Shown here: positions 1-64,000 of the stretch, piece after piece
Layout of the letters: every line of letters starts with the position of its first letter
Position numbering within the stretch: position 1 is the stretch's first letter
NCBI GenBank assembly: GCA_945787805.1
Contig: CALZID010000002.1
Coordinates: 62,001 to 126,000, forward strand
Direction: 5' to 3'
DNA: 64,000 nt
DNA from: an uncultured Clostridia bacterium
Lineage (GTDB): Bacteria > Bacillota > Clostridia > Oscillospirales > Acutalibacteraceae
The notes under the pieces: model-generated
What the model was told of the DNA's origin: nothing
Databases searched by the model: none
What the model saw: only the letters and a program-made list of their open reading frames with translations
Translations under genes and position numbers: made by a program

Positions 1-2
1 CG

Positions 3-422
3 GACGGCGAAAGAGCTGCAGTTCGTTGCTACGGCGCAAACGATGTCCTTGAAGGCGTTGCAATTATGAAGAAAGAGGGCGTTGATGTTTCTATCACAGG
101 TAACTCAACTAACCCAACCCGTTTCCAACACCCTGTTGCAGGCACATATAAGAAATGGGCTATTGAAAACGGCGTGAACTACTTCTCAGTTGCTTCCGGC
201 GGCGGTACAGGCCGTACACTTCACCCGGATAATATGGCTGCAGGTCCTGCTTCTTACGGTCTTACAGACACAATGGGCAGAATGCACGGTGACGCTCAGT
301 TTGCAGGTTCATCTTCAGTTCCTGCTCATGTTGAAATGATGGGCTTAATCGGCATGGGCAACAACCCAATGGTTGGCGCAACAGTTGCCTGCGCAGTTGC
401 AGTTGAAGAAGCAATGAAATAA
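3..422 (+). CDS. GGGtGRT-family protein, C-terminal part (5' end outside window)
   Basis: The reading frame is open from the window edge, so this is the last ~139 residues of a longer protein. It contains the glycine-rich GGGTGRTLHPDN motif followed by a well-conserved AAGPASYGLTDTMGR and a small, Ala/Val-rich C-terminus. I recognise this as the uncharacterised GGGtGRT family (Pfam PF14057), usually about 330 residues and common in anaerobic Firmicutes. No enzymatic role is established that I know of. In other genomes it is often found beside NifU-like scaffold genes, but the upstream neighbour is not visible here. A hairpin follows the stop codon within 30 bases. Family call is from motif recall; function unknown. 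Confidence 0.75.
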   Translation, partial: DGERAAVRCYGANDVLEGVAIMKKEGVDVSITGNSTNPTRFQHPVAGTYKKWAIENGVNYFSVASGGGTGRTLHPDNMAAGPASYGLTDTMGRMHGDAQFAGSSSVPAHVEMMGLIGMGNNPMVGATVACAVAVEEAMK

Positions 423-446
423 TCTATACAAACATTGAAAGTAGGA

Positions 447-483
447 GCTGTAAAAAACTTTCGTTTTTTACAGCCCCTTTTTG
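447..483. terminator. Bidirectional hairpin terminator
   Basis: GCTGTAAAAAAC and GTTTTTTACAGC arms with a TTTC loop, followed by CCCC and a T run. It sits between two converging genes and can serve both. The same core hairpin recurs at 48461-48493 and 58786-58822. Confidence 0.85.
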
Positions 484-1125
484 TTAACCCTTATTCAGTT
501 CGTCTTTCCAGTCTTCGTTTATTTCTTCACGGTTTCTCATTAGAGTTACTGCGCAATCCACTGCGTCATACAGATTTCTTGTACCCTTTTTTGAATAGTT
601 ATATTTTGCGGCTCTTTCGCGGCGGATACCGATATGTGATGCAGTTTCGACAGCGTCGATATTTGCGGCTACGAACAGGAATTCCCAACCGTATTTTTCT
701 TCTTGGCGCTTAATCATTTGCTTGACTTTTTCGCTTGTGTAACGGTGACTTGCATTTTCCATTCCGTCGGTTGTGATAACAAACATTGTATGCTCGGGCA
801 CATCTTCGGGACGGGCATATTTGTGAATATTTCCGATGTGATGAATTGCGCCGCCGACGGCATCTAAAAGCGCTGTGCAACCCTGAACATAATATTGTTC
901 GTCGGTCATGGGCTTGATTTTTTGAATATCGACTCTGTCGTGCAAAACTTCGATTTCATCATCGAACAAGACTGTTGACACATAAACCTTTCCGTCAAGT
1001 TTCTTCTGCTTTTCAAGCATTGCGTTAAATCCGCCGATTGTATCAGCTTCAAGGCCTGACATAGAACCGCTGCGGTCTAAGATAAATACTAATTCCGTAA
1101 TGTTGTTTTTGTTTGTCTTTTTCAT
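484..1125 (-). CDS. VWA-domain protein
   Basis: 213-residue protein made almost entirely of a von Willebrand factor A domain. The metal-ion-dependent adhesion site is visible near the N-terminus as DRSGSMS (DxSxS), with the supporting TDG motif (VITTDGMEN) further on. No signal peptide or membrane segment is seen, so it is probably cytoplasmic. Start chosen at ATG 1125 because AGAGAGG lies about 10 bases upstream; a longer open frame to 1215 lacks such a site. It is the last gene of a leftward cluster headed by a Crp/Fnr regulator. Bacterial cytoplasmic VWA proteins often work with AAA+ ATPases or in metal/stress responses, but the partner here is unknown. Confidence 0.85.
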   Translation of the reverse strand: MKKTNKNNITELVFILDRSGSMSGLEADTIGGFNAMLEKQKKLDGKVYVSTVLFDDEIEVLHDRVDIQKIKPMTDEQYYVQGCTALLDAVGGAIHHIGNIHKYARPEDVPEHTMFVITTDGMENASHRYTSEKVKQMIKRQEEKYGWEFLFVAANIDAVETASHIGIRRERAAKYNYSKKGTRNLYDAVDCAVTLMRNREEINEDWKDELNKG

Positions 1126-1204
1126 AATAGAAAACCTCTCTTTCATTTGATGTCTTAATTCTACACCAATAAAAGAGAGGTCAGGTCGCATAACAGGCGA
1201 CAAA

Positions 1205-1561
1205 TTATCTATCAAGTTTTTCTATCCACTCATTTTCTTTAAACCCCACAAGCACGAAATCGTCGCCGATTAAAAGAGGTCTTTTTACCAGCATACCGTC
1301 GGTTGAGAGAAGGGTGAGCATTTCATTTTCACTCATTTCGGGCAGTTTGTTTTTAAGGTCCAATGATTTATAAAGCAGACCGCTTGTGTTAAAGAATTTT
1401 TTGAGTGGCAGTCCGCTCTTTCTGTACCATTCGGTCAATTCTTCAAATGTGGGATTGTCAAGTTTAATATCCCTTAACTCATATTCGATTTTGTTATCAT
1501 CAAGCCACTTTTTTGCTCTTTGGCAAGTGGTACATTTAGGGTAGCAAATAAATTTCAACAT
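1205..1561 (-). CDS. ArsC/Spx-family thioredoxin-fold protein
   Basis: 118 residues with the thioredoxin-like ArsC/Spx fold: an N-terminal CYPKCTTCQRAKKWL segment holding the redox cysteine pair, and a C-terminal MLVKRPLLIGDD motif (the Arg-Pro-Leu signature of ArsC/YffB proteins). Family members include glutaredoxin-dependent arsenate reductases and the RNA-polymerase-binding Spx regulators. No ars genes are nearby, so arsenate reduction is not implied, and the lone-domain form is best called ArsC/Spx family. AGGAG lies 8 bases before ATG 1561. The macrodomain gene ends 10 bases upstream, so the two are probably co-transcribed and perhaps serve a shared stress response. Confidence 0.85.
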   Translation of the reverse strand: MLKFICYPKCTTCQRAKKWLDDNKIEYELRDIKLDNPTFEELTEWYRKSGLPLKKFFNTSGLLYKSLDLKNKLPEMSENEMLTLLSTDGMLVKRPLLIGDDFVLVGFKENEWIEKLDR

Positions 1562-1571
1562 AACTTTTCTC

Positions 1572-2153
1572 CTATCGGTTTTTATTCTGATTATACCACT
1601 CCATAAAATCGGCGGTATTCTCTTCGCTGACATAGTTTTCGTCGATATATTCTTTGATATCCGCAAACAGCTTCTCGCTGATTTTATAAGCCGCCTTATC
1701 GAATATGACAACATAAACCGTCATATCGTTTTCAAGCAGAAAATCGCCGATTATATCAACGGCAACCTTTAATGCTTTATCTTTCGGGTACCCGTAAACA
1801 CCCGACGAGATAAGCGGAAATGCCACGGTATCACACCCGTATTCTTTGGCAAGGGACAAGGACTCCCGATAGCAAGCTTCGAGCAAGGCTTTTTCACCGT
1901 GATTGCCGTCCTCATAAACGGGACCGACGGTATGTATCACATATTTTGCGGGAAGATTATATCCTTTTGTGATTTTGGCTTGACCTGTTTTGCAGCCGCC
2001 GAGTGTTCTGCATTCTTCCAAAAGCTTTGGCCCTGCGGCACGGTGAATTGCGCCGTCAACACCGCCTCCACCTAAAAGCGACTCATTGGCGGCATTGACA
2101 ACGGCATCAACTTTCATTTTTGTTATATCGTTTCTGACTATTTGTAACGGCAT
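1572..2153 (-). CDS. Macrodomain protein (ADP-ribose / O-acetyl-ADP-ribose binding)
   Basis: 193 residues. Contains the hallmarks of the MacroD-type domain: [26 protein letters not shown] at residues ~16-41, with the AAN and [10 protein letters not shown] ligand loops, and the ISSGVYGYP loop near 115. Such proteins hydrolyse O-acetyl-ADP-ribose or remove mono-ADP-ribose from proteins in the cytoplasm. The C-terminal ~30 residues, acidic and ending in [10 protein letters not shown], extend past the usual domain. AGGAG lies 7 bases ahead of ATG 2153. It sits in a leftward cluster with a rhodanese lipoprotein upstream and an ArsC/Spx-like protein downstream. Substrate not determinable from sequence. 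Confidence 0.93.
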
Positions 2154-2177
2154 AATACTCCTTCTTTATAAATAAAA

Positions 2178-2573
2178 TTATTTCACAACTTCATACGGCC
2201 AGTCTATAATACCGCCAAATTCTTTTACATTGGTATAGCCCAAATTCACAAGTTCTTCCGACGCTATTTTGCTTCGTCTGCCGCTGCGGCAATAGACGAG
2301 AATCAGCGCATCTTTATCGGGCAGCTCTTTTTCGGCTCTGTCGGCAATCTCATATTCGGGAATCGCAATTGCACCTTTGATATGCCCTTCGTCAAACTCT
2401 TCCTGTGTTCTGGCGTCAATTATAATGTAATCTGTTTCGGTATCCATAATCGTCTTTGCCTGTTGGGGTGAAATCTGCTCGTAAGAGTTTTTGTTTTCTC
2501 CCGTGCAAGCAGTAAAACCGAACAGAGTTAGTGAAATTAAAAGCATTATTATCAGTCCTTTAAGTTTTTTCAT
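2178..2573 (-). CDS. Rhodanese-domain lipoprotein
   Basis: 131 residues. The N-terminus is a lipoprotein signal (hydrophobic stretch ending in FTAC, lipidated Cys ~23), so the protein is anchored on the outer face of the membrane. The remainder is one rhodanese domain with the DARTQEEFDEGHIKGA motif and the active-site loop VYCRSGRRS carrying the catalytic Cys. Likely role: extracytoplasmic sulfur transfer or persulfide handling, by family knowledge. AGGGG precedes ATG 2573. It is 12 bases downstream of the PAS gene and shares the transcription unit led by the Crp/Fnr regulator, which fits a redox or sulfur response. Confidence 0.92.
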   Translation of the reverse strand: MKKLKGLIIMLLISLTLFGFTACTGENKNSYEQISPQQAKTIMDTETDYIIIDARTQEEFDEGHIKGAIAIPEYEIADRAEKELPDKDALILVYCRSGRRSKIASEELVNLGYTNVKEFGGIIDWPYEVVK

Positions 2574-2585
2574 AGTATCCCCTTT

Positions 2586-2945
2586 TTACATCTTATACAT
2601 TTCTGCGGTTTCTTTGTTTCTGTATTCGTGCTTTTCGTAATAGCCGATAAGTGCGCCGTTTTCGTCCCGCAGGGCGACCATATAAATATCTTTATTTTCT
2701 TTAGCGTTATGTGAAGTATATACAATATTATTTTCTCTGCTCTCTGCAAACAAAGCAACTACACGGTCAATTTTTCTATTTGACTCGTCATTGTGGCAAG
2801 CTTTTATACTCTTGCCCGTAATATCAACCTTATAGCGTGCAATCGACGCCGGATTCATATACACCACGGTATGCTCCAAATCACAGATAACAACAGATGC
2901 GGTATCGGCGTCTATAACGCTTTTAAAAAAAGTGTTTATGTTCAT
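2586..2945 (-). CDS. Single PAS-domain protein
   Basis: 119 residues forming one PAS sensor domain (VVICDLEHTVVYMNPASIARY ... GKSIKACHNDESN ... DENGALIGYYEKHEY) with no output domain. Residues resemble PAS domains of the fatty-acid- or haem-binding type, including the CHND motif around residue 50, but the ligand cannot be assigned. Start chosen at ATG 2945 because of AGGAG at 2950-2954; a longer frame runs into the regulator gene. It follows the Crp/Fnr gene by 10 bases, so it may supply the signal input for that regulator or sense the same cue independently. Stand-alone PAS proteins of this kind are often annotated simply as PAS protein. Confidence 0.82.
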   Translation of the reverse strand: MNINTFFKSVIDADTASVVICDLEHTVVYMNPASIARYKVDITGKSIKACHNDESNRKIDRVVALFAESRENNIVYTSHNAKENKDIYMVALRDENGALIGYYEKHEYRNKETAEMYKM

Positions 2946-2955
2946 TTTTGTCTCC

Positions 2956-3615
2956 TTATAATAATCTGAATTTATTTTTTTCAAACTCCAAAAGTCCTTC
3001 ATCCCGCATTTTGCAAAGCTCATTGGACATGGCACTTCTGTCCACCGCCAAAAAATCGGCAAGCTGTTGACGGTTAAAGGGTATTGTGAAGCTTGCGCTG
3101 TTCTGTTTTTTTGCCTGTTCCGACAGATAAGAAATCAGTTTTTCCCGTGTTGTGCGCTTTGACATATGCCCGAGCTTCTGCACGAGCTTTCTGTTCTTTT
3201 CGGATATGGCAAAAAACAGATTCTGCACCACCAAAGCGTGAAAACGGCAAGCAGAAGAACAGGATGATAATATTCTCTTTACATCAAGAAAAATCACCGC
3301 ACTGTGTTCTTTCGCCACAACATCGTTTAGCATCGGACCGCTGTCATAAGCCACATAGGCTTCACCGAACATTTCACCCGCAGAAATCTCGCCTAAAATA
3401 CTGCGGTTACCCCAATAATCGTCCTTTTGAATATGAAGACTGCCCTCTAATAAAACGGTAATATCGGTTATATGCTCGCCCTGACGGAAAACGCACTCTC
3501 CTTTTTCATAGGTTTTAAGCCGAGCGCCAAGGCAGGAAAGCATAGAAACGATTTCGTCGTCGCTCACACCGGCAAATATTTTTGTTTTTTTCAAAATTGG
3601 AATATATTTCTGCAT
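2956..3615 (-). CDS. Crp/Fnr-family transcriptional regulator
   Basis: 219 residues: N-terminal cyclic-nucleotide-binding-like beta-barrel (CVFRQGEHITDITVLLEGSL, then GEMFGEAYVAYDSGP), a dimerisation helix, and a C-terminal winged helix-turn-helix (FNRQQLADFLAVDRSAMSNELCKMRDEGLL). The cysteines present do not form the Fnr N-terminal cluster pattern. The gene heads a leftward cluster (PAS, rhodanese, macrodomain, ArsC/Spx-like, VWA) and diverges from a 4Fe-4S protein. That arrangement is frequent for anaerobe regulators of the HcpR/nitrosative-stress type, so a redox or NO/sulfur signal is a reasonable inference. Inverted repeats in the 88-base divergent region could be its operator. Confidence 0.92.
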   Translation of the reverse strand: MQKYIPILKKTKIFAGVSDDEIVSMLSCLGARLKTYEKGECVFRQGEHITDITVLLEGSLHIQKDDYWGNRSILGEISAGEMFGEAYVAYDSGPMLNDVVAKEHSAVIFLDVKRILSSCSSACRFHALVVQNLFFAISEKNRKLVQKLGHMSKRTTREKLISYLSEQAKKQNSASFTIPFNRQQLADFLAVDRSAMSNELCKMRDEGLLEFEKNKFRLL

Positions 3616-3630
3616 AAAACTCTCATTTCT

Positions 3631-3672
3631 GTTGTAAAAACAACCGAATTGTTTTATATATTATAATATAAT
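3631..3672 (+). promoter_or_regulatory. Candidate Crp/Fnr operator and -10 box
   Basis: The divergent region holds GTTGTAAAAACAAC (3631-3644, 5-bp perfect arms) overlapping AAACAACCGAATTGTTT (3638-3654, 6-bp arms). Two overlapping TATAAT boxes follow at 3662-3672 with no good -35. If the second box is used, the first palindrome is centred about 41 bases before the start, the usual class II activator position. Site identity is inferred. Confidence 0.45.
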
Positions 3673-3703
3673 CAACCTGCAAAATCAAGTTAGGAGGATT
3701 TTT

Positions 3704-4396
3704 ATGATTAGAAAAATAATCAAAATAGACGAAGAAAAATGTAACGGCTGCGGTGCGTGTGCATCTGCCTGTCACGAAGGAGCCATTGAAATGATAAACG
3801 GTAAGGCGAAGCTTACACGAGAAGACTACTGCGACGGTCTCGGCGACTGTCTTCCCGCTTGTCCTACGGGTGCTATTACTTTTGAAGAAAGAGAAGCACC
3901 CGCTTACAACGAAGCGGCAGTTCTTAAAGCTAAACAGGAAAAAGCTCCGTTGCCTTGCGGCTGCCCGGGAACTCACTCTAAAAGCATTGACAGAAAAGCA
4001 AGTGATATGAGCCATATTTCAGCCCCCGTTGTCAGTAGGCTTTCACAATGGCCCGTGCAAATTAAACTCGCACCCGTAAATGCCCCTTATTTTGACGGTG
4101 CAAACCTTTTGATTGCGGCGGACTGTACGGCCTTTGCCTACGGTAATTTTCATAACGAGTTTATTCGTAATCACATAACGCTTATAGGCTGCCCAAAGCT
4201 TGACAGTATTGATTATTCGGAAAAGCTGACGGAAATCATTGCAAACAACAATATTAAAAGCGTTACCGTAGTGCGTATGGAAGTGCCCTGCTGCGGCGGC
4301 ATTGAGCACGCTGTGAAACAAGCCCTGCATTCAAGCGGCAAATTTATTCCGTGGAGAGTTGTTACAATTTCAACCGACGGAAAAATATTGGATTAA
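3704..4396 (+). CDS. 4Fe-4S dicluster ferredoxin-domain protein
   Basis: 230 residues. Residues 1-60 are a bacterial 2[4Fe-4S] ferredoxin module: CNGCGACASACHEGAI supplies one cluster and CDGLGDCLPACPTGAI the other, with an irregular CxxxxxC spacing in the second. A CGCPG motif follows near residue 86, and the C-terminal half has conserved Cys residues (AADCTAF, GCPKLDS, VPCCGGIEHA) that may bind a further cluster or metal. This architecture is widespread in anaerobes beside Crp/Fnr regulators and hybrid-cluster protein genes, but its reaction is unknown to me. GGAGG lies 6-8 bases before the ATG. Divergent from the Crp/Fnr gene and probably controlled by it. Confidence 0.88.
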   Translation: MIRKIIKIDEEKCNGCGACASACHEGAIEMINGKAKLTREDYCDGLGDCLPACPTGAITFEEREAPAYNEAAVLKAKQEKAPLPCGCPGTHSKSIDRKASDMSHISAPVVSRLSQWPVQIKLAPVNAPYFDGANLLIAADCTAFAYGNFHNEFIRNHITLIGCPKLDSIDYSEKLTEIIANNNIKSVTVVRMEVPCCGGIEHAVKQALHSSGKFIPWRVVTISTDGKILD

Positions 4397-4465
4397 ATTC
4401 TGCCCTGTGACCTATCATATACAGTTCGCATATATTGATACTGAATTATGTTAGGAGGTATCGTT

Positions 4466-4546
4466 ATGCAAGGCTACAATCACGGCAAGCATCCCCAAAT
4501 CCGTGACTACGGACTAAATCTCTGTGTGCGGCAGCCCCGCCCTTAA
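4466..4546 (+). CDS. Candidate 26-residue small protein
   Basis: A short frame starts at ATG 4466 with a very good ribosome site (TTAGGAGG, 6-8 bases upstream) and ends at TAA 4544. The product is polar and His/Pro/Tyr rich (begins MQGYNHGKHPQIRDYG, ends VRQPRP) with one Cys. It lies 69 bases after the 4Fe-4S gene and just before the T-box promoter. I recognise no family. The strong initiation site is the only positive evidence; it could also be the remnant of a longer gene. Confidence 0.4.
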   Translation: MQGYNHGKHPQIRDYGLNLCVRQPRP

Positions 4547-4575
4547 AAAACTTTCAAAAAATTTTTAAATTTTTA

Positions 4576-4604
4576 TTGACAAGTGAAAATTTAAGTGCTA
4601 AAAT
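4576..4604 (+). promoter_or_regulatory. Promoter of the trpXYZ T-box leader
   Basis: TTGACA (4576-4581), 17-base spacer, TAAAAT (4599-4604): a near-consensus vegetative promoter. The transcript should begin about 4611, at the start of the T-box leader. Confidence 0.85.
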
Positions 4605-4610
4605 GCAGAT

Positions 4611-4894
4611 AAATTGATATTCATCCTAAAAACCGACGAGAAAGATTAGTAGTTGATTTTTAGTTGTTCCCAGAGAGCCGATGGCGGTGTGAATTCGGCA
4701 GCAATTATTTCAATGAATGGACTTTTGAGGGCAAACCGAAAGCAGCTGCGAGTAGGCGCGACGGAGGGCAACCGTTACAGTGCTATGTGTATGTCAGTAC
4801 ACAGTGAGTGCGCATTTTTAATGCGAATTTGGGTGGTACCGCAGGTTATGTTTATTCCCTGTCCCAGTATTTTTTACTGAGACAGGTTTTTTTA
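4611..4894 (+). promoter_or_regulatory. T-box riboswitch, Trp specifier
   Basis: Leader with classic T-box parts: AGTAG bulge motif (~4649), AGAGAGCCG, specifier-loop segment GAATGGACTTTTGAG with codon TGG at 4718-4720, and the T-box GGGTGGTACCGCAGG at 4831-4845 that pairs with uncharged tRNA acceptor ends. It is followed by a terminator hairpin CCTGTC...GACAGG (4858-4886) with a T run. UGG means tRNA-Trp is sensed, so transcription of the transporter rises when tryptophan is scarce. This agrees with the downstream trpXYZ-type genes. The specifier is assigned by position relative to conserved flanks, not by folding software. Confidence 0.95.
4858..4894 (+). terminator. T-box terminator hairpin
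   Basis: CCTGTCCCAGT and ACTGAGACAGG arms followed by eight T residues. The 5' arm would be recruited into the competing antiterminator with the T-box sequence. Confidence 0.92.
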
Positions 4895-4916
4895 TTTTAC
4901 TACGGAGGCGATTTCA

Positions 4917-4955
4917 ATGAAAATTTTATCAAAACGATGGCGACTTTCAGACTAA
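4917..4955 (+). CDS. 12-codon Trp-containing leader ORF upstream of trpX
   Basis: ATG 4917 follows ACGGAGGCG with 8-9 bases spacing, a better ribosome site than many genes here have. It encodes MKILSKRWRLSD and stops at 4953. It lies between the T-box terminator and trpX and holds one Trp codon (TGG 4938-4940). It could be a translated leader peptide adding a second Trp-sensing layer, a remnant of a lost gene start, or a chance frame with a Shine-Dalgarno-like sequence. No homologue is recognised. Confidence 0.4.
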   Translation: MKILSKRWRLSD

Positions 4956-5010
4956 TATTCAACAAACAAATTTTACAATTCTAATTTTTAAATCTGAAAG
5001 GAAAATCATT

Positions 5011-6099
5011 ATGAAAAAATATATTGCAATCTTACTCGTATTAGTATTAACAATCGTAGGCTTTACAGCATGCGGAAAAAACGGCGGAAACGCTGATGAA
5101 AACAAAACAGTTATCGGACTTCTTTATGACGCAGGTCAAGACTCATCAACAACGGCAATCGCAGAAGCAAAAGCATATCTTGACGAAAAAGGTGTTGCTT
5201 ATAAAGAATACACCGGCACAACAGTTGACGAAGTCAGCCTTGCGGTTGACGCCGCAATCGCTGATAAGGTTTCGGCAATCTTCACTCCTTCCGATAATAC
5301 AATTATGACCGCCGAGCTTTCAATTTATGAAAAGCTTGCAGCCGCAGGAATTCCGCATTTTACAGGCGCAGACTCATTTGCTCTTAACGGCGCATATCTC
5401 GGCTATGGCGTTGACTATGCAAATCTCGGTAAAGAAACCGCAAATATGATTGCAGAAGTATTGATTGACGGCAAAGACCCCGCAACACTTGCAGTTAAAA
5501 CATTTGATAACGGCACAGCAACAATCAACACAGAAATCTGCGAAAAGCTCGGTTATGATTTCACAGAAATTTCTAAAAAATATGAGCCCTTATGCCAGGC
5601 AATCAAAGAAATCAAAACAGGTAATGCTTTTGCCGAAGAAATCACCGCCGCAGGTGCTCTTGCATCAGGCAAAATCGGTGCTGAAAATGCAGAAAAGACA
5701 TTTACAGTGGGCATTTGCAACTTTGTTGACGACGCTTCTCTCAACCAGATTGTAAGCAATATCAAAATGCAGCTTGACACAATCGGCAAAGAAAAGAATG
5801 TGGCATTCGTTGTAAAATATGACAACTGTAACGCAGACTCAAATGTAATGAATCAGATTATTTCAGGCTTTGAAGCAGATAAGGTTGACCTTATGGTCGG
5901 TGTTGCAACTCCCGTTGCCGTAGCAATGCAGTCTGCAACCGAAGACAACCGGATTCCTGTAATTTTCGCAGCAGTATCTGACCCGGTCGGCACAGAAATT
6001 GTAAGCTCGCTTGAAAACCCCGGCAAAAATATCACAGGTACATCCGACTATCTTGATACAAAATCAATCTTCAATCTTATTCTTGAAACAGTAGGCTAA
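5011..6099 (+). CDS. trpX: TrpX-type tryptophan-binding lipoprotein with permuted lobes
   Basis: 362-residue solute-binding lipoprotein (signal 1-20, lipobox FTAC, Cys21) of the ABC_sub_bind family (PF04392). The usual order is N-lobe (…DPVGxxLV…NVTGTSD) then C-lobe (VxxLYxxxExNS…PxDNT…YGVDYxxLG…). Here the C-lobe-type sequence comes first (residues ~33-184: IGLLYDAGQDSS, FTPSDNTI, GYGVDYANLGKETA). A ~45-residue linker follows (185-229), then the N-lobe-type sequence (230-362: VGVATPVAVAMQSATEDNRIP, AAVSDPVGTEIV, NITGTSDY), ending just where the normal hinge would cross over. It is the first gene of the T-box(Trp)-controlled transporter operon, so tryptophan is the expected ligand. The permutation is my reading of motif order; see findings. 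Confidence 0.88.
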   Translation: MKKYIAILLVLVLTIVGFTACGKNGGNADENKTVIGLLYDAGQDSSTTAIAEAKAYLDEKGVAYKEYTGTTVDEVSLAVDAAIADKVSAIFTPSDNTIMTAELSIYEKLAAAGIPHFTGADSFALNGAYLGYGVDYANLGKETANMIAEVLIDGKDPATLAVKTFDNGTATINTEICEKLGYDFTEISKKYEPLCQAIKEIKTGNAFAEEITAAGALASGKIGAENAEKTFTVGICNFVDDASLNQIVSNIKMQLDTIGKEKNVAFVVKYDNCNADSNVMNQIISGFEADKVDLMVGVATPVAVAMQSATEDNRIPVIFAAVSDPVGTEIVSSLENPGKNITGTSDYLDTKSIFNLILETVG

Positions 6100-6123
6100 T
6101 CAAATTTTTAAGGACGGAACATT

Positions 6124-7056
6124 ATGGATTTTAACTCAATTTTGAGCATAGGCGAAAACGCCCTGCAATTAGGACTTATCAGTTCATTGACAGTACTTGC
6201 ACTGTTTTTAAGTTACACAATGCTCAATGTGTGCGACCTTTCAACCGACGGGTGTTTTACCCTTGGCGCTACGGTAGGCGCAGTTGTTGCAATCGCCGGA
6301 CATCCCGGGTTGTCAATAGTCGCGGCTATGGCGGCAGGTATCGTTTCCGGTTTTGTTGTAGCCTTTTTACAAACGAAAATGGGTATTAACAGTCTGCTTG
6401 CAGGTATTATAGTCAATACGGGGCTCTATTCCGTAAATATTGCAGTTATGGGTAACTCGTCGCTTCTGAATATGAACAAAACCGAAACGGTGTTCACTCT
6501 GCTTAAAGAAAAACTTAAAGGCACGGTGCTTGAAAAAGAATATACCCTTATTATCGCCCTTGTTGCGGTTGCGCTTGTGGTTGTATTCCTTTCTTTCTTC
6601 CTTAAAACAAAATTGGGACTTGCAATTCGTGCAACAGGTAATAATCCCGATATGGTCCGTTCATCTTCCATAAATCCCGTTTTTACAACAATTGTAGGGC
6701 TTTGTGTGGCAAACTCATTTACTGCCCTGTCAGGTTGTTTGCTGGCACAATCTCAAAAATCCGTAAACATAGACATCGGTACCGGCATGGTTACTGTGGC
6801 ACTTGCCTCGCTTCTCATCGGCGGCGTGTTTATGGGCAAGGGCAAAATTCCCGTGAGAGCCGTGGGCGTTGTGCTTGGCTCAATCGTATTCAGAATTGTC
6901 TATGCAATCGCATTGAGATTTGATATGCCGGCATATATGCTGAAGCTCATTTCATCGGTTATTGTTATTATTGCAATTTCTGCTCCTTATATTAAATCAC
7001 AGTTACCCGCAATCAAGAGAAGAATATCTCTTGCTCGGGGAAAGGGGGCGGCTTAA
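6124..7056 (+). CDS. trpY: Tryptophan ABC transporter permease
   Basis: 310-residue integral membrane protein of the branched-chain-amino-acid/ribose permease type (BPD_transp_2), about eight to nine hydrophobic segments, with the family's SLTVLALFLSYTMLNVCDLS N-terminal helix and a cytosolic coupling region GLAIRATGNNPDMVRSSSIN at ~182-201. Forms the membrane channel with TrpX and the TrpZ ATPase. It starts 24 bases after trpX and its TAA is directly followed by the trpZ ATG, so coupled translation is likely. Substrate assignment rests on the T-box specifier and on the known trpXYZ gene order in Firmicutes, not on the permease sequence itself. Confidence 0.93.
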   Translation: MDFNSILSIGENALQLGLISSLTVLALFLSYTMLNVCDLSTDGCFTLGATVGAVVAIAGHPGLSIVAAMAAGIVSGFVVAFLQTKMGINSLLAGIIVNTGLYSVNIAVMGNSSLLNMNKTETVFTLLKEKLKGTVLEKEYTLIIALVAVALVVVFLSFFLKTKLGLAIRATGNNPDMVRSSSINPVFTTIVGLCVANSFTALSGCLLAQSQKSVNIDIGTGMVTVALASLLIGGVFMGKGKIPVRAVGVVLGSIVFRIVYAIALRFDMPAYMLKLISSVIVIIAISAPYIKSQLPAIKRRISLARGKGAA

Positions 7057-7845
7057 ATGTTAAAAATGACAGGTGTTTCCAAAACCTTTAATCCGGGTAC
7101 GGTCAACGCCAAAACCGCTCTCAGTGATTTGTCGCTTCATGTTAATAAAGGCGATTTTATCACAATAATCGGCGCAAACGGTGCGGGAAAATCCACACTT
7201 TTTAATGCGATAGCCGGCTCGTTTATGACGGACAGCGGAAATATTATTCTTGACGGAAAAGATATAACGCTTATGCCCGAACACAAAAGAGCAAAATCTA
7301 TCGGCAGACTTTTTCAGGACCCAATGCGAGGTTCTGCCCCCGGAATGAGTATTGAAGAAAATATGGCTCTTGCGGCAGGTCACGGCGGTTGGCTGAGCTC
7401 CGTTTCACGAAAAGACAAAGAACTGTTCCGTGAAAGACTTGCGCTTCTCGAAATGGGACTTGAAGACAGAATGAAACAGCCCGTGGGACTTCTCTCAGGC
7501 GGTCAAAGACAGGCTCTGACTCTTATGATGGCAACATTTCATCCGCCGAAACTTCTTTTGCTTGACGAACATACGGCGGCGTTGGACCCGGGCACTGCCG
7601 AAAAAGTGCTTGAACTGACAAAAACCATCGTAGCAGAAAACAAACTTACTTGTCTTATGATTACTCATAATATGCAATCGGCTCTTGACCTTGGCAACAG
7701 AACATTTATGATGAATAACGGCAGTATCGTCTATGATGTTCAGGGTGAAGAAAGAAATAACCTGACGGTTTCCGACCTGTTGCAAAAATTCAAAGAGTCG
7801 GTGGGCAAAGAGCTTGATAACGACAGAATGTTACTGTCGGAATAA
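7057..7845 (+). CDS. trpZ: Tryptophan ABC transporter ATP-binding protein
   Basis: 262-residue ABC ATPase. Walker A GANGAGKST at residues 39-47, Q-loop RLFQDPMRGSAPGMSIEENM, signature LSGGQRQA near 147, Walker B LLLLDEHTAALDPG, and the H-loop ITHNMQSAL. All catalytic elements are intact. The EHTAALD form of Walker B/D-loop is typical of this TrpZ/ABC-transporter subfamily. The ATG immediately follows the permease stop codon. It powers import by the TrpXY complex at the cytoplasmic membrane. A hairpin 40 bases downstream ends the operon. Confidence 0.95.
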   Translation: MLKMTGVSKTFNPGTVNAKTALSDLSLHVNKGDFITIIGANGAGKSTLFNAIAGSFMTDSGNIILDGKDITLMPEHKRAKSIGRLFQDPMRGSAPGMSIEENMALAAGHGGWLSSVSRKDKELFRERLALLEMGLEDRMKQPVGLLSGGQRQALTLMMATFHPPKLLLLDEHTAALDPGTAEKVLELTKTIVAENKLTCLMITHNMQSALDLGNRTFMMNNGSIVYDVQGEERNNLTVSDLLQKFKESVGKELDNDRMLLSE

Positions 7846-7885
7846 CAAAAAACACGATATGTAATTTTGCGCAATAATGCGTTAA

Positions 7886-7922
7886 ATCCCCCACGATAAT
7901 GCCGATGCTTATCATGGGGGAT
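7886..7922. terminator. Bidirectional terminator between trpZ and GH31 gene
   Basis: ATCCCCCACGATAA and TTATCATGGGGGAT arms (one mismatch) around a 9-base loop, flanked by T-rich sequence on the plus strand. Sits between convergent genes. Confidence 0.8.
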
Positions 7923-7941
7923 ATCTTTTATCATTTTTATA

Positions 7942-9921
7942 TTATTCTCCGATTTGCTTAACCATATTAAAGTATTTACCGTTTCGCAGAAATACGGGGA
8001 TTTGGTCAAGCTTTGCACTGACTTTAACAGTTTCGCCGCCGTTATATATTTCGCCGTTAATTGCGCTCTGCCATTCTGCGCCCTTTGGAAGATATACTTC
8101 TCTTTCAGTTGAAAACTGCTCGGTAACAGGGGCAACGAGCATATCTTCGCCGTACATATATTCGTCGCTGATATTCCAGCAGTTTTCATCTTCGGGGAAC
8201 TCATAAAACAGCGTTCTTATAATGGGGTCCCCGTAATATTGCGCCTGTTCAAACAGTTGCTTGGTATAAGGCTTAACAGAGTTTCTGATTTTAATATATT
8301 TCGTCATAATCTCTTCGGCCCGTTTGCCGTAGCTCCATATTTCATTGGGCTGACCGGTGAAAAGAAGCTTTGTTCCGTCCGCTTTTTCGGGGATATAATC
8401 TTCGGCTCTGTCACCGTGCAGACGCATTACGGGGCAAAATGTACCGTATTCAAACCACCTGATTAAAAGGTCTTCAAATTCGGGAGAGTTTGAGTTTGAT
8501 TTGAAAAAGCCTCCTATATCCGTATTCCACCAAGATACTCCGGCAATACCTATTTGCTGACCTGCAACAATCTGCTTTGCCAACACATCAAAGTTGCTGT
8601 CAATATCTCCCGACCATACAAGCGAACCGTATTTTTGACTGCCCGCCCAAGCGCAGCGGGAGAGACTGACAATTTCGGTTTCACCCTCTTTTATCAAACT
8701 GTCATAAAATGCCTTTTCGCAAAGCAACGGATAGATGTTTGCTACCTTTTGGTATTTGCCCGCTTTGAGCTTGTGACATTCAGGGCTCTTTCTGCTTAAA
8801 GTCGGCTCGATTTCGTCAAGCCAAAACAGGTGTATTCCGTTATCGTAATAATTCTTTTTACACTTTTCCCATACATATTCTACGGTTTCGGGATTGCTCA
8901 TATCAAAGAAAGCAGTAGTGCCGAACAGTTCACATTGAAATAAGTCTCCGTCAGTTTCCGCAAGAAGATTTCGCTCTTTCATCTCAAGGTATGTATCGCT
9001 TTTAATTTCTGTATGCGGCCAAAAGGAAATCATAAACTCAGTTCCCATAGATTTGAGCTCATCAACCATGCCTTTCGGGTCGGGGAACAAGTCATAATCA
9101 AATTTCATATCCCCAAGGGTTGGGTAATGATAAAAATCGCACACTATAATATCTAACGGAATTTGTTTCTCTTTATATTTGTTTGCAACTTCAAGCAATT
9201 GCTCCTGATTCCAGTAACGCAGTCTGCTCTGCCAAAAGCCCATTGCATATTCGGGCATAACGGGTGCCTTGCCCGTAACATTTGTATATGCTCTGACAAG
9301 GTCTTTCGGCGTATTTTCGGCAACAATCCAGAAATCAAGTTTTTCTGTGCACTCGGCAGTCCATATCATTTTATCATTTGTAAATTCCGCCTTGCCGATT
9401 GACGGATTATGCCAGAAAAATCCGTAACCCTTTGATGAAATCACATAGGGGATGCTTACTTGTTTGTTTTCTTGATAAAGAGGTATTGCAGAATTTTTTA
9501 AATCAAATTTACCGTTTTGATATTGCCCCATTCCGAACAGCTTTTCATTTTCGGGAGCTTGAAATACGGCTTTTAGCTTGTAATCGTTATTTTCAATATG
9601 CTTAAAGTCAAGGTCAGAGATGTCGGCTTTAAGCAGCTTTTCGTTTTTTTCGTTATATATGGTTATTACAAGCCCTGCGTCACTTGAATTCAACTCAATT
9701 TTTGTATTCTTGTTAGTCATAACGGCGCTTGTGTCTTTAATTACTGTTGACGGTTGTTCATCACCGGTTTTTGAAAGCACGGACAGATTATCGCCGACAC
9801 TTTTGTTAAAGACTGCATAAAATCTGATACCGCTGCCGTAAGCCTCAACATTTATATATAATTTTTCGGTTTCAACTCTTATTGTATTTCCCTGTTTAGA
9901 AAAGCTATTCAAAATCAACAC
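7942..9921 (-). CDS. Glycoside hydrolase family 31 (alpha-glucosidase/alpha-xylosidase type)
   Basis: About 659 residues. N-terminal beta-sandwich domain, then the GH31 (beta/alpha)8 barrel: substrate-proximal EYAMGFWQSRLRYWNQEQ, nucleophile Asp in HLFWLDEIEP, acid/base Asp in LVWSGDIDSNF, and the WWNTDIGGF and RLHGDR motifs. C-terminal beta domains follow (MYGEDMLVAPVTE). No signal peptide, so the substrate is presumably an imported oligosaccharide; alpha-glucosidase versus alpha-xylosidase cannot be decided here. The start is uncertain: GTG 9921 is the longest, but GAGGTG just upstream is better spaced for TTG 9912. Monocistronic, converging with trpZ. Confidence 0.93.
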   Translation of the reverse strand: MLILNSFSKQGNTIRVETEKLYINVEAYGSGIRFYAVFNKSVGDNLSVLSKTGDEQPSTVIKDTSAVMTNKNTKIELNSSDAGLVITIYNEKNEKLLKADISDLDFKHIENNDYKLKAVFQAPENEKLFGMGQYQNGKFDLKNSAIPLYQENKQVSIPYVISSKGYGFFWHNPSIGKAEFTNDKMIWTAECTEKLDFWIVAENTPKDLVRAYTNVTGKAPVMPEYAMGFWQSRLRYWNQEQLLEVANKYKEKQIPLDIIVCDFYHYPTLGDMKFDYDLFPDPKGMVDELKSMGTEFMISFWPHTEIKSDTYLEMKERNLLAETDGDLFQCELFGTTAFFDMSNPETVEYVWEKCKKNYYDNGIHLFWLDEIEPTLSRKSPECHKLKAGKYQKVANIYPLLCEKAFYDSLIKEGETEIVSLSRCAWAGSQKYGSLVWSGDIDSNFDVLAKQIVAGQQIGIAGVSWWNTDIGGFFKSNSNSPEFEDLLIRWFEYGTFCPVMRLHGDRAEDYIPEKADGTKLLFTGQPNEIWSYGKRAEEIMTKYIKIRNSVKPYTKQLFEQAQYYGDPIIRTLFYEFPEDENCWNISDEYMYGEDMLVAPVTEQFSTEREVYLPKGAEWQSAINGEIYNGGETVKVSAKLDQIPVFLRNGKYFNMVKQIGE

Positions 9922-10038
9922 CTCAATGTATATCGAATTTCCTTTATTCGATTATACAGTTATTCCGTGTTTATATCAACATCAAATTCCTCAGGTTATG
10001 GAATTTTAAAAAAATTTGTGATAAAATGAAAAAAGTTC

Positions 10039-10069
10039 TTGACTCTCCTTTTAGGGGACGGTTTAGTAT
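10039..10069 (+). promoter_or_regulatory. MerR-type promoter with 19-base spacer
   Basis: TTGACT (10039-10044) and TAGTAT (10064-10069) are separated by 19 bases, with the interrupted dyad CTCC...GGGG in the spacer. This lengthened, dyad-bearing spacer is the hallmark of promoters remodelled by MerR-family proteins, so the gene that follows is probably autoregulated. Confidence 0.75.
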
Positions 10070-10089
10070 TTAGCTACGGAGGCGATAAT

Positions 10090-10881
10090 ATGTTGAAAAT
10101 CGGTGAGTTTTCAAAGCTCTCAATGCTGACGGTGAAAGCCCTGCGCTTTTACGAAAAAGAAGGGTTGCTTGTTCCTGCCGAAACTGATAAGTGGTCGGGC
10201 TACCGTTTCTACGAAACATGTCAGTTAGAAACTGCGGCTGTAATAAAAGCCCTGCGCCAACTTGATTTTTCGGTGGAAGAAATTAAAGAGCATTTAAACG
10301 GCAAACCCCTTAAAACCGTTCTTGCCGAAAAAGAAGAAGAGCTTAATCGAAAACAAGCCGACATTTCAAAACAGCTTTCCGTAATAAAATATTTATCGGA
10401 GGACAAAGAAATGAAGTATCAGGCAGTTATTAAAGAAATTCCCGAAACAGTTGTTTACAGCGAAGAGAGACTTTTAAAGGATTACAGTGAAGTCACCTCT
10501 CTTGTTCTCGACTCTGCAGCCGAGTGTCTCAGGCTTAATCCGCACATTGAATGTACCAAGCCCGATTATTGCTTTTGCGAGTATTTGGACGGTGAATACA
10601 AAGAAAAGGACATTACCGCAAGATATTCACAGGCGGTTTTGAAAGCGGGAGTTGAAAACGACAGAATAAAATTCAGAACGCTCCCGTCAACAAAGGCTAT
10701 TTGTATTTATCACAAGGGTGATTACAATCGGTTAGGTGAAGCATACGCCTATATAACAAACTATGCCGCCGAAAACGGATACAAAATCAGCGGATATCCC
10801 CGTGAGTGCTATATTGACGGTGTGTGGAATAAAGAAAACCCTGAAGATTGGCTGACGGAAATCCAACTTCCCATTGAATGA
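10090..10881 (+). CDS. MerR-family regulator with GyrI-like effector domain
   Basis: 263 residues. N-terminal MerR winged helix (KIGEFSKLSMLTVKALRFYEKEGLL), then a coiled-coil dimerisation helix at ~80-110. The C-terminal ~150-residue domain is of the GyrI-like/BmrR small-molecule-binding type (QAVIKEIPETVVYS, ICIYHKGDYNRLGEAYAYI, YPRECYIDGVWNKENPEDWLTEIQLPI). Start chosen at ATG 10090 from GGAGG 8 bases upstream; the longer frame begins inside the promoter. Such proteins bind amphipathic drugs or peptides and activate efflux genes, but no efflux gene is adjacent, so the target may be only itself or lie elsewhere. Ends at a shared terminator. Confidence 0.93.
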   Translation: MLKIGEFSKLSMLTVKALRFYEKEGLLVPAETDKWSGYRFYETCQLETAAVIKALRQLDFSVEEIKEHLNGKPLKTVLAEKEEELNRKQADISKQLSVIKYLSEDKEMKYQAVIKEIPETVVYSEERLLKDYSEVTSLVLDSAAECLRLNPHIECTKPDYCFCEYLDGEYKEKDITARYSQAVLKAGVENDRIKFRTLPSTKAICIYHKGDYNRLGEAYAYITNYAAENGYKISGYPRECYIDGVWNKENPEDWLTEIQLPIE

Positions 10882-10893
10882 ATTTTAAGTTAT

Positions 10894-10924
10894 AAATAAA
10901 GAGGCTGAAACAGCCTCTTTATTT
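10894..10924. terminator. Bidirectional terminator overlapping a stop codon
   Basis: AAATAAAGAGGCTG and CAGCCTCTTTATTT form a perfect 14-bp stem with an AAA loop. The 3' side includes the stop codon (10919-10921) of the leftward membrane-protein gene. Confidence 0.88.
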
Positions 10925-10993
10925 GCTTGCATCATAAGTGCCTGCCAGCATATTCTCTTTTTTAATATCTTCAAGATTTTGTATTGCTCTTTC
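10917..10993. repeat. 77-base direct repeat, copy 1
   Basis: Identical to 11513-11589. Covers the stop codon and final codons of two tandem paralogues; the rest of the two genes is clearly more divergent. Confidence 0.9.
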
Positions 10994-11500
10994 ACAGCTC
11001 TTTTTCAAGTCTTTTATTTGTTTTATTTTGCCAACGCCGACAAAGAAAAATTGCAGTCCGCCAATCATCAAAGACACACTGCCGAAAAGCAATGACAAAC
11101 CGAAAATCCGCCATATATAAACAAGTTCTGTGTCGGTATAGCCCGAGCTTGAACCCATATTCCAGATTTCTGCTAAAAATGTATTGTAATATGTTATAGC
11201 CTGACTGTAAAAACTAATTGCAATGCCTATGAAAATTGCAAGTATTATTATAGAAATTATAAGTAGCTTTTTTGCTTGGGTTATCTTTTTTTCATAGCTT
11301 TTATTTGTATCGTCAACACGCTTTAAATGCTGTGTGCGAGTTAAAAGCACATACTTGTTAAGAGAATCCATATCGTCATCAAAAATATGATTCAGATAAT
11401 CTCTGTTCATCATTTCGTCATTGGCTGTCTTGTTTTGGTCAAACATTTCATCTAATTTTTCTGAAAGGTCTTTTTGATTGTTCATGTTTTTGTCATTCAC
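10919..11500 (-). CDS. Two-TM membrane protein, tandem paralogue 1
   Basis: 193 residues, GTG start 11500 after AAAGGCGG. Layout: acidic, Asn-rich N-terminal cytosolic part with NRDYLNHIF and LLTRTQHLKRVDD motifs, a TM segment (~80-100), a short outside loop, a second TM (~133-155), and a C-terminal basic helix ending LEDIKKENMLAGTYDASK. I recognise no family. It is the last of three adjacent homologues (with 11515-12096 and 12111-12599). Its last ~23 codons are identical at DNA level to those of the middle gene, suggesting recent duplication or conversion. Probably co-transcribed from glpK through malic enzyme. Confidence 0.85.
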   Translation of the reverse strand: MNDKNMNNQKDLSEKLDEMFDQNKTANDEMMNRDYLNHIFDDDMDSLNKYVLLTRTQHLKRVDDTNKSYEKKITQAKKLLIISIIILAIFIGIAISFYSQAITYYNTFLAEIWNMGSSSGYTDTELVYIWRIFGLSLLFGSVSLMIGGLQFFFVGVGKIKQIKDLKKSCERAIQNLEDIKKENMLAGTYDASK

Positions 11501-11512
11501 AAAATCAACCGC

Positions 11513-11589
11513 CTTTATTTGCTTGCATCATAAGTGCCTGCCAGCATATTCTCTTTTTTAATATCTTCAAGATTTTGTATTGCTCTTTC
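11513..11589. repeat. 77-base direct repeat, copy 2
   Basis: Identical to 10917-10993, at the 3' end of the middle paralogue. Confidence 0.9.
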
Positions 11590-12096
11590 TCTGCGTTTTT
11601 CTAATTCTTTTATCCGTTTTTTATTGCCGATACCCATAAAATAATACTGCAAAAGACCGATAAGCAAAGTCAGTCCGCCAAACAAGCCTGAAAATCCGTA
11701 TATGAACCACGAACTGTTTATTTCGCTTCTTGCGGTTACATCACCGTTGTTGAATTCTTCAGCGGCATTTGCATATAAATCATAATAATCCCACCCTTGA
11801 GTGTAAAAGCTTATAGTTGCGATTAGACAAAGAATAAGCAACACTATTGAGATTATCCGTTTTCTTTTGGCGGATTTTATTTTTTTACCAAAGTTTTCAT
11901 TGACTTCATCAATCCGTTTTAAATGCTGTGTGCGGGTTAAAAGCGTGAGCTTATTGAGAGATTTCATTTCATCATTATAAATCTGATGAAGATAATCTCT
12001 GTTCATCTCTTCAACATTTTCGGTTGTGTTATATTGAAACATCTCGTCAAACTTTTCTGAATAGTTTTCCTGATTGTTTGTGTTTTTATCGCTCAC
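11515..12096 (-). CDS. Two-TM membrane protein, tandem paralogue 2
   Basis: 193 residues with a GTG start at 12096 after AAAGGGCGGTG. Same plan as its downstream neighbour: NRDYLHQIYNDEMKSLNKLTLLTRTQHLKRIDE region, TM at ~83-102, outer loop longer in charged residues (NNGDVTARSEIN), second TM ~133-155, and the identical tail ending ENMLAGTYDASK. Fourteen bases separate it from the downstream copy and 14 from the upstream one. No known family recognised. The conserved ends and diverged loop suggest the cytosolic ends interact with a common partner while the outer loop varies. Confidence 0.85.
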   Translation of the reverse strand: MSDKNTNNQENYSEKFDEMFQYNTTENVEEMNRDYLHQIYNDEMKSLNKLTLLTRTQHLKRIDEVNENFGKKIKSAKRKRIISIVLLILCLIATISFYTQGWDYYDLYANAAEEFNNGDVTARSEINSSWFIYGFSGLFGGLTLLIGLLQYYFMGIGNKKRIKELEKRRERAIQNLEDIKKENMLAGTYDASK

Positions 12097-12110
12097 AAAA
12101 TCACCGCCCT

Positions 12111-12599
12111 TTATTTGCCTGCATCATAAGTGCCTGCTTCCATATGCTCTCTTTTTGTTTTTTCAAGCCGTATCAAAGCATTTTTTCTTAATTTTATCAG
12201 CCTTATAAATCTGACTATGAACCCGACGATTATAAATGCCGCTACGGGTTTTGAAAAAAGTTTAACTATGCCTATTACATAAGTTATGGCATTACCGATT
12301 ACGCCGGACAAACCGTTTGTCAGCCATGCAAGAAAATTGATAATCAACAAGGCTATAACCGTCATTATTATACATTTTATCTGCAAAAGCTGTTCTTTTT
12401 TGTAATTCTCAACTGTATCGGTATAATCCTTTATATATTGAGAACGGGTATAAAGAACTTCGCTTCCGACTCCCTCCATTTTTTGACCGAACAAGGCTTG
12501 CTGATATTCTCGGTTTTTAAAAGTGCCGTCATCGGTTGGTATGTTTTCGTCAAAAACTGAATTGTATTCACTTGAAATATCTTTTTTATTTTCACTCAT
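12111..12599 (-). CDS. Two-TM membrane protein, tandem paralogue 3
   Basis: 162 residues, the most diverged of the three paralogues. It keeps the NREYQQALF, LYTRSQYIKDYTDTVENYKKE and C-terminal REHMEAGTYDAGK signatures. Two hydrophobic segments at ~80-100 and ~112-140 enclose a short loop. The ATG overlaps the malic enzyme stop codon by four bases (ATGA), so translation is probably coupled. Function unknown. The shared AGTYDAxK terminus across all three may be a recognition tag or a packing surface. Confidence 0.85.
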   Translation of the reverse strand: MSENKKDISSEYNSVFDENIPTDDGTFKNREYQQALFGQKMEGVGSEVLYTRSQYIKDYTDTVENYKKEQLLQIKCIIMTVIALLIINFLAWLTNGLSGVIGNAITYVIGIVKLFSKPVAAFIIVGFIVRFIRLIKLRKNALIRLEKTKREHMEAGTYDAGK

Positions 12600-13768
12600 T
12601 TTCTCGCAACTCCGCTTTGCTTTGCAGCTTCAATTACTGCTTTTGCTACGGTTGTACCTACCCTTTCGTCAAAAGCTTTCGGCAAAATGTAATCTTCGCT
12701 TAATTCACTGTCACTTACAAGCGAAGCGATTGCCTCTGCCGCCGCAAGCTTCATTTCTTCGTTTATGTCGCTTGCCCGACAGTCAAGCGCACCGCGGAAA
12801 ATTCCCGGGAATGCCAAAACATTGTTAATCTGGTTGGGATAATCGCTTCTGCCCGTACCCACAACCTTTGCCCCCGCATTTTTTGCTTTATCGGGCATAA
12901 TTTCAGGAACAGGATTTGCCATGGGGAAAACAATGGGCTCGACTGCCATGGATTTTATCATATCTTCTGTGACGATATTGGGCGCTGACACACCGATGAA
13001 AATATCCGCACCCTTTAAGGCGTCCGTCAAGCTGCCCCTTATGTGATTTTTATTCGTTATTTCTGCCATTTGAGACTGTGCAGGGTTCATCCATTCTTCA
13101 CCGACGCAGAGAATACCCATTTTATCGCACATTATAATATTCCCCGCACCCATTTTATATATGAGCTTTGCGATAGCAATTCCCGCAGCCCCCGCACCGC
13201 TGAACACAACGGTACAGTCTTCTATTTTTTTGTTCACAAGACGAAGTGCGTTCTTAACTGCCGCACCAACAACAACCGCTGTTCCGTGTTGGTCGTCGTG
13301 AAAAACGGGAATATCAAGCTTTTCTTTTAATTTTTGTTCAATTTCAAAGCAACGGGGCGCCGCAATATCTTCAAGGTTTATTCCGCCGAAGCTGCCGCCC
13401 AAAAGAGAGATACAATTGACAATTTCGTCAACATCTTTACTTCTCACGCAAAGGGGAATTGCGTCAACACCGCCAAACTCTTTGAAAAGCACACATTTGC
13501 CTTCCATAACGGGCATTCCCGCTTCGGGACCGATGTCGCCAAGTCCCAAAACCGCTGTTCCGTCGGTTACCACCGCAACGGTATTCCAACGGCGAGTCAG
13601 CTCGTATGATTTGTTGATGTCCTTTTGAATTTCAAGGCAGGGCTCTGCTACACCCGGTGTGTATGCAAGTGACAAGGCTTCTTTATCGTTTGCCTTTGCC
13701 CTTGCGGTAATTTCAATTTTTCCCTGCCATTCATAGTGGAGCTTTAAACTTTCTTTTGCGTAATCCAT
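12596..13768 (-). CDS. NAD(P)-dependent malic enzyme
   Basis: 390 residues. Oxidative decarboxylation of malate to pyruvate in the cytoplasm. Visible signatures: SLAYTPGVAEPC near the N-terminus with the catalytic Tyr region, TDGTAVLGLGDIGPEAGMPVMEGK, the metal-binding FHDDQHGTAVV, the Rossmann nucleotide site FSGAGAAGIAIAKL, and FPMANPVPEIMPDKAK. Length fits the short bacterial type (~390) without a phosphotransacetylase domain. ATG 13768 is preceded by GGAGG; an upstream extension to 13855 overlaps the previous gene and lacks a site. It may feed pyruvate/NADPH pools together with glycerol use by the upstream glpK. Confidence 0.96.
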   Translation of the reverse strand: MDYAKESLKLHYEWQGKIEITARAKANDKEALSLAYTPGVAEPCLEIQKDINKSYELTRRWNTVAVVTDGTAVLGLGDIGPEAGMPVMEGKCVLFKEFGGVDAIPLCVRSKDVDEIVNCISLLGGSFGGINLEDIAAPRCFEIEQKLKEKLDIPVFHDDQHGTAVVVGAAVKNALRLVNKKIEDCTVVFSGAGAAGIAIAKLIYKMGAGNIIMCDKMGILCVGEEWMNPAQSQMAEITNKNHIRGSLTDALKGADIFIGVSAPNIVTEDMIKSMAVEPIVFPMANPVPEIMPDKAKNAGAKVVGTGRSDYPNQINNVLAFPGIFRGALDCRASDINEEMKLAAAEAIASLVSDSELSEDYILPKAFDERVGTTVAKAVIEAAKQSGVARK

Positions 13769-13787
13769 TTGCTTTGCCTCCGTTTGC

Positions 13788-14063
13788 TTACTGACGCTCA
13801 AAATATTCGTCGTCGGCAATAAAATATGTGCGGATAAATCCGTCAGTCGACACAAACACTATCTCCCCCGTTTGAGAGAGATAATAGATTTTGTCGTTAT
13901 CGTCTTCATCTGTTTCGTATTTTGTCTTTGACCTTGAATTCTGTATAACCGCATTTGCCTTTATAAGATATTCTTCTGCCGAATTGCATTTTGTTTCTTC
14001 ACCGTGTTCGAGAAAATGTTCAAGCAGCTTTTCGGGTGTACGAAACATTAAAATTTTTGCCAT
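13788..14063 (-). CDS. Small HG..EEYL..IRTYF-domain protein
   Basis: 91 residues consisting of one domain with LLEHFLEHGEETKCNSAEEYLIKAN, then DKIYYLSQTGEIVFVSTDGFIRTYFIAD. The same domain forms the C-terminus of the protein at 20017-20631. A similar pattern (HxxHG.E…EEY…GD…Y…EF.V…G.IRT.F) occurs at the C-terminus of polymorphic toxins and phage proteins and has been linked to BECR-fold (barnase/EndoU/colicin D/RelE) nucleases. That link is from memory and not proven here. Its ATG overlaps the glpK stop by one base (TAATG). No toxin-delivery or immunity gene is adjacent, so a housekeeping or regulatory role is possible. Confidence 0.75.
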   Translation of the reverse strand: MAKILMFRTPEKLLEHFLEHGEETKCNSAEEYLIKANAVIQNSRSKTKYETDEDDNDKIYYLSQTGEIVFVSTDGFIRTYFIADDEYFERQ

Positions 14064-15571
14064 TAGTGTTCAACCCAATCTCTTGAACGCTCAACGGCAC
14101 GAAGCCATCCGCGGTATCTCTTTTCCCGTTTTTCCATATCCATTTTCGGCTCAAACACTTTATCGACTTCACGGATTTTTGAAATTTCGTCGGTATCTTT
14201 CCAAAATCCTGTTGCAAGACCGGCAAGATAAGCCGCACCGATTGCGGTTGTTTCAACCATTTTCGGACGGTTCACATTGGTTCTAATCATATCGGCCTGA
14301 ATTTGCATCATAATGTTGCTGACCGATGCGCCGCCGTCAACACGGAGCTCGGAAAGTTCTATATCCGAATCCTGCTTCATTGCTTCAAGCAAGTCTGTCA
14401 TCTGATATGCGATTGCTTCAAGGACGCTGCGGCAGATATGAGCCGCATTAGCGCCTCGGGTAAGTCCTACAATAGTGCCTCGTGCATACATATCCCAATA
14501 AGGTGCGCCAAGCCCTGTAAATGCCGGTACAAAATACACACCGTTTGCATTTGGTACGCTTTCTGCCAACTCGTCACAACGACGGGCAGAGGGAATAAGC
14601 TGCAAATCGTCACGAAGCCACTTGATAACCGAACCTGCATTGAATGCAGAGCCTTCGATAGCATAAGTTACCTTGTCACCGATACCCCAGGCAACACCCG
14701 TAACAAGATTGTTCTTTGACTCAACTCGTTTGTCGCCTGTATTCATAAGCAAGAAACAGCCTGTGCCATAGGTGTTTTTTGCCTGACCGCTTTCAAAGCA
14801 TCCTTGACCGAAAAGTGCGGCGGGCTGGTCACCGATTGCACCTGAAATCGGCACTCCCGCCAAATCTTCAATACCCATTACGCTCTTTGCAACCGTACCG
14901 TAAATCTTGCTTGACGGTACTGCTTCGGGCAGCATTTCCATGGGAATTCCGATTTTTTCGCAGAGATATTCGTCCCAACAAAGTTTATCAACATCAAAAA
15001 TCATTGTTCTTGACGCATTTGAATAGTCGGTAATATGCACCGCTCCGCCTGTTAAATTCCAGATAAGCCATGTTTCAACAGTGCCGAAAAGAAGCTGACC
15101 TTTTTCTGCTAATTCTCTTGCGCCCTCAACATTATCCAAAATCCATTTGATTTTAGTTGCGGAGAAATATGCGTCGACAACTAATCCCGTATGGTCTTTT
15201 ATGTATTGTGTAAGCTCTTTGTCCGCCTTGATTTTTTCGCAGACATCGGCAGTTCTTCTGCATTGCCACACAATTGCATTGTAAATCGGTTTGCCCGTTG
15301 ATTTATCCCAAACAATTGTGGTTTCTCTTTGATTTGTAATACCGATTGCCGCAATATCTTCTGCGGTCGCTTTGCTTTCTGCCATTACTTCCATAACGGA
15401 CTGCAACTGTGAAAAGAGAATTTCCATGGGATTGTGTTCAACCCAACCCGTATGGGGATAAATCTGTGTAAACTCGTGTTGAGCCTTAAAGCAGATGTTC
15501 CCTTTTTTGTCAAAAAGAATTGCGCGTGAGCTCGTTGTTCCCTGGTCAAGAGCAAGTACATATTTTTTCAT
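14063..15571 (-). CDS. glpK: Glycerol kinase
   Basis: 502 residues, full length. FGGY-family kinase phosphorylating glycerol to sn-glycerol 3-phosphate with ATP. N-terminal [15 protein letters not shown] phosphate-binding motif; [18 protein letters not shown]; glycerol-contact residues in [14 protein letters not shown] signature area [18 protein letters not shown] and C-terminal [20 protein letters not shown]. No glpF or glpD is adjacent, so uptake and oxidation must be encoded elsewhere. GAGGTG lies 8 bases upstream of ATG 15571. It heads a leftward operon with the small HG-domain protein, malic enzyme and three membrane paralogues. Confidence 0.97.
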
Positions 15572-15640
15572 AGTATAACACCTCTTATAAAATAGATGAT
15601 TTTTAACTTTGTTTGTTTTAATAGTTAAAAATTAACATTT

Positions 15641-16621
15641 TCATTGTTTTGCTTTAATAATTTTTCTTATTGTGCCCGGTCCTTCATGTCCCAATACCGC
15701 ACATTTATACTTTACGGAAGACGCTTTCTTATAGATAAAGGACGGACACGCTTTTTTAATCGGGGCATATCTCACATTATATGCGTCGAGAGTTTTATAA
15801 TAGTCGTTTGACTTGTATAAAAATGTGGTAAAAGACGGATATCCGCTTTCTGCCCACGCATTTTCCGCAATTGCGCCGATTCGGGGAAAGGTGAGATATT
15901 CAAAGCGTTTCATATCGGGTACATATTCCGTATTCATTTGCATATAGATTTCTTGCGTTTCGTCCGTCAAATTGCCACCGCTGTTACACACTTTTTTGAG
16001 AGTGTTCCAACCGTAGGGAAAATCTAAATTGTAAAGACTTAAATTTTTGTTTTCGCCGTCTTTGATAAATGCAATTTTTTTCTCTTGACAGTAAGCGACC
16101 AATTTTTCTGTGTCCTCTTGTGTATAATGGTTATTACCGTCGCACCAATTAAGAGTGTTTAATTTGTGGATTGCCATAAGGTCAATGATTTTTTTAATAT
16201 CGTCAAGAGAATAAAAATATCTGCCGAATGTAAGAGTAAACCCACGGCGAGCAAATCTCGGATAATCCGTAATTTCGGTATATGGGATTTTTCCGTCGGT
16301 CTGCAAAAGCATTTGTTTAAGAGTTTCTAAACCGTAAAACAGGCCTTTTTCGGTTTTGGCGGTTATATAGACTCTGCGGTTTTCGCATTTAATAGTGTAG
16401 CCTTCATCATTTTCAATTGTATCGTCAAGAGTGAGAATAATAGATTTTTCTTCACCCGTATCTTCGTGTATTCGCACTTTTTTATTAAAATGCTTTCGCA
16501 CGAAAACAACAAAATCTTGTGAAAACGGATATGGGGAAATTGTTGTTCCTGCGTGAAGCGTAAAGCCTTTTTTGTCGCTGTTTGTCAAAATGCCGACGGG
16601 CTGTGGGATAATATTAAACAT
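15641..16621 (-). CDS. GH20-like protein lacking the catalytic core
   Basis: 326 residues with an intact start (GGAGAG before ATG 16621). It begins as a normal family 20 beta-N-acetylhexosaminidase: N-terminal GH20b domain (~1-110, YTIKCENRRVYITAKTEKGL) and barrel entry YPRFARRGFTLTFGRYF. Then LNTLNWCDGNNHYTQEDTEKLVAY jumps over the segment that normally carries DDQGWR. It next passes to DFPYGWNTLKKV and the closing NTEYVPDMKRFEYLTFPRIGAIAENAW. The HxGGDE catalytic Asp-Glu pair is absent, as is most of the barrel middle (typical length ~500). The frame is open, so it is either a decaying gene with in-frame deletions or a non-catalytic sugar-binding derivative. Confidence 0.75.
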   Translation of the reverse strand: MFNIIPQPVGILTNSDKKGFTLHAGTTISPYPFSQDFVVFVRKHFNKKVRIHEDTGEEKSIILTLDDTIENDEGYTIKCENRRVYITAKTEKGLFYGLETLKQMLLQTDGKIPYTEITDYPRFARRGFTLTFGRYFYSLDDIKKIIDLMAIHKLNTLNWCDGNNHYTQEDTEKLVAYCQEKKIAFIKDGENKNLSLYNLDFPYGWNTLKKVCNSGGNLTDETQEIYMQMNTEYVPDMKRFEYLTFPRIGAIAENAWAESGYPSFTTFLYKSNDYYKTLDAYNVRYAPIKKACPSFIYKKASSVKYKCAVLGHEGPGTIRKIIKAKQ

Positions 16622-16716
16622 CCTTTTTACTCTCCATAACCAAATGTAAAAGTTTTACATTCTAATTTTATCATAAAATCTTTATAACTACAACACAAAA
16701 TAGTATATATTTTCTC

Positions 16717-16745
16717 TTGAAATTAGTTGTATTATATAGTATAAT
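16717..16745 (+). promoter_or_regulatory. Promoter of the SRP RNA
   Basis: TTGAAA (16717-16722), 17-base spacer, TATAAT (16740-16745). Strong sigma-A type promoter placed for a start near 16752. Confidence 0.85.
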
Positions 16746-16763
16746 GTATCGGTAATAGTAATT

Positions 16764-16905
16764 TGCCTTAATTCAGTCGTGTGCCGTGTGGGTCCTGTGC
16801 GGCGGGGCGCTGTGAACCATGTCAGGCGGGGAACCGAGCAGCATTAAGCGGTTTGCACCGGGCGCCACAGTCTGCCTGCACGACACATGACTGAGTTAAG
16901 GCAAT
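16764..16905 (+). ncRNA. ffs: Signal recognition particle RNA (small bacterial 4.5S type)
   Basis: Long hairpin RNA. TTGCCTTAATTCAGTC at the 5' side pairs with GACTGAGTTAAGGCAA at the 3' side, extended by GTGT/ACAC. The apical Ffh-binding region reads GTCAGGCGGGGAACCGAGCAGC, with the conserved GTCAGG, GGAA loop-type motif and AGCAGC. It binds Ffh for co-translational membrane targeting. The dnaX gene starts 33 bases later; ffs-dnaX-ybaB-recR is a common Firmicute order, which supports the call. Exact ends not determined. Confidence 0.88.
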
Positions 16906-16938
16906 TTTAATAGGTGTTAAAAATCGGAGGAAAAACCT

Positions 16939-18591
16939 ATGTACCGTGCGTTTTACAGAAAATACCGTCCGTCAACATTCAAAAGCGTTGTGGGGCAGGA
17001 GCATATTACAAAAACACTTGAAAATGCTGTGAAAAGCGGCAAAACAAGTCATGCTTATCTTTTCACCGGCTCTCGCGGTACGGGTAAAACCTCTTGTGCA
17101 AAAATTCTTTCAAAAGCAGTGAACTGTTTAAATCCCGTTGACGGTAATCCCTGTAACGAGTGTGAAATCTGCCGTGGAATAGACAACGGCTCAATTCTTG
17201 ACATTATTGAAATCGACGCCGCATCTAACAACGGTGTTGACAATATCCGTGATTTGAGAGAAGAAGCAAATTTTACTCCCGCAAACGCAAAATACAGAGT
17301 TTATATTATCGACGAAGTTCACATGCTTTCAATCGGGGCGTTCAATGCACTGCTCAAAACTCTTGAAGAGCCCCCGGCTCATGTTATTTTCATTCTTGCA
17401 ACGACAGAAGTGCATAAGCTTCCGTCAACTATTCTCTCACGCTGTCAGAGATTCGACTTCAAACGGATTGAACCCGAAGCAATCGCAAACAGACTTTCAG
17501 AAGTTGCAGAAAAAGAAAATTTGAAGTTAGCGGATGACGGCGCTATGCTCATTGCCCGTATTGCGGACGGCGCTATGCGTGACGCTCTTTCACTTTTGGA
17601 CAGATGCTCGTCGGTTGAGGGTGTTATTGACTCTGCGGCGGTGGCGAAGAGCGCAGGGCTTGCCGGCAGAGAATATATCTTTGAGCTTTGCGACGCAATT
17701 ATTGAGAAAAATCCCGCAAAGGCGCTTGAAATTGTTGATAAGCTCTATAACGATTCCTGTGATATGGAAAGACTTCTCACAGAGCTTACAAGTCATTTCA
17801 GAAATCTTATGGTTTCAAAAGCTGTCAAGAATTTTGAGAGTATGATTATCTGCTCACAGGGTGAAATTGATATAATCCGTCAGCAGAGCGAAAAAACAAC
17901 CCTTGCAACAATTATGTCCTGTATCGACATTCTCACCGCATCTGCCTCATCTATGAAACAGGGCGCAAACAGAAGAACAAGTGCCGAGCTTTGCATTATA
18001 AGACTTTGCACACCTACTCTTGATACCGATTTGAATGCAATTCTCCGTCGTCTCAGTGAGTTGGAAAACGCTGTGAATTCAGGCAGTATTACGGTAAAGG
18101 TTGAGTCAAAGCCTTCTTCTGTTCCCGTAAAAGAAAAAACAGAAGAAGCAGAAGAAGTAAAGGTTGAAGAAGTAAAACCCGAACCGAAACCTGAGCCAAG
18201 AAAAGAAGAAACCGTTGCTCCAACACCGGCAAAAGAAGAAAAAGTACAGCCCACTCAGCAGTCAGGCGGAACCGTTCCTTTTGACAGATGGCCCGAAGTG
18301 CTTGAAAAACTGTTTTCAAACGATAAGAGCCTTATGGTTATGCTCTCGGGCTCAAGCGCATTCGTGCATCAAGATAAATACTTGTTAATCAAAGGTTCAC
18401 CCGTTCTTGAAATGTATCTCAAAACCGGCGAATACTCAAAAATTATCAAGCAGGCGGTTATTGATATATCAGGCAAGAATTATACCCTTGCAGTTTATAA
18501 CAACAAACAAGAAGAAGCACCGAAAAGCCCGCTCGCCGACCTTGTATCAAAGGCAAAGAGCTTAGGTGTGAACATTCAGGAGGATAAATAA
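16939..18591 (+). CDS. dnaX: DNA polymerase III subunits gamma and tau
   Basis: 550 residues, clamp-loader ATPase. RPSTFKSVVGQEHITKTLENAV at the start, Walker A GSRGTGKTS at ~44-52, zinc-module cysteines (CLNPVDGNPCNECEICRGI), Walker B with DEVH, sensor 1 TTEVHKLPSTILSRCQRFDF including the SRC arginine finger. Domain III runs to ~360, followed by an acidic Glu/Lys/Pro-rich linker (~370-440) and a C-terminal tau-type domain. No obvious slippery A-run for a gamma frameshift was noted. Starts 33 bases after the SRP RNA and is followed one base later by ybaB, hence an operon. Confidence 0.96.
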   Translation: MYRAFYRKYRPSTFKSVVGQEHITKTLENAVKSGKTSHAYLFTGSRGTGKTSCAKILSKAVNCLNPVDGNPCNECEICRGIDNGSILDIIEIDAASNNGVDNIRDLREEANFTPANAKYRVYIIDEVHMLSIGAFNALLKTLEEPPAHVIFILATTEVHKLPSTILSRCQRFDFKRIEPEAIANRLSEVAEKENLKLADDGAMLIARIADGAMRDALSLLDRCSSVEGVIDSAAVAKSAGLAGREYIFELCDAIIEKNPAKALEIVDKLYNDSCDMERLLTELTSHFRNLMVSKAVKNFESMIICSQGEIDIIRQQSEKTTLATIMSCIDILTASASSMKQGANRRTSAELCIIRLCTPTLDTDLNAILRRLSELENAVNSGSITVKVESKPSSVPVKEKTEEAEEVKVEEVKPEPKPEPRKEETVAPTPAKEEKVQPTQQSGGTVPFDRWPEVLEKLFSNDKSLMVMLSGSSAFVHQDKYLLIKGSPVLEMYLKTGEYSKIIKQAVIDISGKNYTLAVYNNKQEEAPKSPLADLVSKAKSLGVNIQEDK

Positions 18592-18592
18592 A

Positions 18593-18928
18593 ATGAAAGC
18601 AAGAATTCCAAATCAGGGCGGTCAGGCAAATATGATGAAACGCCTTCAGCAAATGCAAGACGATATGGCTCGTGTTCAAAAAGAATGCGAAGAAGCAGAA
18701 TATTCGGCTTCTGCCGGCGGCGGCGCTATTGATGTCAAGGTCAACGGTAAGCATCAATTGGTATCCGTTAAAATTCAGCCCGATGTTGTTGACCCCGAAG
18801 ACACAGAAATGCTCGAAGACTTGCTTATTGCGGCAGTAAACGAAGCAATGAGAAAAGCGGACGAAACAATGGAGAGAGAAATGGGCAAAATCACAGGCGG
18901 AATGAACATTCCCGGACTTGGTTTTTAA
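18593..18928 (+). CDS. ybaB: YbaB/EbfC nucleoid-associated protein
   Basis: 111 residues. Small DNA-binding dimer of the YbaB/EbfC family: MMKRLQQMQDDMARVQKE helix, then SASAGGGAIDVKVNGKHQLVSVKIQPDVVDPEDTEMLEDLL, a near-diagnostic stretch, and a C-terminal helix ending in a Gly/Pro-rich GGMNIPGLGF tail. It sits in the classic dnaX-ybaB-recR order, with the ATG one base after the dnaX stop codon (AGGAGG lies within the last dnaX codons). Binds the nucleoid; specific role in this organism unknown. Confidence 0.96.
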   Translation: MKARIPNQGGQANMMKRLQQMQDDMARVQKECEEAEYSASAGGGAIDVKVNGKHQLVSVKIQPDVVDPEDTEMLEDLLIAAVNEAMRKADETMEREMGKITGGMNIPGLGF

Positions 18929-18940
18929 GGATTTACAACT

Positions 18941-19534
18941 ATGGCTATTGTATCACTTGAAAAGTTGATAGAAGAATTTCGCAAAATGCCCTCTGTCGGT
19001 GTAAAATCGGCGGAGAGAATGGCATATTATATTCTCGGACTTGACGACGGTGAAACAAAAAGTCTTGTTGACGCTATAAATAACGCTCACACAAACATTC
19101 ACACTTGCAATGTCTGTTGCAACCTTACCGAAGGTGAAAAGTGTAATATTTGCAATAATCCGAGCCGTGACAGTTCGGTAATCTGTGTTGTTGAAAATCC
19201 CAGAGATGTGACCGCATTTGAGCGTACACATGAATATAAAGGCACATACCATGTGCTGCACGGAATAATTTCACCTATGAACGGCATAGGGCCCGACAAT
19301 ATTCGCATTAAAGAGCTTATCAGCCGATTGGCAGACGACTCTGTAAACGAAGTTATTATGGCGACAAATCCCACCGCCGAGGGTGAAGCGACCGCAATGT
19401 ATATTGCACGGCTTTTAAAGCCGATGGGTATAAAAGTGAGCAGACTCGCTTACGGTATTCCCGTTGGCAGTGACCTTGAATATGCAGACGAGGTAACACT
19501 TTCCAGAGCACTTCAAGGCAGAAATTTGTTATAA
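18941..19534 (+). CDS. recR: Recombination mediator RecR
   Basis: 197 residues, normal length. Helix-hairpin-helix MPSVGVKSAERMAYY at ~15-29, C4 zinc finger CNVCCNLTEGEKCNIC at ~56-71, Toprim motif VVENPRDVTAFERTHEYKG, and Walker-B-like C-terminal region with LAYGIPVGSDLEYADEVTLSRALQGR. It works with RecO/RecF to load RecA at gapped DNA in the cytoplasm. Twelve bases follow ybaB. The smpB gene begins 12 bases downstream, so replication/repair and ribosome rescue genes share one transcript. Confidence 0.97.
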   Translation: MAIVSLEKLIEEFRKMPSVGVKSAERMAYYILGLDDGETKSLVDAINNAHTNIHTCNVCCNLTEGEKCNICNNPSRDSSVICVVENPRDVTAFERTHEYKGTYHVLHGIISPMNGIGPDNIRIKELISRLADDSVNEVIMATNPTAEGEATAMYIARLLKPMGIKVSRLAYGIPVGSDLEYADEVTLSRALQGRNLL

Positions 19535-19546
19535 TGGTGATAAATC

Positions 19547-20014
19547 ATGGCAGAGAAAAATCAAAATACTACAATTGCACAAAACAAAAAAGCTCTCCAT
19601 GATTATTTTGTGATAGAGAGCTTTGAAGCGGGCATTGAGCTTGTCGGAACCGAAGTCAAATCTTTAAGACAGGGCAAGTGCAATCTTAAAGACGCTTGGT
19701 GCAGTATTGTTGACGGTGAAATTTTTGTCAACGGAATGCACATAAGCCCCTATGACCACGGCAATATTTTCAACCGTGACCCGTTAAGAGTGCGCAAACT
19801 CTTAATGCACAAAAAAGAGATTATGCGGCTTTTAGGCACAACAAAACAGGAGGGTCTTACCCTTATTCCTTTGTCGGTTTATTTCAAAAAAGGCAGAGCA
19901 AAGGTGCAGGTGGGACTTTGTAAAGGTAAAAAGCTTTACGACAAGCGTGATGTTGCCGCTAAAAAAGAAGCTCAGCGTAATATTGAGCGCACAATGAAAG
20001 AGAGAATGCGATAG
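19547..20014 (+). CDS. smpB: SsrA-binding protein SmpB
   Basis: 155 residues. Contains the OB-fold core [28 protein letters not shown], the HISPYDHGN motif, [10 protein letters not shown] and the basic tail [17 protein letters not shown] that becomes helical in the mRNA channel. It binds tmRNA and alanyl-tRNA-like acceptor arms to rescue stalled ribosomes. The tmRNA gene lies only ~620 bases downstream, with one unknown gene in between. Ribosome site is modest (ATGGTGATAAATC before the ATG). Confidence 0.97.
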
Positions 20015-20016
20015 TA

Positions 20017-20631
20017 ATGAACAGAAATTGTGTTGAGTGCGGTAAAGCATTCTCTATCAGTGACTCCGAAATAGACTTTTATAAATCAAAAAATCTTAAT
20101 TTGCCCAAAAGATGCAAGTCTTGCAGAGATAAAAATAAAACTGCAAACGGCGAATACAGAAACTACACCGCAAATGCACCTTTAAAAAACCGTGATATAT
20201 TTATTTCGGCAATTCTCTTTATCGGGATTTTTGTAAATGTTATGAGCTTTTCCGCTTATAACAAATTTACAACGCCCATTCTGATTCTTGACTTAATCGG
20301 TATTTTTGCAATATTTTGTCTTGTTAAAATTAAAAAAAGTGTTGCAATTCAAGAGTTTGACACTTGTAATTATCCGCACACCTTTTATGATGTTCATTCA
20401 ATGGTTGAGCATTATATCAAGCACGGCAAAGAAACCGATTGCAAGGATATGGAAGAATATCTTTATAAAACAAATTCTCTGATTCAGCGAAAAAATATAC
20501 TGTCAAAAAAGCAGAAAGACGGTGATACTGCTTATTACGACCCACATACAAGCGAGTTTGCGGTAGTGGCAAAAGCAGGATATATCCGTACATATTTTAT
20601 CGCTTCGTTGTCATACTATAATAAACAATAA
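20017..20631 (+). CDS. Zinc-ribbon / two-TM / HG..IRTYF-domain protein between smpB and ssrA
   Basis: 204 residues in three parts. Residues 1-45 are a treble-clef-like zinc ribbon (CVECGKAFSISDSEIDFY…LPKRCKSCRDK, Pfam zf_Tbcl type). Residues ~62-108 contain two TM helices. Residues ~118-204 match the stand-alone protein at 13788-14063: VEHYIKHGKETDCKDMEEYLYKTN, DGDTAYYDPHTSEFAVV, GYIRTYFIA. That last domain resembles BECR-type nuclease domains of polymorphic toxins (recalled, unproven). It starts 2 bases after smpB and ends 3 bases before the tmRNA 5' end, so it must be co-transcribed with both. A role in ribosome rescue or RNA cleavage at the membrane is a guess from location. Confidence 0.75.
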   Translation: MNRNCVECGKAFSISDSEIDFYKSKNLNLPKRCKSCRDKNKTANGEYRNYTANAPLKNRDIFISAILFIGIFVNVMSFSAYNKFTTPILILDLIGIFAIFCLVKIKKSVAIQEFDTCNYPHTFYDVHSMVEHYIKHGKETDCKDMEEYLYKTNSLIQRKNILSKKQKDGDTAYYDPHTSEFAVVAKAGYIRTYFIASLSYYNKQ

Positions 20632-20634
20632 TAT

Positions 20635-20987
20635 GGGGATGAAAGGATTTCGACGGGGATTTTGAACTGCGATAAGCGAGTAGTGGAGTCTGCCCACTAT
20701 AAAACGGACGGTTTATAAATAATAAACGACAAAAACGAAAAAGTACTTCTTGCTGCTTAATCAGCGGTGAGCGCTCCCCCGAGAGAACTGCGGCTCGGTC
20801 AGGAGTGTCATTCAGCAGTAAATGTGAACGGATAACCGCCTTGTAGTCCGTCACACATCACAGGGCTACTGAAAGGAATGCCTGTTTGTCGGCTGTCCCG
20901 TAGGGAATTACAATAGATAAACTACACTCGTAGAAAGTTTCAGGAATAGATTTTCGGACGCGAGTTCGACTCTCGCCATCTCCACCA
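20635..20987 (+). ncRNA. ssrA: Transfer-messenger RNA
   Basis: Starts GGGGATGAAAGGATTTCGACGGGG and ends GTTCGACTCTCGCCATCTCCACCA, with the 7-bp acceptor stem GGGGATG/CATCTCC and genome-encoded CCA. The tag-coding region (~20722-20760) ends AAC GAC AAA AAC GAA AAA GTA CTT CTT GCT GCT TAA, i.e. NDKNEKVLLAA, where most bacteria have a ...ALAA end. The exact resume codon is uncertain (ATA or AAC, no usual GCA). About 353 nt, one-piece form. A Rho-independent hairpin follows. Confidence 0.96.
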
Positions 20988-20988
20988 A

Positions 20989-21023
20989 AAAAATCCTAAA
21001 TTCTTGCGAATTTAGGATTTTTT
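20989..21023 (+). terminator. ssrA terminator
   Basis: AAATCCTAAATTC and GAATTTAGGATTT arms around TTGC, followed by a short T run. Confidence 0.88.
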
Positions 21024-21135
21024 ACTTATTACTTATTACTTCTTAACTCTTACCTTTTACATATCGCCCTTGCGTTCTCTTTAAGAGAGTGCTATTTTTT
21101 TGCTATTTTTCATTTACTTTTTTGTCGGTATATTG

Positions 21136-21141
21136 TATAAT
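21136..21141 (+). promoter_or_regulatory. -10 box of the GDPD gene
   Basis: TATAAT at 21136-21141 with a weak TTTACT-like -35 around 21113. The 143-base gap from the tmRNA otherwise shows only AT-rich sequence and a short TCTCT/AGAGA dyad near 21080. Confidence 0.45.
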
Positions 21142-21180
21142 GTTAATAACTATATGATTTGTTGAATGGGTGGCGTTAAA

Positions 21181-22029
21181 ATGAAAAAGAATACAAAGAA
21201 ATTTTTAAGCGTAGCAATCCCCGCAACCGTTATCGGATTGGCTGCAAGAAAGAAATATGTTGACTTTCGTTACGGTGTGAAAGGTCCGAAACCCGTTATC
21301 ACCTTTTCAGAATCAACCGACAAAAATTTATATGAAATTCACCTTACCGCTCACAGGGGACTTTCTTCAATTGTTCCCGAAAATACCATTGAAGCATTCA
21401 AAGAAGCCGCAAAGCATAATTTCTATGCTCTTGAATGTGATGTGCATTGCACAACCGACGGCAAATGGGTAATCATTCACGACTGTATGCTTCAATCAAT
21501 GGCAAAAGAAAAGGGCGATGTTAAGAAAAAATCTTACGAAGAGCTTTCAAAAATCAGGTTTACAAACGGTGCAAATATTGCAGATTATCCCGACGCCACC
21601 GTTTGTCTTGTCGAAGACTTTATTGAAATTTGCAAAGAGGCAAATATTCGTCCCATGATTGAAGTTAAGGACAAGCGTGTGGAAAAGGTTGCAGACTTGC
21701 TCGAAATCATTCGCAAATATGAAATAGAAGACAGCGTAATTCTCATCTCTTTCCACAAAGAAATTCTTCGTGAATTCAGAAGACTTTCACCGAATATGGA
21801 AACATGGTATTTAATGCGCACAATTACGGACGAAAAAATTCAGGAATGTATTGAAAACAACAACGGTGTTGCTTTTGAAGCAAAGCGTGCAAAGCCTGAA
21901 ATGATTCAAAAAATTCACGACAACAATCTCACTGCCGCTTGCTGGACGGTTGACACTAAAGAAATGCTCAACAATATGCTTGAAAACGGCGTGAAATATA
22001 TAACAACTAACGCAATTCTTCCCGAATAA
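21181..22029 (+). CDS. Glycerophosphodiester phosphodiesterase family protein
   Basis: 282 residues (ATG 21181, with GGGTGG upstream; an ATG at 21166 is also possible). One N-terminal hydrophobic segment (FLSVAIPATVIGLAA) may anchor it in the membrane. The catalytic GDPD barrel shows TAHRGLSSIVPENTIEAF (catalytic His and Arg), ALECDVHCTTDGKWVIIHD (metal-binding Glu, Asp, second His) and IRPMIEVKDKR. It would cleave glycerophosphodiesters from lipid or teichoic-acid turnover to glycerol 3-phosphate. The end WTVDTKEMLNNMLENGVKYITTNAI matches the family. gltX follows after 11 bases. Confidence 0.93.
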   Translation: MKKNTKKFLSVAIPATVIGLAARKKYVDFRYGVKGPKPVITFSESTDKNLYEIHLTAHRGLSSIVPENTIEAFKEAAKHNFYALECDVHCTTDGKWVIIHDCMLQSMAKEKGDVKKKSYEELSKIRFTNGANIADYPDATVCLVEDFIEICKEANIRPMIEVKDKRVEKVADLLEIIRKYEIEDSVILISFHKEILREFRRLSPNMETWYLMRTITDEKIQECIENNNGVAFEAKRAKPEMIQKIHDNNLTAACWTVDTKEMLNNMLENGVKYITTNAILPE

Positions 22030-22040
22030 GAGGTAAATAA

Positions 22041-23699
22041 ATGACAGACTGCAAAAAAATTGCTGAACTTATTTTTAAGGATGTGGACAAGTCCACAGAA
22101 TATTATGAAAATCTTTATCCCGCAAGGAAATTGCCGGAGGGTGCAAGAGTAACAAGATTTGCCCCAAGCCCCACCGGGTATCTCCACTTCGGCGGACTTT
22201 ACGCAGGATTTGCATCAAAGCTCACCGCCCAAACTACAAAGGGTGTGTTTATGCTCCGTATTGAAGACACCGACAAAAAGCGTGAGGTTGAAGACGGTGT
22301 TACGGGCATTGTGACAGGTCTTAAAGCCTTCGGCGTTACTCCCGACGAGGGTGTAACCGGCTTTGACAGTGAAGACGGAGAATACGGTCCTTATACACAA
22401 AGTCACAGACGGGAAATCTATCGCACTTTTGCTAAAAAATTAGTTGAAGAAGGCAAGGCTTATCCTTGTTTCTGCACCGCAGAAGAGCTTGAAGACATTA
22501 GAAGCCGTCAAGAAAATGAAGATATTAAGGGTTATTACGGCGCTTATGCAAAATGCAGAGATTTAAGCGATGATGAAATCACCCAAAAAATCAATGCAGG
22601 TATTCCTTACACCATCCGTCTTCGTTCAAGCGGTGATATTTCAAGAAAAATCGCATTTGACGATATGATTAAGGGCAAAATTGAAATGAGCGAAAATGTG
22701 AATGATGTTGTCATTCTCAAAACCGACGGCATTCCAACTTACCATTTCGCTCACGCAGTTGATGACCACTTAATGCACACGACTCATGTTGTCCGCGGTG
22801 ACGAGTGGATTGCTTCAGTCCCCCTTCACATTGAGCTTTTCAGAGTTTGCGGCTTTAAGCCCGTTAAATATGCTCACATTGCCCCCATTATGAAAGAAGA
22901 AAACGGCGGCAAGAGAAAGCTTTCAAAGAGAAAAGACCCTGAGGCAAATGTGTCTTTCTATATTGAAAAGGGATACCCCGAAGCAAGCGTCAAGGAATAT
23001 ATGCTCACTATTCTCAATTCAAATTTTGAAGACTGGCGAAGAGCAAACAAAAATGAAGATATTGCAAAATTCCCCTTTAATCTTAAAAAGATGAGTGTTT
23101 CGGGCGCACTTTTTGATATGGTTAAGTTTAACGATGTATCAAAAAATGTAATCTCCGTTATGACTGCACAAGAAGTTTATAATCATGTTGTTGATTGGGC
23201 AAAGGATTATGACAAAGCTCTCTATGATTTGTTTGTTGCCGACAGCGAAAAAGCAAAGGCAATTCTTAACATTGACAGAGATAACCCCAAACCGAGAAAA
23301 GACATTGCTTGTTGGGAAGAAGTTAAAAACTATGTTGAATTTTTCTATAACGAGCTTTATACTCCGAACAACGCACTTCCCGAAAACATAAACAAAGACG
23401 ACGCAATAGAAATTCTCACAAAATACAAAGGTGTTTATTCTGAAAGCGACAGCAAAGAAGAATGGTTTAACAAAATCAAAGAGCTTTGTACATCTTGCGG
23501 ATTTACACCGAATGTTAAAGAATACAAACAAAATCCCGACGCATTCAAAGGTCATGTGGGTGATGTTTCAACAGTTATTCGTGTTGCAATGACATCTCGT
23601 ACAAATACTCCCGATTTGTATTACATTATGCAAATTCTCGGTGCAAACGAAGTTATGAGCAGAATTGACAATGCGATAAAATCATATAAAGAGGCTTAA
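22041..23699 (+). CDS. gltX: Glutamyl-tRNA synthetase
   Basis: 552 residues, class I synthetase charging tRNA-Glu. HIGH-type motif PSPTGYLHFGGL at ~37-48, RIEDTDKKREVEDG, the conserved Cys-rich insertion HDD-type YPCFCTAEELEDIR, and KMSKS-type KLSKRKDPEA at ~293. The C-terminal helical anticodon-binding domain is complete. A separate glnS follows 3 bases later, so indirect tRNA-Gln charging via GatCAB may be unnecessary here and this enzyme is probably discriminating, though that cannot be read from sequence. Length is somewhat greater than the common ~480. Confidence 0.96.
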   Translation: MTDCKKIAELIFKDVDKSTEYYENLYPARKLPEGARVTRFAPSPTGYLHFGGLYAGFASKLTAQTTKGVFMLRIEDTDKKREVEDGVTGIVTGLKAFGVTPDEGVTGFDSEDGEYGPYTQSHRREIYRTFAKKLVEEGKAYPCFCTAEELEDIRSRQENEDIKGYYGAYAKCRDLSDDEITQKINAGIPYTIRLRSSGDISRKIAFDDMIKGKIEMSENVNDVVILKTDGIPTYHFAHAVDDHLMHTTHVVRGDEWIASVPLHIELFRVCGFKPVKYAHIAPIMKEENGGKRKLSKRKDPEANVSFYIEKGYPEASVKEYMLTILNSNFEDWRRANKNEDIAKFPFNLKKMSVSGALFDMVKFNDVSKNVISVMTAQEVYNHVVDWAKDYDKALYDLFVADSEKAKAILNIDRDNPKPRKDIACWEEVKNYVEFFYNELYTPNNALPENINKDDAIEILTKYKGVYSESDSKEEWFNKIKELCTSCGFTPNVKEYKQNPDAFKGHVGDVSTVIRVAMTSRTNTPDLYYIMQILGANEVMSRIDNAIKSYKEA

Positions 23700-23702
23700 A
23701 TT

Positions 23703-25364
23703 ATGGAAGAAATTACAAATGTTTCGAACTTTATACACGATTTCATTGACGAAGACCTTGAGAACGGTGTATATAACAAGGTGCAAACCCGTTTTCCCCC
23801 CGAGCCAAACGGATATCTTCATATCGGTCACGCAAAGGCTATCTGCATAAACTTTGCTACAAGCCAAAAATACAAGGGTGAATGTAATCTTCGTCTTGAC
23901 GACACAAACCCGCAAAAAGAAGATACCGAATATGTTGACGCAATCAAGGAAGATATTGAATGGCTTGGTTTCAAATGGAACAAATGTCTTTTTGCGTCAA
24001 GTTATTTTGACTATATCTATGAATGTGCGATAAAGCTCATTGAAAAAGGTCTGGCTTATGTTGACGACCTTTCTGCCGACGAAATCAGAGAATATCGAGG
24101 CACTCTCACAGAGCCGGGCAAAAACAGTCCTTACAGAGAGCGTTCTATCGAAGAAAACCTTGATTTGTTCAAGAGAATGACCGACGGTGAATTCCCTAAC
24201 GGCGCAAGAGTGCTCCGTGCAAAGATTGATATGGCTTCTGCCAACATCAATATGCGTGACCCTGTTATTTACAGAATTGCTCATGTGCCCCATCACCAGA
24301 CAGGCGATAAATGGTGCGTTTATCCCATGTATGACTTTGCGCACCCGCTTTCAGACGCAAAAGAAGGTGTCACTCACTCTCTTTGCTCACTTGAATTTGA
24401 AAATCACAGACCTCTCTATGACTGGTTCTTGAAAGCACTTGATATTCCCACACCGCCGAGACAAATCGAGTTTGCCCGTCTTAATCTCAACTATTGCCTT
24501 ACAAGTAAAAGAAAGTGTTTAGCGCTTGTAAACGAAGGTATTGTTGACGGTTGGAACGACCCGAGAATGGCAACTCTCAGCGGTATGAGAAGACGCGGAT
24601 ACCCTGCCGCCGCAATTCGTAATTTCTGCGAAAAAATCGGCGTATCAAAGGCATATTCGGTTGTTGACTACGGTCTTTTGGAGTCTTGCGTCCGTGACGA
24701 GCTTAACGCAAACGCACCGAGAGCAATGGCTGTTCTTCGGCCCCTGAAAGTTGTTATTGACAACTACCCCGACGACAAAAAAGAAATTCTCGATGTCGAA
24801 GTTCACCCCGAACACCCCGAAATGGGTACCCGCAAGGTTACTTTCGGCAAAACAATTTATGTTGAGCAAGAAGACTTTATGGTTGAGCCCGTTAAGAAAT
24901 ATTTCAGACTCTTCCCCGGCAACGAAGTCAGACTTAAAAGTGCATATTTCGTAAAATGTGTGGGTTACGACACCGACGAAGACGGCAATGTGACTTGTGT
25001 GCACTGTACTTATGACCCCGAAAGCCGCGGCGGCAACTCCCCCGACGGCAGAAAAGTTAAGGGTACGCTTCACTGGGTCAGCGAAGATGACAGCTTCAAG
25101 GCGGAGGTTCGTCTTTATGACAGACTTTTCAACAAAGAAAATCCGTCTGACGAGAGCACGGGCTCTTTCAAGGATAATCTTAATCCCGAGTCACTTGTTG
25201 TTCTCAACGATTGTCTTATCGAGGGCGGACTTCGTGACGGTCTTAAAGCGGGAGACACCTTCCAATTTATGCGCCAAGGTTATTTCTGCGTAGACACAAC
25301 TTCAACAGAAGACCATGTTGTGTTCAACAGAACAGTTCAGCTTAACTCATCTTGGGGAAAGTAG
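23703..25364 (+). CDS. glnS: Glutaminyl-tRNA synthetase
   Basis: 553 residues. Diagnostic GlnRS motif [21 protein letters not shown] at ~31-51, [18 protein letters not shown], and KMSKS-type [11 protein letters not shown] at ~267. The beta-barrel anticodon-binding domains ([10 protein letters not shown]…, GTLHWVS) occupy the C-terminal half. GlnRS is patchily distributed in Firmicutes and was probably acquired horizontally from proteobacteria in the lineage's past. Its tight pairing with gltX (3-base gap) suggests joint expression. The stop is followed 10 bases later by a membrane protein gene. Confidence 0.97.
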
Positions 25365-25373
25365 GTAATTAAA

Positions 25374-26075
25374 ATGAGTAAAACAAAAACGCTTAAAAAG
25401 AAAACAACGGCTTTTGATATAGTTTACAGAGTGGTTACTGCAATTGCTTGCATTGCAATTTATCCGGTATTCTATTTTGCCGATTTAATTCATATCTTAA
25501 TTGCTCACACCGATATTTCGGACTTAATCAACAAATTCACCGAGAGCAACACACTTCATGCCACAGAAGAATCCGTTTCACTTGCAAAACTCGGGGAATT
25601 GATTGACACTTTTTCGGGTTTTGTAGACGGTGATTTTAGTTTTAAGACGAGTATTCTTCAAAACGAGCTTTACAGGCCTCTTGTAGTGGCGGCTGTATTC
25701 ATTATTATCGCTCTTGTTTTGGGACTTGTTATTCTTGGCTTTGCTGTTTTTTCAAACAATATCAAAGCTGTCATCGGTCTTTCGGGAGCAGGATTTTTGA
25801 GCACAATCGCAGCATATATTTCGTTCGGCTTCTTTGCAAATCCCCTTATGGCAGGCGAAATTACTCTTTCGCAGCTTTTCGGTATTGAGGGAATAATCGT
25901 TTCTGCTATTGTTAAATATTTAGGCGAAGTTGTCGCATTTAATCTTGACGGGGCATTCTGGAGCTTAATGTTCATAATGCTGGGTATCTGTGTTTGGTCA
26001 GTATCGGTTCTCATTGTCAACAAAAGCGACGAAAAAGAACAGGCTATGAAAAAAGCAGAAAAGCAAAAACAATAA
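25374..26075 (+). CDS. Four-TM membrane protein of unknown function
   Basis: 233 residues. N-terminal basic segment (KTKTLKKKTTAFD), then hydrophobic stretches at ~21-43, ~105-130, ~137-160 and ~190-215. A soluble, presumably extracytoplasmic loop of ~60 residues (HTDISDLINKFTESNTLHATEESVSLAKLGELIDTFSG) lies between the first two. The C-terminus is Lys/Glu rich (KSDEKEQAMKKAEKQKQ). I recognise no domain. It is the last gene of the GDPD-gltX-glnS run and ends at a strong terminator, with a plausible GTAGGT site upstream of the ATG. Confidence 0.8.
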   Translation: MSKTKTLKKKTTAFDIVYRVVTAIACIAIYPVFYFADLIHILIAHTDISDLINKFTESNTLHATEESVSLAKLGELIDTFSGFVDGDFSFKTSILQNELYRPLVVAAVFIIIALVLGLVILGFAVFSNNIKAVIGLSGAGFLSTIAAYISFGFFANPLMAGEITLSQLFGIEGIIVSAIVKYLGEVVAFNLDGAFWSLMFIMLGICVWSVSVLIVNKSDEKEQAMKKAEKQKQ

Positions 26076-26085
26076 CAATAAAGCA

Positions 26086-26130
26086 AAAAACAAGGCTCGG
26101 TTCAATGTGAAAACCGAGCCTTGTTTTTTT
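26086..26130. terminator. Bidirectional terminator
   Basis: CAAGGCTCGGTT and AACCGAGCCTTG arms with A-rich and T-rich flanks on either side. Lies between convergent genes; prfB ends 3 bases beyond. Confidence 0.93.
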
Positions 26131-26132
26131 GT

Positions 26133-27254
26133 TTATGAGTTTTCTAAATTCTTCTGTGACTGCATCTTAAGATATGCATTGATAAATCCGTCAAGGTCAC
26201 CGTCCATAACAGCGTTTATATTTCCGTTTTCAAAAGATGTTCTGTGGTCTTTTGCCAATGTGTACGGCATAAACACATAAGAACGGATTTGACTGCCCCA
26301 TGCGATTTCTTTGTGGTCGCCCTTAATATCTTCAATCTTTGCAAGATGTTCACGCTCTTTAATCTCAATAAGCTTTGATTTGAGCATTGTCATTGCAACC
26401 TCACGGTTCTGGTGTTGGCTTCTTTCAACCTGGCAGGAAACCACAATACCAGTCGGCTTATGTGTCAGACGAACCGCAGATGATGTTTTATTAACCTTTT
26501 GTCCGCCCGCACCGCTTGCACGGTAAACCGCCATTTCAATATCGTCCGGGTTAATATCAACATTTGTATCTTCGTCGATTTCAGGCATTACTTCAAGAGA
26601 AGCGAATGATGTGTGTCTTCTTCCCGATGCGTCAAAAGGTGACACACGCACAAGTCGGTGAATACCCGCTTCACTCTTCATAAATCCGTAAGCATTCTCG
26701 CCTTCAATAAGAATTGATGCTGATTTGAGCCCCGCTTCGTCCCCGTCGAGATAGTCGAGAGTTGAGACCTTATATCCGTGGCGCTCGCCCCAACGGTTAT
26801 ACATTCTGAAAAGCATCTCTGCCCAGTCTTGCGCTTCTGTTCCGCCGGCACCTGCATGGAATGTGAGAATTGCGTTTTTTGAATCATATTCACCTGTGAG
26901 AAGTGTTGCAAGAGTTTGACTGTCAAGCTCTTTCTCAAAGTTTTCAACGCTTTCTGTACATTCTTCCACTAAACTTTCGTCTTCTTCTTCGTCTGCAAGC
27001 TCAATCATCACAAGAGCATCTTCATAATCCGCCTTTAATTTTTCATAAGAAGCAACTCTGTTTTTCAATGCGCTTGTTCTTTGCAAAACCTTTTGAGAGT
27101 TTTGAATGTCATCCCAAAATCCGTCTTGTGCCGCCTGTTCTTCAAGATTTGCAATTTCGTTTTTCATTTTTTCAAGGCCCAACGCCTCGGCTAAATTTTC
27201 AAGCTCTTCACTGTGAGAGCTCAATCTCAATTTCAATTCTTCATATTGAAGCAT
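26133..27254 (-). CDS. prfB: Peptide chain release factor 2
   Basis: 373 residues. RF2-specific codon-recognition tripeptide SPF in [18 protein letters not shown], and the catalytic GGQ in [20 protein letters not shown] (peptidyl-tRNA hydrolysis at UAA/UGA). The N-terminal helical domain begins [14 protein letters not shown] and is encoded continuously. There is no in-frame UGA or slippery CUU UGA, so the usual programmed +1 frameshift is absent. ATG 27254 has GAGGATG 7-8 bases upstream. Monocistronic, converging with the upstream run. Confidence 0.96.
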
Positions 27255-27409
27255 AATTTCATCCTCACTTAGGTTTTTGAATAAATTATTATTTATTATG
27301 TGTCACTTGTCCGTAACAAAAACATAAAATGATATTAAGATTACCGTTTAAATAAAGACAAAAGTAAGCACTGCTTTTTAATAGCTTTTGTTTTTAACGG
27401 ATTGATATA

Positions 27410-28210
27410 TTATTCTGAGGTTGCTTCTGTTTCAGACGCAGAATCAGCCTCGGTTGATGTTTCACTTGCAACAGCCTCTGCCTGACCTAAAAGGTCAAGG
27501 TTTTGTGTTGTTGTTTCGGCGGACGCTTCTGTTGTGGCGGTTTCAGGAGTCGATGTGTTCTGAATTGCGGAGATATAATAAGCACCGTCTTTTTCACGGA
27601 GTGTAATTTTGAGATGTTTATCAGGAACAGGCGCTTTCATTTCACCGTTTTCGCCCTGTTCCCATGCGTCACCCGCAAGGCAGGCAACTGTTAAAACTAT
27701 TGAATTGGGCAAAACTGTCTTATCAATGACATCCGGTGTGTAAAGTGGTGTAACGCCGGTAAGCGGTACTGTATAAGTTTCTTTTGCCGAATCATAGACA
27801 AATGCCATACCATAGCCTTCAATAGTCGAATGGACAGGGGTTACTTCTGTCCCGAAAAGCTTCACAAATTGAGCTTCGACATCTTCTTTTGGAATTAAAA
27901 TTCCGTCACCCGTTGCTTCATAAGTATCGGGTGAAATATCGCTTTTTAGCAATGACCAGATTGAAATCTCAATAAGCTGACTCATATCGGCTTTTGTAAT
28001 ATCGTCAAAAGTATCGGGAGAAATAAGCACAACGGGAGTGAGCATTTTTTCATATTCTTCATAGCCCTTGCTTTTCTCTATGGCTGCGTCAACGCCTTTT
28101 ATACCTGAAACAACTATCGTTACAAGACCGATTGCCGCAAGAAGCGTAACTATCATACCTATGGGAAATGCTAACTTATGAGAGCCTCTGAGCTTTCTTT
28201 TTTTTGCCAT
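27410..28210 (-). CDS. Single-TM extracytoplasmic protein of unknown function
   Basis: 266 residues. Basic N-terminus (MAKKRKLRGSHK), one TM helix at ~15-37, then a ~180-residue outside domain containing EKMLTPVVLISPDTFDDITKADMSQLIEISIWSLL and PLTGVTPLYTPDV. It ends with a disordered Ser/Thr/Glu/Ala tail of ~45 residues (ASETSTEADSASETEATSE). No family recognised. It directly follows proA (13-base gap) with GAGAGGTG before the ATG, so it is probably in the proBA transcript, but nothing indicates a role in proline synthesis. A 7-bp dyad near 27360-27392 may be its terminator. Confidence 0.8.
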   Translation of the reverse strand: MAKKRKLRGSHKLAFPIGMIVTLLAAIGLVTIVVSGIKGVDAAIEKSKGYEEYEKMLTPVVLISPDTFDDITKADMSQLIEISIWSLLKSDISPDTYEATGDGILIPKEDVEAQFVKLFGTEVTPVHSTIEGYGMAFVYDSAKETYTVPLTGVTPLYTPDVIDKTVLPNSIVLTVACLAGDAWEQGENGEMKAPVPDKHLKITLREKDGAYYISAIQNTSTPETATTEASAETTTQNLDLLGQAEAVASETSTEADSASETEATSE

Positions 28211-28223
28211 TTATGACACCTCT

Positions 28224-29462
28224 CTATCTGATTTGACCGTTGCCGTAAATCTTATATTTAAACGAATTTAACTGGGGAAGCCCCAAGGGTCCCCTTGCGT
28301 GAAGCTTTTGAGTAGAAATGCCGATTTCTGCGCCGAAACCGAATTCGCCGCCGTCGGTAAACCTTGTGCTTGCATTGTGATAAACCGCTGACGAATCAAC
28401 GCTGTTCAAGAATTTTTCAGCATTTTCCATGTTGTTTGTAATAATGCTTTCGCTGTGTCCCGACGAGTATTTTCTGATATGCTCTATTGCTTCATCTAAT
28501 GAAGAAACAATTTTAACCGACATTTTATAGTCAAGATATTCACGGTAATAATCGTCTTCTGTTGCTTTTTCAATATCGGGGCATATTTCTCTCGCAATAT
28601 CGTCGCCGTAAAGAATTACATTTTTCTCATCAAGCCTTGCCTTAATTGCAATAAGTGCAAATTCTGCAATATCTTTGTGAATGAGCAAACTTTCGGCAGT
28701 ATTGCAAACCGAAATTCTCTGTGTTTTTGCATTGAAAATTATTTCTGTTGCCATATCAATATCCGCTTCGCTGTCAACATAAATATGGCAGTTACCCACA
28801 CCTGTTTCAATAACAGGCACAGTTGAATTTTCGACAACTGCATTTATAAGCGATGCGCTTCCCCGGGGTATCAACACATCTACATATTTGTTCATTTTCA
28901 TAAGAGCCGTTGCGCTGTCTCTTGATGTGTCACGGACAAGCTCGATAATATCTGGGTTAAAGCCGATGCTGTCGATTGCCTTGCGCATTGAATCCATTAT
29001 TGCAGAATTTGAGTTAAATGCTTCTTTTCCGCCGCGAAGAATTGCGGTGTTACCTGCTTTAACCGAAAGTGCCGCCGCATCGCTTGTCACATTCGGACGG
29101 GCTTCATAGATAATACCCACAACGCCCAAGGGTACGCTGACTCTTTGAATTTTAAGACCATTCGGTCTCTCATTTTCCCAAAGAATTCTGCCGACAGGGT
29201 CAGGGAGTGCAATAACATCTTCTATTCCCCTTGCCATACTCTCAATTCTGTCTTCATTTAGCATAAGTCTGTCAATTAAAGACTCCGACATATTGTTCTT
29301 TTTGCCGTTTTCAATATCAAGGGCGTTTGCCTCTAATATCTTTCGGCAATTTTCACGAAGTGAGTCTGCCATAGCCTTTAATATTCTGTTTTTATCTTCT
29401 GTTGATGTTACCGCCAATTTTGCGGCCGCATCTTTTGCTCTTTTGCCGATTTCTGTGAGCAT
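28224..29462 (-). CDS. proA: Gamma-glutamyl phosphate reductase
   Basis: 412 residues. NADPH-dependent reduction of gamma-glutamyl phosphate to glutamate semialdehyde, the second step of proline synthesis. Aldehyde-dehydrogenase fold: PLGVVGIIYEARPNVTSDAAALSVKAGN, cofactor region LRGGKEAFNSN, catalytic Cys in QRISVCNTAESLL, and the family-typical HNASTRFTDGGEFGFGAEIGISTQKLHARGP close to the C-terminus. AAGGGG precedes ATG 29462. Two bases separate it from proB. Confidence 0.97.
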   Translation of the reverse strand: MLTEIGKRAKDAAAKLAVTSTEDKNRILKAMADSLRENCRKILEANALDIENGKKNNMSESLIDRLMLNEDRIESMARGIEDVIALPDPVGRILWENERPNGLKIQRVSVPLGVVGIIYEARPNVTSDAAALSVKAGNTAILRGGKEAFNSNSAIMDSMRKAIDSIGFNPDIIELVRDTSRDSATALMKMNKYVDVLIPRGSASLINAVVENSTVPVIETGVGNCHIYVDSEADIDMATEIIFNAKTQRISVCNTAESLLIHKDIAEFALIAIKARLDEKNVILYGDDIAREICPDIEKATEDDYYREYLDYKMSVKIVSSLDEAIEHIRKYSSGHSESIITNNMENAEKFLNSVDSSAVYHNASTRFTDGGEFGFGAEIGISTQKLHARGPLGLPQLNSFKYKIYGNGQIR

Positions 29463-29464
29463 AA

Positions 29465-30250
29465 TTATTTCCCCTTAAAGAATGTACCGACTTGTTTTCC
29501 GTCAAGCGCTTTATATATTTCCGTGGGATTTTCACCGTTCATAACGATTGTGTCGATTCCCGCATTCATTGTGATTTCCGCCGCATGAAGCTTTGTCACC
29601 ATTCCGCCCGTGCCCAATGTTGAGCCCTTGCCCCCTGCGATTTTATATAAATCTTCGTCAATTTCAGTTACAAGAGAAATAAGCTTTGCATCTTCATTAT
29701 CATTCGGATTTGCATCGTAAAGTCCGTCAATATCCGTGAGAATAATAAGTGCGTCCGCATCAACTAATTTTGCGACAATGGCAGAGAGCGAATCGTTATC
29801 GCCATATACAATTTCTTCAACTGCCACGCTGTCGTTTTCATTGATAACGGGAATTGCCCCGAATTCAAAAAGCTTATTAAATGTGTTTATGAGATTCTGT
29901 CTTCTCTCGTCATTTTCAACATCACTCTTAGTTATGAGCAGCTGCCCCACCGTGTGACCGTATTCACCGAAAAGCTTATCATACATAAACATAAGCTCGC
30001 ACTGACCGATAGTAGCCGCCGCCTGCTTGCCCGCCGTGTCAGAGGGCTTTTCTTTAAGTCCTAATTTGCCGACGCCGACACCGATTGCACCGCTTGTTAC
30101 GAGCGCCACTTCAACACCCGAATTTACAATGTCTGAAAGCACCGATACCAGCTTGTGCATTCTTCTGATATTTGTCTTGCCAGTACTGTATGTAAGGGTT
30201 GATGTGCCCACTTTTACAACTATTCTTTTTACATCCTTTAAAACAGCCAT
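29465..30250 (-). CDS. proB: Glutamate 5-kinase, short form without PUA domain
   Basis: 261 residues: amino-acid kinase fold only. KVGTSTLT near the start, VTSGAIGVGVGKLGL, INENDSVAVEEI, and FGDND-type YGDNDSLSAIVAKLVDADALIILTDIDGLY with the GTGGMVTKLHAAEIT ATP-site motif. The enzyme phosphorylates glutamate at the start of proline synthesis. Many bacterial ProB proteins (~370) carry a C-terminal PUA domain that is missing here, as in several Clostridia; feedback inhibition resides in the kinase domain. AGAAGG precedes the ATG. First gene of proB-proA-27410 unit. Confidence 0.96.
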   Translation of the reverse strand: MAVLKDVKRIVVKVGTSTLTYSTGKTNIRRMHKLVSVLSDIVNSGVEVALVTSGAIGVGVGKLGLKEKPSDTAGKQAAATIGQCELMFMYDKLFGEYGHTVGQLLITKSDVENDERRQNLINTFNKLFEFGAIPVINENDSVAVEEIVYGDNDSLSAIVAKLVDADALIILTDIDGLYDANPNDNEDAKLISLVTEIDEDLYKIAGGKGSTLGTGGMVTKLHAAEITMNAGIDTIVMNGENPTEIYKALDGKQVGTFFKGK

Positions 30251-30287
30251 TATTCTGCCTTCTCGCTTATAAAAGTTTAATCATAAT

Positions 30288-30316
30288 ATTTTAACATATT
30301 ATTTTATATTTAACAA
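30288..30316 (-). promoter_or_regulatory. Promoter of proBA
   Basis: On the minus strand: TTGTTA, 17-base spacer, TAAAAT (complement of 30311-30316 and 30288-30293). Divergent from the aminotransferase promoter. Confidence 0.75.
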
Positions 30317-30345
30317 CTGCATTTTATAATAAATATGCTTATATG

Positions 30346-30374
30346 TTGAAAAAGCCGCATTATTGTGATAAAAT
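30346..30374 (+). promoter_or_regulatory. Promoter of the aminotransferase-rsmA-cca operon
   Basis: TTGAAA (30346-30351), 17-base spacer, TAAAAT (30369-30374). Confidence 0.8.
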
Positions 30375-30408
30375 GTTTTTGTATATTATTTTTAATCAGG
30401 TGATAAAA

Positions 30409-31596
30409 ATGGATTATTATTTTTCAAAAAGAATTTCGGGACTTCAACCGTCTGCAATCCGTGAAATATTAAAAGCCACGCAGGACCCTGCAATTATTCC
30501 TTTTGCGGCAGGAAATCCCGATGCGGCGGCATTCCCGATAGAAGAAGTTCAAAAAATTTCAGCAGAAATTTTCTCAAACGAGCCTGTTACCGCATTGCAA
30601 TACGGCGTTACAGAGGGTTACACTCCCCTTCGCAACCGTTTGGTGAAATTTATAAAAGACAAATATAATATCGGCAAAGATTTTGACTCTCTCATCATCA
30701 CATCGGGCGCTCAACAGGTTATGGATTTAGCCACAAAGGCACTTTGCGACTTCGGTGACACCGTTATTTGCGAATGTCCGTCCTTTATCGGCTCGCTTAA
30801 CTGTTTCCGTTCATACGGCTGCAAGCTTGCGGGTGTTAATGTTGAAGCAGACGGAATGAACATAGACGAACTTGAAAACGCTATTAAAAATGCAAAAAAT
30901 CCGAGATTTATTTATACAATTCCGAATTTTCAAAACCCGTCAGGCGCAACAATGAGCCTTGAAAAGAGAAAAGCGGTTTATGCCCTTGCTAAAAAGTACG
31001 GACTTTTAATCGTTGAAGACAACCCCTACGGCGACTTGAGAGTTTCGGGTGAAGATGTTCCGTCAATCAAGAGTATGGACGAAGACGGAATTGTTATTTA
31101 TGCAGGCTCATTCTCAAAACTTTTGGCACCGGGTATTCGTGTGGGCTATATCTGCGCTCCCGCCCCCATCATTGCAAAAATGACTGTTGGCAAGCAAGCG
31201 GCGGATGTTCACACACCTGTTTTTTCACAGATGCTTGTTGATAAATGGATGGACCGATATGATGTTGACGCTCATATTGAAAAAATCCGCAAAATTTACG
31301 GCAGAAAGTTAAACCTTATGTGCGACCTTATTGATACCGAGCTCGGTGATTTCGTAAAATATATTCGTCCCGAAGGCGGACTTTTCGTATGGTGCGAATT
31401 GCCTAAAAATGTTGATATGCTTGAATTTGTGAAAGAATGTATCAGCGAAAAGGTTGCGGTTGTTCCAGGCACTGCATTTATGATTAACGACGAAGAAACA
31501 AATTGTTTCAGAATGAATTTCTCAACACCGTCCGACGAGAAAATCGTTGAAGGTATGAAAGCGCTCAGTCGTGTAAAGGCTAAATATACAAAATAA
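30409..31596 (+). CDS. PLP-dependent aminotransferase, class I/II (LysN/MocR-catalytic type)
   Basis: 395 residues from ATG 30409 (AGGTGATAAAA upstream; the longer frame contains the promoter). Fold-type I features: PFAAGNPDAAAFP at the start, LQYGVTEGYTPLRNRL, ITSGAQQVMDLATKAL, IYTIPNFQNPSGATMSLEKR, the PLP-binding lysine in YAGSFSKLLAPGIRVGYI, and RMNFSTPSDEKI at the C-terminus. This subfamily contains 2-aminoadipate and broad aromatic/branched-chain aminotransferases, and also the catalytic half of MocR regulators, but no DNA-binding domain is present. Substrate unassigned. First gene of an operon with rsmA, a TSCPD protein and cca. Confidence 0.9.
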   Translation: MDYYFSKRISGLQPSAIREILKATQDPAIIPFAAGNPDAAAFPIEEVQKISAEIFSNEPVTALQYGVTEGYTPLRNRLVKFIKDKYNIGKDFDSLIITSGAQQVMDLATKALCDFGDTVICECPSFIGSLNCFRSYGCKLAGVNVEADGMNIDELENAIKNAKNPRFIYTIPNFQNPSGATMSLEKRKAVYALAKKYGLLIVEDNPYGDLRVSGEDVPSIKSMDEDGIVIYAGSFSKLLAPGIRVGYICAPAPIIAKMTVGKQAADVHTPVFSQMLVDKWMDRYDVDAHIEKIRKIYGRKLNLMCDLIDTELGDFVKYIRPEGGLFVWCELPKNVDMLEFVKECISEKVAVVPGTAFMINDEETNCFRMNFSTPSDEKIVEGMKALSRVKAKYTK

Positions 31597-31606
31597 GGAT
31601 TATTAA

Positions 31607-32488
31607 ATGGAAAAGAAAAACTACACACTCACCGATATTTCAACAATTAAAAAGGTTATGGGAGAAAACGGAGTCACCTTTTCAAAAGGATTGGGGCAGA
31701 ATTTTCTTGTAAACCCAACGGTTTGTCCGAGAATGGCAGACGCCGTCCGTGAAAGCACGGATGGTAAAATCGGCGTGCTTGAAATCGGTGCGGGTGTCGG
31801 AGTGCTCACAAAAGAGCTCTTGGAAAGATGCGAAAAGGTTGTTTGCGTTGAACTTGATACCCGGCTTTTTCCCGTCCTTGACGATACTTTGGCAGGGTAT
31901 GACAACTTAACGCTTATAAATGCCGACATTTTAAAGGTTGACCTTGAAAGCATTATAAAAGAGCATTTTGACGGTATGGAAATTTTTGTTTGTGCAAACC
32001 TGCCTTATTATATTACTTCTCCCGTTATTATGCGGCTTTTAGAAGAAAAATTGCCTTTTAGAAAGATTATTGTTATGGTGCAAAAAGAGGCGGGAGACAG
32101 ACTTTGCGCAAAGGTTGGCACAAGAGAAAGCGGCGCTGTTACTGTTGCGGTAAACTATTATGCAAGGGCACGAAAGCTTTTCGATGTTTCCCGTGGGTCG
32201 TTTATGCCCAGCCCCAATGTTGACAGTTGTGTAATCGAGCTTGACCTTACACAAAAGGGCGATTACAATATTCAGGACGAAAAGCTATTCTTTAAGATGA
32301 TAAAATCAGCCTTTGCTCAACGAAGAAAAACTATTCTCAACTCAATTTCAAGCGGAATGGGAATTGATAAAGCAAAACTTTCGACAGCCATTGAAAACGC
32401 AGGACTTTCCCCTGCCGCAAGAGCAGAAGCGCTTACAATGGAGCAGCTGACAGACTTATCCGATAAAATTTACGAGGTGATAAAATGA
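31607..32488 (+). CDS. rsmA: 16S rRNA dimethyladenosine transferase
   Basis: 293 residues. SAM-dependent methyltransferase that dimethylates two adjacent adenosines at the 3' end of 16S rRNA (KsgA). GLGQNFLVNPTVCPRMADAV, SAM motif I VLEIGAGVGVLTKELL at ~61-76, acidic CVELDTRLFPVL, NADIL, catalytic NLPYYITSPVIMRLL at ~130-144, and AFAQRRKTILNSIS. Ends with a typical HhH-like C-terminal domain. ATG is preceded by AAGGATTATTAA. Its stop overlaps the next gene by four bases (ATGA). Confidence 0.97.
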   Translation: MEKKNYTLTDISTIKKVMGENGVTFSKGLGQNFLVNPTVCPRMADAVRESTDGKIGVLEIGAGVGVLTKELLERCEKVVCVELDTRLFPVLDDTLAGYDNLTLINADILKVDLESIIKEHFDGMEIFVCANLPYYITSPVIMRLLEEKLPFRKIIVMVQKEAGDRLCAKVGTRESGAVTVAVNYYARARKLFDVSRGSFMPSPNVDSCVIELDLTQKGDYNIQDEKLFFKMIKSAFAQRRKTILNSISSGMGIDKAKLSTAIENAGLSPAARAEALTMEQLTDLSDKIYEVIK

Positions 32489-32736
32489 CATATAGGTTTA
32501 GAACAAAGGGCGTTTGTTCAGGTCAAATTGACATTGAACTTGAAGACGGAATAATTAAAGATGTTGTTTTTTACGGCGGATGCAACGGTAATCTAAAAGG
32601 CATTTCTGCTCTTGTTAAAGGCAAAAAAGCCGAAGAGGTTATCCCCCTTATAAAAGGAATAAAATGCGGCTTTAAAAGCACATCCTGTCCCGACCAGTTA
32701 GCAATTGCACTCACAGAGGCTCTTGATAATGAATAA
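32485..32736 (+). CDS. TSCPD-domain protein
   Basis: 83 residues: a free-standing TSCPD domain, named for the motif seen here as STSCPDQLAIAL. Other conserved elements are CSGQIDIELEDGIIKDVVFYGGCNGNLKGI with conserved cysteines. In larger proteins this domain ends class II (B12) ribonucleotide reductases, where it binds zinc; the free form (TIGR03905-like) has no proven function. The ATG overlaps the rsmA stop (ATGA) and its own end overlaps the cca start, so all three are translationally coupled. Confidence 0.92.
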   Translation: MTYRFRTKGVCSGQIDIELEDGIIKDVVFYGGCNGNLKGISALVKGKKAEEVIPLIKGIKCGFKSTSCPDQLAIALTEALDNE

Positions 32737-34072
32737 TATCTATAATTTTAAGAACGCTTCGAAGACTGCCGTTGAAATGCTCAAAAATTCAGGCTTCGAG
32801 GCATTTTTAATCGGCGGCAGCGTGAGAGATGCACTTATGAATTTGCCCATTGGCGACATTGACATTACCACAAGCGCAACACCCTCGGAGGTGGAAGAGG
32901 TCTTTAAGGGATTTCGTGTGATTGAAACAGGTATTAAACACGGTACCGTTACTGTAATTATCGACAATGAGCCCCTTGAAATTACCACATACCGAAGTGA
33001 AAGCGCTTATTCCGACAACCGTCATCCCGACAGCGTCGCATTTTCAAAGTCGCTTAAAGATGATGTTATTCGCCGTGACTTCACAATGAACGGAATAGCC
33101 TTTGATTTTCAAAAGGGTTTTTGTGACCTTGTCGGCGGAATTGACGATATAAAGAACAAAACAATTCGCTCAATAGGTGATGCCGAAACAAGATTTCGTG
33201 AAGATGCTTTGAGAATTTTACGGGCTTTACGCTTCGCTTCAGTCCTTGATTTCACTATCGAAGAAAACACTGCTCTCGCCATTCACAAGTGCAAGGATTT
33301 GCTAAAAAATATTTCTGCCGAGAGAATAAGAGATGAATTTTCAAAGCTTCTCTGCGGTAAAAATGCTTATTCTGTTTTGAATGACTATGCAGATGTAATT
33401 TCGGTGTTTATTCCCGAAACAGAAAAATGCGTTGGCTTTGAGCAGATTAACCGTCATCATATTTATGATGTATATACTCACTCTCTCAAAGCGTTAGAGC
33501 AGAGCAAAGATGATTTGCACATCAGACTTGCACTTTTCTTTCACGATATCGGAAAGCCCTATGTGGCGCATTTTGACGAAAAAGGTGAACAGCATTATTA
33601 CTCCCACCCGAAAAAGAGTGCCGAAATTACAGAAGAAGCTTTGACAAGACTTCGTTTTGATAACGACACAAAAAACAAGGTTGTGGCCCTTGTTAAAATG
33701 CACGACAGTCCCATAATGCTCGATAAAGAAGATATTCCAAGCAAAAAGCGTCTTAAAAGAATACTCTCTCAAATGGGTGTGGACTTAACATACGATTTGA
33801 TTGAAATTAAGCGTTGTGATAATTCAGCGCAAAACCCTAAATATTACCGTGGCGACGGTTTTTATAAATCGGTTTATGCCATGCTTGATGAAATTCTCGA
33901 CAGTCACGAATGTTTTTCCGTTAAAGATTTAAAAATCAACGGTAATGACCTTATTTCTCTCGGGTTTAAGGGCAAGGACATCGGCAAGGCTTTGGAAAAG
34001 TGTCTCGACGGAGTAATCAGCGAAAAAGTGGAAAACAATTTTGACGATTTAATTAAATATGCAAAAAAATAA
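32729..34072 (+). CDS. cca: CCA tRNA nucleotidyltransferase (class II)
   Basis: 447 residues from ATG 32729 (AGAGG upstream, overlapping the TSCPD stop). Polymerase-beta head: FLIGGSVRDALMNLPIGDIDITTSA, with the two carboxylates in DID; then ETGIKHGTVTVI, TYRSESAYSDNRHPDSVAF and RRDFTMNGIAFD. The nucleotide-specifying neck has EDALRILRALRFASVLDF and an RDEFSKLL element. A C-terminal HD phosphohydrolase domain (HSLKALEQ, LALFFHDIGKP) is also present, as in many Firmicute enzymes. Adds or repairs the 3' CCA of tRNAs. The stop is one base from the inverted-repeat element at 34074. Confidence 0.95.
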   Translation: MNNIYNFKNASKTAVEMLKNSGFEAFLIGGSVRDALMNLPIGDIDITTSATPSEVEEVFKGFRVIETGIKHGTVTVIIDNEPLEITTYRSESAYSDNRHPDSVAFSKSLKDDVIRRDFTMNGIAFDFQKGFCDLVGGIDDIKNKTIRSIGDAETRFREDALRILRALRFASVLDFTIEENTALAIHKCKDLLKNISAERIRDEFSKLLCGKNAYSVLNDYADVISVFIPETEKCVGFEQINRHHIYDVYTHSLKALEQSKDDLHIRLALFFHDIGKPYVAHFDEKGEQHYYSHPKKSAEITEEALTRLRFDNDTKNKVVALVKMHDSPIMLDKEDIPSKKRLKRILSQMGVDLTYDLIEIKRCDNSAQNPKYYRGDGFYKSVYAMLDEILDSHECFSVKDLKINGNDLISLGFKGKDIGKALEKCLDGVISEKVENNFDDLIKYAKK

Positions 34073-34073
34073 A

Positions 34074-34374
34074 GGACAGAGTTTGGGGCCTCTCAATTAG
34101 GGATTTAACAGCCTTAAATCAATGATTTTGGCACAGAACATCGTTAAAATGCTTGAAATCCGTCAGGATTCCTACGCATTTATGCCTCGTTCTGCACTCA
34201 AACTTATAAGATTTAAGGTGCAAGGCAGTTTTAATCCATATAATTTTCGTTTAGACAAAATGATAAAAGCCTCGCAAGGCTGACGCCTTGTGAGGCTTTT
34301 TCGTGAAGTATTAACGGAAAGGATAGGATTAAAACCTATTAAATCCCTAACTGAGAGACCCCTTTGCTCTGTCC
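34074..34374. repeat. 301-base TIR-closed multibranched element
   Basis: Ends are 35-36-base imperfect terminal inverted repeats (34074-34108 and 34339-34374, GGACAGAG...CTCTGTCC outermost, GGGATTTAA/TTAAATCCC innermost). Inside are two perfect stems. Stem A is 34112-34120 with 34210-34218 (CCTTAAATC/GATTTAAGG), enclosing a CAGAAC...GTTCTG hairpin (34134-34194). Stem B is 34228-34237 with 34326-34335 (GTTTTAATCC/GGATTAAAAC), enclosing a GC-rich hairpin (34265-34300) with a T tail. No ORF. It fills the gap between convergent cca and pnp. Either a MITE-like element or a structured RNA. Confidence 0.85.
34265..34304 (+). terminator. Internal hairpin of the 34-kb element, terminator-like
   Basis: AAAAGCCTCGCAAGGC and GCCTTGTGAGGCTTTT arms around TGAC, followed by TTTC on the plus strand. 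Could end cca transcription. Confidence 0.7.
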
Positions 34375-34388
34375 TTATTCTTTAATTA

Positions 34389-36581
34389 TCAGTCGTTGTG
34401 GCGTCTTTTGTCAAAACGGCGTTTTTTATTTTCTCTCGGCTGCTCGTCAATTTCGTTTTCGGGTACAAGACCTTTAACTTCAATAAGAGCGTCTCTGCGA
34501 GAAAGATTGAGTCTGCCTTGGTCGTCAATTTCAAGCACCTTTACAAGCACTGTATCGCCCACATTAACAACATCTTCAACCTTTTCTGTGCGCTTAACAT
34601 CAAGACGGCTGATATGAACAAGTCCCTCTTTGCCGGGTGCGATTTCAACGAATGCGCCGAAGCTCATAAGACGGGTTACAACACCGTTATAAATTGCGCC
34701 GATTTCAGGGTCTTTTGCAATAAGCTCAACAATTGTCAATGCTCTGTTTGCATTGTCAATATCAATTGCAGAAATGAATACACGACCGTCTTCTTCAATG
34801 TCAATCTTGCAGTCGCAGTCTGCCTGAATTTTTTGGATAACCTTGCCCTGTTTACCGATAACATCACCGATTTTTTCAGGGTCGATTTTTGTTGAGAGCA
34901 TCTTGGGAGCATATTTTGAAAGCTCTGCTCTCGGCTCTGCGATACAAGGAAGCATAATTTCGTCAAGAATATAGTTTCTTGCCTTGTGAGTCTTTGCAAA
35001 TGCCTCTTTTATGATTTCAGCTGTAAGACCGTGCACTTTAAGGTCCATTTGAATAGCGGTGATACCTTTCTTTGTACCCGCTACTTTAAAGTCCATATCC
35101 CCGTAGAAATCTTCAAGACCTTGAATGTCAACCATTGTCATAAAGTCGCCGTAAACACCTTGGTCGCCTGTGATAAGACCGCAAGAGATACCTGCAACAG
35201 GGGCTTTAATGGGAACACCCGCCGCCATAAGAGCAAGAGTTGAACCGCAGATTGAGCCCTGTGATGTTGAACCGTTTGAAGAGAGAACTTCTGATACAAC
35301 ACGGATTGCATAAGGGAATTCGTCAACTGACGGAAGAACGGGAACAAGCGCTTTTTCTGCAAGTGCGCCGTGACCGATTTCTCTTCTGCCCGGGCCTCTC
35401 GACGGCTTTGTTTCACCGACAGAATATGACGGGAAGTTGTAGTGGTGGATATATCTCTTCTCTGTCTGCTCATCGAGTCCGTCAAGCTGCTGTGCGTCAG
35501 CCATAGGTCCCAGTGTTGCGATTGAGAGAACCTGAGTCTGTCCGCGAGTGAACATACCTGAACCGTGAGCACGGGAAATCAAATCAATTTCTGCATTAAG
35601 CGGACGGATTTCGTCAATTCCGCGGCCGTCAACACGCTTGTGTTCATCTTTAAGCCATGCACGGACAACATGCTTTTGAACAAGATACATAATCTCGTCA
35701 AGCTTTGCTTCGTTGCCTTCAAAGCGTTCGTCAAACTTTTCGTGAACTGCTTCATAGATAGGAAGAAGCGCTTCGTCACGAACGAGTTTATCGTCAGTAT
35801 CAAGGGCTTTCTTAACATCTTCAATGCAGAATTCTTCGATTTCTGCCATAATTTCAGGGTCGGGGTCAGATGATTCATAACTGAACTTCGGTTTGCCCAC
35901 TTCATCAACGATACCCTGAATGAATTTAACTATTTTTTGGTTTTCGGCGTGACCTGCCATAATAGCGTCAAACATTGTGTCATCATCAATTTCGTTTGCG
36001 CCTGCTTCAATCATGGCAACAAGGTCGGCAGTTGAAGCGACAGTTAAAACAAGATCTGTTTTAGCTCTTTCTTCAAGATTGGGGTTAATAACGATTTTGC
36101 CGTCGACAAGACCAACATTTACGCCTGAAATCGGGCCGTCCCACGGAATATCCGAAATAGCGATTGCCGCCGAAACACCAATCATAGCGGTGATTTCGGG
36201 TGAGCAGTCAGGGTCAACCGACATAACGGTTGCGACAACCGAGCAGTCGTTTCTGAGGTCTTTCGGGAAAAGAGGACGAATAGGTCTGTCAATGCAACGA
36301 GAAGTGAGAATTGCTTTTTCACTTGCTCTGCCTTCTCTTCTCTGGAATGAGCCGGGAATTCTGCCTACCGAATACATTTTTTCTTCATAGTCAACTGAGA
36401 GCGGAAAGAAATCCACGCCCTCTCTCGGCTTTGCAGAAGCTGTTACTGTACAAAGGACTTCTGTTTCGCCGTAACGAGCCAAAATAGCGGCATTAGCAAG
36501 ACCTGCCATTTTGCCTGTTTCAAGAGTGAGTTTTCTGCCTGCAAGTTCGGTTTCCCAAACCTTAAAATTCTTGAAAAACAT
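34389..36581 (-). CDS. pnp: Polyribonucleotide nucleotidyltransferase (PNPase)
   Basis: 730 residues from ATG 36581 (AAGGAAGG 9 bases upstream; a longer frame has no site). Phosphorolytic 3'-5' exoribonuclease, trimeric, of the RNA degradosome. Two RNase PH domains (GRIPGSFQRREGRASEKAILTSR in the first; FPSYSVGETKPSRGPGRREIGHGALAEKAL in the second), then a KH domain (IGDVIGKQGKVIQKIQ) and S1 domain (YNGVVTRLMSFGAFVEIAPGKEGLVHIS). The C-terminus is short and basic/acidic mixed. It follows rpsO on the same strand, the classic order, with a 229-base gap holding the rpsO terminator. Confidence 0.97.
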   Translation of the reverse strand: MFFKNFKVWETELAGRKLTLETGKMAGLANAAILARYGETEVLCTVTASAKPREGVDFFPLSVDYEEKMYSVGRIPGSFQRREGRASEKAILTSRCIDRPIRPLFPKDLRNDCSVVATVMSVDPDCSPEITAMIGVSAAIAISDIPWDGPISGVNVGLVDGKIVINPNLEERAKTDLVLTVASTADLVAMIEAGANEIDDDTMFDAIMAGHAENQKIVKFIQGIVDEVGKPKFSYESSDPDPEIMAEIEEFCIEDVKKALDTDDKLVRDEALLPIYEAVHEKFDERFEGNEAKLDEIMYLVQKHVVRAWLKDEHKRVDGRGIDEIRPLNAEIDLISRAHGSGMFTRGQTQVLSIATLGPMADAQQLDGLDEQTEKRYIHHYNFPSYSVGETKPSRGPGRREIGHGALAEKALVPVLPSVDEFPYAIRVVSEVLSSNGSTSQGSICGSTLALMAAGVPIKAPVAGISCGLITGDQGVYGDFMTMVDIQGLEDFYGDMDFKVAGTKKGITAIQMDLKVHGLTAEIIKEAFAKTHKARNYILDEIMLPCIAEPRAELSKYAPKMLSTKIDPEKIGDVIGKQGKVIQKIQADCDCKIDIEEDGRVFISAIDIDNANRALTIVELIAKDPEIGAIYNGVVTRLMSFGAFVEIAPGKEGLVHISRLDVKRTEKVEDVVNVGDTVLVKVLEIDDQGRLNLSRRDALIEVKGLVPENEIDEQPRENKKRRFDKRRHND

Positions 36582-36710
36582 AATTTTTACCTTCCTTAAT
36601 TTTATTTCACAAGGCATAAATCTGTTTAGCAATAAATACAATCTTCAATTTCTTGAAAACTCTATTTACCGCTAAAACTTAAGATTCTGCCTCGTTTTTT
36701 ACACCTTTTT

Positions 36711-36752
36711 GTAACCGCTGAGAATTGCGACTAAGATTTAAGAAGTGGTTAC
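36711..36752 (-). promoter_or_regulatory. Candidate structured pnp leader
   Basis: GTAACCGCT and AGTGGTTAC bracket a ~24-base loop in the pnp 5' region. In enterobacteria a pnp leader stem mediates RNase III/PNPase autoregulation; whether this one does so is unknown. The rest of 36582-36768 shows no further motif. Confidence 0.35.
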
Positions 36753-36768
36753 CCATTAAAAGCAATTC

Positions 36769-36798
36769 AAGGCAGATAAGCCTTTACTTATCTGCCTT
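36769..36798 (-). terminator. rpsO terminator hairpin
   Basis: AAGGCAGATAAG and CTTATCTGCCTT form a perfect 12-bp stem with a 6-base loop, 12 bases past the rpsO stop. The T tract on the minus strand is weak, so read-through into pnp is likely. Confidence 0.75.
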
Positions 36799-36810
36799 AA
36801 AGTGTTTTGA

Positions 36811-37074
36811 TTACTTACGAAGACCGAGTCTTGCAACGATTGAACGATATCTTTCGATATCTTTCTTTTGAAGATATGCAAGAAGATTTCTTCTGCGACC
36901 AACCATTTTAAGAAGACCGCGACGAGAGTGGTGGTCTTTCTTGTTAGCTTTAAGGTGCTCGGTTAAATCGTTGATTCTCTTTGTGAGAACTGCGATTTGA
37001 ACCTCGGGAGAACCTGTGTCGCCTTCGTGAGTGGCATATTCAGCCATGATAGCCTGTTTTTCTGCCTGTGTCAT
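36811..37074 (-). CDS. rpsO: 30S ribosomal protein S15
   Basis: 87 residues starting [26 protein letters not shown], with the S15 signatures [40 protein letters not shown] and a normal end at GLRK. S15 binds the central domain of 16S rRNA early in 30S assembly. ATG 37074 is chosen because GAGGTG is 6-7 bases ahead; the GTG three codons earlier is part of that ribosome site. The ~105-base leader has a compact set of hairpins that may bind S15 for autoregulation. Confidence 0.97.
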
Positions 37075-37178
37075 TGTTTTCACCTCATTATAATAAATAA
37101 ATTTATGCTCAAATGCCCCAGATGAAAGCAGGTGAACTCCCTTTGGGATTACTCAATCACCCGAGCGCACAGAGATAG
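37075..37178 (-). promoter_or_regulatory. Candidate S15 autoregulatory leader
   Basis: Between the promoter and rpsO. Nested pairing on the minus strand: GAGC/GCTC (37163-37166 with 37107-37110), GGTGA/TCACC (37157-37161 with 37131-37135), and hairpin AATCCC-AAA-GGGAGTT (37135-37150). The multi-helix shape and position match known S15 leader RNAs, but sequence classes differ among phyla, so this is inferred. Confidence 0.5.
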
Positions 37179-37185
37179 CCTTGAT

Positions 37186-37214
37186 ATTGTAACACAAGAG
37201 TTTTTAAAAATCAA
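37186..37214 (-). promoter_or_regulatory. Promoter of rpsO
   Basis: Minus strand TTGATT, 17-base spacer, TACAAT (complements of 37209-37214 and 37186-37191). Confidence 0.75.
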
Positions 37215-37252
37215 GTGTTTTTTATAAGATTATTATTTGTAAATTTCAACAT

Positions 37253-39358
37253 TTAATTCAAAACCGTTCCGCTCTGCTGGGAATTTGTGACAACCGAGCC
37301 CGAGTTAAAATATGCTTCATAGACATCTTTCACATAATTACCCAAGCCGCCCGATGTAACATTTTCTATTGCAATTACCACTGCGATTTGCGGATTTTCG
37401 GCAGGCGCATAAGAAATCATAAAGCCGTTTGTAAACTCAACTGTTGCGCCGTTTACCTTTCTCTTTGCTTCGGCAGTACCTGTTTTTGAGGCAATCTGAT
37501 AAGGCAGTCCTTTAAATGCCGCCTGAGAATTCGCCATCATTACCATACCGTCACGGACTGTATTCAAAGAGGTTTTTGAAAAATCGTATTGTGTGAGAAT
37601 TTCGGGCTTTGCTTCATAGAGTGTTTCGGAATAATCCGCCGATTTAATGCTTTTAACAAAATGAGCTTTATATTTTGTTCCCCCGTTTGCAAGAGTTGAA
37701 ACATATGCCGCCAACTGAATCGGTGTAAAAAGGTTATCCGCCTGACCGATAGCCGCCTGAACCGTATCGCCGGGGTACCAGACAAGCCCTTGCGCCTCTC
37801 TTTCTTCGGGGCCTGCAACAATACCCGACGCCTCATTGAGCTCAACTCCTGTTTTACTGCCCAAGCCCAGCATTTTAAAATAGTCATTCATTTTTGAAAT
37901 GCCAAGCTGTCTGCCCACTTCATAAAAGAAGATGTTACAAGAAAATCTAATCGCTTGTTTAACATTGATTGAACTGCCTGCGTGACCGCCAACATTGTAA
38001 CATCTGAACGGCATATCGCTGAAAAATGTATATAAGCCCGTACATTTAATTTGTTGGTCGGCAGTTATTATTCCTTCTTCAAGGCCCGCAAGAGCCACCG
38101 CCGGTTTAACTGTTGAACCGGGCTCATAGGTGCTGCGGAGCGCTCTGTTCCAAAGGGGTGCAGTTTGGTCATTGTTAAGCGCCACAATGTTTTCTTTATA
38201 TGTGGTTAAATCGTATGACGGATATGACGCACAGGCGAGAACTGAAAAATCGTTTACATCCATTACAACAATACTGCCGGCAGCCGCCACATTTTTTGTA
38301 CCCTTAGTGCTGTCTATTCTTGCGGCAAGAATATCTTGAACTTTTTTCTGAAAATCCGCATCAATTGTTAATATGACATTGTTACCGTTTTTCGGATTTT
38401 TTGTAACGGTTGTGGTTTTTGTGCCGTCGCTGTTAACGGTTGTCGTCATCTTTCCGCTTGTTCCGCGAAGCTCGTCTTCAAAGGCGTTTTCAATGCCGAA
38501 TTTACCGATTTTATCGGTCATTCCGTAAGCCTTTAATTTAATTTCTTCTTTTTCTTCTTCGCTTAAACTTTCATCTTCAAGTTTTTGTTTATATTCTTCG
38601 GTAACCTTCGCATATTCGTCTGCGCTGATATAGTCGTAATAGCCTATTATATGGGGTGCAATTGTACCGTCATAAAACGCACGCTTTGTATCAACCCGAA
38701 TTTCGATACCCTGATAAAATCTGCTCTGCTCTTTAATTAAAGACACCGTTTCGTCGGGCACATTTTCAGCCAGGGTAAAGGGATTTGTCTTTGAAAAATC
38801 CCCTTTTCTCATTTCAAAAAGAATTCCGCCTACTTTTAATATTTCATCTGTGGTCATATTTTCAAATTCATAAAACTCGCAGAGAGCGTCATAGCAATTC
38901 TGTGCAGTTGCATAGAAATTCAAGTTAAGATAATCTTTTTGCATAAGATATTTCTTGTCTTTTGCGCTGTCTTCTTTGAAAACAAATTCCCCGTTTGAAA
39001 GTTCAATGGGCAGAGAGCTTTTATATTCAATGGCTCTTGAATCCAACAGCTTCACAAGAGAGAGCAAAATTTCGTTTCGTTCTTTCTTCTTTGACGATGA
39101 CGGAAAATATGACGCATCAATATAAATTGAATTTGAACGCTCGTTATAAACTAAGGCTTGTCCGTTACTGTCTAAAATCTCGCCCCTTAAAGCGTCAATC
39201 TCCGACGAGGCGGAGGACAGTGAAATTGCCTGAGATTTATATTCGTCACGATTGATTATCTGTATTCTGAAAAGGTCGGCAATAAAAAGAGAAACAATCA
39301 AAAGCACCGCAATAATAAAAGCAGTTGTGCGCATTTTAAAACTATATGTGTTTCTCAT
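37253..39358 (-). CDS. mrdA: Penicillin-binding protein 2 (elongation transpeptidase)
   Basis: 701 residues. N-terminal TM (~10-30), PBP dimerisation domain with LRGEILDSNGQALVYNERSN, and a C-terminal transpeptidase domain. The active-site SxxK is in YEPGSTVKPAVALAGL, SxN in IRFSCNIFFYEVG, and KTGT in YQIASKTGTAEAKRK. A 60-residue charged coil around residues 255-280 (EEYKQKLEDESLSEEEKEEIKLKAYG) is an unusual acidic insert near the pedestal. It lies directly downstream of mreD, mreC and mreB, so it is the rod-elongation PBP2 rather than the septal one. GAAGGTGAG precedes the ATG. Confidence 0.94.
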   Translation of the reverse strand: MRNTYSFKMRTTAFIIAVLLIVSLFIADLFRIQIINRDEYKSQAISLSSASSEIDALRGEILDSNGQALVYNERSNSIYIDASYFPSSSKKKERNEILLSLVKLLDSRAIEYKSSLPIELSNGEFVFKEDSAKDKKYLMQKDYLNLNFYATAQNCYDALCEFYEFENMTTDEILKVGGILFEMRKGDFSKTNPFTLAENVPDETVSLIKEQSRFYQGIEIRVDTKRAFYDGTIAPHIIGYYDYISADEYAKVTEEYKQKLEDESLSEEEKEEIKLKAYGMTDKIGKFGIENAFEDELRGTSGKMTTTVNSDGTKTTTVTKNPKNGNNVILTIDADFQKKVQDILAARIDSTKGTKNVAAAGSIVVMDVNDFSVLACASYPSYDLTTYKENIVALNNDQTAPLWNRALRSTYEPGSTVKPAVALAGLEEGIITADQQIKCTGLYTFFSDMPFRCYNVGGHAGSSINVKQAIRFSCNIFFYEVGRQLGISKMNDYFKMLGLGSKTGVELNEASGIVAGPEEREAQGLVWYPGDTVQAAIGQADNLFTPIQLAAYVSTLANGGTKYKAHFVKSIKSADYSETLYEAKPEILTQYDFSKTSLNTVRDGMVMMANSQAAFKGLPYQIASKTGTAEAKRKVNGATVEFTNGFMISYAPAENPQIAVVIAIENVTSGGLGNYVKDVYEAYFNSGSVVTNSQQSGTVLN

Positions 39359-39372
39359 TTTCTCACCTTCTT

Positions 39373-39900
39373 TTAATAATCTGTATAAATATCGGCAAAT
39401 TTTGTGCTCACGGCACGAATAATAAAATACAACGGAATTGTCAATATTACCGAATAAGCCGCCATTGGAAAATAATAACGCAGGAACAATTCGCCTGCTC
39501 CGTCAATACCCCTTGCGGCAATAAAGAACAGCGCATAAGTCAGACAGTAAAAAACAGTAACCGCACTGTTTATCATTATATAAGTAATAATATTGTTGCG
39601 CATAAAAACTCTCAGCAGAAATCCGCATATTGCACAGGCAACCGCTAAATACAGAGCGTTATATCCGTCGGCGGTAACTGTCACCGTATCCCACAAAGCA
39701 CCTACGGCAAAGCCCGCAACGGCGCCGATAACTTCGCCCTCATACATCGCAATGCAAACTGCAACCGAAATAAGAAATATCGGTCGCACACCGGCTATTT
39801 CGGGAAAAAGCGTCAAAGAATTCTGCAAAAGGTGAGCACACAATATAATTAAAGCAAAAATCCCGTATCTTTTTAACTTTATTTTTGTCTGCAATCTCAT
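39373..39900 (-). CDS. mreD: Rod shape-determining protein MreD
   Basis: 175 residues, five to six hydrophobic segments. Contains the MreD-like ALIILCAHLLQNSLTLFPEIAGVRPIFLI opening and GAVAGFAVGALWDTVTVTADGYNALYLA, the best-conserved part of the family. Integral membrane member of the elongasome linking MreB/MreC to the wall synthases. Twelve bases separate it from mreC and 14 from mrdA. AAGGATAA lies before the ATG. Confidence 0.9.
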   Translation of the reverse strand: MRLQTKIKLKRYGIFALIILCAHLLQNSLTLFPEIAGVRPIFLISVAVCIAMYEGEVIGAVAGFAVGALWDTVTVTADGYNALYLAVACAICGFLLRVFMRNNIITYIMINSAVTVFYCLTYALFFIAARGIDGAGELFLRYYFPMAAYSVILTIPLYFIIRAVSTKFADIYTDY

Positions 39901-39911
39901 ATCTGTTATCC

Positions 39912-40736
39912 TTATTCTTCGCCAAACGCAGTAATAACAAAGCAGTCGTGAAGGTCTTTTGAGTCAACCGAAAGCTGTAAATTTGCATAGGATGTCAAAT
40001 CCGTATTGCTTTGTTCAACCGTTGTAACCGTTCCTATTATTAAATCTTTAGGGAAAATTCCGCCGGTACCCGAAGTGCAGATAATTCCGCCTTTTGAAAC
40101 AGATGTGTTTCTGTCAAGTCCCGTTAAACGGCAGTTGCCGTTATAGGTTGATGAAACATATCCAAGTTCGCCCGTTCTTATGTCATAGGCGGCAACATTC
40201 ACCGACGGGTCAAAAACCGAACGGACAACCGCAGATGTCGGGTTGACTTCTGTCACAACGCCGATAAGATATTCACTGTAAATTACGGCATCGTTTACCT
40301 TAACGCCGTCTTTCGAGCCTTTATTTATTGTGAACGAGCCGAAAATATCGGCAGAATCACGGCCGATTATAGTTGAATAAACCCAAGTGTAGTCGGGGTT
40401 TTTCTCACGGACATCAAGAAAGGCTTCATAAGACGCCAATTGCTTTTTGGTTTTTTCATAATCAACTAATTGACTTTGATAATCTGCAACCTGTTGTTCA
40501 AGCTCCGAGACTCGGTCACGGTATGTGCTTGACGACACAAATCCGCCTTTGAAATCATCGAATTTAGTTGAAATATATGAACCGGCTTTTGCCAGCGGTG
40601 AAGTTATCACCTCAACAACCTTTGTAAAGGGTGAAGTTGCCGTGCTTGACACAGTTGCCAAAACCGTTGCAATTATAAGCACCGCTGCAACCGAAAGCAG
40701 AACCTTAAATGTTGTGCTTTTGAAGAAATTGTTCAT
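39912..40736 (-). CDS. mreC: Rod shape-determining protein MreC
   Basis: 274 residues. One N-terminal TM (~8-30), a coiled coil (YRDRVSELEQQVADYQSQLVDYEKTKKQL, ~70-100), then the paired beta-barrel MreC domain with YSTIIGRDSADIFGSFTINKGSKDGVKVNDAVI and GIICTSGTGGIFPKDLIIGTVTTVE. It is a bitopic scaffold that binds PBP2 and MreD outside the membrane. Length is typical for Firmicutes. GGAG precedes the ATG, and mreB ends 22 bases upstream. Confidence 0.95.
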   Translation of the reverse strand: MNNFFKSTTFKVLLSVAAVLIIATVLATVSSTATSPFTKVVEVITSPLAKAGSYISTKFDDFKGGFVSSSTYRDRVSELEQQVADYQSQLVDYEKTKKQLASYEAFLDVREKNPDYTWVYSTIIGRDSADIFGSFTINKGSKDGVKVNDAVIYSEYLIGVVTEVNPTSAVVRSVFDPSVNVAAYDIRTGELGYVSSTYNGNCRLTGLDRNTSVSKGGIICTSGTGGIFPKDLIIGTVTTVEQSNTDLTSYANLQLSVDSKDLHDCFVITAFGEE

Positions 40737-40758
40737 TTAAATCTTCTCCGTTTTAAAA

Positions 40759-41748
40759 CTACATATTACCTCTTTCAAGGCTGTAACCCATACCCATTGC
40801 AACACATTCAAGGGGCTCTGCCGCAACATGCACGGGTATTTTTGTCTCTTCAAAAATGAGTTTGTCAAGCTCACGAAGAAGTGCGCCGCCGCCCGAAAGC
40901 ATTATTCCGTTATCTACAATATCGGCAAGCAGTTCCGGGGGTGTTTTTTCAAGTGTTGAACGGATTGTTTCAAGAATGTGTGAAAGCGGCTCTCCCAGAG
41001 CTTCACGGACTTCTTCCGACGATATTTCTATGTTTTTGGGAAGTCCGTCAACAAGACTTCTGCCACGAACATCCATTGCGCCCTCGCCGTCATAGCTATA
41101 TGCCGAACCGATTTTTATTTTAATTTCTTCGGCTGTGCGCTCACCGATTAACATATTGTGCTTTTTGCGTATGTATTCGATGATTGCTTCGTCAAAATTA
41201 TCACCTGCAACACGAATTGATTTTGCGGTGACAATGTCACTGTATGAAATAACCGCAACTTCGGTTGTGCCGCCGCCGATATCCACAATCATACTGCCCA
41301 CGGCTTCGTTAATCGGAAGTCCCGCACCCCTTGCCGCCGCAAGGGGCTCCTGAATAAGGGAAGCATATTTTGCTCCCGCATTTCTTGCGGCATCATGCAC
41401 CGCTTTTCTTTCAACCTCCGTAATTCCCGACGGAACACAGATAAGCACTCTCGCTCTGCTGAACGGCGAGCGCTTGATTGCTTTTTTAATAAATTCTTTA
41501 AGCATTTCGGAAGTGATTTCAAAGTCTGCGATAACGCCGTTTTTCAAAGGTCTTACCGCAGTAATAGAGCCGGGTGTTCTGCCAATCATTGCCTTTGCTT
41601 CGTTACCCACAGCCACAACTGTCGGCGGGTCCGTCTTTTCATTTACAGCCACAACCGACGGCTCTCTTGTAACAATGCCCTTTCCTTTAAGATAAACCAC
41701 CGTATTGGCAGTTCCTAAATCTATTCCGATATCTTGTGCAAACAGCAT
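40759..41748 (-). CDS. mreB: Rod shape-determining actin MreB
   Basis: 329 residues. Actin-like ATPase: phosphate 1 loop [21 protein letters not shown], phosphate 2 [16 protein letters not shown], adenosine motif [18 protein letters not shown]. The [12 protein letters not shown]-terminus supplies the membrane-contacting segment. It assembles into filaments beneath the membrane to direct lateral wall synthesis. GGAG lies 8-9 bases ahead of the ATG. First gene of mreB-mreC-mreD-mrdA; the 107-base upstream gap is AT-rich with no clear consensus promoter. Confidence 0.97.
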
Positions 41749-41855
41749 TTCAACATCTCCAATTCATAGTAATTTGTAAACATAAATAATCTATTTTATT
41801 ATATCAAAAATGCGGATATTATACAATACCCGCAAGAAAAATTTACACTTTGTCT

Positions 41856-42719
41856 TTATTGTTTTTTTAAATCCTTTAAATACTTGACAATTTCTGTGCC
41901 CGCCCGTGCACCTTCATACACCGCTTTTGAAATTTGAAGAAGCCCGCCTGTGCAGTCCCCCGCCGCAAAAAGGCCCTTTATGTTAGTCTGCATTTTATCG
42001 TTCACAACTATTTTGTTACCGTCAATAGCCGCTCCGACTTTTTTGGCAAATGCCGTGCTGCCCGCAGTTTTATATGCCACAAAAATTCCGTGAACTGTTT
42101 GTGTTCTGTTTTCAAAATTTATTTCAAGTGCCATAGGCTTTCCGCTGACGCTTTTTATTTTTTCGGTATTTATCTTTATATTTTGCGGAAAATCAACCGT
42201 CTGCTTTTCTCCGTTTGTATAAACCGTCACAGAGCCCGCCACATTCTGCAATTCTTTTGCTTCGTGAAGCGCATATTCGCCGTTGCCGATTACCCCCACA
42301 TCTTTATTCTTAAAGAAAAATCCGTCGCACACCGCACAATAGCTTACACCCATACCTTCAAAATTTTTGAGCCCGTCAATATTAGGCGCAAGTCTGGAAA
42401 CCCCTGTCGCCAAGAGCAATGCGTCGGCAAAATAAGTTTCTTTGGTTCCCGTTACATAAAACCCGTTATTTATTGACAGCGATACTGCTTCGTCATCTGC
42501 AAAATTAACACCCAGTCGCTTTGCGCCGGCAATTCCGTCATTATAGAGCTTTTCACCGCTTACGGCGTCACAAAATCCATAATAGTTTTCGATTTTTTCG
42601 GTTTTGAGCAATGCTCCGCCGCCGTTAGAAATAACGGTTGTTTCAAGTCCCGCCCTTGCAGTATATAATGCGGCGGAAACTCCCGCAGGACCCGAGCCTA
42701 TAATTACAACTTTTGACAT
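41856..42719 (-). CDS. Thioredoxin-reductase-like FAD oxidoreductase
   Basis: 287 residues from ATG 42719 (AGGAAG 9 bases ahead). FAD-binding Rossmann motif IIGSGPAGVSAALYTARAG at the start, redox pair CAVCDG at ~130, NADPH-binding GNGEYALHEAKEL and FAD-closing FAAGDCTGGLLQISKAVYEG. The second nucleotide motif has GNGEYA in place of the usual GGGxSA, and the protein is ~25 residues shorter than typical TrxB. It may therefore use a different electron donor, for example a ferredoxin-dependent flavin thioredoxin reductase as in some Clostridia. No thioredoxin gene is adjacent. Stands alone between mreB and the 5S gene. Confidence 0.87.
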   Translation of the reverse strand: MSKVVIIGSGPAGVSAALYTARAGLETTVISNGGGALLKTEKIENYYGFCDAVSGEKLYNDGIAGAKRLGVNFADDEAVSLSINNGFYVTGTKETYFADALLLATGVSRLAPNIDGLKNFEGMGVSYCAVCDGFFFKNKDVGVIGNGEYALHEAKELQNVAGSVTVYTNGEKQTVDFPQNIKINTEKIKSVSGKPMALEINFENRTQTVHGIFVAYKTAGSTAFAKKVGAAIDGNKIVVNDKMQTNIKGLFAAGDCTGGLLQISKAVYEGARAGTEIVKYLKDLKKQ

Positions 42720-42780
42720 GGTATCACTTCCTTTGATTTTAGTATAATGCAAAATTCAAGATATATCAAATAAAAATAAA

Positions 42781-42808
42781 AAACGCCCGTCCTATTGGAC
42801 AGACGCTT
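42781..42808 (-). terminator. 5S rRNA terminator
   Basis: Twelve paired positions including G-U pairs (minus strand AAGCGTCTGTCC / GGACGGGCGTTT) with an AATA loop, then a T-rich tail. Confidence 0.9.
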
Positions 42809-42815
42809 TGATTGT

Positions 42816-42930
<115 letters not shown>

Positions 42931-42964
42931 TCACGAAACCTTGTATCTCGTGAACGCAAGAGAT

Positions 42965-42993
42965 ATTCTATCACTTGCGTTTACAAAATGCAA
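42965..42993 (-). promoter_or_regulatory. Promoter of the orphan 5S rRNA
   Basis: Minus strand TTGCAT, 17-base spacer, TAGAAT (complements of 42988-42993 and 42965-42970). Confidence 0.78.
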
Positions 42994-43108
42994 GTATTTT
43001 TTTTATATTTTTTTAACTTTTTGCAAATTTCATAAAATTTATTATATAAAATGTGTTTTCACAGTGAAAATATACAATAAAACAATAGGAACGACAAACT
43101 TTTCAACA

Positions 43109-44953
43109 CTAAAATGCTTTTGAAACATCAAGCGCAACACATTCATAGCCCTTGTTGGGGTCAACAATCGCATAAACTGCCGTTGTGTTGTTTATAAATG
43201 TCAGGTTTGAATGTTTTGAATAGTTTTTGTCTTCAAAAGATGCAAAATCGCCTGTTTCCAAATTGAAAATATGAATTTGATAATCCATCATATTTTTAAC
43301 AGTGCCCAGCATTACAAGATATTTTCCGTCGGGACTGATTTCAACCATTTCGGCGCTGATTCTATACCCGGCAACAAGCTTTTCTTCGCCTGTGAGCAAG
43401 TCATAAAGCATACCTGTTTCTTTGTTAAAAATGTAATGGTCCGTCATCAAATAATCTGTACCCATTGAGCCGGGATATGTTCTTATAATCTTTTCTTCCG
43501 TACCGGACAAACGAACAACATCAAAGCTTACACCGTTTTTTCTCATAAAAACAATGTCGTCGCCGTCGGTTATTAAGAATTTACCGTAAACATCGCTGAC
43601 AAGCACATCTTCTTTTGCGCCGTTTTTTATAAATATGTCTTGTTTTCCGCTGTTTAGTTCATATTTTCTTGCGGAAATAAAGGGAATTTTGCCCGTTGTT
43701 GAGTTATAGCCTTCGCTTGTGAGCATACAGAAATCCGCCACGCCCGCACCCGTCATATCAATTGTTCTGTTGGTGATTTTAAGAAATCTTTCCGTTGCAC
43801 CGGTATTCAAATCCACAACGAAACTTTCTGTCCAAAGAATGTCTTTTTGACTGAGGGCTTTTTGGCTTTCTGTTGCCAGCAACAAGGCTTTGCCTTCTTG
43901 TTCATATCCCTTTGGAAGATTGACAAGCTTGAACACTAACATTTTATAGAAGTAGACTTGCGTGTTTTGGTCCGCTTTGAAAAGCCCCATACCGAAAATT
44001 TTGTCGCCTAATTTGACATATTCAATGGTAGCGGGAACATTTTCATTACCCATATTAACAGTAACTTTTACAGAATCCGTCGCTTTTACGGGAGTCATTT
44101 TATTATTTATATACTGATAGTACTGAAGCTCATAATCCGACTCGGAAAATCCGAAAAACACATCGGGAATATCTGACTGAACAATGTTTTTTCCTGCTAA
44201 ATCACGAGATATTTGAATATTGCTCAACTTATCTTCTGTTTTTGAAGATGTCGACTCGGGTGTATCAACACCTAATTTTTCGGTTGTAAAAAATTGAAAG
44301 CCCAAAACAAGACACATCATTATAACTGCAAAAATGGCAATACCGATTGTCACAAAATCTTTTTTGTTAAGGGGTTCTTTTTTCTTCTTTTCTTTGGTTT
44401 CTTTTGGAGCCTTAGGCGTTTTTTCTTTCTTAACCCTTGGGGGTTTCGTCTCTTTAACCTTTTTCTCTTTTGGCAGTTTTACTTCTTTTACTTTCTTTTC
44501 TTTCGGAGTCTTTGCTTTTTCTTTTTCGGTATTTTCTGTTGAAATCTTTGTAACGCTTTTAATTGTCGGCAAAACTATTTCTTCTGTTCTGCGTTTTTTC
44601 GGTGTTTCAACAACGGTTTCTTCAAGGTTTGTTTCTTCTTTAATTTCTTCTTGCTTCTCTTTTTTAGAAAGCAGCGGTTTTTTCGGCTCTTTTATCTTTT
44701 TTTCTTTCGAAGCCTTAGGCGGCTTTTCTTTTTTAACCTTTTCCGGCTTCGGCTCTTTTTTTTCTTTCTCTTTTATCGGTTTTTCTTTCTTAACCTTTTT
44801 CTCTTTCGGAGTCTTTTCTTTCTTTTCTTTTGGCTCTTTAACCTTTTTTGCTTTCTCCTTTTTGAGAGCGTCTTCCTTTAAAGGTTCTTCTTTGACAACG
44901 TGTTCTTCGTCGATTGACTGATATTTATTTTTGAGAGATTTGTTTTCTTCCAC
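43109..44953 (-). CDS. Membrane protein with long Lys/Glu/Pro-rich cytosolic tail
   Basis: 614 residues. The first ~200 are a low-complexity, highly charged region of KEKKxKEPK/PKEKKVKE-type repeats with net positive charge, predicted disordered and inside the cell. One TM helix (~208-230, FVTIGIAIFAVIMMCLVLGF) follows. The remaining ~380 residues are outside, with repeated beta-strand patterns such as KYLVMLGTVKNMMDYQIHIFNLETGDF and KFLITDGDDIVFMRKNGVSFDVVRL, suggestive of a WD40/TolB-like propeller. No exact family recognised. Base composition in the tail is A-rich through codon use. Possible role: linking nucleoid or ribosome (tail) to the envelope, a guess. Single gene flanked by the 5S gene and, divergently, ahcY. 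Confidence 0.85.
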   Translation of the reverse strand: MEENKSLKNKYQSIDEEHVVKEEPLKEDALKKEKAKKVKEPKEKKEKTPKEKKVKKEKPIKEKEKKEPKPEKVKKEKPPKASKEKKIKEPKKPLLSKKEKQEEIKEETNLEETVVETPKKRRTEEIVLPTIKSVTKISTENTEKEKAKTPKEKKVKEVKLPKEKKVKETKPPRVKKEKTPKAPKETKEKKKKEPLNKKDFVTIGIAIFAVIMMCLVLGFQFFTTEKLGVDTPESTSSKTEDKLSNIQISRDLAGKNIVQSDIPDVFFGFSESDYELQYYQYINNKMTPVKATDSVKVTVNMGNENVPATIEYVKLGDKIFGMGLFKADQNTQVYFYKMLVFKLVNLPKGYEQEGKALLLATESQKALSQKDILWTESFVVDLNTGATERFLKITNRTIDMTGAGVADFCMLTSEGYNSTTGKIPFISARKYELNSGKQDIFIKNGAKEDVLVSDVYGKFLITDGDDIVFMRKNGVSFDVVRLSGTEEKIIRTYPGSMGTDYLMTDHYIFNKETGMLYDLLTGEEKLVAGYRISAEMVEISPDGKYLVMLGTVKNMMDYQIHIFNLETGDFASFEDKNYSKHSNLTFINNTTAVYAIVDPNKGYECVALDVSKAF

Positions 44954-45052
44954 AATATTACCTCCCGAGACTTTGCATATTTATTTTATTATACATTTTT
45001 TATACCGTTTATGCAATATGCAAATTATAACTGCCGGGTATTTTCGGAAATA

Positions 45053-45081
45053 TTGATTTTTAAGTGTATCTGTGATATTAT
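45053..45081 (+). promoter_or_regulatory. Promoter of ahcY
   Basis: TTGATT (45053-45058), 17-base spacer, TATTAT (45076-45081). No SAM or SAH riboswitch fold was recognised in the short leader. Confidence 0.75.
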
Positions 45082-45127
45082 ATAATGCAATAGAAATCTT
45101 TGTGTAATATGCATTGGAGCGAATAAA

Positions 45128-46372
45128 ATGAGTCTTGTTAAAGATATTTCACTTTTCCCGTCGGGGCAACAGAAAATTGACTGGGTTAAGGCGCACATGC
45201 CCGTACTCAGAAGTATTGAAAAGGATTTTCTTGAAAGCAAGCCTTTCAAGGGCTTAAAGGTTGCGCTTTCTATTCACCTTGAAGCAAAAACCGCATATCT
45301 TTGCACCGTGTTAGCTTCGGGCGGAGCGGAAATGTATGTTACCGGCTCAAACCCCCTTTCAACTCAGGATGATGTTGCGGCGGCATTGGCGCATAACGGA
45401 TTAAATGTTTTTGCCTGGTATAACGCTACGGGTGAAGAATATATGTCGCACCTTCGTGAAGTTATCAAGGTAGGTCCCGATGTTATTATTGACGACGGCG
45501 GTGACCTTGTAAACTTAATTCACAACGAATACCCTGAGCTTTTACCGAAAGTTTTGGGCGGCTGCGAAGAGACAACAACGGGGATTATCCGTCTTGTTTC
45601 AATGCACAGAGACGGCGAACTGAAATTCCCCATGATTGCGGTCAACAATGCAAAATGCAAATATCTCTTTGATAACCGCTACGGTACAGGTCAATCCGTT
45701 TGGGACGGAATTAACCGCACAACGAACCTTATTGTAGCCGGCAAAACCGTGGTTGTTGCGGGGTACGGCTGGTGCGGTAAGGGCGTTGCAATGCGTGCAA
45801 AGGGACTCAATGCGCAAGTTGTAATAACTGAAATTGACCCCATAAAAGCTATGGAAGCGAGAATGGACGGCTTTGATGTTATGGAAATGACAGAAGCCGC
45901 AAAAATCGGCGATTTCTTTGTTACCGTTACGGGCTGTAAAGATGTTATTACAAAAAAGGCTTTCAAAAATATGAAAGACGGTGCGATTTGTTGTAACGCA
46001 GGGCATTTTAATGTTGAAATCAATATTCCCGACCTTGAAGAATTGGCAGTTGAAATTAAGCCGCAGAGAAACAATATTATGGGATATACTCTCGCAAACG
46101 GAAATACAATCAGTCTTATTGCAGAAGGCAGACTTGTAAATCTTGCCGCAGGCGACGGCCACCCGGCAGAAATTATGGATATGAGTTTTTCAATTCAGGC
46201 TCTCTGTGCCGAATATATTGTGGGTAACAGCGACAAGCTCTCGGTAGGAGTTATTGATGTGCCCGAAGAAATTGACAGAAAGGTTGCGCTCCGCAAGCTT
46301 AACAGTTGGGGAACGCAGATTGATGTGCTCTCACCTGAACAGGAGAAATATATCAACAGTTGGAATGTGTAA
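45128..46372 (+). CDS. ahcY: Adenosylhomocysteinase
   Basis: 414 residues. Hydrolyses S-adenosylhomocysteine to adenosine and homocysteine with tightly bound NAD. Signatures: LKVALSIHLEAKTAYLCTVLASGGAEMYVTGSNPLSTQDDVAAAL, EETTTGIIRL, AVNNAKCKYLFDNRYGTGQSVWDGI and the NAD site VVVAGYGWCGKGVAMRAKGL. It lacks the ~40-residue insertion and KPDRY C-terminus of the eukaryotic/proteobacterial form, so it belongs to the shorter archaeal/Thermotoga type. Many Clostridia use the Pfs/LuxS route instead, so its presence is a lineage marker. TTGGAGC precedes the ATG. Confidence 0.96.
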   Translation: MSLVKDISLFPSGQQKIDWVKAHMPVLRSIEKDFLESKPFKGLKVALSIHLEAKTAYLCTVLASGGAEMYVTGSNPLSTQDDVAAALAHNGLNVFAWYNATGEEYMSHLREVIKVGPDVIIDDGGDLVNLIHNEYPELLPKVLGGCEETTTGIIRLVSMHRDGELKFPMIAVNNAKCKYLFDNRYGTGQSVWDGINRTTNLIVAGKTVVVAGYGWCGKGVAMRAKGLNAQVVITEIDPIKAMEARMDGFDVMEMTEAAKIGDFFVTVTGCKDVITKKAFKNMKDGAICCNAGHFNVEINIPDLEELAVEIKPQRNNIMGYTLANGNTISLIAEGRLVNLAAGDGHPAEIMDMSFSIQALCAEYIVGNSDKLSVGVIDVPEEIDRKVALRKLNSWGTQIDVLSPEQEKYINSWNV

Positions 46373-46374
46373 AA

Positions 46375-47307
46375 ATGAGTAATTATTTTAGATTTGAAAA
46401 TGAGCTTTGTCCCATTTGTCAGCAAAAATTCAGCGAAAATGACGATATTGTGGTTTGTCCCGTATGCGGCACGCCCCATCACAGAGATTGTTACAAGCAA
46501 AACGGCGAGTGCGGCAATTTTCATAAGCATAACGAAGGCTACCGCTGGGCTCCCTCAGCTGCAAGCGAGCCTGTAAACGAGCCACAGAATAATGTTCCGC
46601 CGTTTTCGGGGCAACCCTTTAATTCGCAAGATGCGTCTTCAACCGTGTTCTTTTCGGGCGCTCCAAACCCGTTAGCGCTTTTCCCCAAGGATATGGAGGA
46701 AGATGTTTCTACCGATGAAGCGGCAGAATTTGTTCAACTCAGCGCCATAAAATATATACAGAGATTTTTCTATACAAAATCAAAAAAGAAAACATTTAAC
46801 TGGGCGGCGTTTTTCTTAGCTCCCTATTGGTTTTTCTATCGTAAATTATATAAATTAGGTACAATTTTCTTGGCAATCTCACTATTATTATCAGTAGGAT
46901 TTAACCTGTTACCGCCCGTTCAAAGTCTTTATAACGATGTGAATGAATGGGCAGAAAAATATGATGTGGAAAACGTCAAAGACTTCACTGACGAAGAAAT
47001 TCAAGAAGCGTTTGCGGAACGAAATAATTTTATTTTAAAAAATCCTGTAGGTACGGCACTTGTGCTCGCTCAAGGCGGACTCACCCTTGCAATTCAAATT
47101 TTTGTTGGTTTTAAGGCTAACAAATGGTATTATGACCACACAATAAAAAACATCCGCAAAATCAAAAGCGAAGAGCCGGACCCCCAAAGACAAAAACTGC
47201 TTATATTTAAATTGGGCGGTGGGTCAATGAGCGCAGCTTTTCTCGCACTTCTTGCAAGCTATACGGTTACTATGGCAGTAGATTTACTGTTCACATTTAT
47301 AAAATAA
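46375..47307 (+). CDS. Prokaryotic RING-finger / DUF2628 membrane protein
   Basis: 310 residues from ATG 46375. Residues 5-50 form a RING-like zinc module (CPICQQKFSENDDIVVCPVCGTPHHRDCYKQNGECG), of the kind found at the N-terminus of bacterial membrane proteins. A flexible Pro/Asn/Ser linker follows, then a DUF2628-type region NWAAFFLAPYWFFYRKLYKLGTIFLAISLLLS with three to four TM helices and a charged segment in between. Family function is unknown; the RING half could mediate protein binding. It starts 2 bases after the ahcY stop with only a weak ribosome site, so coupling to ahcY is likely. galU follows 14 bases later. Confidence 0.85.
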   Translation: MSNYFRFENELCPICQQKFSENDDIVVCPVCGTPHHRDCYKQNGECGNFHKHNEGYRWAPSAASEPVNEPQNNVPPFSGQPFNSQDASSTVFFSGAPNPLALFPKDMEEDVSTDEAAEFVQLSAIKYIQRFFYTKSKKKTFNWAAFFLAPYWFFYRKLYKLGTIFLAISLLLSVGFNLLPPVQSLYNDVNEWAEKYDVENVKDFTDEEIQEAFAERNNFILKNPVGTALVLAQGGLTLAIQIFVGFKANKWYYDHTIKNIRKIKSEEPDPQRQKLLIFKLGGGSMSAAFLALLASYTVTMAVDLLFTFIK

Positions 47308-47321
47308 CGGAGATTGGTATT

Positions 47322-48197
47322 ATGAAAATTACAAAAGCGATTATCCCTGCGGCAGGGCTCGGAACAAGAGTTCTTCCCGCATCAAAGGCAGTTCCGAAAG
47401 AAATGCTTAACATTGTTGACAAGCCTGCAATTCAATATCTTGTTGAAGAAGCGGCAAAATCGGGAATTACCGATGTGCTTATTATCACAAACCGCGGTAA
47501 AGGTGTTATTGAAGACCATTTCGACCACGCTTATGAGTTGGAAGATAAACTCAGCAAAAATCCCGATAAAAAAGACCTTTATGACTCGGTTGTGGAGTGC
47601 TCAAAGCTTTGCAACACATATTTTCTCCGTCAAAAAGAAACAGGCGGATTAGGTCATGCGGTGCTTTGCGCAAAGAATTTCGTGGGCAACGAGCCGTTCG
47701 CAATTCTCTACGGCGACGATGTTTTTGTTTCGGACGGCGACCCCGTTACAAAACAGCTTATTGACGCTTATGAAAAATACGGAAAAGGCGTTGTGGGCGT
47801 TAAAGAAGTACCCGCAAAGGATGTTCCGAAATACTGTTCTTTACAGGTTGAAAAAATTGAAGACAATGCTTTTAACTGTACCGATATGGTTGAAAAGCCG
47901 AAGCCCGAAGAGATTATGTCAAATTATTCAATTCTCGGCAGAGTTGTAATGCCGCCCGAAATTTTTGACATTCTCGAAAGCACACCAAAGGGTGCGGGTA
48001 ATGAATTGCAGCTGACCGACGCTATGAAAACTCTCGCACAGACGAAGGGTGTTATTGCTCTTGATTATTACGGCACACGCTATGATATGGGCAATAAAAT
48101 GGGCATTATGAAAGCAAACTGCGAAGTGGCTCTCAAGCACCCTGAAATCGGCGAAGAATTCAAGGCATACATCAAAGAATTGGCAAAAACATTATAA
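47322..48197 (+). CDS. galU: UTP-glucose-1-phosphate uridylyltransferase
   Basis: 291 residues. Makes UDP-glucose for glycolipids and surface polysaccharides. Nucleotidyltransferase motif IPAAGLGTRVLPASKAVPKEMLNIVDKPAIQYLVEEA at the start, RQKETGGLGHAVLCAK, the metal-binding YGDDVF (Asp), and GAGNELQLTDAM and the sugar-binding FYGTRYDMGNKMGIMKA end. Length and motifs are typical. GGAGATTGG precedes the ATG. Its stop is followed after 6 bases by the 290-base repeat element. Confidence 0.97.
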   Translation: MKITKAIIPAAGLGTRVLPASKAVPKEMLNIVDKPAIQYLVEEAAKSGITDVLIITNRGKGVIEDHFDHAYELEDKLSKNPDKKDLYDSVVECSKLCNTYFLRQKETGGLGHAVLCAKNFVGNEPFAILYGDDVFVSDGDPVTKQLIDAYEKYGKGVVGVKEVPAKDVPKYCSLQVEKIEDNAFNCTDMVEKPKPEEIMSNYSILGRVVMPPEIFDILESTPKGAGNELQLTDAMKTLAQTKGVIALDYYGTRYDMGNKMGIMKANCEVALKHPEIGEEFKAYIKELAKTL

Positions 48198-48203
48198 TTG
48201 AGA

Positions 48204-48493
48204 AAAATGGGGTTGTAAAAAAAGTGTAGACCGCATAAAACCCTATAAGTAAAGGTTTTTTAATACCCCAAAACAGCATTAAATCAAATAAAAGTAATAA
48301 AAATCAAAAAACAGATAAAAAATAATGTTTTATGCTATGAACAAACTTCGCCTCTCGGCGTACCTTTGTACGCCGTCGGGTAACCGATAACAAGGTAAAA
48401 GCCTTGTTATCGCTCAGTTTGTCCATTCTACGCATTTTTTCCTAACCCCACAAAAGGGGCTGTAAAAAAACTTTCGTTTTTTTTACAGCCCCT
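48204..48493. repeat. ~290-base structured repeat, copy 1
   Basis: About 95% identical by eye to the reverse complement of 58786-59075. Contents in order on the plus strand: end AAAATGGGGTTGTAAAAAAAG; stem CATAAAAC...GTTTTATG; a two-armed module closed by AACAAACT/AGTTTGT with hairpins GGCGTAC-CTTT-GTACGCC and GATAACAAGG-TAAAAG-CCTTGTTATC; inverted end GCATTTTTTCCTAACCCC; then the GGGGCTGTAAAAAAAC/GTTTTTTTTACAGCCCC hairpin. No ORF. It separates galU from the RAYT remnant. Confidence 0.93.
48461..48493. terminator. Hairpin at the edge of the repeat element
   Basis: GGGGCTGTAAAAAAAC and GTTTTTTTTACAGCCCC around TTTC. Strong stem with T-rich 3' arm; probable terminator of galU. Same core as 447-474 and 58786-58822. 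Confidence 0.8.
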
Positions 48494-48831
48494 CATTTAT
48501 ATTCTTTCAATGCTGAAATGATATTGGATATTGTAGGGGCTGACGACCTCGGCAGCCCGTAATTGTCTATCAAAATCAACAAGTGAATATGATTTGGCAT
48601 TATTATGTAGTTTTCAACAGTAACCGTGTCGTATGCTTTTTCTATTGATAAAATGTATTTTTCAACAATCTTTCCATACGGTTTAAGGATAATCTTTTTC
48701 GGGGCGCCGAGGTCGTCGCCCCCTACAATTTTTGAAAGCAAGTTTTTACGCTTATCTGTGCAAATTGTCACAAAATAACATCCGTTACTGCTGTAATCAT
48801 ATCCTTGTAATCTGATATTTTTTCTTTTTTG
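48493..48831 (-). pseudogene. RAYT (REP-associated Y1 transposase-like) remnant, copy 1
   Basis: The frame retains KRKNIRLQGYDYSSNG, CTDKRKNLLSKIV, the 16-residue helix segment before ENYI, and the HUH motif in MPNHIHLLI. Relative to the copy at 52239-52664 it lacks 40 residues of the C-terminus that hold the catalytic-Tyr region (RGYYDHIIRN); the join lies at TTCAATGC shared by both sides. The upstream end has no usable start: ATG 48846, overlapping the dapL stop (ATGA), reads four codons to TAA 48834, leaving only an internal GTG (48771). Two in-frame palindromic arms lie at 48533-48559 and 48700-48726. Clearly a non-functional HUH/Y1 transposase. Confidence 0.88.
48533..48726. repeat. In-frame palindrome inside RAYT copy 1
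   Basis: Arms 48533-48559 and 48700-48726, same sequence as in copy 2 but about 140 bases apart because the 48-base segment is retained. Confidence 0.82.
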
Positions 48832-48842
48832 TTACTCGGTGC

Positions 48843-50057
48843 TCATTTACAAAAATAATTTTTAATTCTTTCAACCGCTTTTACTGTGTTTTCGGTTGAG
48901 CCGAATGCGGTTAATCTGAAATATCCCTCACCGCTTGGGCCGAAGCCTTCACCGGGAGTTCCCACAACCTGAATATTTTCAAGAAGTGTATCGAAAAATT
49001 CCCAGCTACTCATTCCGTCGGGAGTTTTGAGCCATACATAAGGTGAGTTCACTGCGCCGTAAACCGTAAATCCGCAGTCTTTGAGTCCGTTATAAATAAT
49101 CTTTGCATTGTTCTGATAATATGCGATGATTTCACGGATTTGCTTTTTGCCTTCTTCGCTGTAACAAGCCTCGGCGGCTCTTTGTGTAATATAAGAAACA
49201 CCGTTGAATTTTGTTGCCTGACGGCGTGCCCAGAGTGCATTGAGTTCAACACCGTCCACCTTAATGTCGTGGGGTACTACCGTGTAGCCGCAACGAACAC
49301 CTGTAAAACCTGCGGTTTTTGAGAAGCTTCTGAACTCAATTGCGCAGCTCTTTGCTCCTTCAATTTCATAAATTGAATGGGGTACATCATCTTCTGTGAT
49401 AAATGCTTCATAAGCAGAGTCAAAAAGGATTACTGCGCCGTTTTCATTTGCATAGTCAACCCATTTTTTAAGGTCGTCCCTTGTTGCCGCCATACCTGTT
49501 GGGTTGTTGGGGAAACAAAGATAGATAATGTCAACTTTTTCTTTCGGAAGTTCGGGCTTAAAGTTGTTTTCTGCGGTACAAGGCATATAATAAATATTTG
49601 TCCAACCGTTTTCCGTCTTGTCACCTGAACGTCCGCCCATAACATTTGTATCAACATATACGGGATAAACAGGGTCGCAAACCGCAACCTTATTGTCGGT
49701 TGAGAAAATGTCGCCGATGTTTCCGCAGTCACTCTTTGCACCGTCCGATACAAAAATTTCGCTGTTGTCAAGCTCTACTCCGCGGGCTTTATAGTCGTTA
49801 TCGTTAATTGCATTCAAAAGCCAGTCGTGACCGTATTCGGGCGGATAACCCATAAATGTTTTTTCGTTTGCCATTTCGTCAACCGCCTTGTGCATTGCCC
49901 CGATACAAGCATCTGCAAGCGGACGGGTAACATCACCGATACCGAGACGGATAATCTCTTTATCGGGGTTAGCCACAGTATAAGCCTTAACCTTTTTTGC
50001 AATGTTTGAGAAAAGGTATGAGCTTTGAATTTTTAAAAAGTTTTCATTTATTTTCAT
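48843..50057 (-). CDS. dapL: LL-diaminopimelate aminotransferase
   Basis: 404 residues. PLP enzyme converting tetrahydrodipicolinate directly to LL-diaminopimelate, bypassing the acylase routes. Diagnostic DapL features: [76 protein letters not shown] lysine in [21 protein letters not shown], and [20 protein letters not shown]. Length is typical (~400-410). GGAGGGACG precedes the ATG. Follows dapF by 21 bases, completing the lysine/peptidoglycan diaminopimelate branch. Confidence 0.97.
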
Positions 50058-50078
50058 AATCGTCCCTCCGACATTTTT

Positions 50079-50912
50079 TTACATCTTTATTTCACCGTCA
50101 AAAACCTTGACCGCATTTCCGCTTAAAAAAACATTGTTGTTATTACTCCAATATATTTTTAAAATTCCGCCTTTTGTATGAACATTTATTTCTTCGTTTT
50201 TATGGCAAAATCCGTTTATGACCGTTGCCACCGTGACGGCACAAGCCCCCGTGCCGCAAGCAGAAGTTTCGCCGCTTCCCCTTTCCCAAACTCGCATTTT
50301 AAGATTATTTTTATCAATAATCTCTACAAATTCGGTGTTAATTCTTTCGGGGAACATCTCGTGATTTTCAAAAAGCGGCCCAATTTTTTCAAGGTTTAAT
50401 TTATGTATATCTTTATGAAAAACTACGCAATGGGGATTGCCCATTGAAACGCAGGTTATTTCATAATCTTTATTTTCAATATTAAGAATTTTATTTTTGA
50501 CGATACTGTCGCCATATCTTGTGGGAATACTGTGACCGTTTAATATGGGGCTTCCCATATTCACTCTGCCACCTGTTGCCACATTGTTTTTTGTAAAAAC
50601 TTCAACTAATTTTATTCCGCTGAGCGTGTCAATTTTAATTATAGATTTTTTAACTTTTTCATCATATATATACTTTGCGACGCAACGGACTGCATTGCCG
50701 CACATCATGGCACGGGAGCCGTCCGCATTATATATATCCATAAAGCAGTCGGCTTTTCCCGACGGTTTTATAAGCACTATTCCGTCGGCGCCTATTCCTT
50801 TATGTCTGTCGCTTAAAGCTTTCGACAGCTCTTTCGGATTTTCGACATTTTGATTAAAGCAGTCAATGTAAATATAGTCATTGCCTGCTCCGTGCATTTT
50901 TGTAAAAATCAT
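50079..50912 (-). CDS. dapF: Diaminopimelate epimerase
   Basis: 277 residues. Interconverts LL- and meso-diaminopimelate for peptidoglycan and lysine. Both catalytic cysteines are visible: GSRAMMCGNAVRCVAKY (~residue 72) and GSGETSACGTGACAVTVA (~219). N-terminal FTKMHGAGNDYIYID is standard. The ribosome site GGGGGA lies 6 bases before ATG 50912, inside the 3' arm of a 10-bp hairpin (50921-50955), so initiation may be controlled by that structure. Lies between glyA and dapL in the same direction. Confidence 0.97.
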   Translation of the reverse strand: MIFTKMHGAGNDYIYIDCFNQNVENPKELSKALSDRHKGIGADGIVLIKPSGKADCFMDIYNADGSRAMMCGNAVRCVAKYIYDEKVKKSIIKIDTLSGIKLVEVFTKNNVATGGRVNMGSPILNGHSIPTRYGDSIVKNKILNIENKDYEITCVSMGNPHCVVFHKDIHKLNLEKIGPLFENHEMFPERINTEFVEIIDKNNLKMRVWERGSGETSACGTGACAVTVATVINGFCHKNEEINVHTKGGILKIYWSNNNNVFLSGNAVKVFDGEIKM

Positions 50913-50918
50913 AAGTAA

Positions 50919-50955
50919 TCCCCCACTGCATTTTTATAAATTCTATGCAGTGGGG
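50919..50955 (-). promoter_or_regulatory. Hairpin sequestering the dapF ribosome site
   Basis: Minus strand CCCCACTGCA and TGCAGTGGGG form a perfect 10-bp stem with a 15-base loop. The 3' arm continues into GGGGGA, the dapF Shine-Dalgarno. There is no T tract after it on this strand, so it looks like a translational control or RNA-stability element rather than a terminator. Confidence 0.65.
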
Positions 50956-50966
50956 ACTTATTTTAA

Positions 50967-52220
50967 TTATTCATATAAAGGATATTTCTTGCAAATTTCC
51001 GCTACGCCGTTATTGATGTAATCCTTTTGATTTTCAAAATCAGTAGCGCAAAGGTAGATAAACTCTGCAATTTTATCCATTTCTTCAACACCCAAGCCCC
51101 TTGTTGTAACCGCAGGTGTACCAAGTCTTACACCGCTTGTTACGAATGGCTTTTCAGGGTCGTTGGGAATTGCATTTTTATTTGCGGTAATATGAACTTC
51201 GTCAAGTCTGTGTTCAAGCTCTTTACCTGTAATGCCAACTGAACGAAGGTCAACAAGCATAAGGTGATTGTCAGTACCGCCCGAAACCAAGTTAATTCCA
51301 CGCTTTGTAAGACCTTCTGCCAATGCTTTTGCATTGTCGATAACTCTTTGCTGATATGCCTTGAAATCGTCGCTCAATGCTTCGCCGAAGCAAACGGCTT
51401 TGCCTGCGATGATGTGCATTAAAGGACCGCCCTGTGTACCGGGGAAAATAGCCTTGTTAAACTGCATACCGAATTCTTCGTCCTTGCAAAGAATTATGCC
51501 GCCACGGGGACCGCGAAGTGTCTTATGCGTTGTTGATGTGACAACATCAGCGAAAGGAACCGGTGACGGATGAAGACCTGCCGCTACAAGACCTGCGATA
51601 TGAGCCATATCAACCATAAAATATGCGCCAACACTATGTGCGATATTTGCCATTTTTTCAAAATCAATTGTTCTCGGATATGCAGACGCACCCGCAACAA
51701 TGAGTTTCGGCTGACATTCCTTTGCTTTCTTTTCAAAAGCGTCATAGTCAAGAAATCCGTTTTCGTCAACGCCGTACGGCACGAAATTATAGTATTTGCC
51801 CGACATATTAACAGGTGAGCCGTGAGTTAAGTGTCCGCCTTCTGCAAGGTTCATACCCATAACTGTGTCGCCGGGGTTTATGAGCGCAAAATAAACCGCC
51901 ATATTTGCCTGAGCGCCCGAATGTGGCTGAACATTTGCATAAGCCGCACCGAAAAGCTTTTTGAGTCTGTCACGGGCAATATCTTCAACAATGTCAACAT
52001 ACTGACAACCGCCGTAATATCTCTTTCCCGGATAACCCTCGGCATATTTATTTGTGAGCACACTGCCCATTGCCGCCATAACTGCGGGAGAAACAATGTT
52101 TTCACTTGCAATAAGCTCAAGATTTTCTCTCTGTCTTTTAAGTTCAAGTCCCATTGCGTCGGCAACTTCTTTATCGGTTTTTGCCACAAAACCGATTGTG
52201 TCCATAAAATCTGCGAACAT
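50967..52220 (-). CDS. glyA: Serine hydroxymethyltransferase
   Basis: 417 residues. PLP enzyme interconverting serine and glycine with tetrahydrofolate, the main one-carbon source. [57 protein letters not shown], the PLP lysine in [19 protein letters not shown], and [19 protein letters not shown] 52220 has AGGAG 8 bases upstream. It follows the RAYT gene by 18 bases and precedes dapF. Supplies one-carbon units that suit its purine-synthesis neighbour guaB. Confidence 0.97.
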
Positions 52221-52238
52221 ATTTTTTCTCCTTGTATT

Positions 52239-52663
52239 TTAATATTCCTTCAATGCATTGTATTCGATGTAGTTCCAATGATATTCAAAATCGGATTGAT
52301 TGCGAATAATGTGGTCGTAATATCCCCGTTTCCACAGTTTATAATGACAATCGTGATTTGTAAATCTTTTCAATGCTGAAATGATATTGGATATTGTAGG
52401 GGCTGACGACCTCGGCAGCCCGTAATTGTCTATCAAAATCAACAAGTGAATATGATTTGGCATTATTATATAGTTTTCAACAATCTTTCCATATGGTTTA
52501 AGGATAATCTTTTTCGGGGCGCCGAGGTCGTCGCCCCCTACAATTTTTGAAAGCAAGTTTTTACGCTTATCTGTGCAAATTGTTATGAAATAACATCCGT
52601 TACTGCTGTAATCATACCCTTGCAATCTGATATTTTTTCTTTTTGGAGCTGTTGAATCATCCA

Positions 52664-52664
<1 letters not shown>
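52239..52664 (-). CDS. RAYT (REP-associated Y1 transposase-like) protein, copy 2, internally deleted
   Basis: 141 residues. Transposase_17/Y1 family signature: RLQGYDYSSNGCYFITICTDKRKNLL, HUH motif MPNHIHLLIL, and C-terminal KLWKRGYYDHIIRN with the expected catalytic Tyr, then ...YIEYNALKEY. It lacks 16 residues present in copy 1 just before the HUH motif; the join is at a repeated GTTGAAAA, so the deletion kept frame. Two segments of the protein (VGGDDLGAPKK and YGLPRSSAPTIS) are encoded by inverted arms 52396-52422 and 52515-52541. ATG 52664 overlaps the guaB stop by one base (TAATG), giving translational coupling. Activity doubtful. Confidence 0.85.
52396..52541. repeat. In-frame palindrome inside RAYT copy 2
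   Basis: GTAGGGGCTGACGACCTCGG (52396 onward) and its near-complement CCGAGGTCGTCGCCCCCTAC (ending 52541) lie in inverted orientation about 90 bases apart, within the coding frame. Same arrangement at 48533-48726 in copy 1, with a longer middle. Looks like a GC-rich REP-type palindrome domesticated into the gene. Confidence 0.82.
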
Positions 52665-55377
<2,713 letters not shown>

Positions 55378-55401
55378 AAATGCCTCCTATAAAGATTATT
55401 A

Positions 55402-56640
55402 TCAATAATCAGTAACTCTAATAAGAGATTTGATACTAATTGAAGAAATACTGTTAAGCTTTTCTGTAAGCTCACCCTCTGCCATGGCAGATGTGACAAA
55501 TGCCAATTCGTTTGATTTACACCCTGCAAATTCAAGCACCTGCACCTTGCCGATTGTTGCAACAACATCTTGCAAAGCGTTGGCTTTATCGGTTACTTCT
55601 GCACGGATATAAAGGGGATTTGAAGCCTTTTTGTAATCGACAACATAATTTTCTTCTGCTTCACCCCAACCGAGAGGCTTCTTTCTGCCCATATTTCTTG
55701 CGCAGTCGATAACATCGGCTACAACCGCAGATGCTGTGGGGAGTTTGCCGGCGCCCTTGCCGTAGAACACAACATCACCCGTTGCGTCACCGCGGACAAG
55801 AATTGCATTGAAAACATCGTTTACCGACGCTAACTGACTGCCGTCCATAACAATTGCGGGAGAAACGATTGCGAAGATTTTACCGTCATCCATTCTCTTT
55901 GCGCGGCCCAAAAGCTTAATCACACCGCCGAATGCGCCGATATATGCCACATCATCAAGGGTGATTTTTGTAATTCCCTCTGTGTAAACCGACTCAGGAT
56001 AAACATGCTTACCGAAGCAAAGAGATGCAAGAATACAAATTTTTCTGCAAGCGTCGTGACCTTCAACATCGGCTGTCGGGTCTTTTTCAGCATAGCCGTT
56101 ATCTTGTGCAAGCTTAAGCGCATCTTCAAAGCTCATATTCTTTTCAATCATCATTGTAAGAATAAAGTTTGTTGTTCCGTTTAATATACCTGCGATTTCG
56201 TCAATCTCGTTGGCTGCAAGACATTGTGAAATGGGGCGGATAATGGGAATTCCGCCGCCGACCGATGCTTCAAACAAGAAATTCACATTGTTTTCGGCGG
56301 CAAACTGCAAAAGCTCATACCCCTTTGCCGCAACAAGCTCTTTGTTTGATGTAACAACGCTTTTGCCGGCTTTAAGGCAGGATGAAACGAACTCATAGGC
56401 CGGGTGAAGCCCACCCATTGTTTCAACAACAATTTTAACATCATCGTCATTTAAAATAGTGTTGAAATCCTTAATCATTTTGCTTTCGTGGGGGTCCCCC
56501 GGAAAATCTCTCAAATCAAGAATGTATTTAACTTCCAATTCATTTTGTGTGCTTCTTTTAACGATACTGTCATGGTTTTTTGTTAATACTTCAACTACAC
56601 CCGAGCCGACTGTACCGTATCCCATTACTGCAACATACAT
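55402..56640 (-). CDS. hom: Homoserine dehydrogenase
   Basis: 412 residues. Reduces aspartate semialdehyde to homoserine for threonine and methionine. Rossmann motif VAVMGYGTVGSGVVEVL at the N-terminus, ETMGGLHPAYEFVSSCLKAGKSVVTSNKELVA, catalytic-domain EASVGGGIPIIRPI, ILNGTTNFILTMM and GYAEKDPTADVEGHDACRK with the catalytic lysines. The C-terminal ~70 residues are an ACT-like regulatory domain (PLYIRAEVTDKANALQDVVATIGKV). AGGACG lies rather far (about 10-12 bases) from the ATG. It leads the leftward run hom-lysC-guaB-glyA-dapF-dapL. In its 182-base upstream region I saw no leader riboswitch. Confidence 0.97.
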   Translation of the reverse strand: MYVAVMGYGTVGSGVVEVLTKNHDSIVKRSTQNELEVKYILDLRDFPGDPHESKMIKDFNTILNDDDVKIVVETMGGLHPAYEFVSSCLKAGKSVVTSNKELVAAKGYELLQFAAENNVNFLFEASVGGGIPIIRPISQCLAANEIDEIAGILNGTTNFILTMMIEKNMSFEDALKLAQDNGYAEKDPTADVEGHDACRKICILASLCFGKHVYPESVYTEGITKITLDDVAYIGAFGGVIKLLGRAKRMDDGKIFAIVSPAIVMDGSQLASVNDVFNAILVRGDATGDVVFYGKGAGKLPTASAVVADVIDCARNMGRKKPLGWGEAEENYVVDYKKASNPLYIRAEVTDKANALQDVVATIGKVQVLEFAGCKSNELAFVTSAMAEGELTEKLNSISSISIKSLIRVTDY

Positions 56641-56822
56641 TTAAAATTCACGTCCTAACTGTGAAAACATTTTCTAAAAAAGGTTATAATCAAGCATTAT
56701 AAAAAATACTTTTTAATATTCTATCACAAAACCCTTAGAGAATAAAGGGGCAATATACAATAATATATAAAGAAAATTTGAAAGATTTTTAGAAAAATTT
56801 ACATATTTTTCACAGTTTCTGA

Positions 56823-56851
56823 TTGTATATTACAGTAAAATGGTTTATTAT
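56823..56851 (+). promoter_or_regulatory. Promoter of the AI-2E-family permease gene
   Basis: TTGTAT (56823-56828), 17-base spacer, TATTAT (56846-56851). Confidence 0.6.
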
Positions 56852-56882
56852 ATTGTTAATACTATTTTTTGAGGAGTTCTAT

Positions 56883-58061
56883 ATGACGGGAATTGAAAAG
56901 AAAAAGAATTTTATTATCAGTGTTCTTCACGGAGCAATCGTTCTCGCTTTATTCTATGCGTTTTTTAAATATGCGTTCGGCTTGTTATTGCCTTTTATTG
57001 TAGCAATGCTTGTTGCAATGCTTTTGCAAAAGCCGATAAACTTTATCTGCAATAAAACACCTTTAAAGCGGGGAATCGTTTCGGTTTTTCTGGTTATCAT
57101 TTGCTCTCTTGTCATTCTTTTCGTAATCAGTATGGTTTTTGTCTGGATTGGCACGGAGCTAAAAGGCTTTTTCCAATATCTTATGATTCAGTTAGAAGAT
57201 ATTCCCGCTTTTATTGTGAAAATTGAAGTTGCACTGACAAATGCACTTTCTTTTTTGCCCGACAAGATTGAAAATACGGTTACTTCGTTCATCAGCGAAA
57301 AGCTTAACGGAATTTTAAATCCGCCGAATAACCCGAATTCATCAGCGTCAGGCTTTGACATTTCAACTCTTGCAACGCCTCTTATAGGGATTCTTGATAC
57401 TGCAAAACAAATTCCCACTACGCTCGTTTCAATTGTAATCGCCGTTGTTACCTGCTGCTTTATGTCATCTGACTTTAAAACCGTAAAAAAAGTATTTCTC
57501 AGCTTTTTTAAAGACGAAACGAGAGAAAAAGTTGTCAGAGCAAAGCATCTTTTATTTCCCGCTCTCGGCAAAATGGTAAAGGCTTATGCGCTCATAATCA
57601 CAATTACTTTTACAGAGCTTTCTCTGGGACTTTTCGTTCTTCAGCTTATAGGTATCTATGAAAGCGGCTATATTTTCATAATTGCCGGCATTACCGCTCT
57701 CATTGATATTGTTCCTGTTTTGGGCACGGGAACGGTGCTGGTTCCCTGGGCTTTATATTCACTTTTTACGGGAAATATTCCGCTTGCCATCGGCATAATT
57801 ATTATGTATGTTTGCATAACGGTTATAAGACAGATTATTGAGCCGAAGCTTGTTGCGGCACAACTCGGTATTCCGCCTTTTGCAACAATTATGGCTATGT
57901 ATATCGGCTCAAGAATTTTTGGCTTTATCGGACTTTTTCTTCTCCCCATCACAATTGTTATGGTTAAAATGCTCAACGACGAAGGCATTATTCATGTGTT
58001 CCATAAGGTTGAAGAAGAAACTCCCGTCGCCGTAGAAACAACAGAAAAAAAGGAAGAATAA
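56883..58061 (+). CDS. AI-2E family (PF01594) membrane transporter
   Basis: 392 residues from ATG 56883 (GAGGAG 6 bases ahead; the longer frame begins in the promoter). Seven to eight TM helices in the family pattern. Two N-terminal helices include FGLLLPFIVAMLVAMLLQKPINFI; a soluble loop contains Pro/Asn-rich NPPNNPNSSAS; the C-terminal half has GITALIDIVPVLGTGTVLVPWALYSLFTG and VRQIIEPKLVAAQLGIPPFATIMAMYIGSRIFG. Members export AI-2 or act as Na+/H+ antiporters; the assignment to a substrate is not possible. The C-terminus is Glu/Thr-rich. A phosphatase gene follows after 1 base. Confidence 0.92.
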   Translation: MTGIEKKKNFIISVLHGAIVLALFYAFFKYAFGLLLPFIVAMLVAMLLQKPINFICNKTPLKRGIVSVFLVIICSLVILFVISMVFVWIGTELKGFFQYLMIQLEDIPAFIVKIEVALTNALSFLPDKIENTVTSFISEKLNGILNPPNNPNSSASGFDISTLATPLIGILDTAKQIPTTLVSIVIAVVTCCFMSSDFKTVKKVFLSFFKDETREKVVRAKHLLFPALGKMVKAYALIITITFTELSLGLFVLQLIGIYESGYIFIIAGITALIDIVPVLGTGTVLVPWALYSLFTGNIPLAIGIIIMYVCITVIRQIIEPKLVAAQLGIPPFATIMAMYIGSRIFGFIGLFLLPITIVMVKMLNDEGIIHVFHKVEEETPVAVETTEKKEE

Positions 58062-58062
58062 T

Positions 58063-58782
58063 ATGATTGATATTCACAATCACATACTTTTTGATATTGA
58101 CGACGGTGCAGACGACCTTGACACCTGTGTGGAAATGTGTATTGACGCTTATAAAAACGGATACACCGCAGTAGCCGTTACTCCGCACTTTTTTAAATAT
58201 GACAGACTTGAAGCCTTTGTTGAAGAACGGGACGAAAAAGTCAGTATTCTTCGTGAAATTCTCAAAAACGAAGAAATAGAGCTTTTAGTATTTAAGGGTG
58301 CCGAGCTTTTTCTTTCGGACGAGATTTTTGATGCGGAAAATTTAGACGCACTCACAATAAACCGTTCAAGATATATGCTCTGTGAGTTTCCGTTAGGCCC
58401 TTTTGATGTTGAAAAAGCTCCGCTTTGGATTGACGAGCTTTTGGACCGTGGCTATACCCCCGTTATCGCTCACCCCGAACGGTATATTGAGCTTCACCGC
58501 AATTTTCACATTATTGACGAGCTAATTGACCGTGATGTAATATTTCAAGTAAACATTGACAGTCTTACGGGTAAAAACGGCGAAGAACCGCAAGAAATGG
58601 CGATTGATATGGTAATGAGAAAAATTGCCAAGCTTATTGCCACCGACGCTCACGATTTAAGATACAGACATACAAGAATTAAAGAAAAGTTAGCAGAGCT
58701 GCCCGATGTTATTACCGAAGAAATGATTGAAGAATGTATGCAAATTAACCCTGATAAAATTTTGAAAAATCAAGAGATATAA
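58063..58782 (+). CDS. PHP-domain tyrosine phosphatase (CpsB/YwqE type)
   Basis: 239 residues. Manganese-dependent PHP-fold phosphatase. Metal ligands visible in MIDIHNHILFDIDDGADD (HxH and Asp), VTPHFF, KGAELFL, IAHPERYI and ATDAHDLRYRHT. The CpsB/YwqE group dephosphorylates bacterial tyrosine kinases that control capsule and exopolysaccharide export. No kinase or polysaccharide cluster is adjacent, though galU lies 10 kb away. Start one base after the permease stop with AAGGAAG as its ribosome site. Ends 3 bases before the repeat element. Confidence 0.93.
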   Translation: MIDIHNHILFDIDDGADDLDTCVEMCIDAYKNGYTAVAVTPHFFKYDRLEAFVEERDEKVSILREILKNEEIELLVFKGAELFLSDEIFDAENLDALTINRSRYMLCEFPLGPFDVEKAPLWIDELLDRGYTPVIAHPERYIELHRNFHIIDELIDRDVIFQVNIDSLTGKNGEEPQEMAIDMVMRKIAKLIATDAHDLRYRHTRIKEKLAELPDVITEEMIEECMQINPDKILKNQEI

Positions 58783-58785
58783 ACA

Positions 58786-58822
58786 GTGGCTGTAAAAAAA
58801 CGAAAGTTTTTTTACAGCCACT
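58786..58822. terminator. Hairpin at the edge of repeat copy 2
   Basis: CAGTGGCTGTAAAAAAAC and GTTTTTTTACAGCCACTG with loop GAAA; near-perfect and T-rich in the 3' arm. Probable terminator of the permease-phosphatase pair. Confidence 0.8.
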
Positions 58823-59075
58823 GTTTTGGGGTTAGGAAAAAATGCGTAGAATGGACAAACTGAGCGATAACAAGGCTTTTGCCTTGTTATCGGTTACCCG
58901 ACGGCGTACAAAGGTACGCCGAGAGGCGAAGTTTGTTCATAGCATAAAACATTATTTTTTATCTGTTTTTTGTTTTTTATTACTTTTATTTGATTAAATG
59001 CTGTTTTGGGGTATTAAAAAACCTTTATATATGGTGTTTTATGCAGTCTACACTTTTTTTACGACCCCATTTTTA
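58786..59075. repeat. ~290-base structured repeat, copy 2 (inverted)
   Basis: Reverse-complement partner of 48204-48493. Plus-strand order: GTGGCTGTAAAAAAAC hairpin, GGGGTTAGG end, GACAAACT-closed module with GATAACAAGGC-TTTT-GCCTTGTTATC and GGCGTAC-AAAG-GTACGCC hairpins, GCATAAAACA...TGTTTTATGC stem, end CGACCCCATTTT. The two ends (GGGGTTAGGAAAAAATGCGTAGA and its partner) form an imperfect ~26-base terminal inverted repeat. The far end supplies the stop codon of the esterase gene (59073-59075). Confidence 0.93.
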
Positions 59076-59978
59076 TAGTTTCATTTTGATTTTTCCTTTA
59101 AAAAACTCCGCAATTTCAGTGTTTGCCAAGTCCCCCGGCTCTGAAAACGGATTTATGACATTGAAAACATGACCTAAATATTTACCGTTGTCTTTTTCTT
59201 GAAAATAGTGTAATTTACATTCAACTCCGTTTTTTTCGAGAATATCTTTTAATTTATATGACTGCTTTTTTAGAAAATCGTTAGTTGCGGTATTGATATA
59301 AAACGGCGGAAAATCTTTTGAGATAAGCTCTTTGACATTCAGATATTTTTTGAATTTACTCTTTCTCCAATTCTCACCTAAAAGAACGGGTACATTCACA
59401 TTCATAAGAAAATTCGGGCTCAACAAATCAACGGCGGGGCAGATTGCCGCAACCGCACCGAAATCAAATCCGCAATATTCAACGCCGAAATCCTTTTGCA
59501 TATCTTCATTTAGGTTTACGGCAGTTGTGACGCAAGCGAAATGACCGCCCGCCGAGTCCCCGGCAAGAAAGATATTATCGGTGTCGGCAGGATAGTTTTT
59601 CAAATTCTCATTGAGCCATTTAAGAGAAGCAAAAATATCACGAATTTGGTCGTCGAAAAGCACATCACCTGCAAGACGATAGTTTATTGAGGCCACCAAA
59701 AATCCCTTTAACGCTAACTTCATATTGAAATATTTGTTGATTTCTTTGTAGCCGTACATCCAGCCGCCGCCGTGAATATCAATTATCACGGGAAGTTTTT
59801 CCGTTACTCCTTCGGGATAATAAATGTCGAGCAAATGAGCCTTTTCACCGTCGTCAATATAGGGAATATTAAGATGCTGTGTCAGTCCTTTCGGCTCTGT
59901 TTGTGATGCAATTCTTTTTGCGTCGTTTATTGCACAATTTGCCCAGTTTTTATCAAGAATCGGTTTAAAAATATACAT
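59073..59978 (-). CDS. Alpha/beta hydrolase, HSL-type esterase
   Basis: 301 residues. Oxyanion-hole motif DIHGGGWMYGYKEI at ~88, nucleophile elbow FLAGDSAGGHFAC with catalytic Ser ~157, plausible catalytic Asp in FYINTATNDFLKKQ and His in YLGHVFNVINPFSEP. Features match the hormone-sensitive-lipase/BD-FAE-like family acting on small acyl esters, for example acetylated sugars. No signal peptide. AAGGAG precedes ATG 59978. Its last codons and stop are at the boundary of the repeat element, so the C-terminus may have been altered by insertion. Probably transcribed with the genes upstream (recG side). Confidence 0.92.
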   Translation of the reverse strand: MYIFKPILDKNWANCAINDAKRIASQTEPKGLTQHLNIPYIDDGEKAHLLDIYYPEGVTEKLPVIIDIHGGGWMYGYKEINKYFNMKLALKGFLVASINYRLAGDVLFDDQIRDIFASLKWLNENLKNYPADTDNIFLAGDSAGGHFACVTTAVNLNEDMQKDFGVEYCGFDFGAVAAICPAVDLLSPNFLMNVNVPVLLGENWRKSKFKKYLNVKELISKDFPPFYINTATNDFLKKQSYKLKDILEKNGVECKLHYFQEKDNGKYLGHVFNVINPFSEPGDLANTEIAEFFKGKIKMKL

Positions 59979-59994
59979 TCTAAACTCTCCTTTT

Positions 59995-60657
59995 TTACGG
60001 GTGTGGATTACCCTTTCGATATGCTTCCATTATGTCTTTGAAAACTTCGCCGTTTGAAGGCGGTGTCCAGGTAATTGCGTCTGCACCCGCTTTTATTGTT
60101 GCTCTGATGCTGTCATCATTAGGTCCGCCCGTTGCCATAATTGGTACATCGGGATATTTTTCACGGATTTTTGCCACGAGCTCGGGCGTTCTTGCTGCCG
60201 CTGATACATTGAGAATTTGTGCGCCGGCTTTTATTCTTGCACCGATATCGTCATCGTCCTTAACAACCGTTACAACCACGGGAATATCAATAACTTTAAC
60301 AACCTCGCTTATGCTCTCGTTTGATGTGGGAGCATTGACGACAACCCCCGTTGCACCCTGATATTCGGCGTGTCTTGCCAGATTTACAACCCGTTCGCCC
60401 TTTGTGAGTCCGCCGCCCACACCCACAAAAACAGGACAGTCCGCCGCCATCATAACCGCTTGAGTTATAACAGGCTGGGGTGTAAAGGGATAAACCGCAA
60501 TGACCGCATCTGCATTACTGTTTCTGATAATGCTGACATCCGTTGAAAAAATTATGGATTTAATTCTTCTGCCGAAAAGCTTTATCCCTTTGCAATCATA
60601 AATCGACTCGGGAATATTGATACGGAAATCTCTTAAATAGCCTTTAACCTCATTCAT
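59995..60657 (-). CDS. TIM-barrel phosphate-binding protein of unknown function
   Basis: 220 residues from ATG 60657 (GGAAGGG about 10 bases ahead). Repeated beta/alpha units (DAVIAVYPFTPQPVITQAVMMA, CPVFVGVGGGLTKGERVVNLARHAEYQGATGVVVNAP, IPVVVTVVKDDDDIGARIKAGAQILNVSAA) and a C-terminal phosphate-binding pattern VPIMATGGPNDDSIRATIKAGADAITWTPP. It resembles KDPG-aldolase/ThiG-like barrels and is commonly annotated vaguely as hydrolase in Clostridia; I cannot assign a substrate. Lies 16 bases upstream of the esterase and 49 bases after recG, same strand. Confidence 0.75.
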   Translation of the reverse strand: MNEVKGYLRDFRINIPESIYDCKGIKLFGRRIKSIIFSTDVSIIRNSNADAVIAVYPFTPQPVITQAVMMAADCPVFVGVGGGLTKGERVVNLARHAEYQGATGVVVNAPTSNESISEVVKVIDIPVVVTVVKDDDDIGARIKAGAQILNVSAAARTPELVAKIREKYPDVPIMATGGPNDDSIRATIKAGADAITWTPPSNGEVFKDIMEAYRKGNPHP

Positions 60658-60706
60658 ATTTTTTGTCCCTTCCATAATTTGATTTTACCATCCCAACTCA
60701 ACCTTT

Positions 60707-62758
60707 TTATATTGTGTTCGCAGTGTTTGCCACTTGCAAGCTGTAAATTTTCTTTGCAACCTGTTTGCCGAGTTTCTTGTGCTCTTCTTTTTGGAAATCC
60801 TTATCGGTTGCCATAATTTCTTTTGCAAATTCCTGCGTCTGCATCAAAATTTTTGTGTCAGTCATAATATCGGCTATGCGAAGCTTCGGTAGTCCGTGCT
60901 GACGGGTACCGAAAAAGTCACCGGGACCTCGAAGCTTCAAATCTTCATCGGCAATTTTAAATCCGTCGGTAGTTTCGCACATAATTTTCATTCGTGCGGC
61001 TGCTTCTTCGCCCGTTGCGTCCGTCACCAAAACACAGGTTGATTTCGCTTTGCCCCTACCGACACGGCCACGAAGCTGATGAAGCTGAGAAAGACCGAAA
61101 CGCTCGGCATTTTCGATTACCATTATAACCGCATTTGGCACATCAACACCGACTTCAATAACCACGGTTGAAATTAAAAGCTGAATTTCGCCGTTTTTGA
61201 ATTTCAGCATTATTTCGTCCTTCTTTTTAGGGCTCATTTTACCGTGCAAAAGGTCGATTTTGTAATTCTTAAAGGGTATTTGTGCTTTTTTAAAATATTC
61301 TTCAACCGATAAAACGCCCTGCACCAATTCGCTTTCTTCAACTAATGGGCAAACAATATATGCCTGATAGCCTTGGTCAAGATGCTTTCTTATGAATTCA
61401 AACATTCCCCCACGCTTTGAAGACTTAACCGCAAAGGTGTCGATTTTTTGTCTGCCCGGCGGCAGCTCGTCAAGAATTGACACATTCAAATCCCCGAATA
61501 GAATGAGCGCCAATGTTCTGGGAATAGGAGTTGCCGACATAACAAAAACATGGGGATTTTCACCCTTACTGCAAAGTCCCGTTCTTTGTTTTACGCCGAA
61601 ACGGTGTTGCTCGTCGGTAATAACCAACCCGAGATTTTTGAATTCTACATCGTCCTGAATAAGTGCGTGAGTGCCGATAATTAAATCTGTTTCACCGTTT
61701 TTAAGCCGTTCTTTTATTTCTCTCTTTTCTTTTGCTTTTGTACTGCCCGTCAGCAGCTCGCAACGGATACCCGTATTATTAAAAAGCGTTGAAAATGTTT
61801 CAAAATGTTGAGTCGCCAGCACTTCGGTGGGAGCCATTAGCGCTGATTGCAGTGAATTCTTCGCAACGGAATAAACAATTGCCGCCGCAACCGCAGTTTT
61901 ACCGCTACCCACATCACCCTGTAAAAGCCTGTTCATCTGCTTTCCGCTCTGCATATCAAGAATTGCTTCGCTGACTGCTCTTTTCTGTGCATTGGTCGGT
62001 GAAAACGGTAAAAGTGAGAAAAACTCGTCAGTATAGTCTTTATTTATAATATTGTTTGTTTTTACAACGGAATTGTCGTTTTTAAGAGTGAGCAAGCTCA
62101 ACTGTAAAATAAACAATTCGTCAAAAATCAGGCGGTTTCGTGCATTTTGCAAATCTTCATCATTTTTAGGAAAATGAATGTTTCTGATGGCAGTATCCAA
62201 AGACACTAAACTGAATTTATCTAAAATATACTGTGGTAAATAGTCGGGAATTTCGTTAATGTTTTCAAGGGCAAGCTTCACTGCCGACTGAATTTGCCTT
62301 GATGTAATATTCTTGTTTTGCGGGTAAATCGGCCTGACTTCAACGCTTTCGGTTGATTTTATGAACATCGGGGCTATCATTTCACGAGCCGCAAATTTGC
62401 CCAAAGTAATTTTGCCGTAGAAAAGATATTCTTCACCGGTTTTCAGCATTTTATCAATATATTTATTGTTGAAAAATGTTACCGAAACTGCATCGTCACC
62501 GTCTGTTACAGTACCCTTTGCAATTAACATTCCGCCACGCACACGCTCGTTTTTAAGGGGAAAAATAAGCCTACCCTTTATGCACACATTTTCACCCATT
62601 ACACATTGAGAAATGGGGACGATCTTGCTCCAATCTTCATAGGCTCTGGGGTAAAAACGCAAAAGCTCTCCGACTGTTGACACACCAAGAGAGCGAAAGC
62701 CCTTTGCTCGGGTTTCGCCGACGCCCTTGATATATTTAATATCGTCGGAGAACTTCAT
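60707..62758 (-). CDS. recG: ATP-dependent DNA helicase RecG
   Basis: 683 residues. Remodels stalled forks and Holliday junctions. N-terminal wedge (OB-fold) domain with IKGVGETRAKGFRSLGV, then helicase motifs: I LQGDVGSGKTAVAAA, Ia LMAPTEVLATQHFET, II VITDEQHRFGV (DEQH), III MSATPIPRTLAL, IV-VI with LLHGKMSPKKKDEIM, STTVIEVGVDVPNA-type ISTVVIEVGVDVPNAV and QLHQLRGRVGRG. The C-terminal TRG motif region reads LKLRGPGDFFGTRQHGLP. Full length. AGAGGT precedes the ATG. The truncated peptide-binding protein gene ends 12 bases upstream. Confidence 0.97.
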   Translation of the reverse strand: MKFSDDIKYIKGVGETRAKGFRSLGVSTVGELLRFYPRAYEDWSKIVPISQCVMGENVCIKGRLIFPLKNERVRGGMLIAKGTVTDGDDAVSVTFFNNKYIDKMLKTGEEYLFYGKITLGKFAAREMIAPMFIKSTESVEVRPIYPQNKNITSRQIQSAVKLALENINEIPDYLPQYILDKFSLVSLDTAIRNIHFPKNDEDLQNARNRLIFDELFILQLSLLTLKNDNSVVKTNNIINKDYTDEFFSLLPFSPTNAQKRAVSEAILDMQSGKQMNRLLQGDVGSGKTAVAAAIVYSVAKNSLQSALMAPTEVLATQHFETFSTLFNNTGIRCELLTGSTKAKEKREIKERLKNGETDLIIGTHALIQDDVEFKNLGLVITDEQHRFGVKQRTGLCSKGENPHVFVMSATPIPRTLALILFGDLNVSILDELPPGRQKIDTFAVKSSKRGGMFEFIRKHLDQGYQAYIVCPLVEESELVQGVLSVEEYFKKAQIPFKNYKIDLLHGKMSPKKKDEIMLKFKNGEIQLLISTVVIEVGVDVPNAVIMVIENAERFGLSQLHQLRGRVGRGKAKSTCVLVTDATGEEAAARMKIMCETTDGFKIADEDLKLRGPGDFFGTRQHGLPKLRIADIMTDTKILMQTQEFAKEIMATDKDFQKEEHKKLGKQVAKKIYSLQVANTANTI

Positions 62759-62770
62759 TTTTCTTACCTC

Positions 62771-64000
62771 TTATATTCCCGAATAAATATTATAAGGAAA
62801 ACTGTTTGCTTGCGGATTTATATCCCCCGAAAAGACTGCGTAGCCTTTTCTGAAACAAATGGGTACAAAGGGATAATATTCTGCGAAAACTTCAAAATAC
62901 TCTTGTGCGGTTATCTCTCCCGCACGGAATTTATAGTATTCTGTGACGCATTTTTCGGTTTTGTCAACACCCATACCTTGAGCGCCGCTGCCGAAAAACT
63001 GTGAAATATCCATTGAATTATCAAGCTTGATTTCGCCGAGATACATATCAAAATTACCGCTTGAAATACGCTCATTATAGTCGGCAAAAGACAGTGCCTG
63101 AACATTGATTAAAAATCCGCATTCTTTTAAACTGTCAGCAATGTTATAGGCCGCAGCCACTCTGTAACGGTTATCGTTATTTACAATCAAAGTAAACGAC
63201 AGTAAATATGCGCCGTTTGTTTTTGCCCTGCCCGAAAAGTTAATATATCCGCAACGGTCAAGAATGTTATCGGCAAGAGTTTTGTTACTCTTAATATCTG
63301 TCTGCGTAACCTCTTTGTAGGTTTCGCTTTCGGGGTTTAAGGGCAGCTTCACGGGGGTGGCGTGGCCTTGATAAGAAGAAATTGCAATTTCTTCTGCGTT
63401 GATTTGTGCGGCAATGGCGCTTCTGATGTGCTTTGTCAATGCTCCGCGAGCGGAATTGAGCCCGAGATACACCATATTATTAAGCTGAACACCGTAGCTT
63501 GCACCGCTTATACTGTTATAACTGCAATTCGACAAATCGCTGAAATACACATCGGTTTTACCGATTTTAAAAGCATTTTCCGAGCTCTTATTTGTGTCTA
63601 TTGAATATAACTCTATATTCTTTTCAGGGTTTTCTGCATTCTTCAAATTGTTTTCAAGATAATAATAGTCACCGCTGCCCGTGGGTATTGCCGATGCTCC
63701 GTCAGCTGTTTCGCTTTTAACAACGGGGAATGAGAGCTTCCCCGCAACAAAACGGTCAGAAAAAGACAATGTAAATTCAACAGAATAAGTTCCCGTTGCA
63801 GTTGCAGAGACTACATTCTCTAACATTCCCGACCAAGCGTAAGACGCTTTTGCCATATTGAAAGAATACACCACATCATAAGCGTTGATTGGATTACTGC
63901 CGTGACACACGGCGTCCGTTCTAACAGTTACTTTTGCAGTTGTGCCTGTTACCGAAATTGTTTCTGCCAAAACGGGATTTGCTTTATAAGTGTTATCCAC
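62771..64000 (-). CDS. Extracellular solute-binding protein family 5, C-terminal part
   Basis: The frame is open to the window edge, so the N-terminus including any lipoprotein signal is missing; about 409 residues are visible. Pattern of peptide/nickel-binding proteins (SBP_bac_5): INAYDVVYSFNMAK (the D-V-x-x-S/T-F motif), FVAGKLSFPVVK, NNMVYLGLNSARGALTKHIRSAIAAQINAEEI (domain-linking segment), and a C-terminal NGAYLLSFTLIVNNDNRYRVAAAYNIADSLKECGF. Normally delivers oligopeptides to an ABC permease. No permease is visible; instead recG follows at 12 bases. Could be a lone receptor used for sensing. Confidence 0.88.
   Translation of the reverse strand: MDNTYKANPVLAETISVTGTTAKVTVRTDAVCHGSNPINAYDVVYSFNMAKASYAWSGMLENVVSATATGTYSVEFTLSFSDRFVAGKLSFPVVKSETADGASAIPTGSGDYYYLENNLKNAENPEKNIELYSIDTNKSSENAFKIGKTDVYFSDLSNCSYNSISGASYGVQLNNMVYLGLNSARGALTKHIRSAIAAQINAEEIAISSYQGHATPVKLPLNPESETYKEVTQTDIKSNKTLADNILDRCGYINFSGRAKTNGAYLLSFTLIVNNDNRYRVAAAYNIADSLKECGFLINVQALSFADYNERISSGNFDMYLGEIKLDNSMDISQFFGSGAQGMGVDKTEKCVTEYYKFRAGEITAQEYFEVFAEYYPFVPICFRKGYAVFSGDINPQANSFPYNIYSGI

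Follow-up and report, generated by a model that had tools for sequence, protein, structure and literature searches.

Reversed segment order in a TrpX-type lipoprotein of gut Clostridia points to natural circular permutation

Does a trpX gene of an uncultured Clostridia bacterium encode the two halves of its product in reverse order, and could such an arrangement have arisen naturally in a gene that still works? The question was raised by an earlier note on a 64,000-nucleotide stretch of contig CALZID010000002.1, referred to here as the window, which read the protein encoded at 5011..6099 as a TrpX substrate-binding protein with permuted lobes. The best overall explanation of our results, in which we place high confidence, is that the gene encodes a tryptophan-binding lipoprotein of a TrpXYZ system that is circularly permuted, functional, and of single origin in gut Clostridia. 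The gene, its parts, and its neighbors are as follows.

4627..4869, plus strand: T-box leader (Rfam RF00230, 105.7 bits, E 2.5e-22) with specifier GAA-UGG-AC, a Trp codon
5011..6099, plus strand: permuted trpX, an intact open reading frame for a 362 aa lipoprotein, which PF04392 and NF041285 each match in two stretches
5011..5109, plus strand: signal peptide, lipobox-like FTAC (Cys21), and short linker, residues 1-33, assigned by eye
5110..5568, plus strand: family C-part, residues 34-186, placed first (3lft 132-285 against query 31-186)
5569..5637, plus strand: native C-terminal tail, residues 187-209, common to canonical close relatives
5638..5694, plus strand: new linker from the old C-terminus to the old N-terminus, residues 210-228, found in 18/18 permuted rows
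5695..6096, plus strand: family N-part, residues 229-362, placed last and ending at the first hinge crossover (3lft 4-121; PF04392 2-124)
6124..7056, plus strand: trpY permease (PF02653)
7057..7845, plus strand: trpZ ATPase (PF00005)

The reading frame and operon position are intact, as the earlier note had stated, with trpY and trpZ downstream. An AAAGGA sequence that by eye resembles a ribosome-binding site lies 5' of the trpX open reading frame. By the general lipobox rule, FTAC at Cys21 is a putative lipobox, and UGG is presumably the T-box specifier, given the conserved GAA that precedes it in this RNA family.

PF04392 was the sole Pfam match of the trpX protein (159.3 bits for the whole protein, threshold 25.9 bits), and it fell in two stretches, the best of which placed residues 233-357 on profile positions 2-124. 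The window protein gave no single collinear match, because profile positions 134-281 preceded 2-124, whereas the protein of canonical locus L110 matched in one stretch (1-283). Scanned apart, residues 31-209 matched profile positions 134-282 (E 3e-22) and residues 229-362 matched positions 2-124 (E 1.6e-25), and these E-values exclude a chance match of the order. When PDB sequences were searched with phmmer, residues 232-352 aligned to the N-part of 3lft (4-121) and residues 31-186 to its C-part (132-285). The alignments to 3lkv and 6hni showed the same reversed order, with residues 229-359 or a portion of them on the N-part and 31-186 on the C-part. Taken together, the alignments to PF04392 and to 3lft, 3lkv, and 6hni indicate that the permuted order is genuinely in the sequence. 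The halves thus do not follow the standard order, and a confusion of two similar lobes was rejected, since the profile and PDB alignments place each half at the family's other end. The NF041285 (TrpX) score was 186.4 bits, below the 390-bit cutoff, and that of canonical L050 was also below it (209.4 bits). These results support the interpretation of the window gene as a natural circular permutation of a PF04392/TrpX-type lipoprotein, opened at the first hinge crossover. Proteins with this fold build a portion of lobe 1 from the C-part; the halves are reordered as the earlier note proposed, but the piece that moved is most of lobe 1 rather than a whole lobe.

The new linker is also shorter than the approximately 45 residues first suggested. 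The C-parts of canonical close relatives match up to query residues 208-210, ending within a few residues of position 209 or so, and a comparison of tails showed that canonical genes stop before the region 210-228. Because these relatives also reach about residue 209, residues 187-209 are the native C-terminal tail, and only about 210-228 is new. The linker has 19 residues in the window and mostly 21 in permuted relatives, and its motif ALASG gives the visual impression of a lost lipobox. The Streptococcus TrpX structure 3lft (S. pneumoniae, solved with L-Trp) belongs to PF04392 like the permutant but has the canonical order; it aligns to query residue 186 only and lacks the permutant's tail of about 23 residues. 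Canonical genes from Clostridia of the same family (L110-L118) share 62-75% identity per half, the X-Y operon order, and the same C-terminal tail, and these loci, together with L050 and L098, differ from the permutant by their canonical order.

The structure of the window protein was predicted with AF2 from an alignment of 18 permuted proteins and 112 canonical half-pieces; the latter came from 56 of 114 eligible canonical loci and were left unpaired, so that the halves were paired in the 18 permuted rows only. The fold was predicted with confidence (pLDDT 88.7, pTM 0.80), and residues 1-30 formed the only run with pLDDT below 50. The native tail was modeled as a helix (184-194) and a strand (197-201) leading to the linker, which was predicted to be ordered with a strand at 220-223 and to be followed by five further strands. 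Foldseek aligned the structures of the protein's own family (3lft, 6hni, 6hnj, and 3lkv) over 166-173 columns, that is, over one half, as expected of a permutant; sugar-binding proteins aligned over roughly 300-386 columns (TMq 0.41-0.56, rmsd 3.7-14). This pattern may reflect the permutant's lobes lying over similar canonical lobes in swapped order, the outcome expected of a hinge cut. Sequence order and predicted model together indicate a circularly permuted Type I fold in which the two-lobed, hinge-closing trap is predicted to be retained. The two original termini may have come near enough for joining because of the C-terminal tail.

The earlier note had regarded the permutation as a rare event and proposed a search of related genomes. 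The window is not a lone case. In its genus, the permuted gene was present in 13 of 39 genomes, no close canonical trpX copy was found in any of the 39, and the remaining genomes held distant matches (at most 41% identity) or none. A PF04392 profile search matched 30 of the 39 genomes. The C-part preceded the N-part in the 13, with genome G018 exceptional and the G031 gene split over two contigs, and the non-permuted PF04392 genes of the genus matched in one collinear stretch, save for short, unconnected fragments in G008 and G023. One genome per species was scanned across 84,980 species, which gave 387 relatives; the best 80 were kept, representing 79 loci. The best 19 loci (L031-L049) were permuted, and of the other 60 among these best 80 of 387, 59 were canonical and one (L101) showed the C-part alone at a contig end. 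Since 12 of the 19 were genus genomes already counted, with identical protein sequences, the distinct permuted genes number 20 (the window, L002-L013, and L038-L044). Eighteen other genomes share the window's order at 70-84% identity, and the G018 protein is 69% identical to that of the window.

In overlapping samples of 398 family, 394 order, and 391 class genomes, permuted genes were confined to the window's genus; two-piece matches outside it all had the N-part first as judged by eye, and single-piece matches do not show order. A PF04392 search of 291 class genomes found matches in 121, and among the class matches listed the C-part lay upstream in the window genome's gene only, with contig-edge or short pieces in G854, G919, and G973. 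L067 and L105 were flagged as permuted by a first filter through long gapped matches and were discarded, as their proteins are canonical. Locus L183 (G727:C6:11216-11851) is PF04392-like and matched query residues 130-358 in one piece; tblastn recovered only its N-part and trpY.

A collapsed tandem trpX pair or chimeric contigs could give a false order. The matches all come from draft assemblies, and those permuted genomes that carry titles are all MAGs or uncultured assemblies. In G031, moreover, the public contig ends inside trpX (at the ends of L012 and L047), splitting the gene over two contigs. A rearrangement there (L012/L047/L030) was rejected because the contig ends in adapter-like sequence. 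Against such an artefact, the same order and linker occur in 19 distinct genomes (the window and 18 others) from several projects with the same downstream genes. Because 20 distinct genomes have a reordered gene, with trpY following it in every case, an assembly accident is very unlikely, and we give this explanation hardly any weight.

We next consider ancestry. Trees were built by a quick method with SH-aLRT support and no bootstrap from 106 C-part, 107 N-part, and 105 trpY rows; duplicate entries for a genome or gene, the split genes L012 and L013, relatives with less than 55% C-part identity, and pieces with less than 80% coverage or with stops were excluded. The 18 permuted rows formed one clade in the C-part and N-part trees (SH-aLRT 97 in each), and the same group appeared in the trpY tree with weaker support (67). 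One change between canonical and permuted order was required in each tree. Shared order is the norm inside the permuted clade but not in the family, since the clade sits among canonical-order genes, which indicates that the permuted order is derived. The trees are most simply read as one event in a functioning operon, which would have occurred in the ancestor of one group of gut Clostridia.

Six pairs within the permuted clade gave dN/dS values of 0.02-0.10, whereas values for the short linker alone scattered more, and its conservation was lower (dN up to 0.49). Of 36 positions that are invariant (at least 95% conserved) in canonical pieces, 34 were kept in at least 17 of the 18 permuted rows, the exceptions being residue 117, where every permuted row has Phe in place of Tyr, and residue 324, where 16 rows have Asp. 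Seven positions were consistently unlike those of close canonical relatives (82, 117, 182, 196, 198, 249, and 354). The gene could conceivably be a decaying, non-functional leftover of a fused tandem duplicate, as fusion followed by loss of ends is its likely origin. The low dN/dS values and the retained residues argue strongly against this, as do the intact operon and the fact that it is the sole PF04392 gene found in the window genome, and we consider decay most improbable. The permuted protein is instead under purifying selection, and sequence evidence indicates that it still works. With order, distribution, single clade, selection, and operon taken together, the evidence supports the earlier proposal that the gene was circularly permuted by a natural event and that its trpXYZ operon is intact.

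The gene's surroundings bear on its probable ligand. trpY adjoins permuted trpX downstream in 20/20 genomes (for L012 via a second contig, L030), and trpZ was seen in 19 of the 20, the G018 contig ending in trpY. The adjoining permease and ATPase genes are those expected for a TrpX role. Ten permuted loci were searched for T-boxes: six had one above the Rfam cutoff, three others had a sub-cutoff match (E no higher than 7e-15), and none was found in L043, whose upstream region holds masked bases. In the five canonical loci searched, a T-box exceeded the cutoff in L062, another fell short of it in L098, and none reached it in L050, L054, or L070. The T-box word GAATGGAC (GAA-UGG-AC) was present in 17 of 20 permuted genomes, spaced as expected from the antiterminator word that follows it; the three without it were L009 and L038, where the upstream stretch is missing, and L043, where it is masked. 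A gene for a TrpB-like PLP enzyme lies directly 5' of permuted trpX in L040 (3442-4965), L042 (3450-4967), and L043 (3415-4959), following the T-box in L040 and L042, although NF009057 confirmed the family for L040 only. In canonical L053, a gene similar by sequence likeness (4920-6335) lies between trpX and trpY.

The Trp-codon T-box and the TrpB-like neighbor point to tryptophan, which on these sequence grounds is the best-supported ligand of permuted TrpX. A functional permutant whose ligand has changed, for example to tyrosine or another aromatic compound, with the permutation tied to the change, appears unlikely. It would accord with residue 117 (window 5359-5361, motif IPHxxGADSF), which is Tyr in 98% of canonical pieces and Phe in 18/18 permuted rows, and with the solved family member 6hni (CD0873), which binds tyrosine. 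The T-box, the TrpB-like gene, and the 34 retained invariant positions weigh on the side of tryptophan. If tryptophan is indeed the ligand, the permuted trap would pass it to TrpYZ, and the T-box, from what is understood of its family, would activate the operon whenever charged tRNA-Trp runs low. A comparable system has been described in Streptococcus suis, where trpX lies in an operon with permease and ATPase genes under a Trp T-box and serves tryptophan uptake, and where growth of a trpX mutant depends on tryptophan concentration (PMC9382623).

How might the order have been reversed? The old C-terminus, after its native tail, would have been joined to the old N-terminus through the linker of about 19 residues, and the chain would have been opened at the first lobe crossover, so that the second part is now what follows the signal peptide and lipid anchor. 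Most probably the gene, or just its N-part, was first duplicated, after which the redundant ends were lost. Among the class matches listed, G1018, G981, G1001, G937, G904, and G1009 contain PF04392 genes paired in tandem on the same strand, with 300-510 bases between them. No duplicated N-C-N intermediate was seen in the PF04392 search of the 39 genus genomes, and duplication is thus a route that we infer. The same product could also result if the gene had split into two halves that later fused again, which is one of the two standard models of permutation (PMC3320104), and G919 has a short N-part frame of 133 aa (G919:C31:223742-223999, profile 1-90) that may be a pseudogene, a contig-edge fragment, or a stand-alone half. 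Neighboring separate halves were not seen in the tabulated loci, however, while tandem full-length pairs were, and we regard fission as a rather unlikely origin. Duplication, the preferred route, has also been proposed for saposin/swaposin and for DNA methyltransferases (PMC3320104); for trpX, the pre- and post-event genes can be aligned residue by residue.

Natural permutation has been described before among Type I binding proteins. TpMglB-2 (Tp0684) of Treponema pallidum is a solved two-lobe lipoprotein designated "Type Ic/Cluster Bc", which still binds ligand and changes conformation and which has relatives in Gram-positive gut bacteria (PMC4990184). The permuted TrpX resembles it as a permuted Type I lipoprotein, and TpMglB-2 likewise has an extra connecting segment, one without counterpart in the E. 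coli protein (PMC4990184). It differs in belonging to a sugar-binding family and in carrying N-lobe strands 1-3 at its C-terminal end, with the cut inside lobe 1 rather than at the hinge crossover (PMC4990184); the window protein has five such strands, and that of G018 three. The moved part of TpMglB-2 aligns poorly to E. coli MglB (13% identity; PMC4990184), which makes its ancestry hard to trace, unlike that of permuted trpX. Its structure, 5JX2, was absent among the best 50 Foldseek matches listed for the window or G018 model. Among the open-licence papers on permutation that were listed, titles and abstract openings yielded none about a permuted TrpX or PF04392 protein. What appears to be new is the family, the cut at the hinge crossover, the residue-level comparison before and after the event, and a second step in G018.

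The G018 gene (L185 1016-2125, minus strand; the same gene as L013 and L046) encodes 369 aa and carries a different, second permutation. Its order is signal peptide, a 44-residue segment IPVIF...LIL, the joint ETVSTDSNA, the C-part, the tail, the same linker, and the N-part as far as ATEEA and the stop; residues 28-240 match PF04392 profile positions 75-283. The T-box word lies upstream and trpY downstream. Its closest sister, L005 (G019), has the window's order and is 95.8% identical in upstream DNA and 90.8% in the gene body, indicating that the G018 change was recent and affected an already permuted gene. Some caution is called for, since the moved 132 bases are nearer to G020 (88.6%) than to G019 (84.1%) and the case comes from one MAG, 85% complete. 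The first junction falls where the leader linker and the cut site briefly resemble each other. The exact bases of the joint and the new end are absent from all other fetched loci, which argues mildly against an assembly join. The AF2 model (pLDDT 88.0, pTM 0.79) has three strands after the linker strand, and Foldseek aligned it to the family over 217-228 columns, as expected. We therefore propose, as a probable though not firm interpretation, serial permutation: the ends would have moved to the first hinge crossover in the ancestor of the 20 genomes and then, recently in G018, to the gap after lobe-1 strand 3, with the first linker kept and the hinge re-sealed by a six-residue joint. This second cut equals the one described for TpMglB-2, in another family (PMC4990184), suggesting preferred points of reopening while transport continues.

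Permuted and canonical trpX share about 70% identity per half and the same operon, and the sisters G019 and G018 differ by a further permutation. Such close pairs make directly testable how a break in the hinge strand and a move of the lipid anchor affect ligand closure and permease docking, as well as the steps by which permutation happens. Permuted TrpX thereby offers a natural experiment on how much rewiring a hinged protein tolerates, and natural permutants of a probable tryptophan-binding protein are ready for sensor building.

Elsewhere in the window, two adjoining 193-aa proteins (10919-11500 and 11515-12096, minus strand) have near-identical ends by eye and are likely a tandem duplicate; no Pfam family above cutoff was found for either. 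Rfam also identified three RNA genes.

16786..16884, plus strand: small SRP RNA
20635..20987, plus strand: tmRNA
42815..42930, minus strand: 5S rRNA gene
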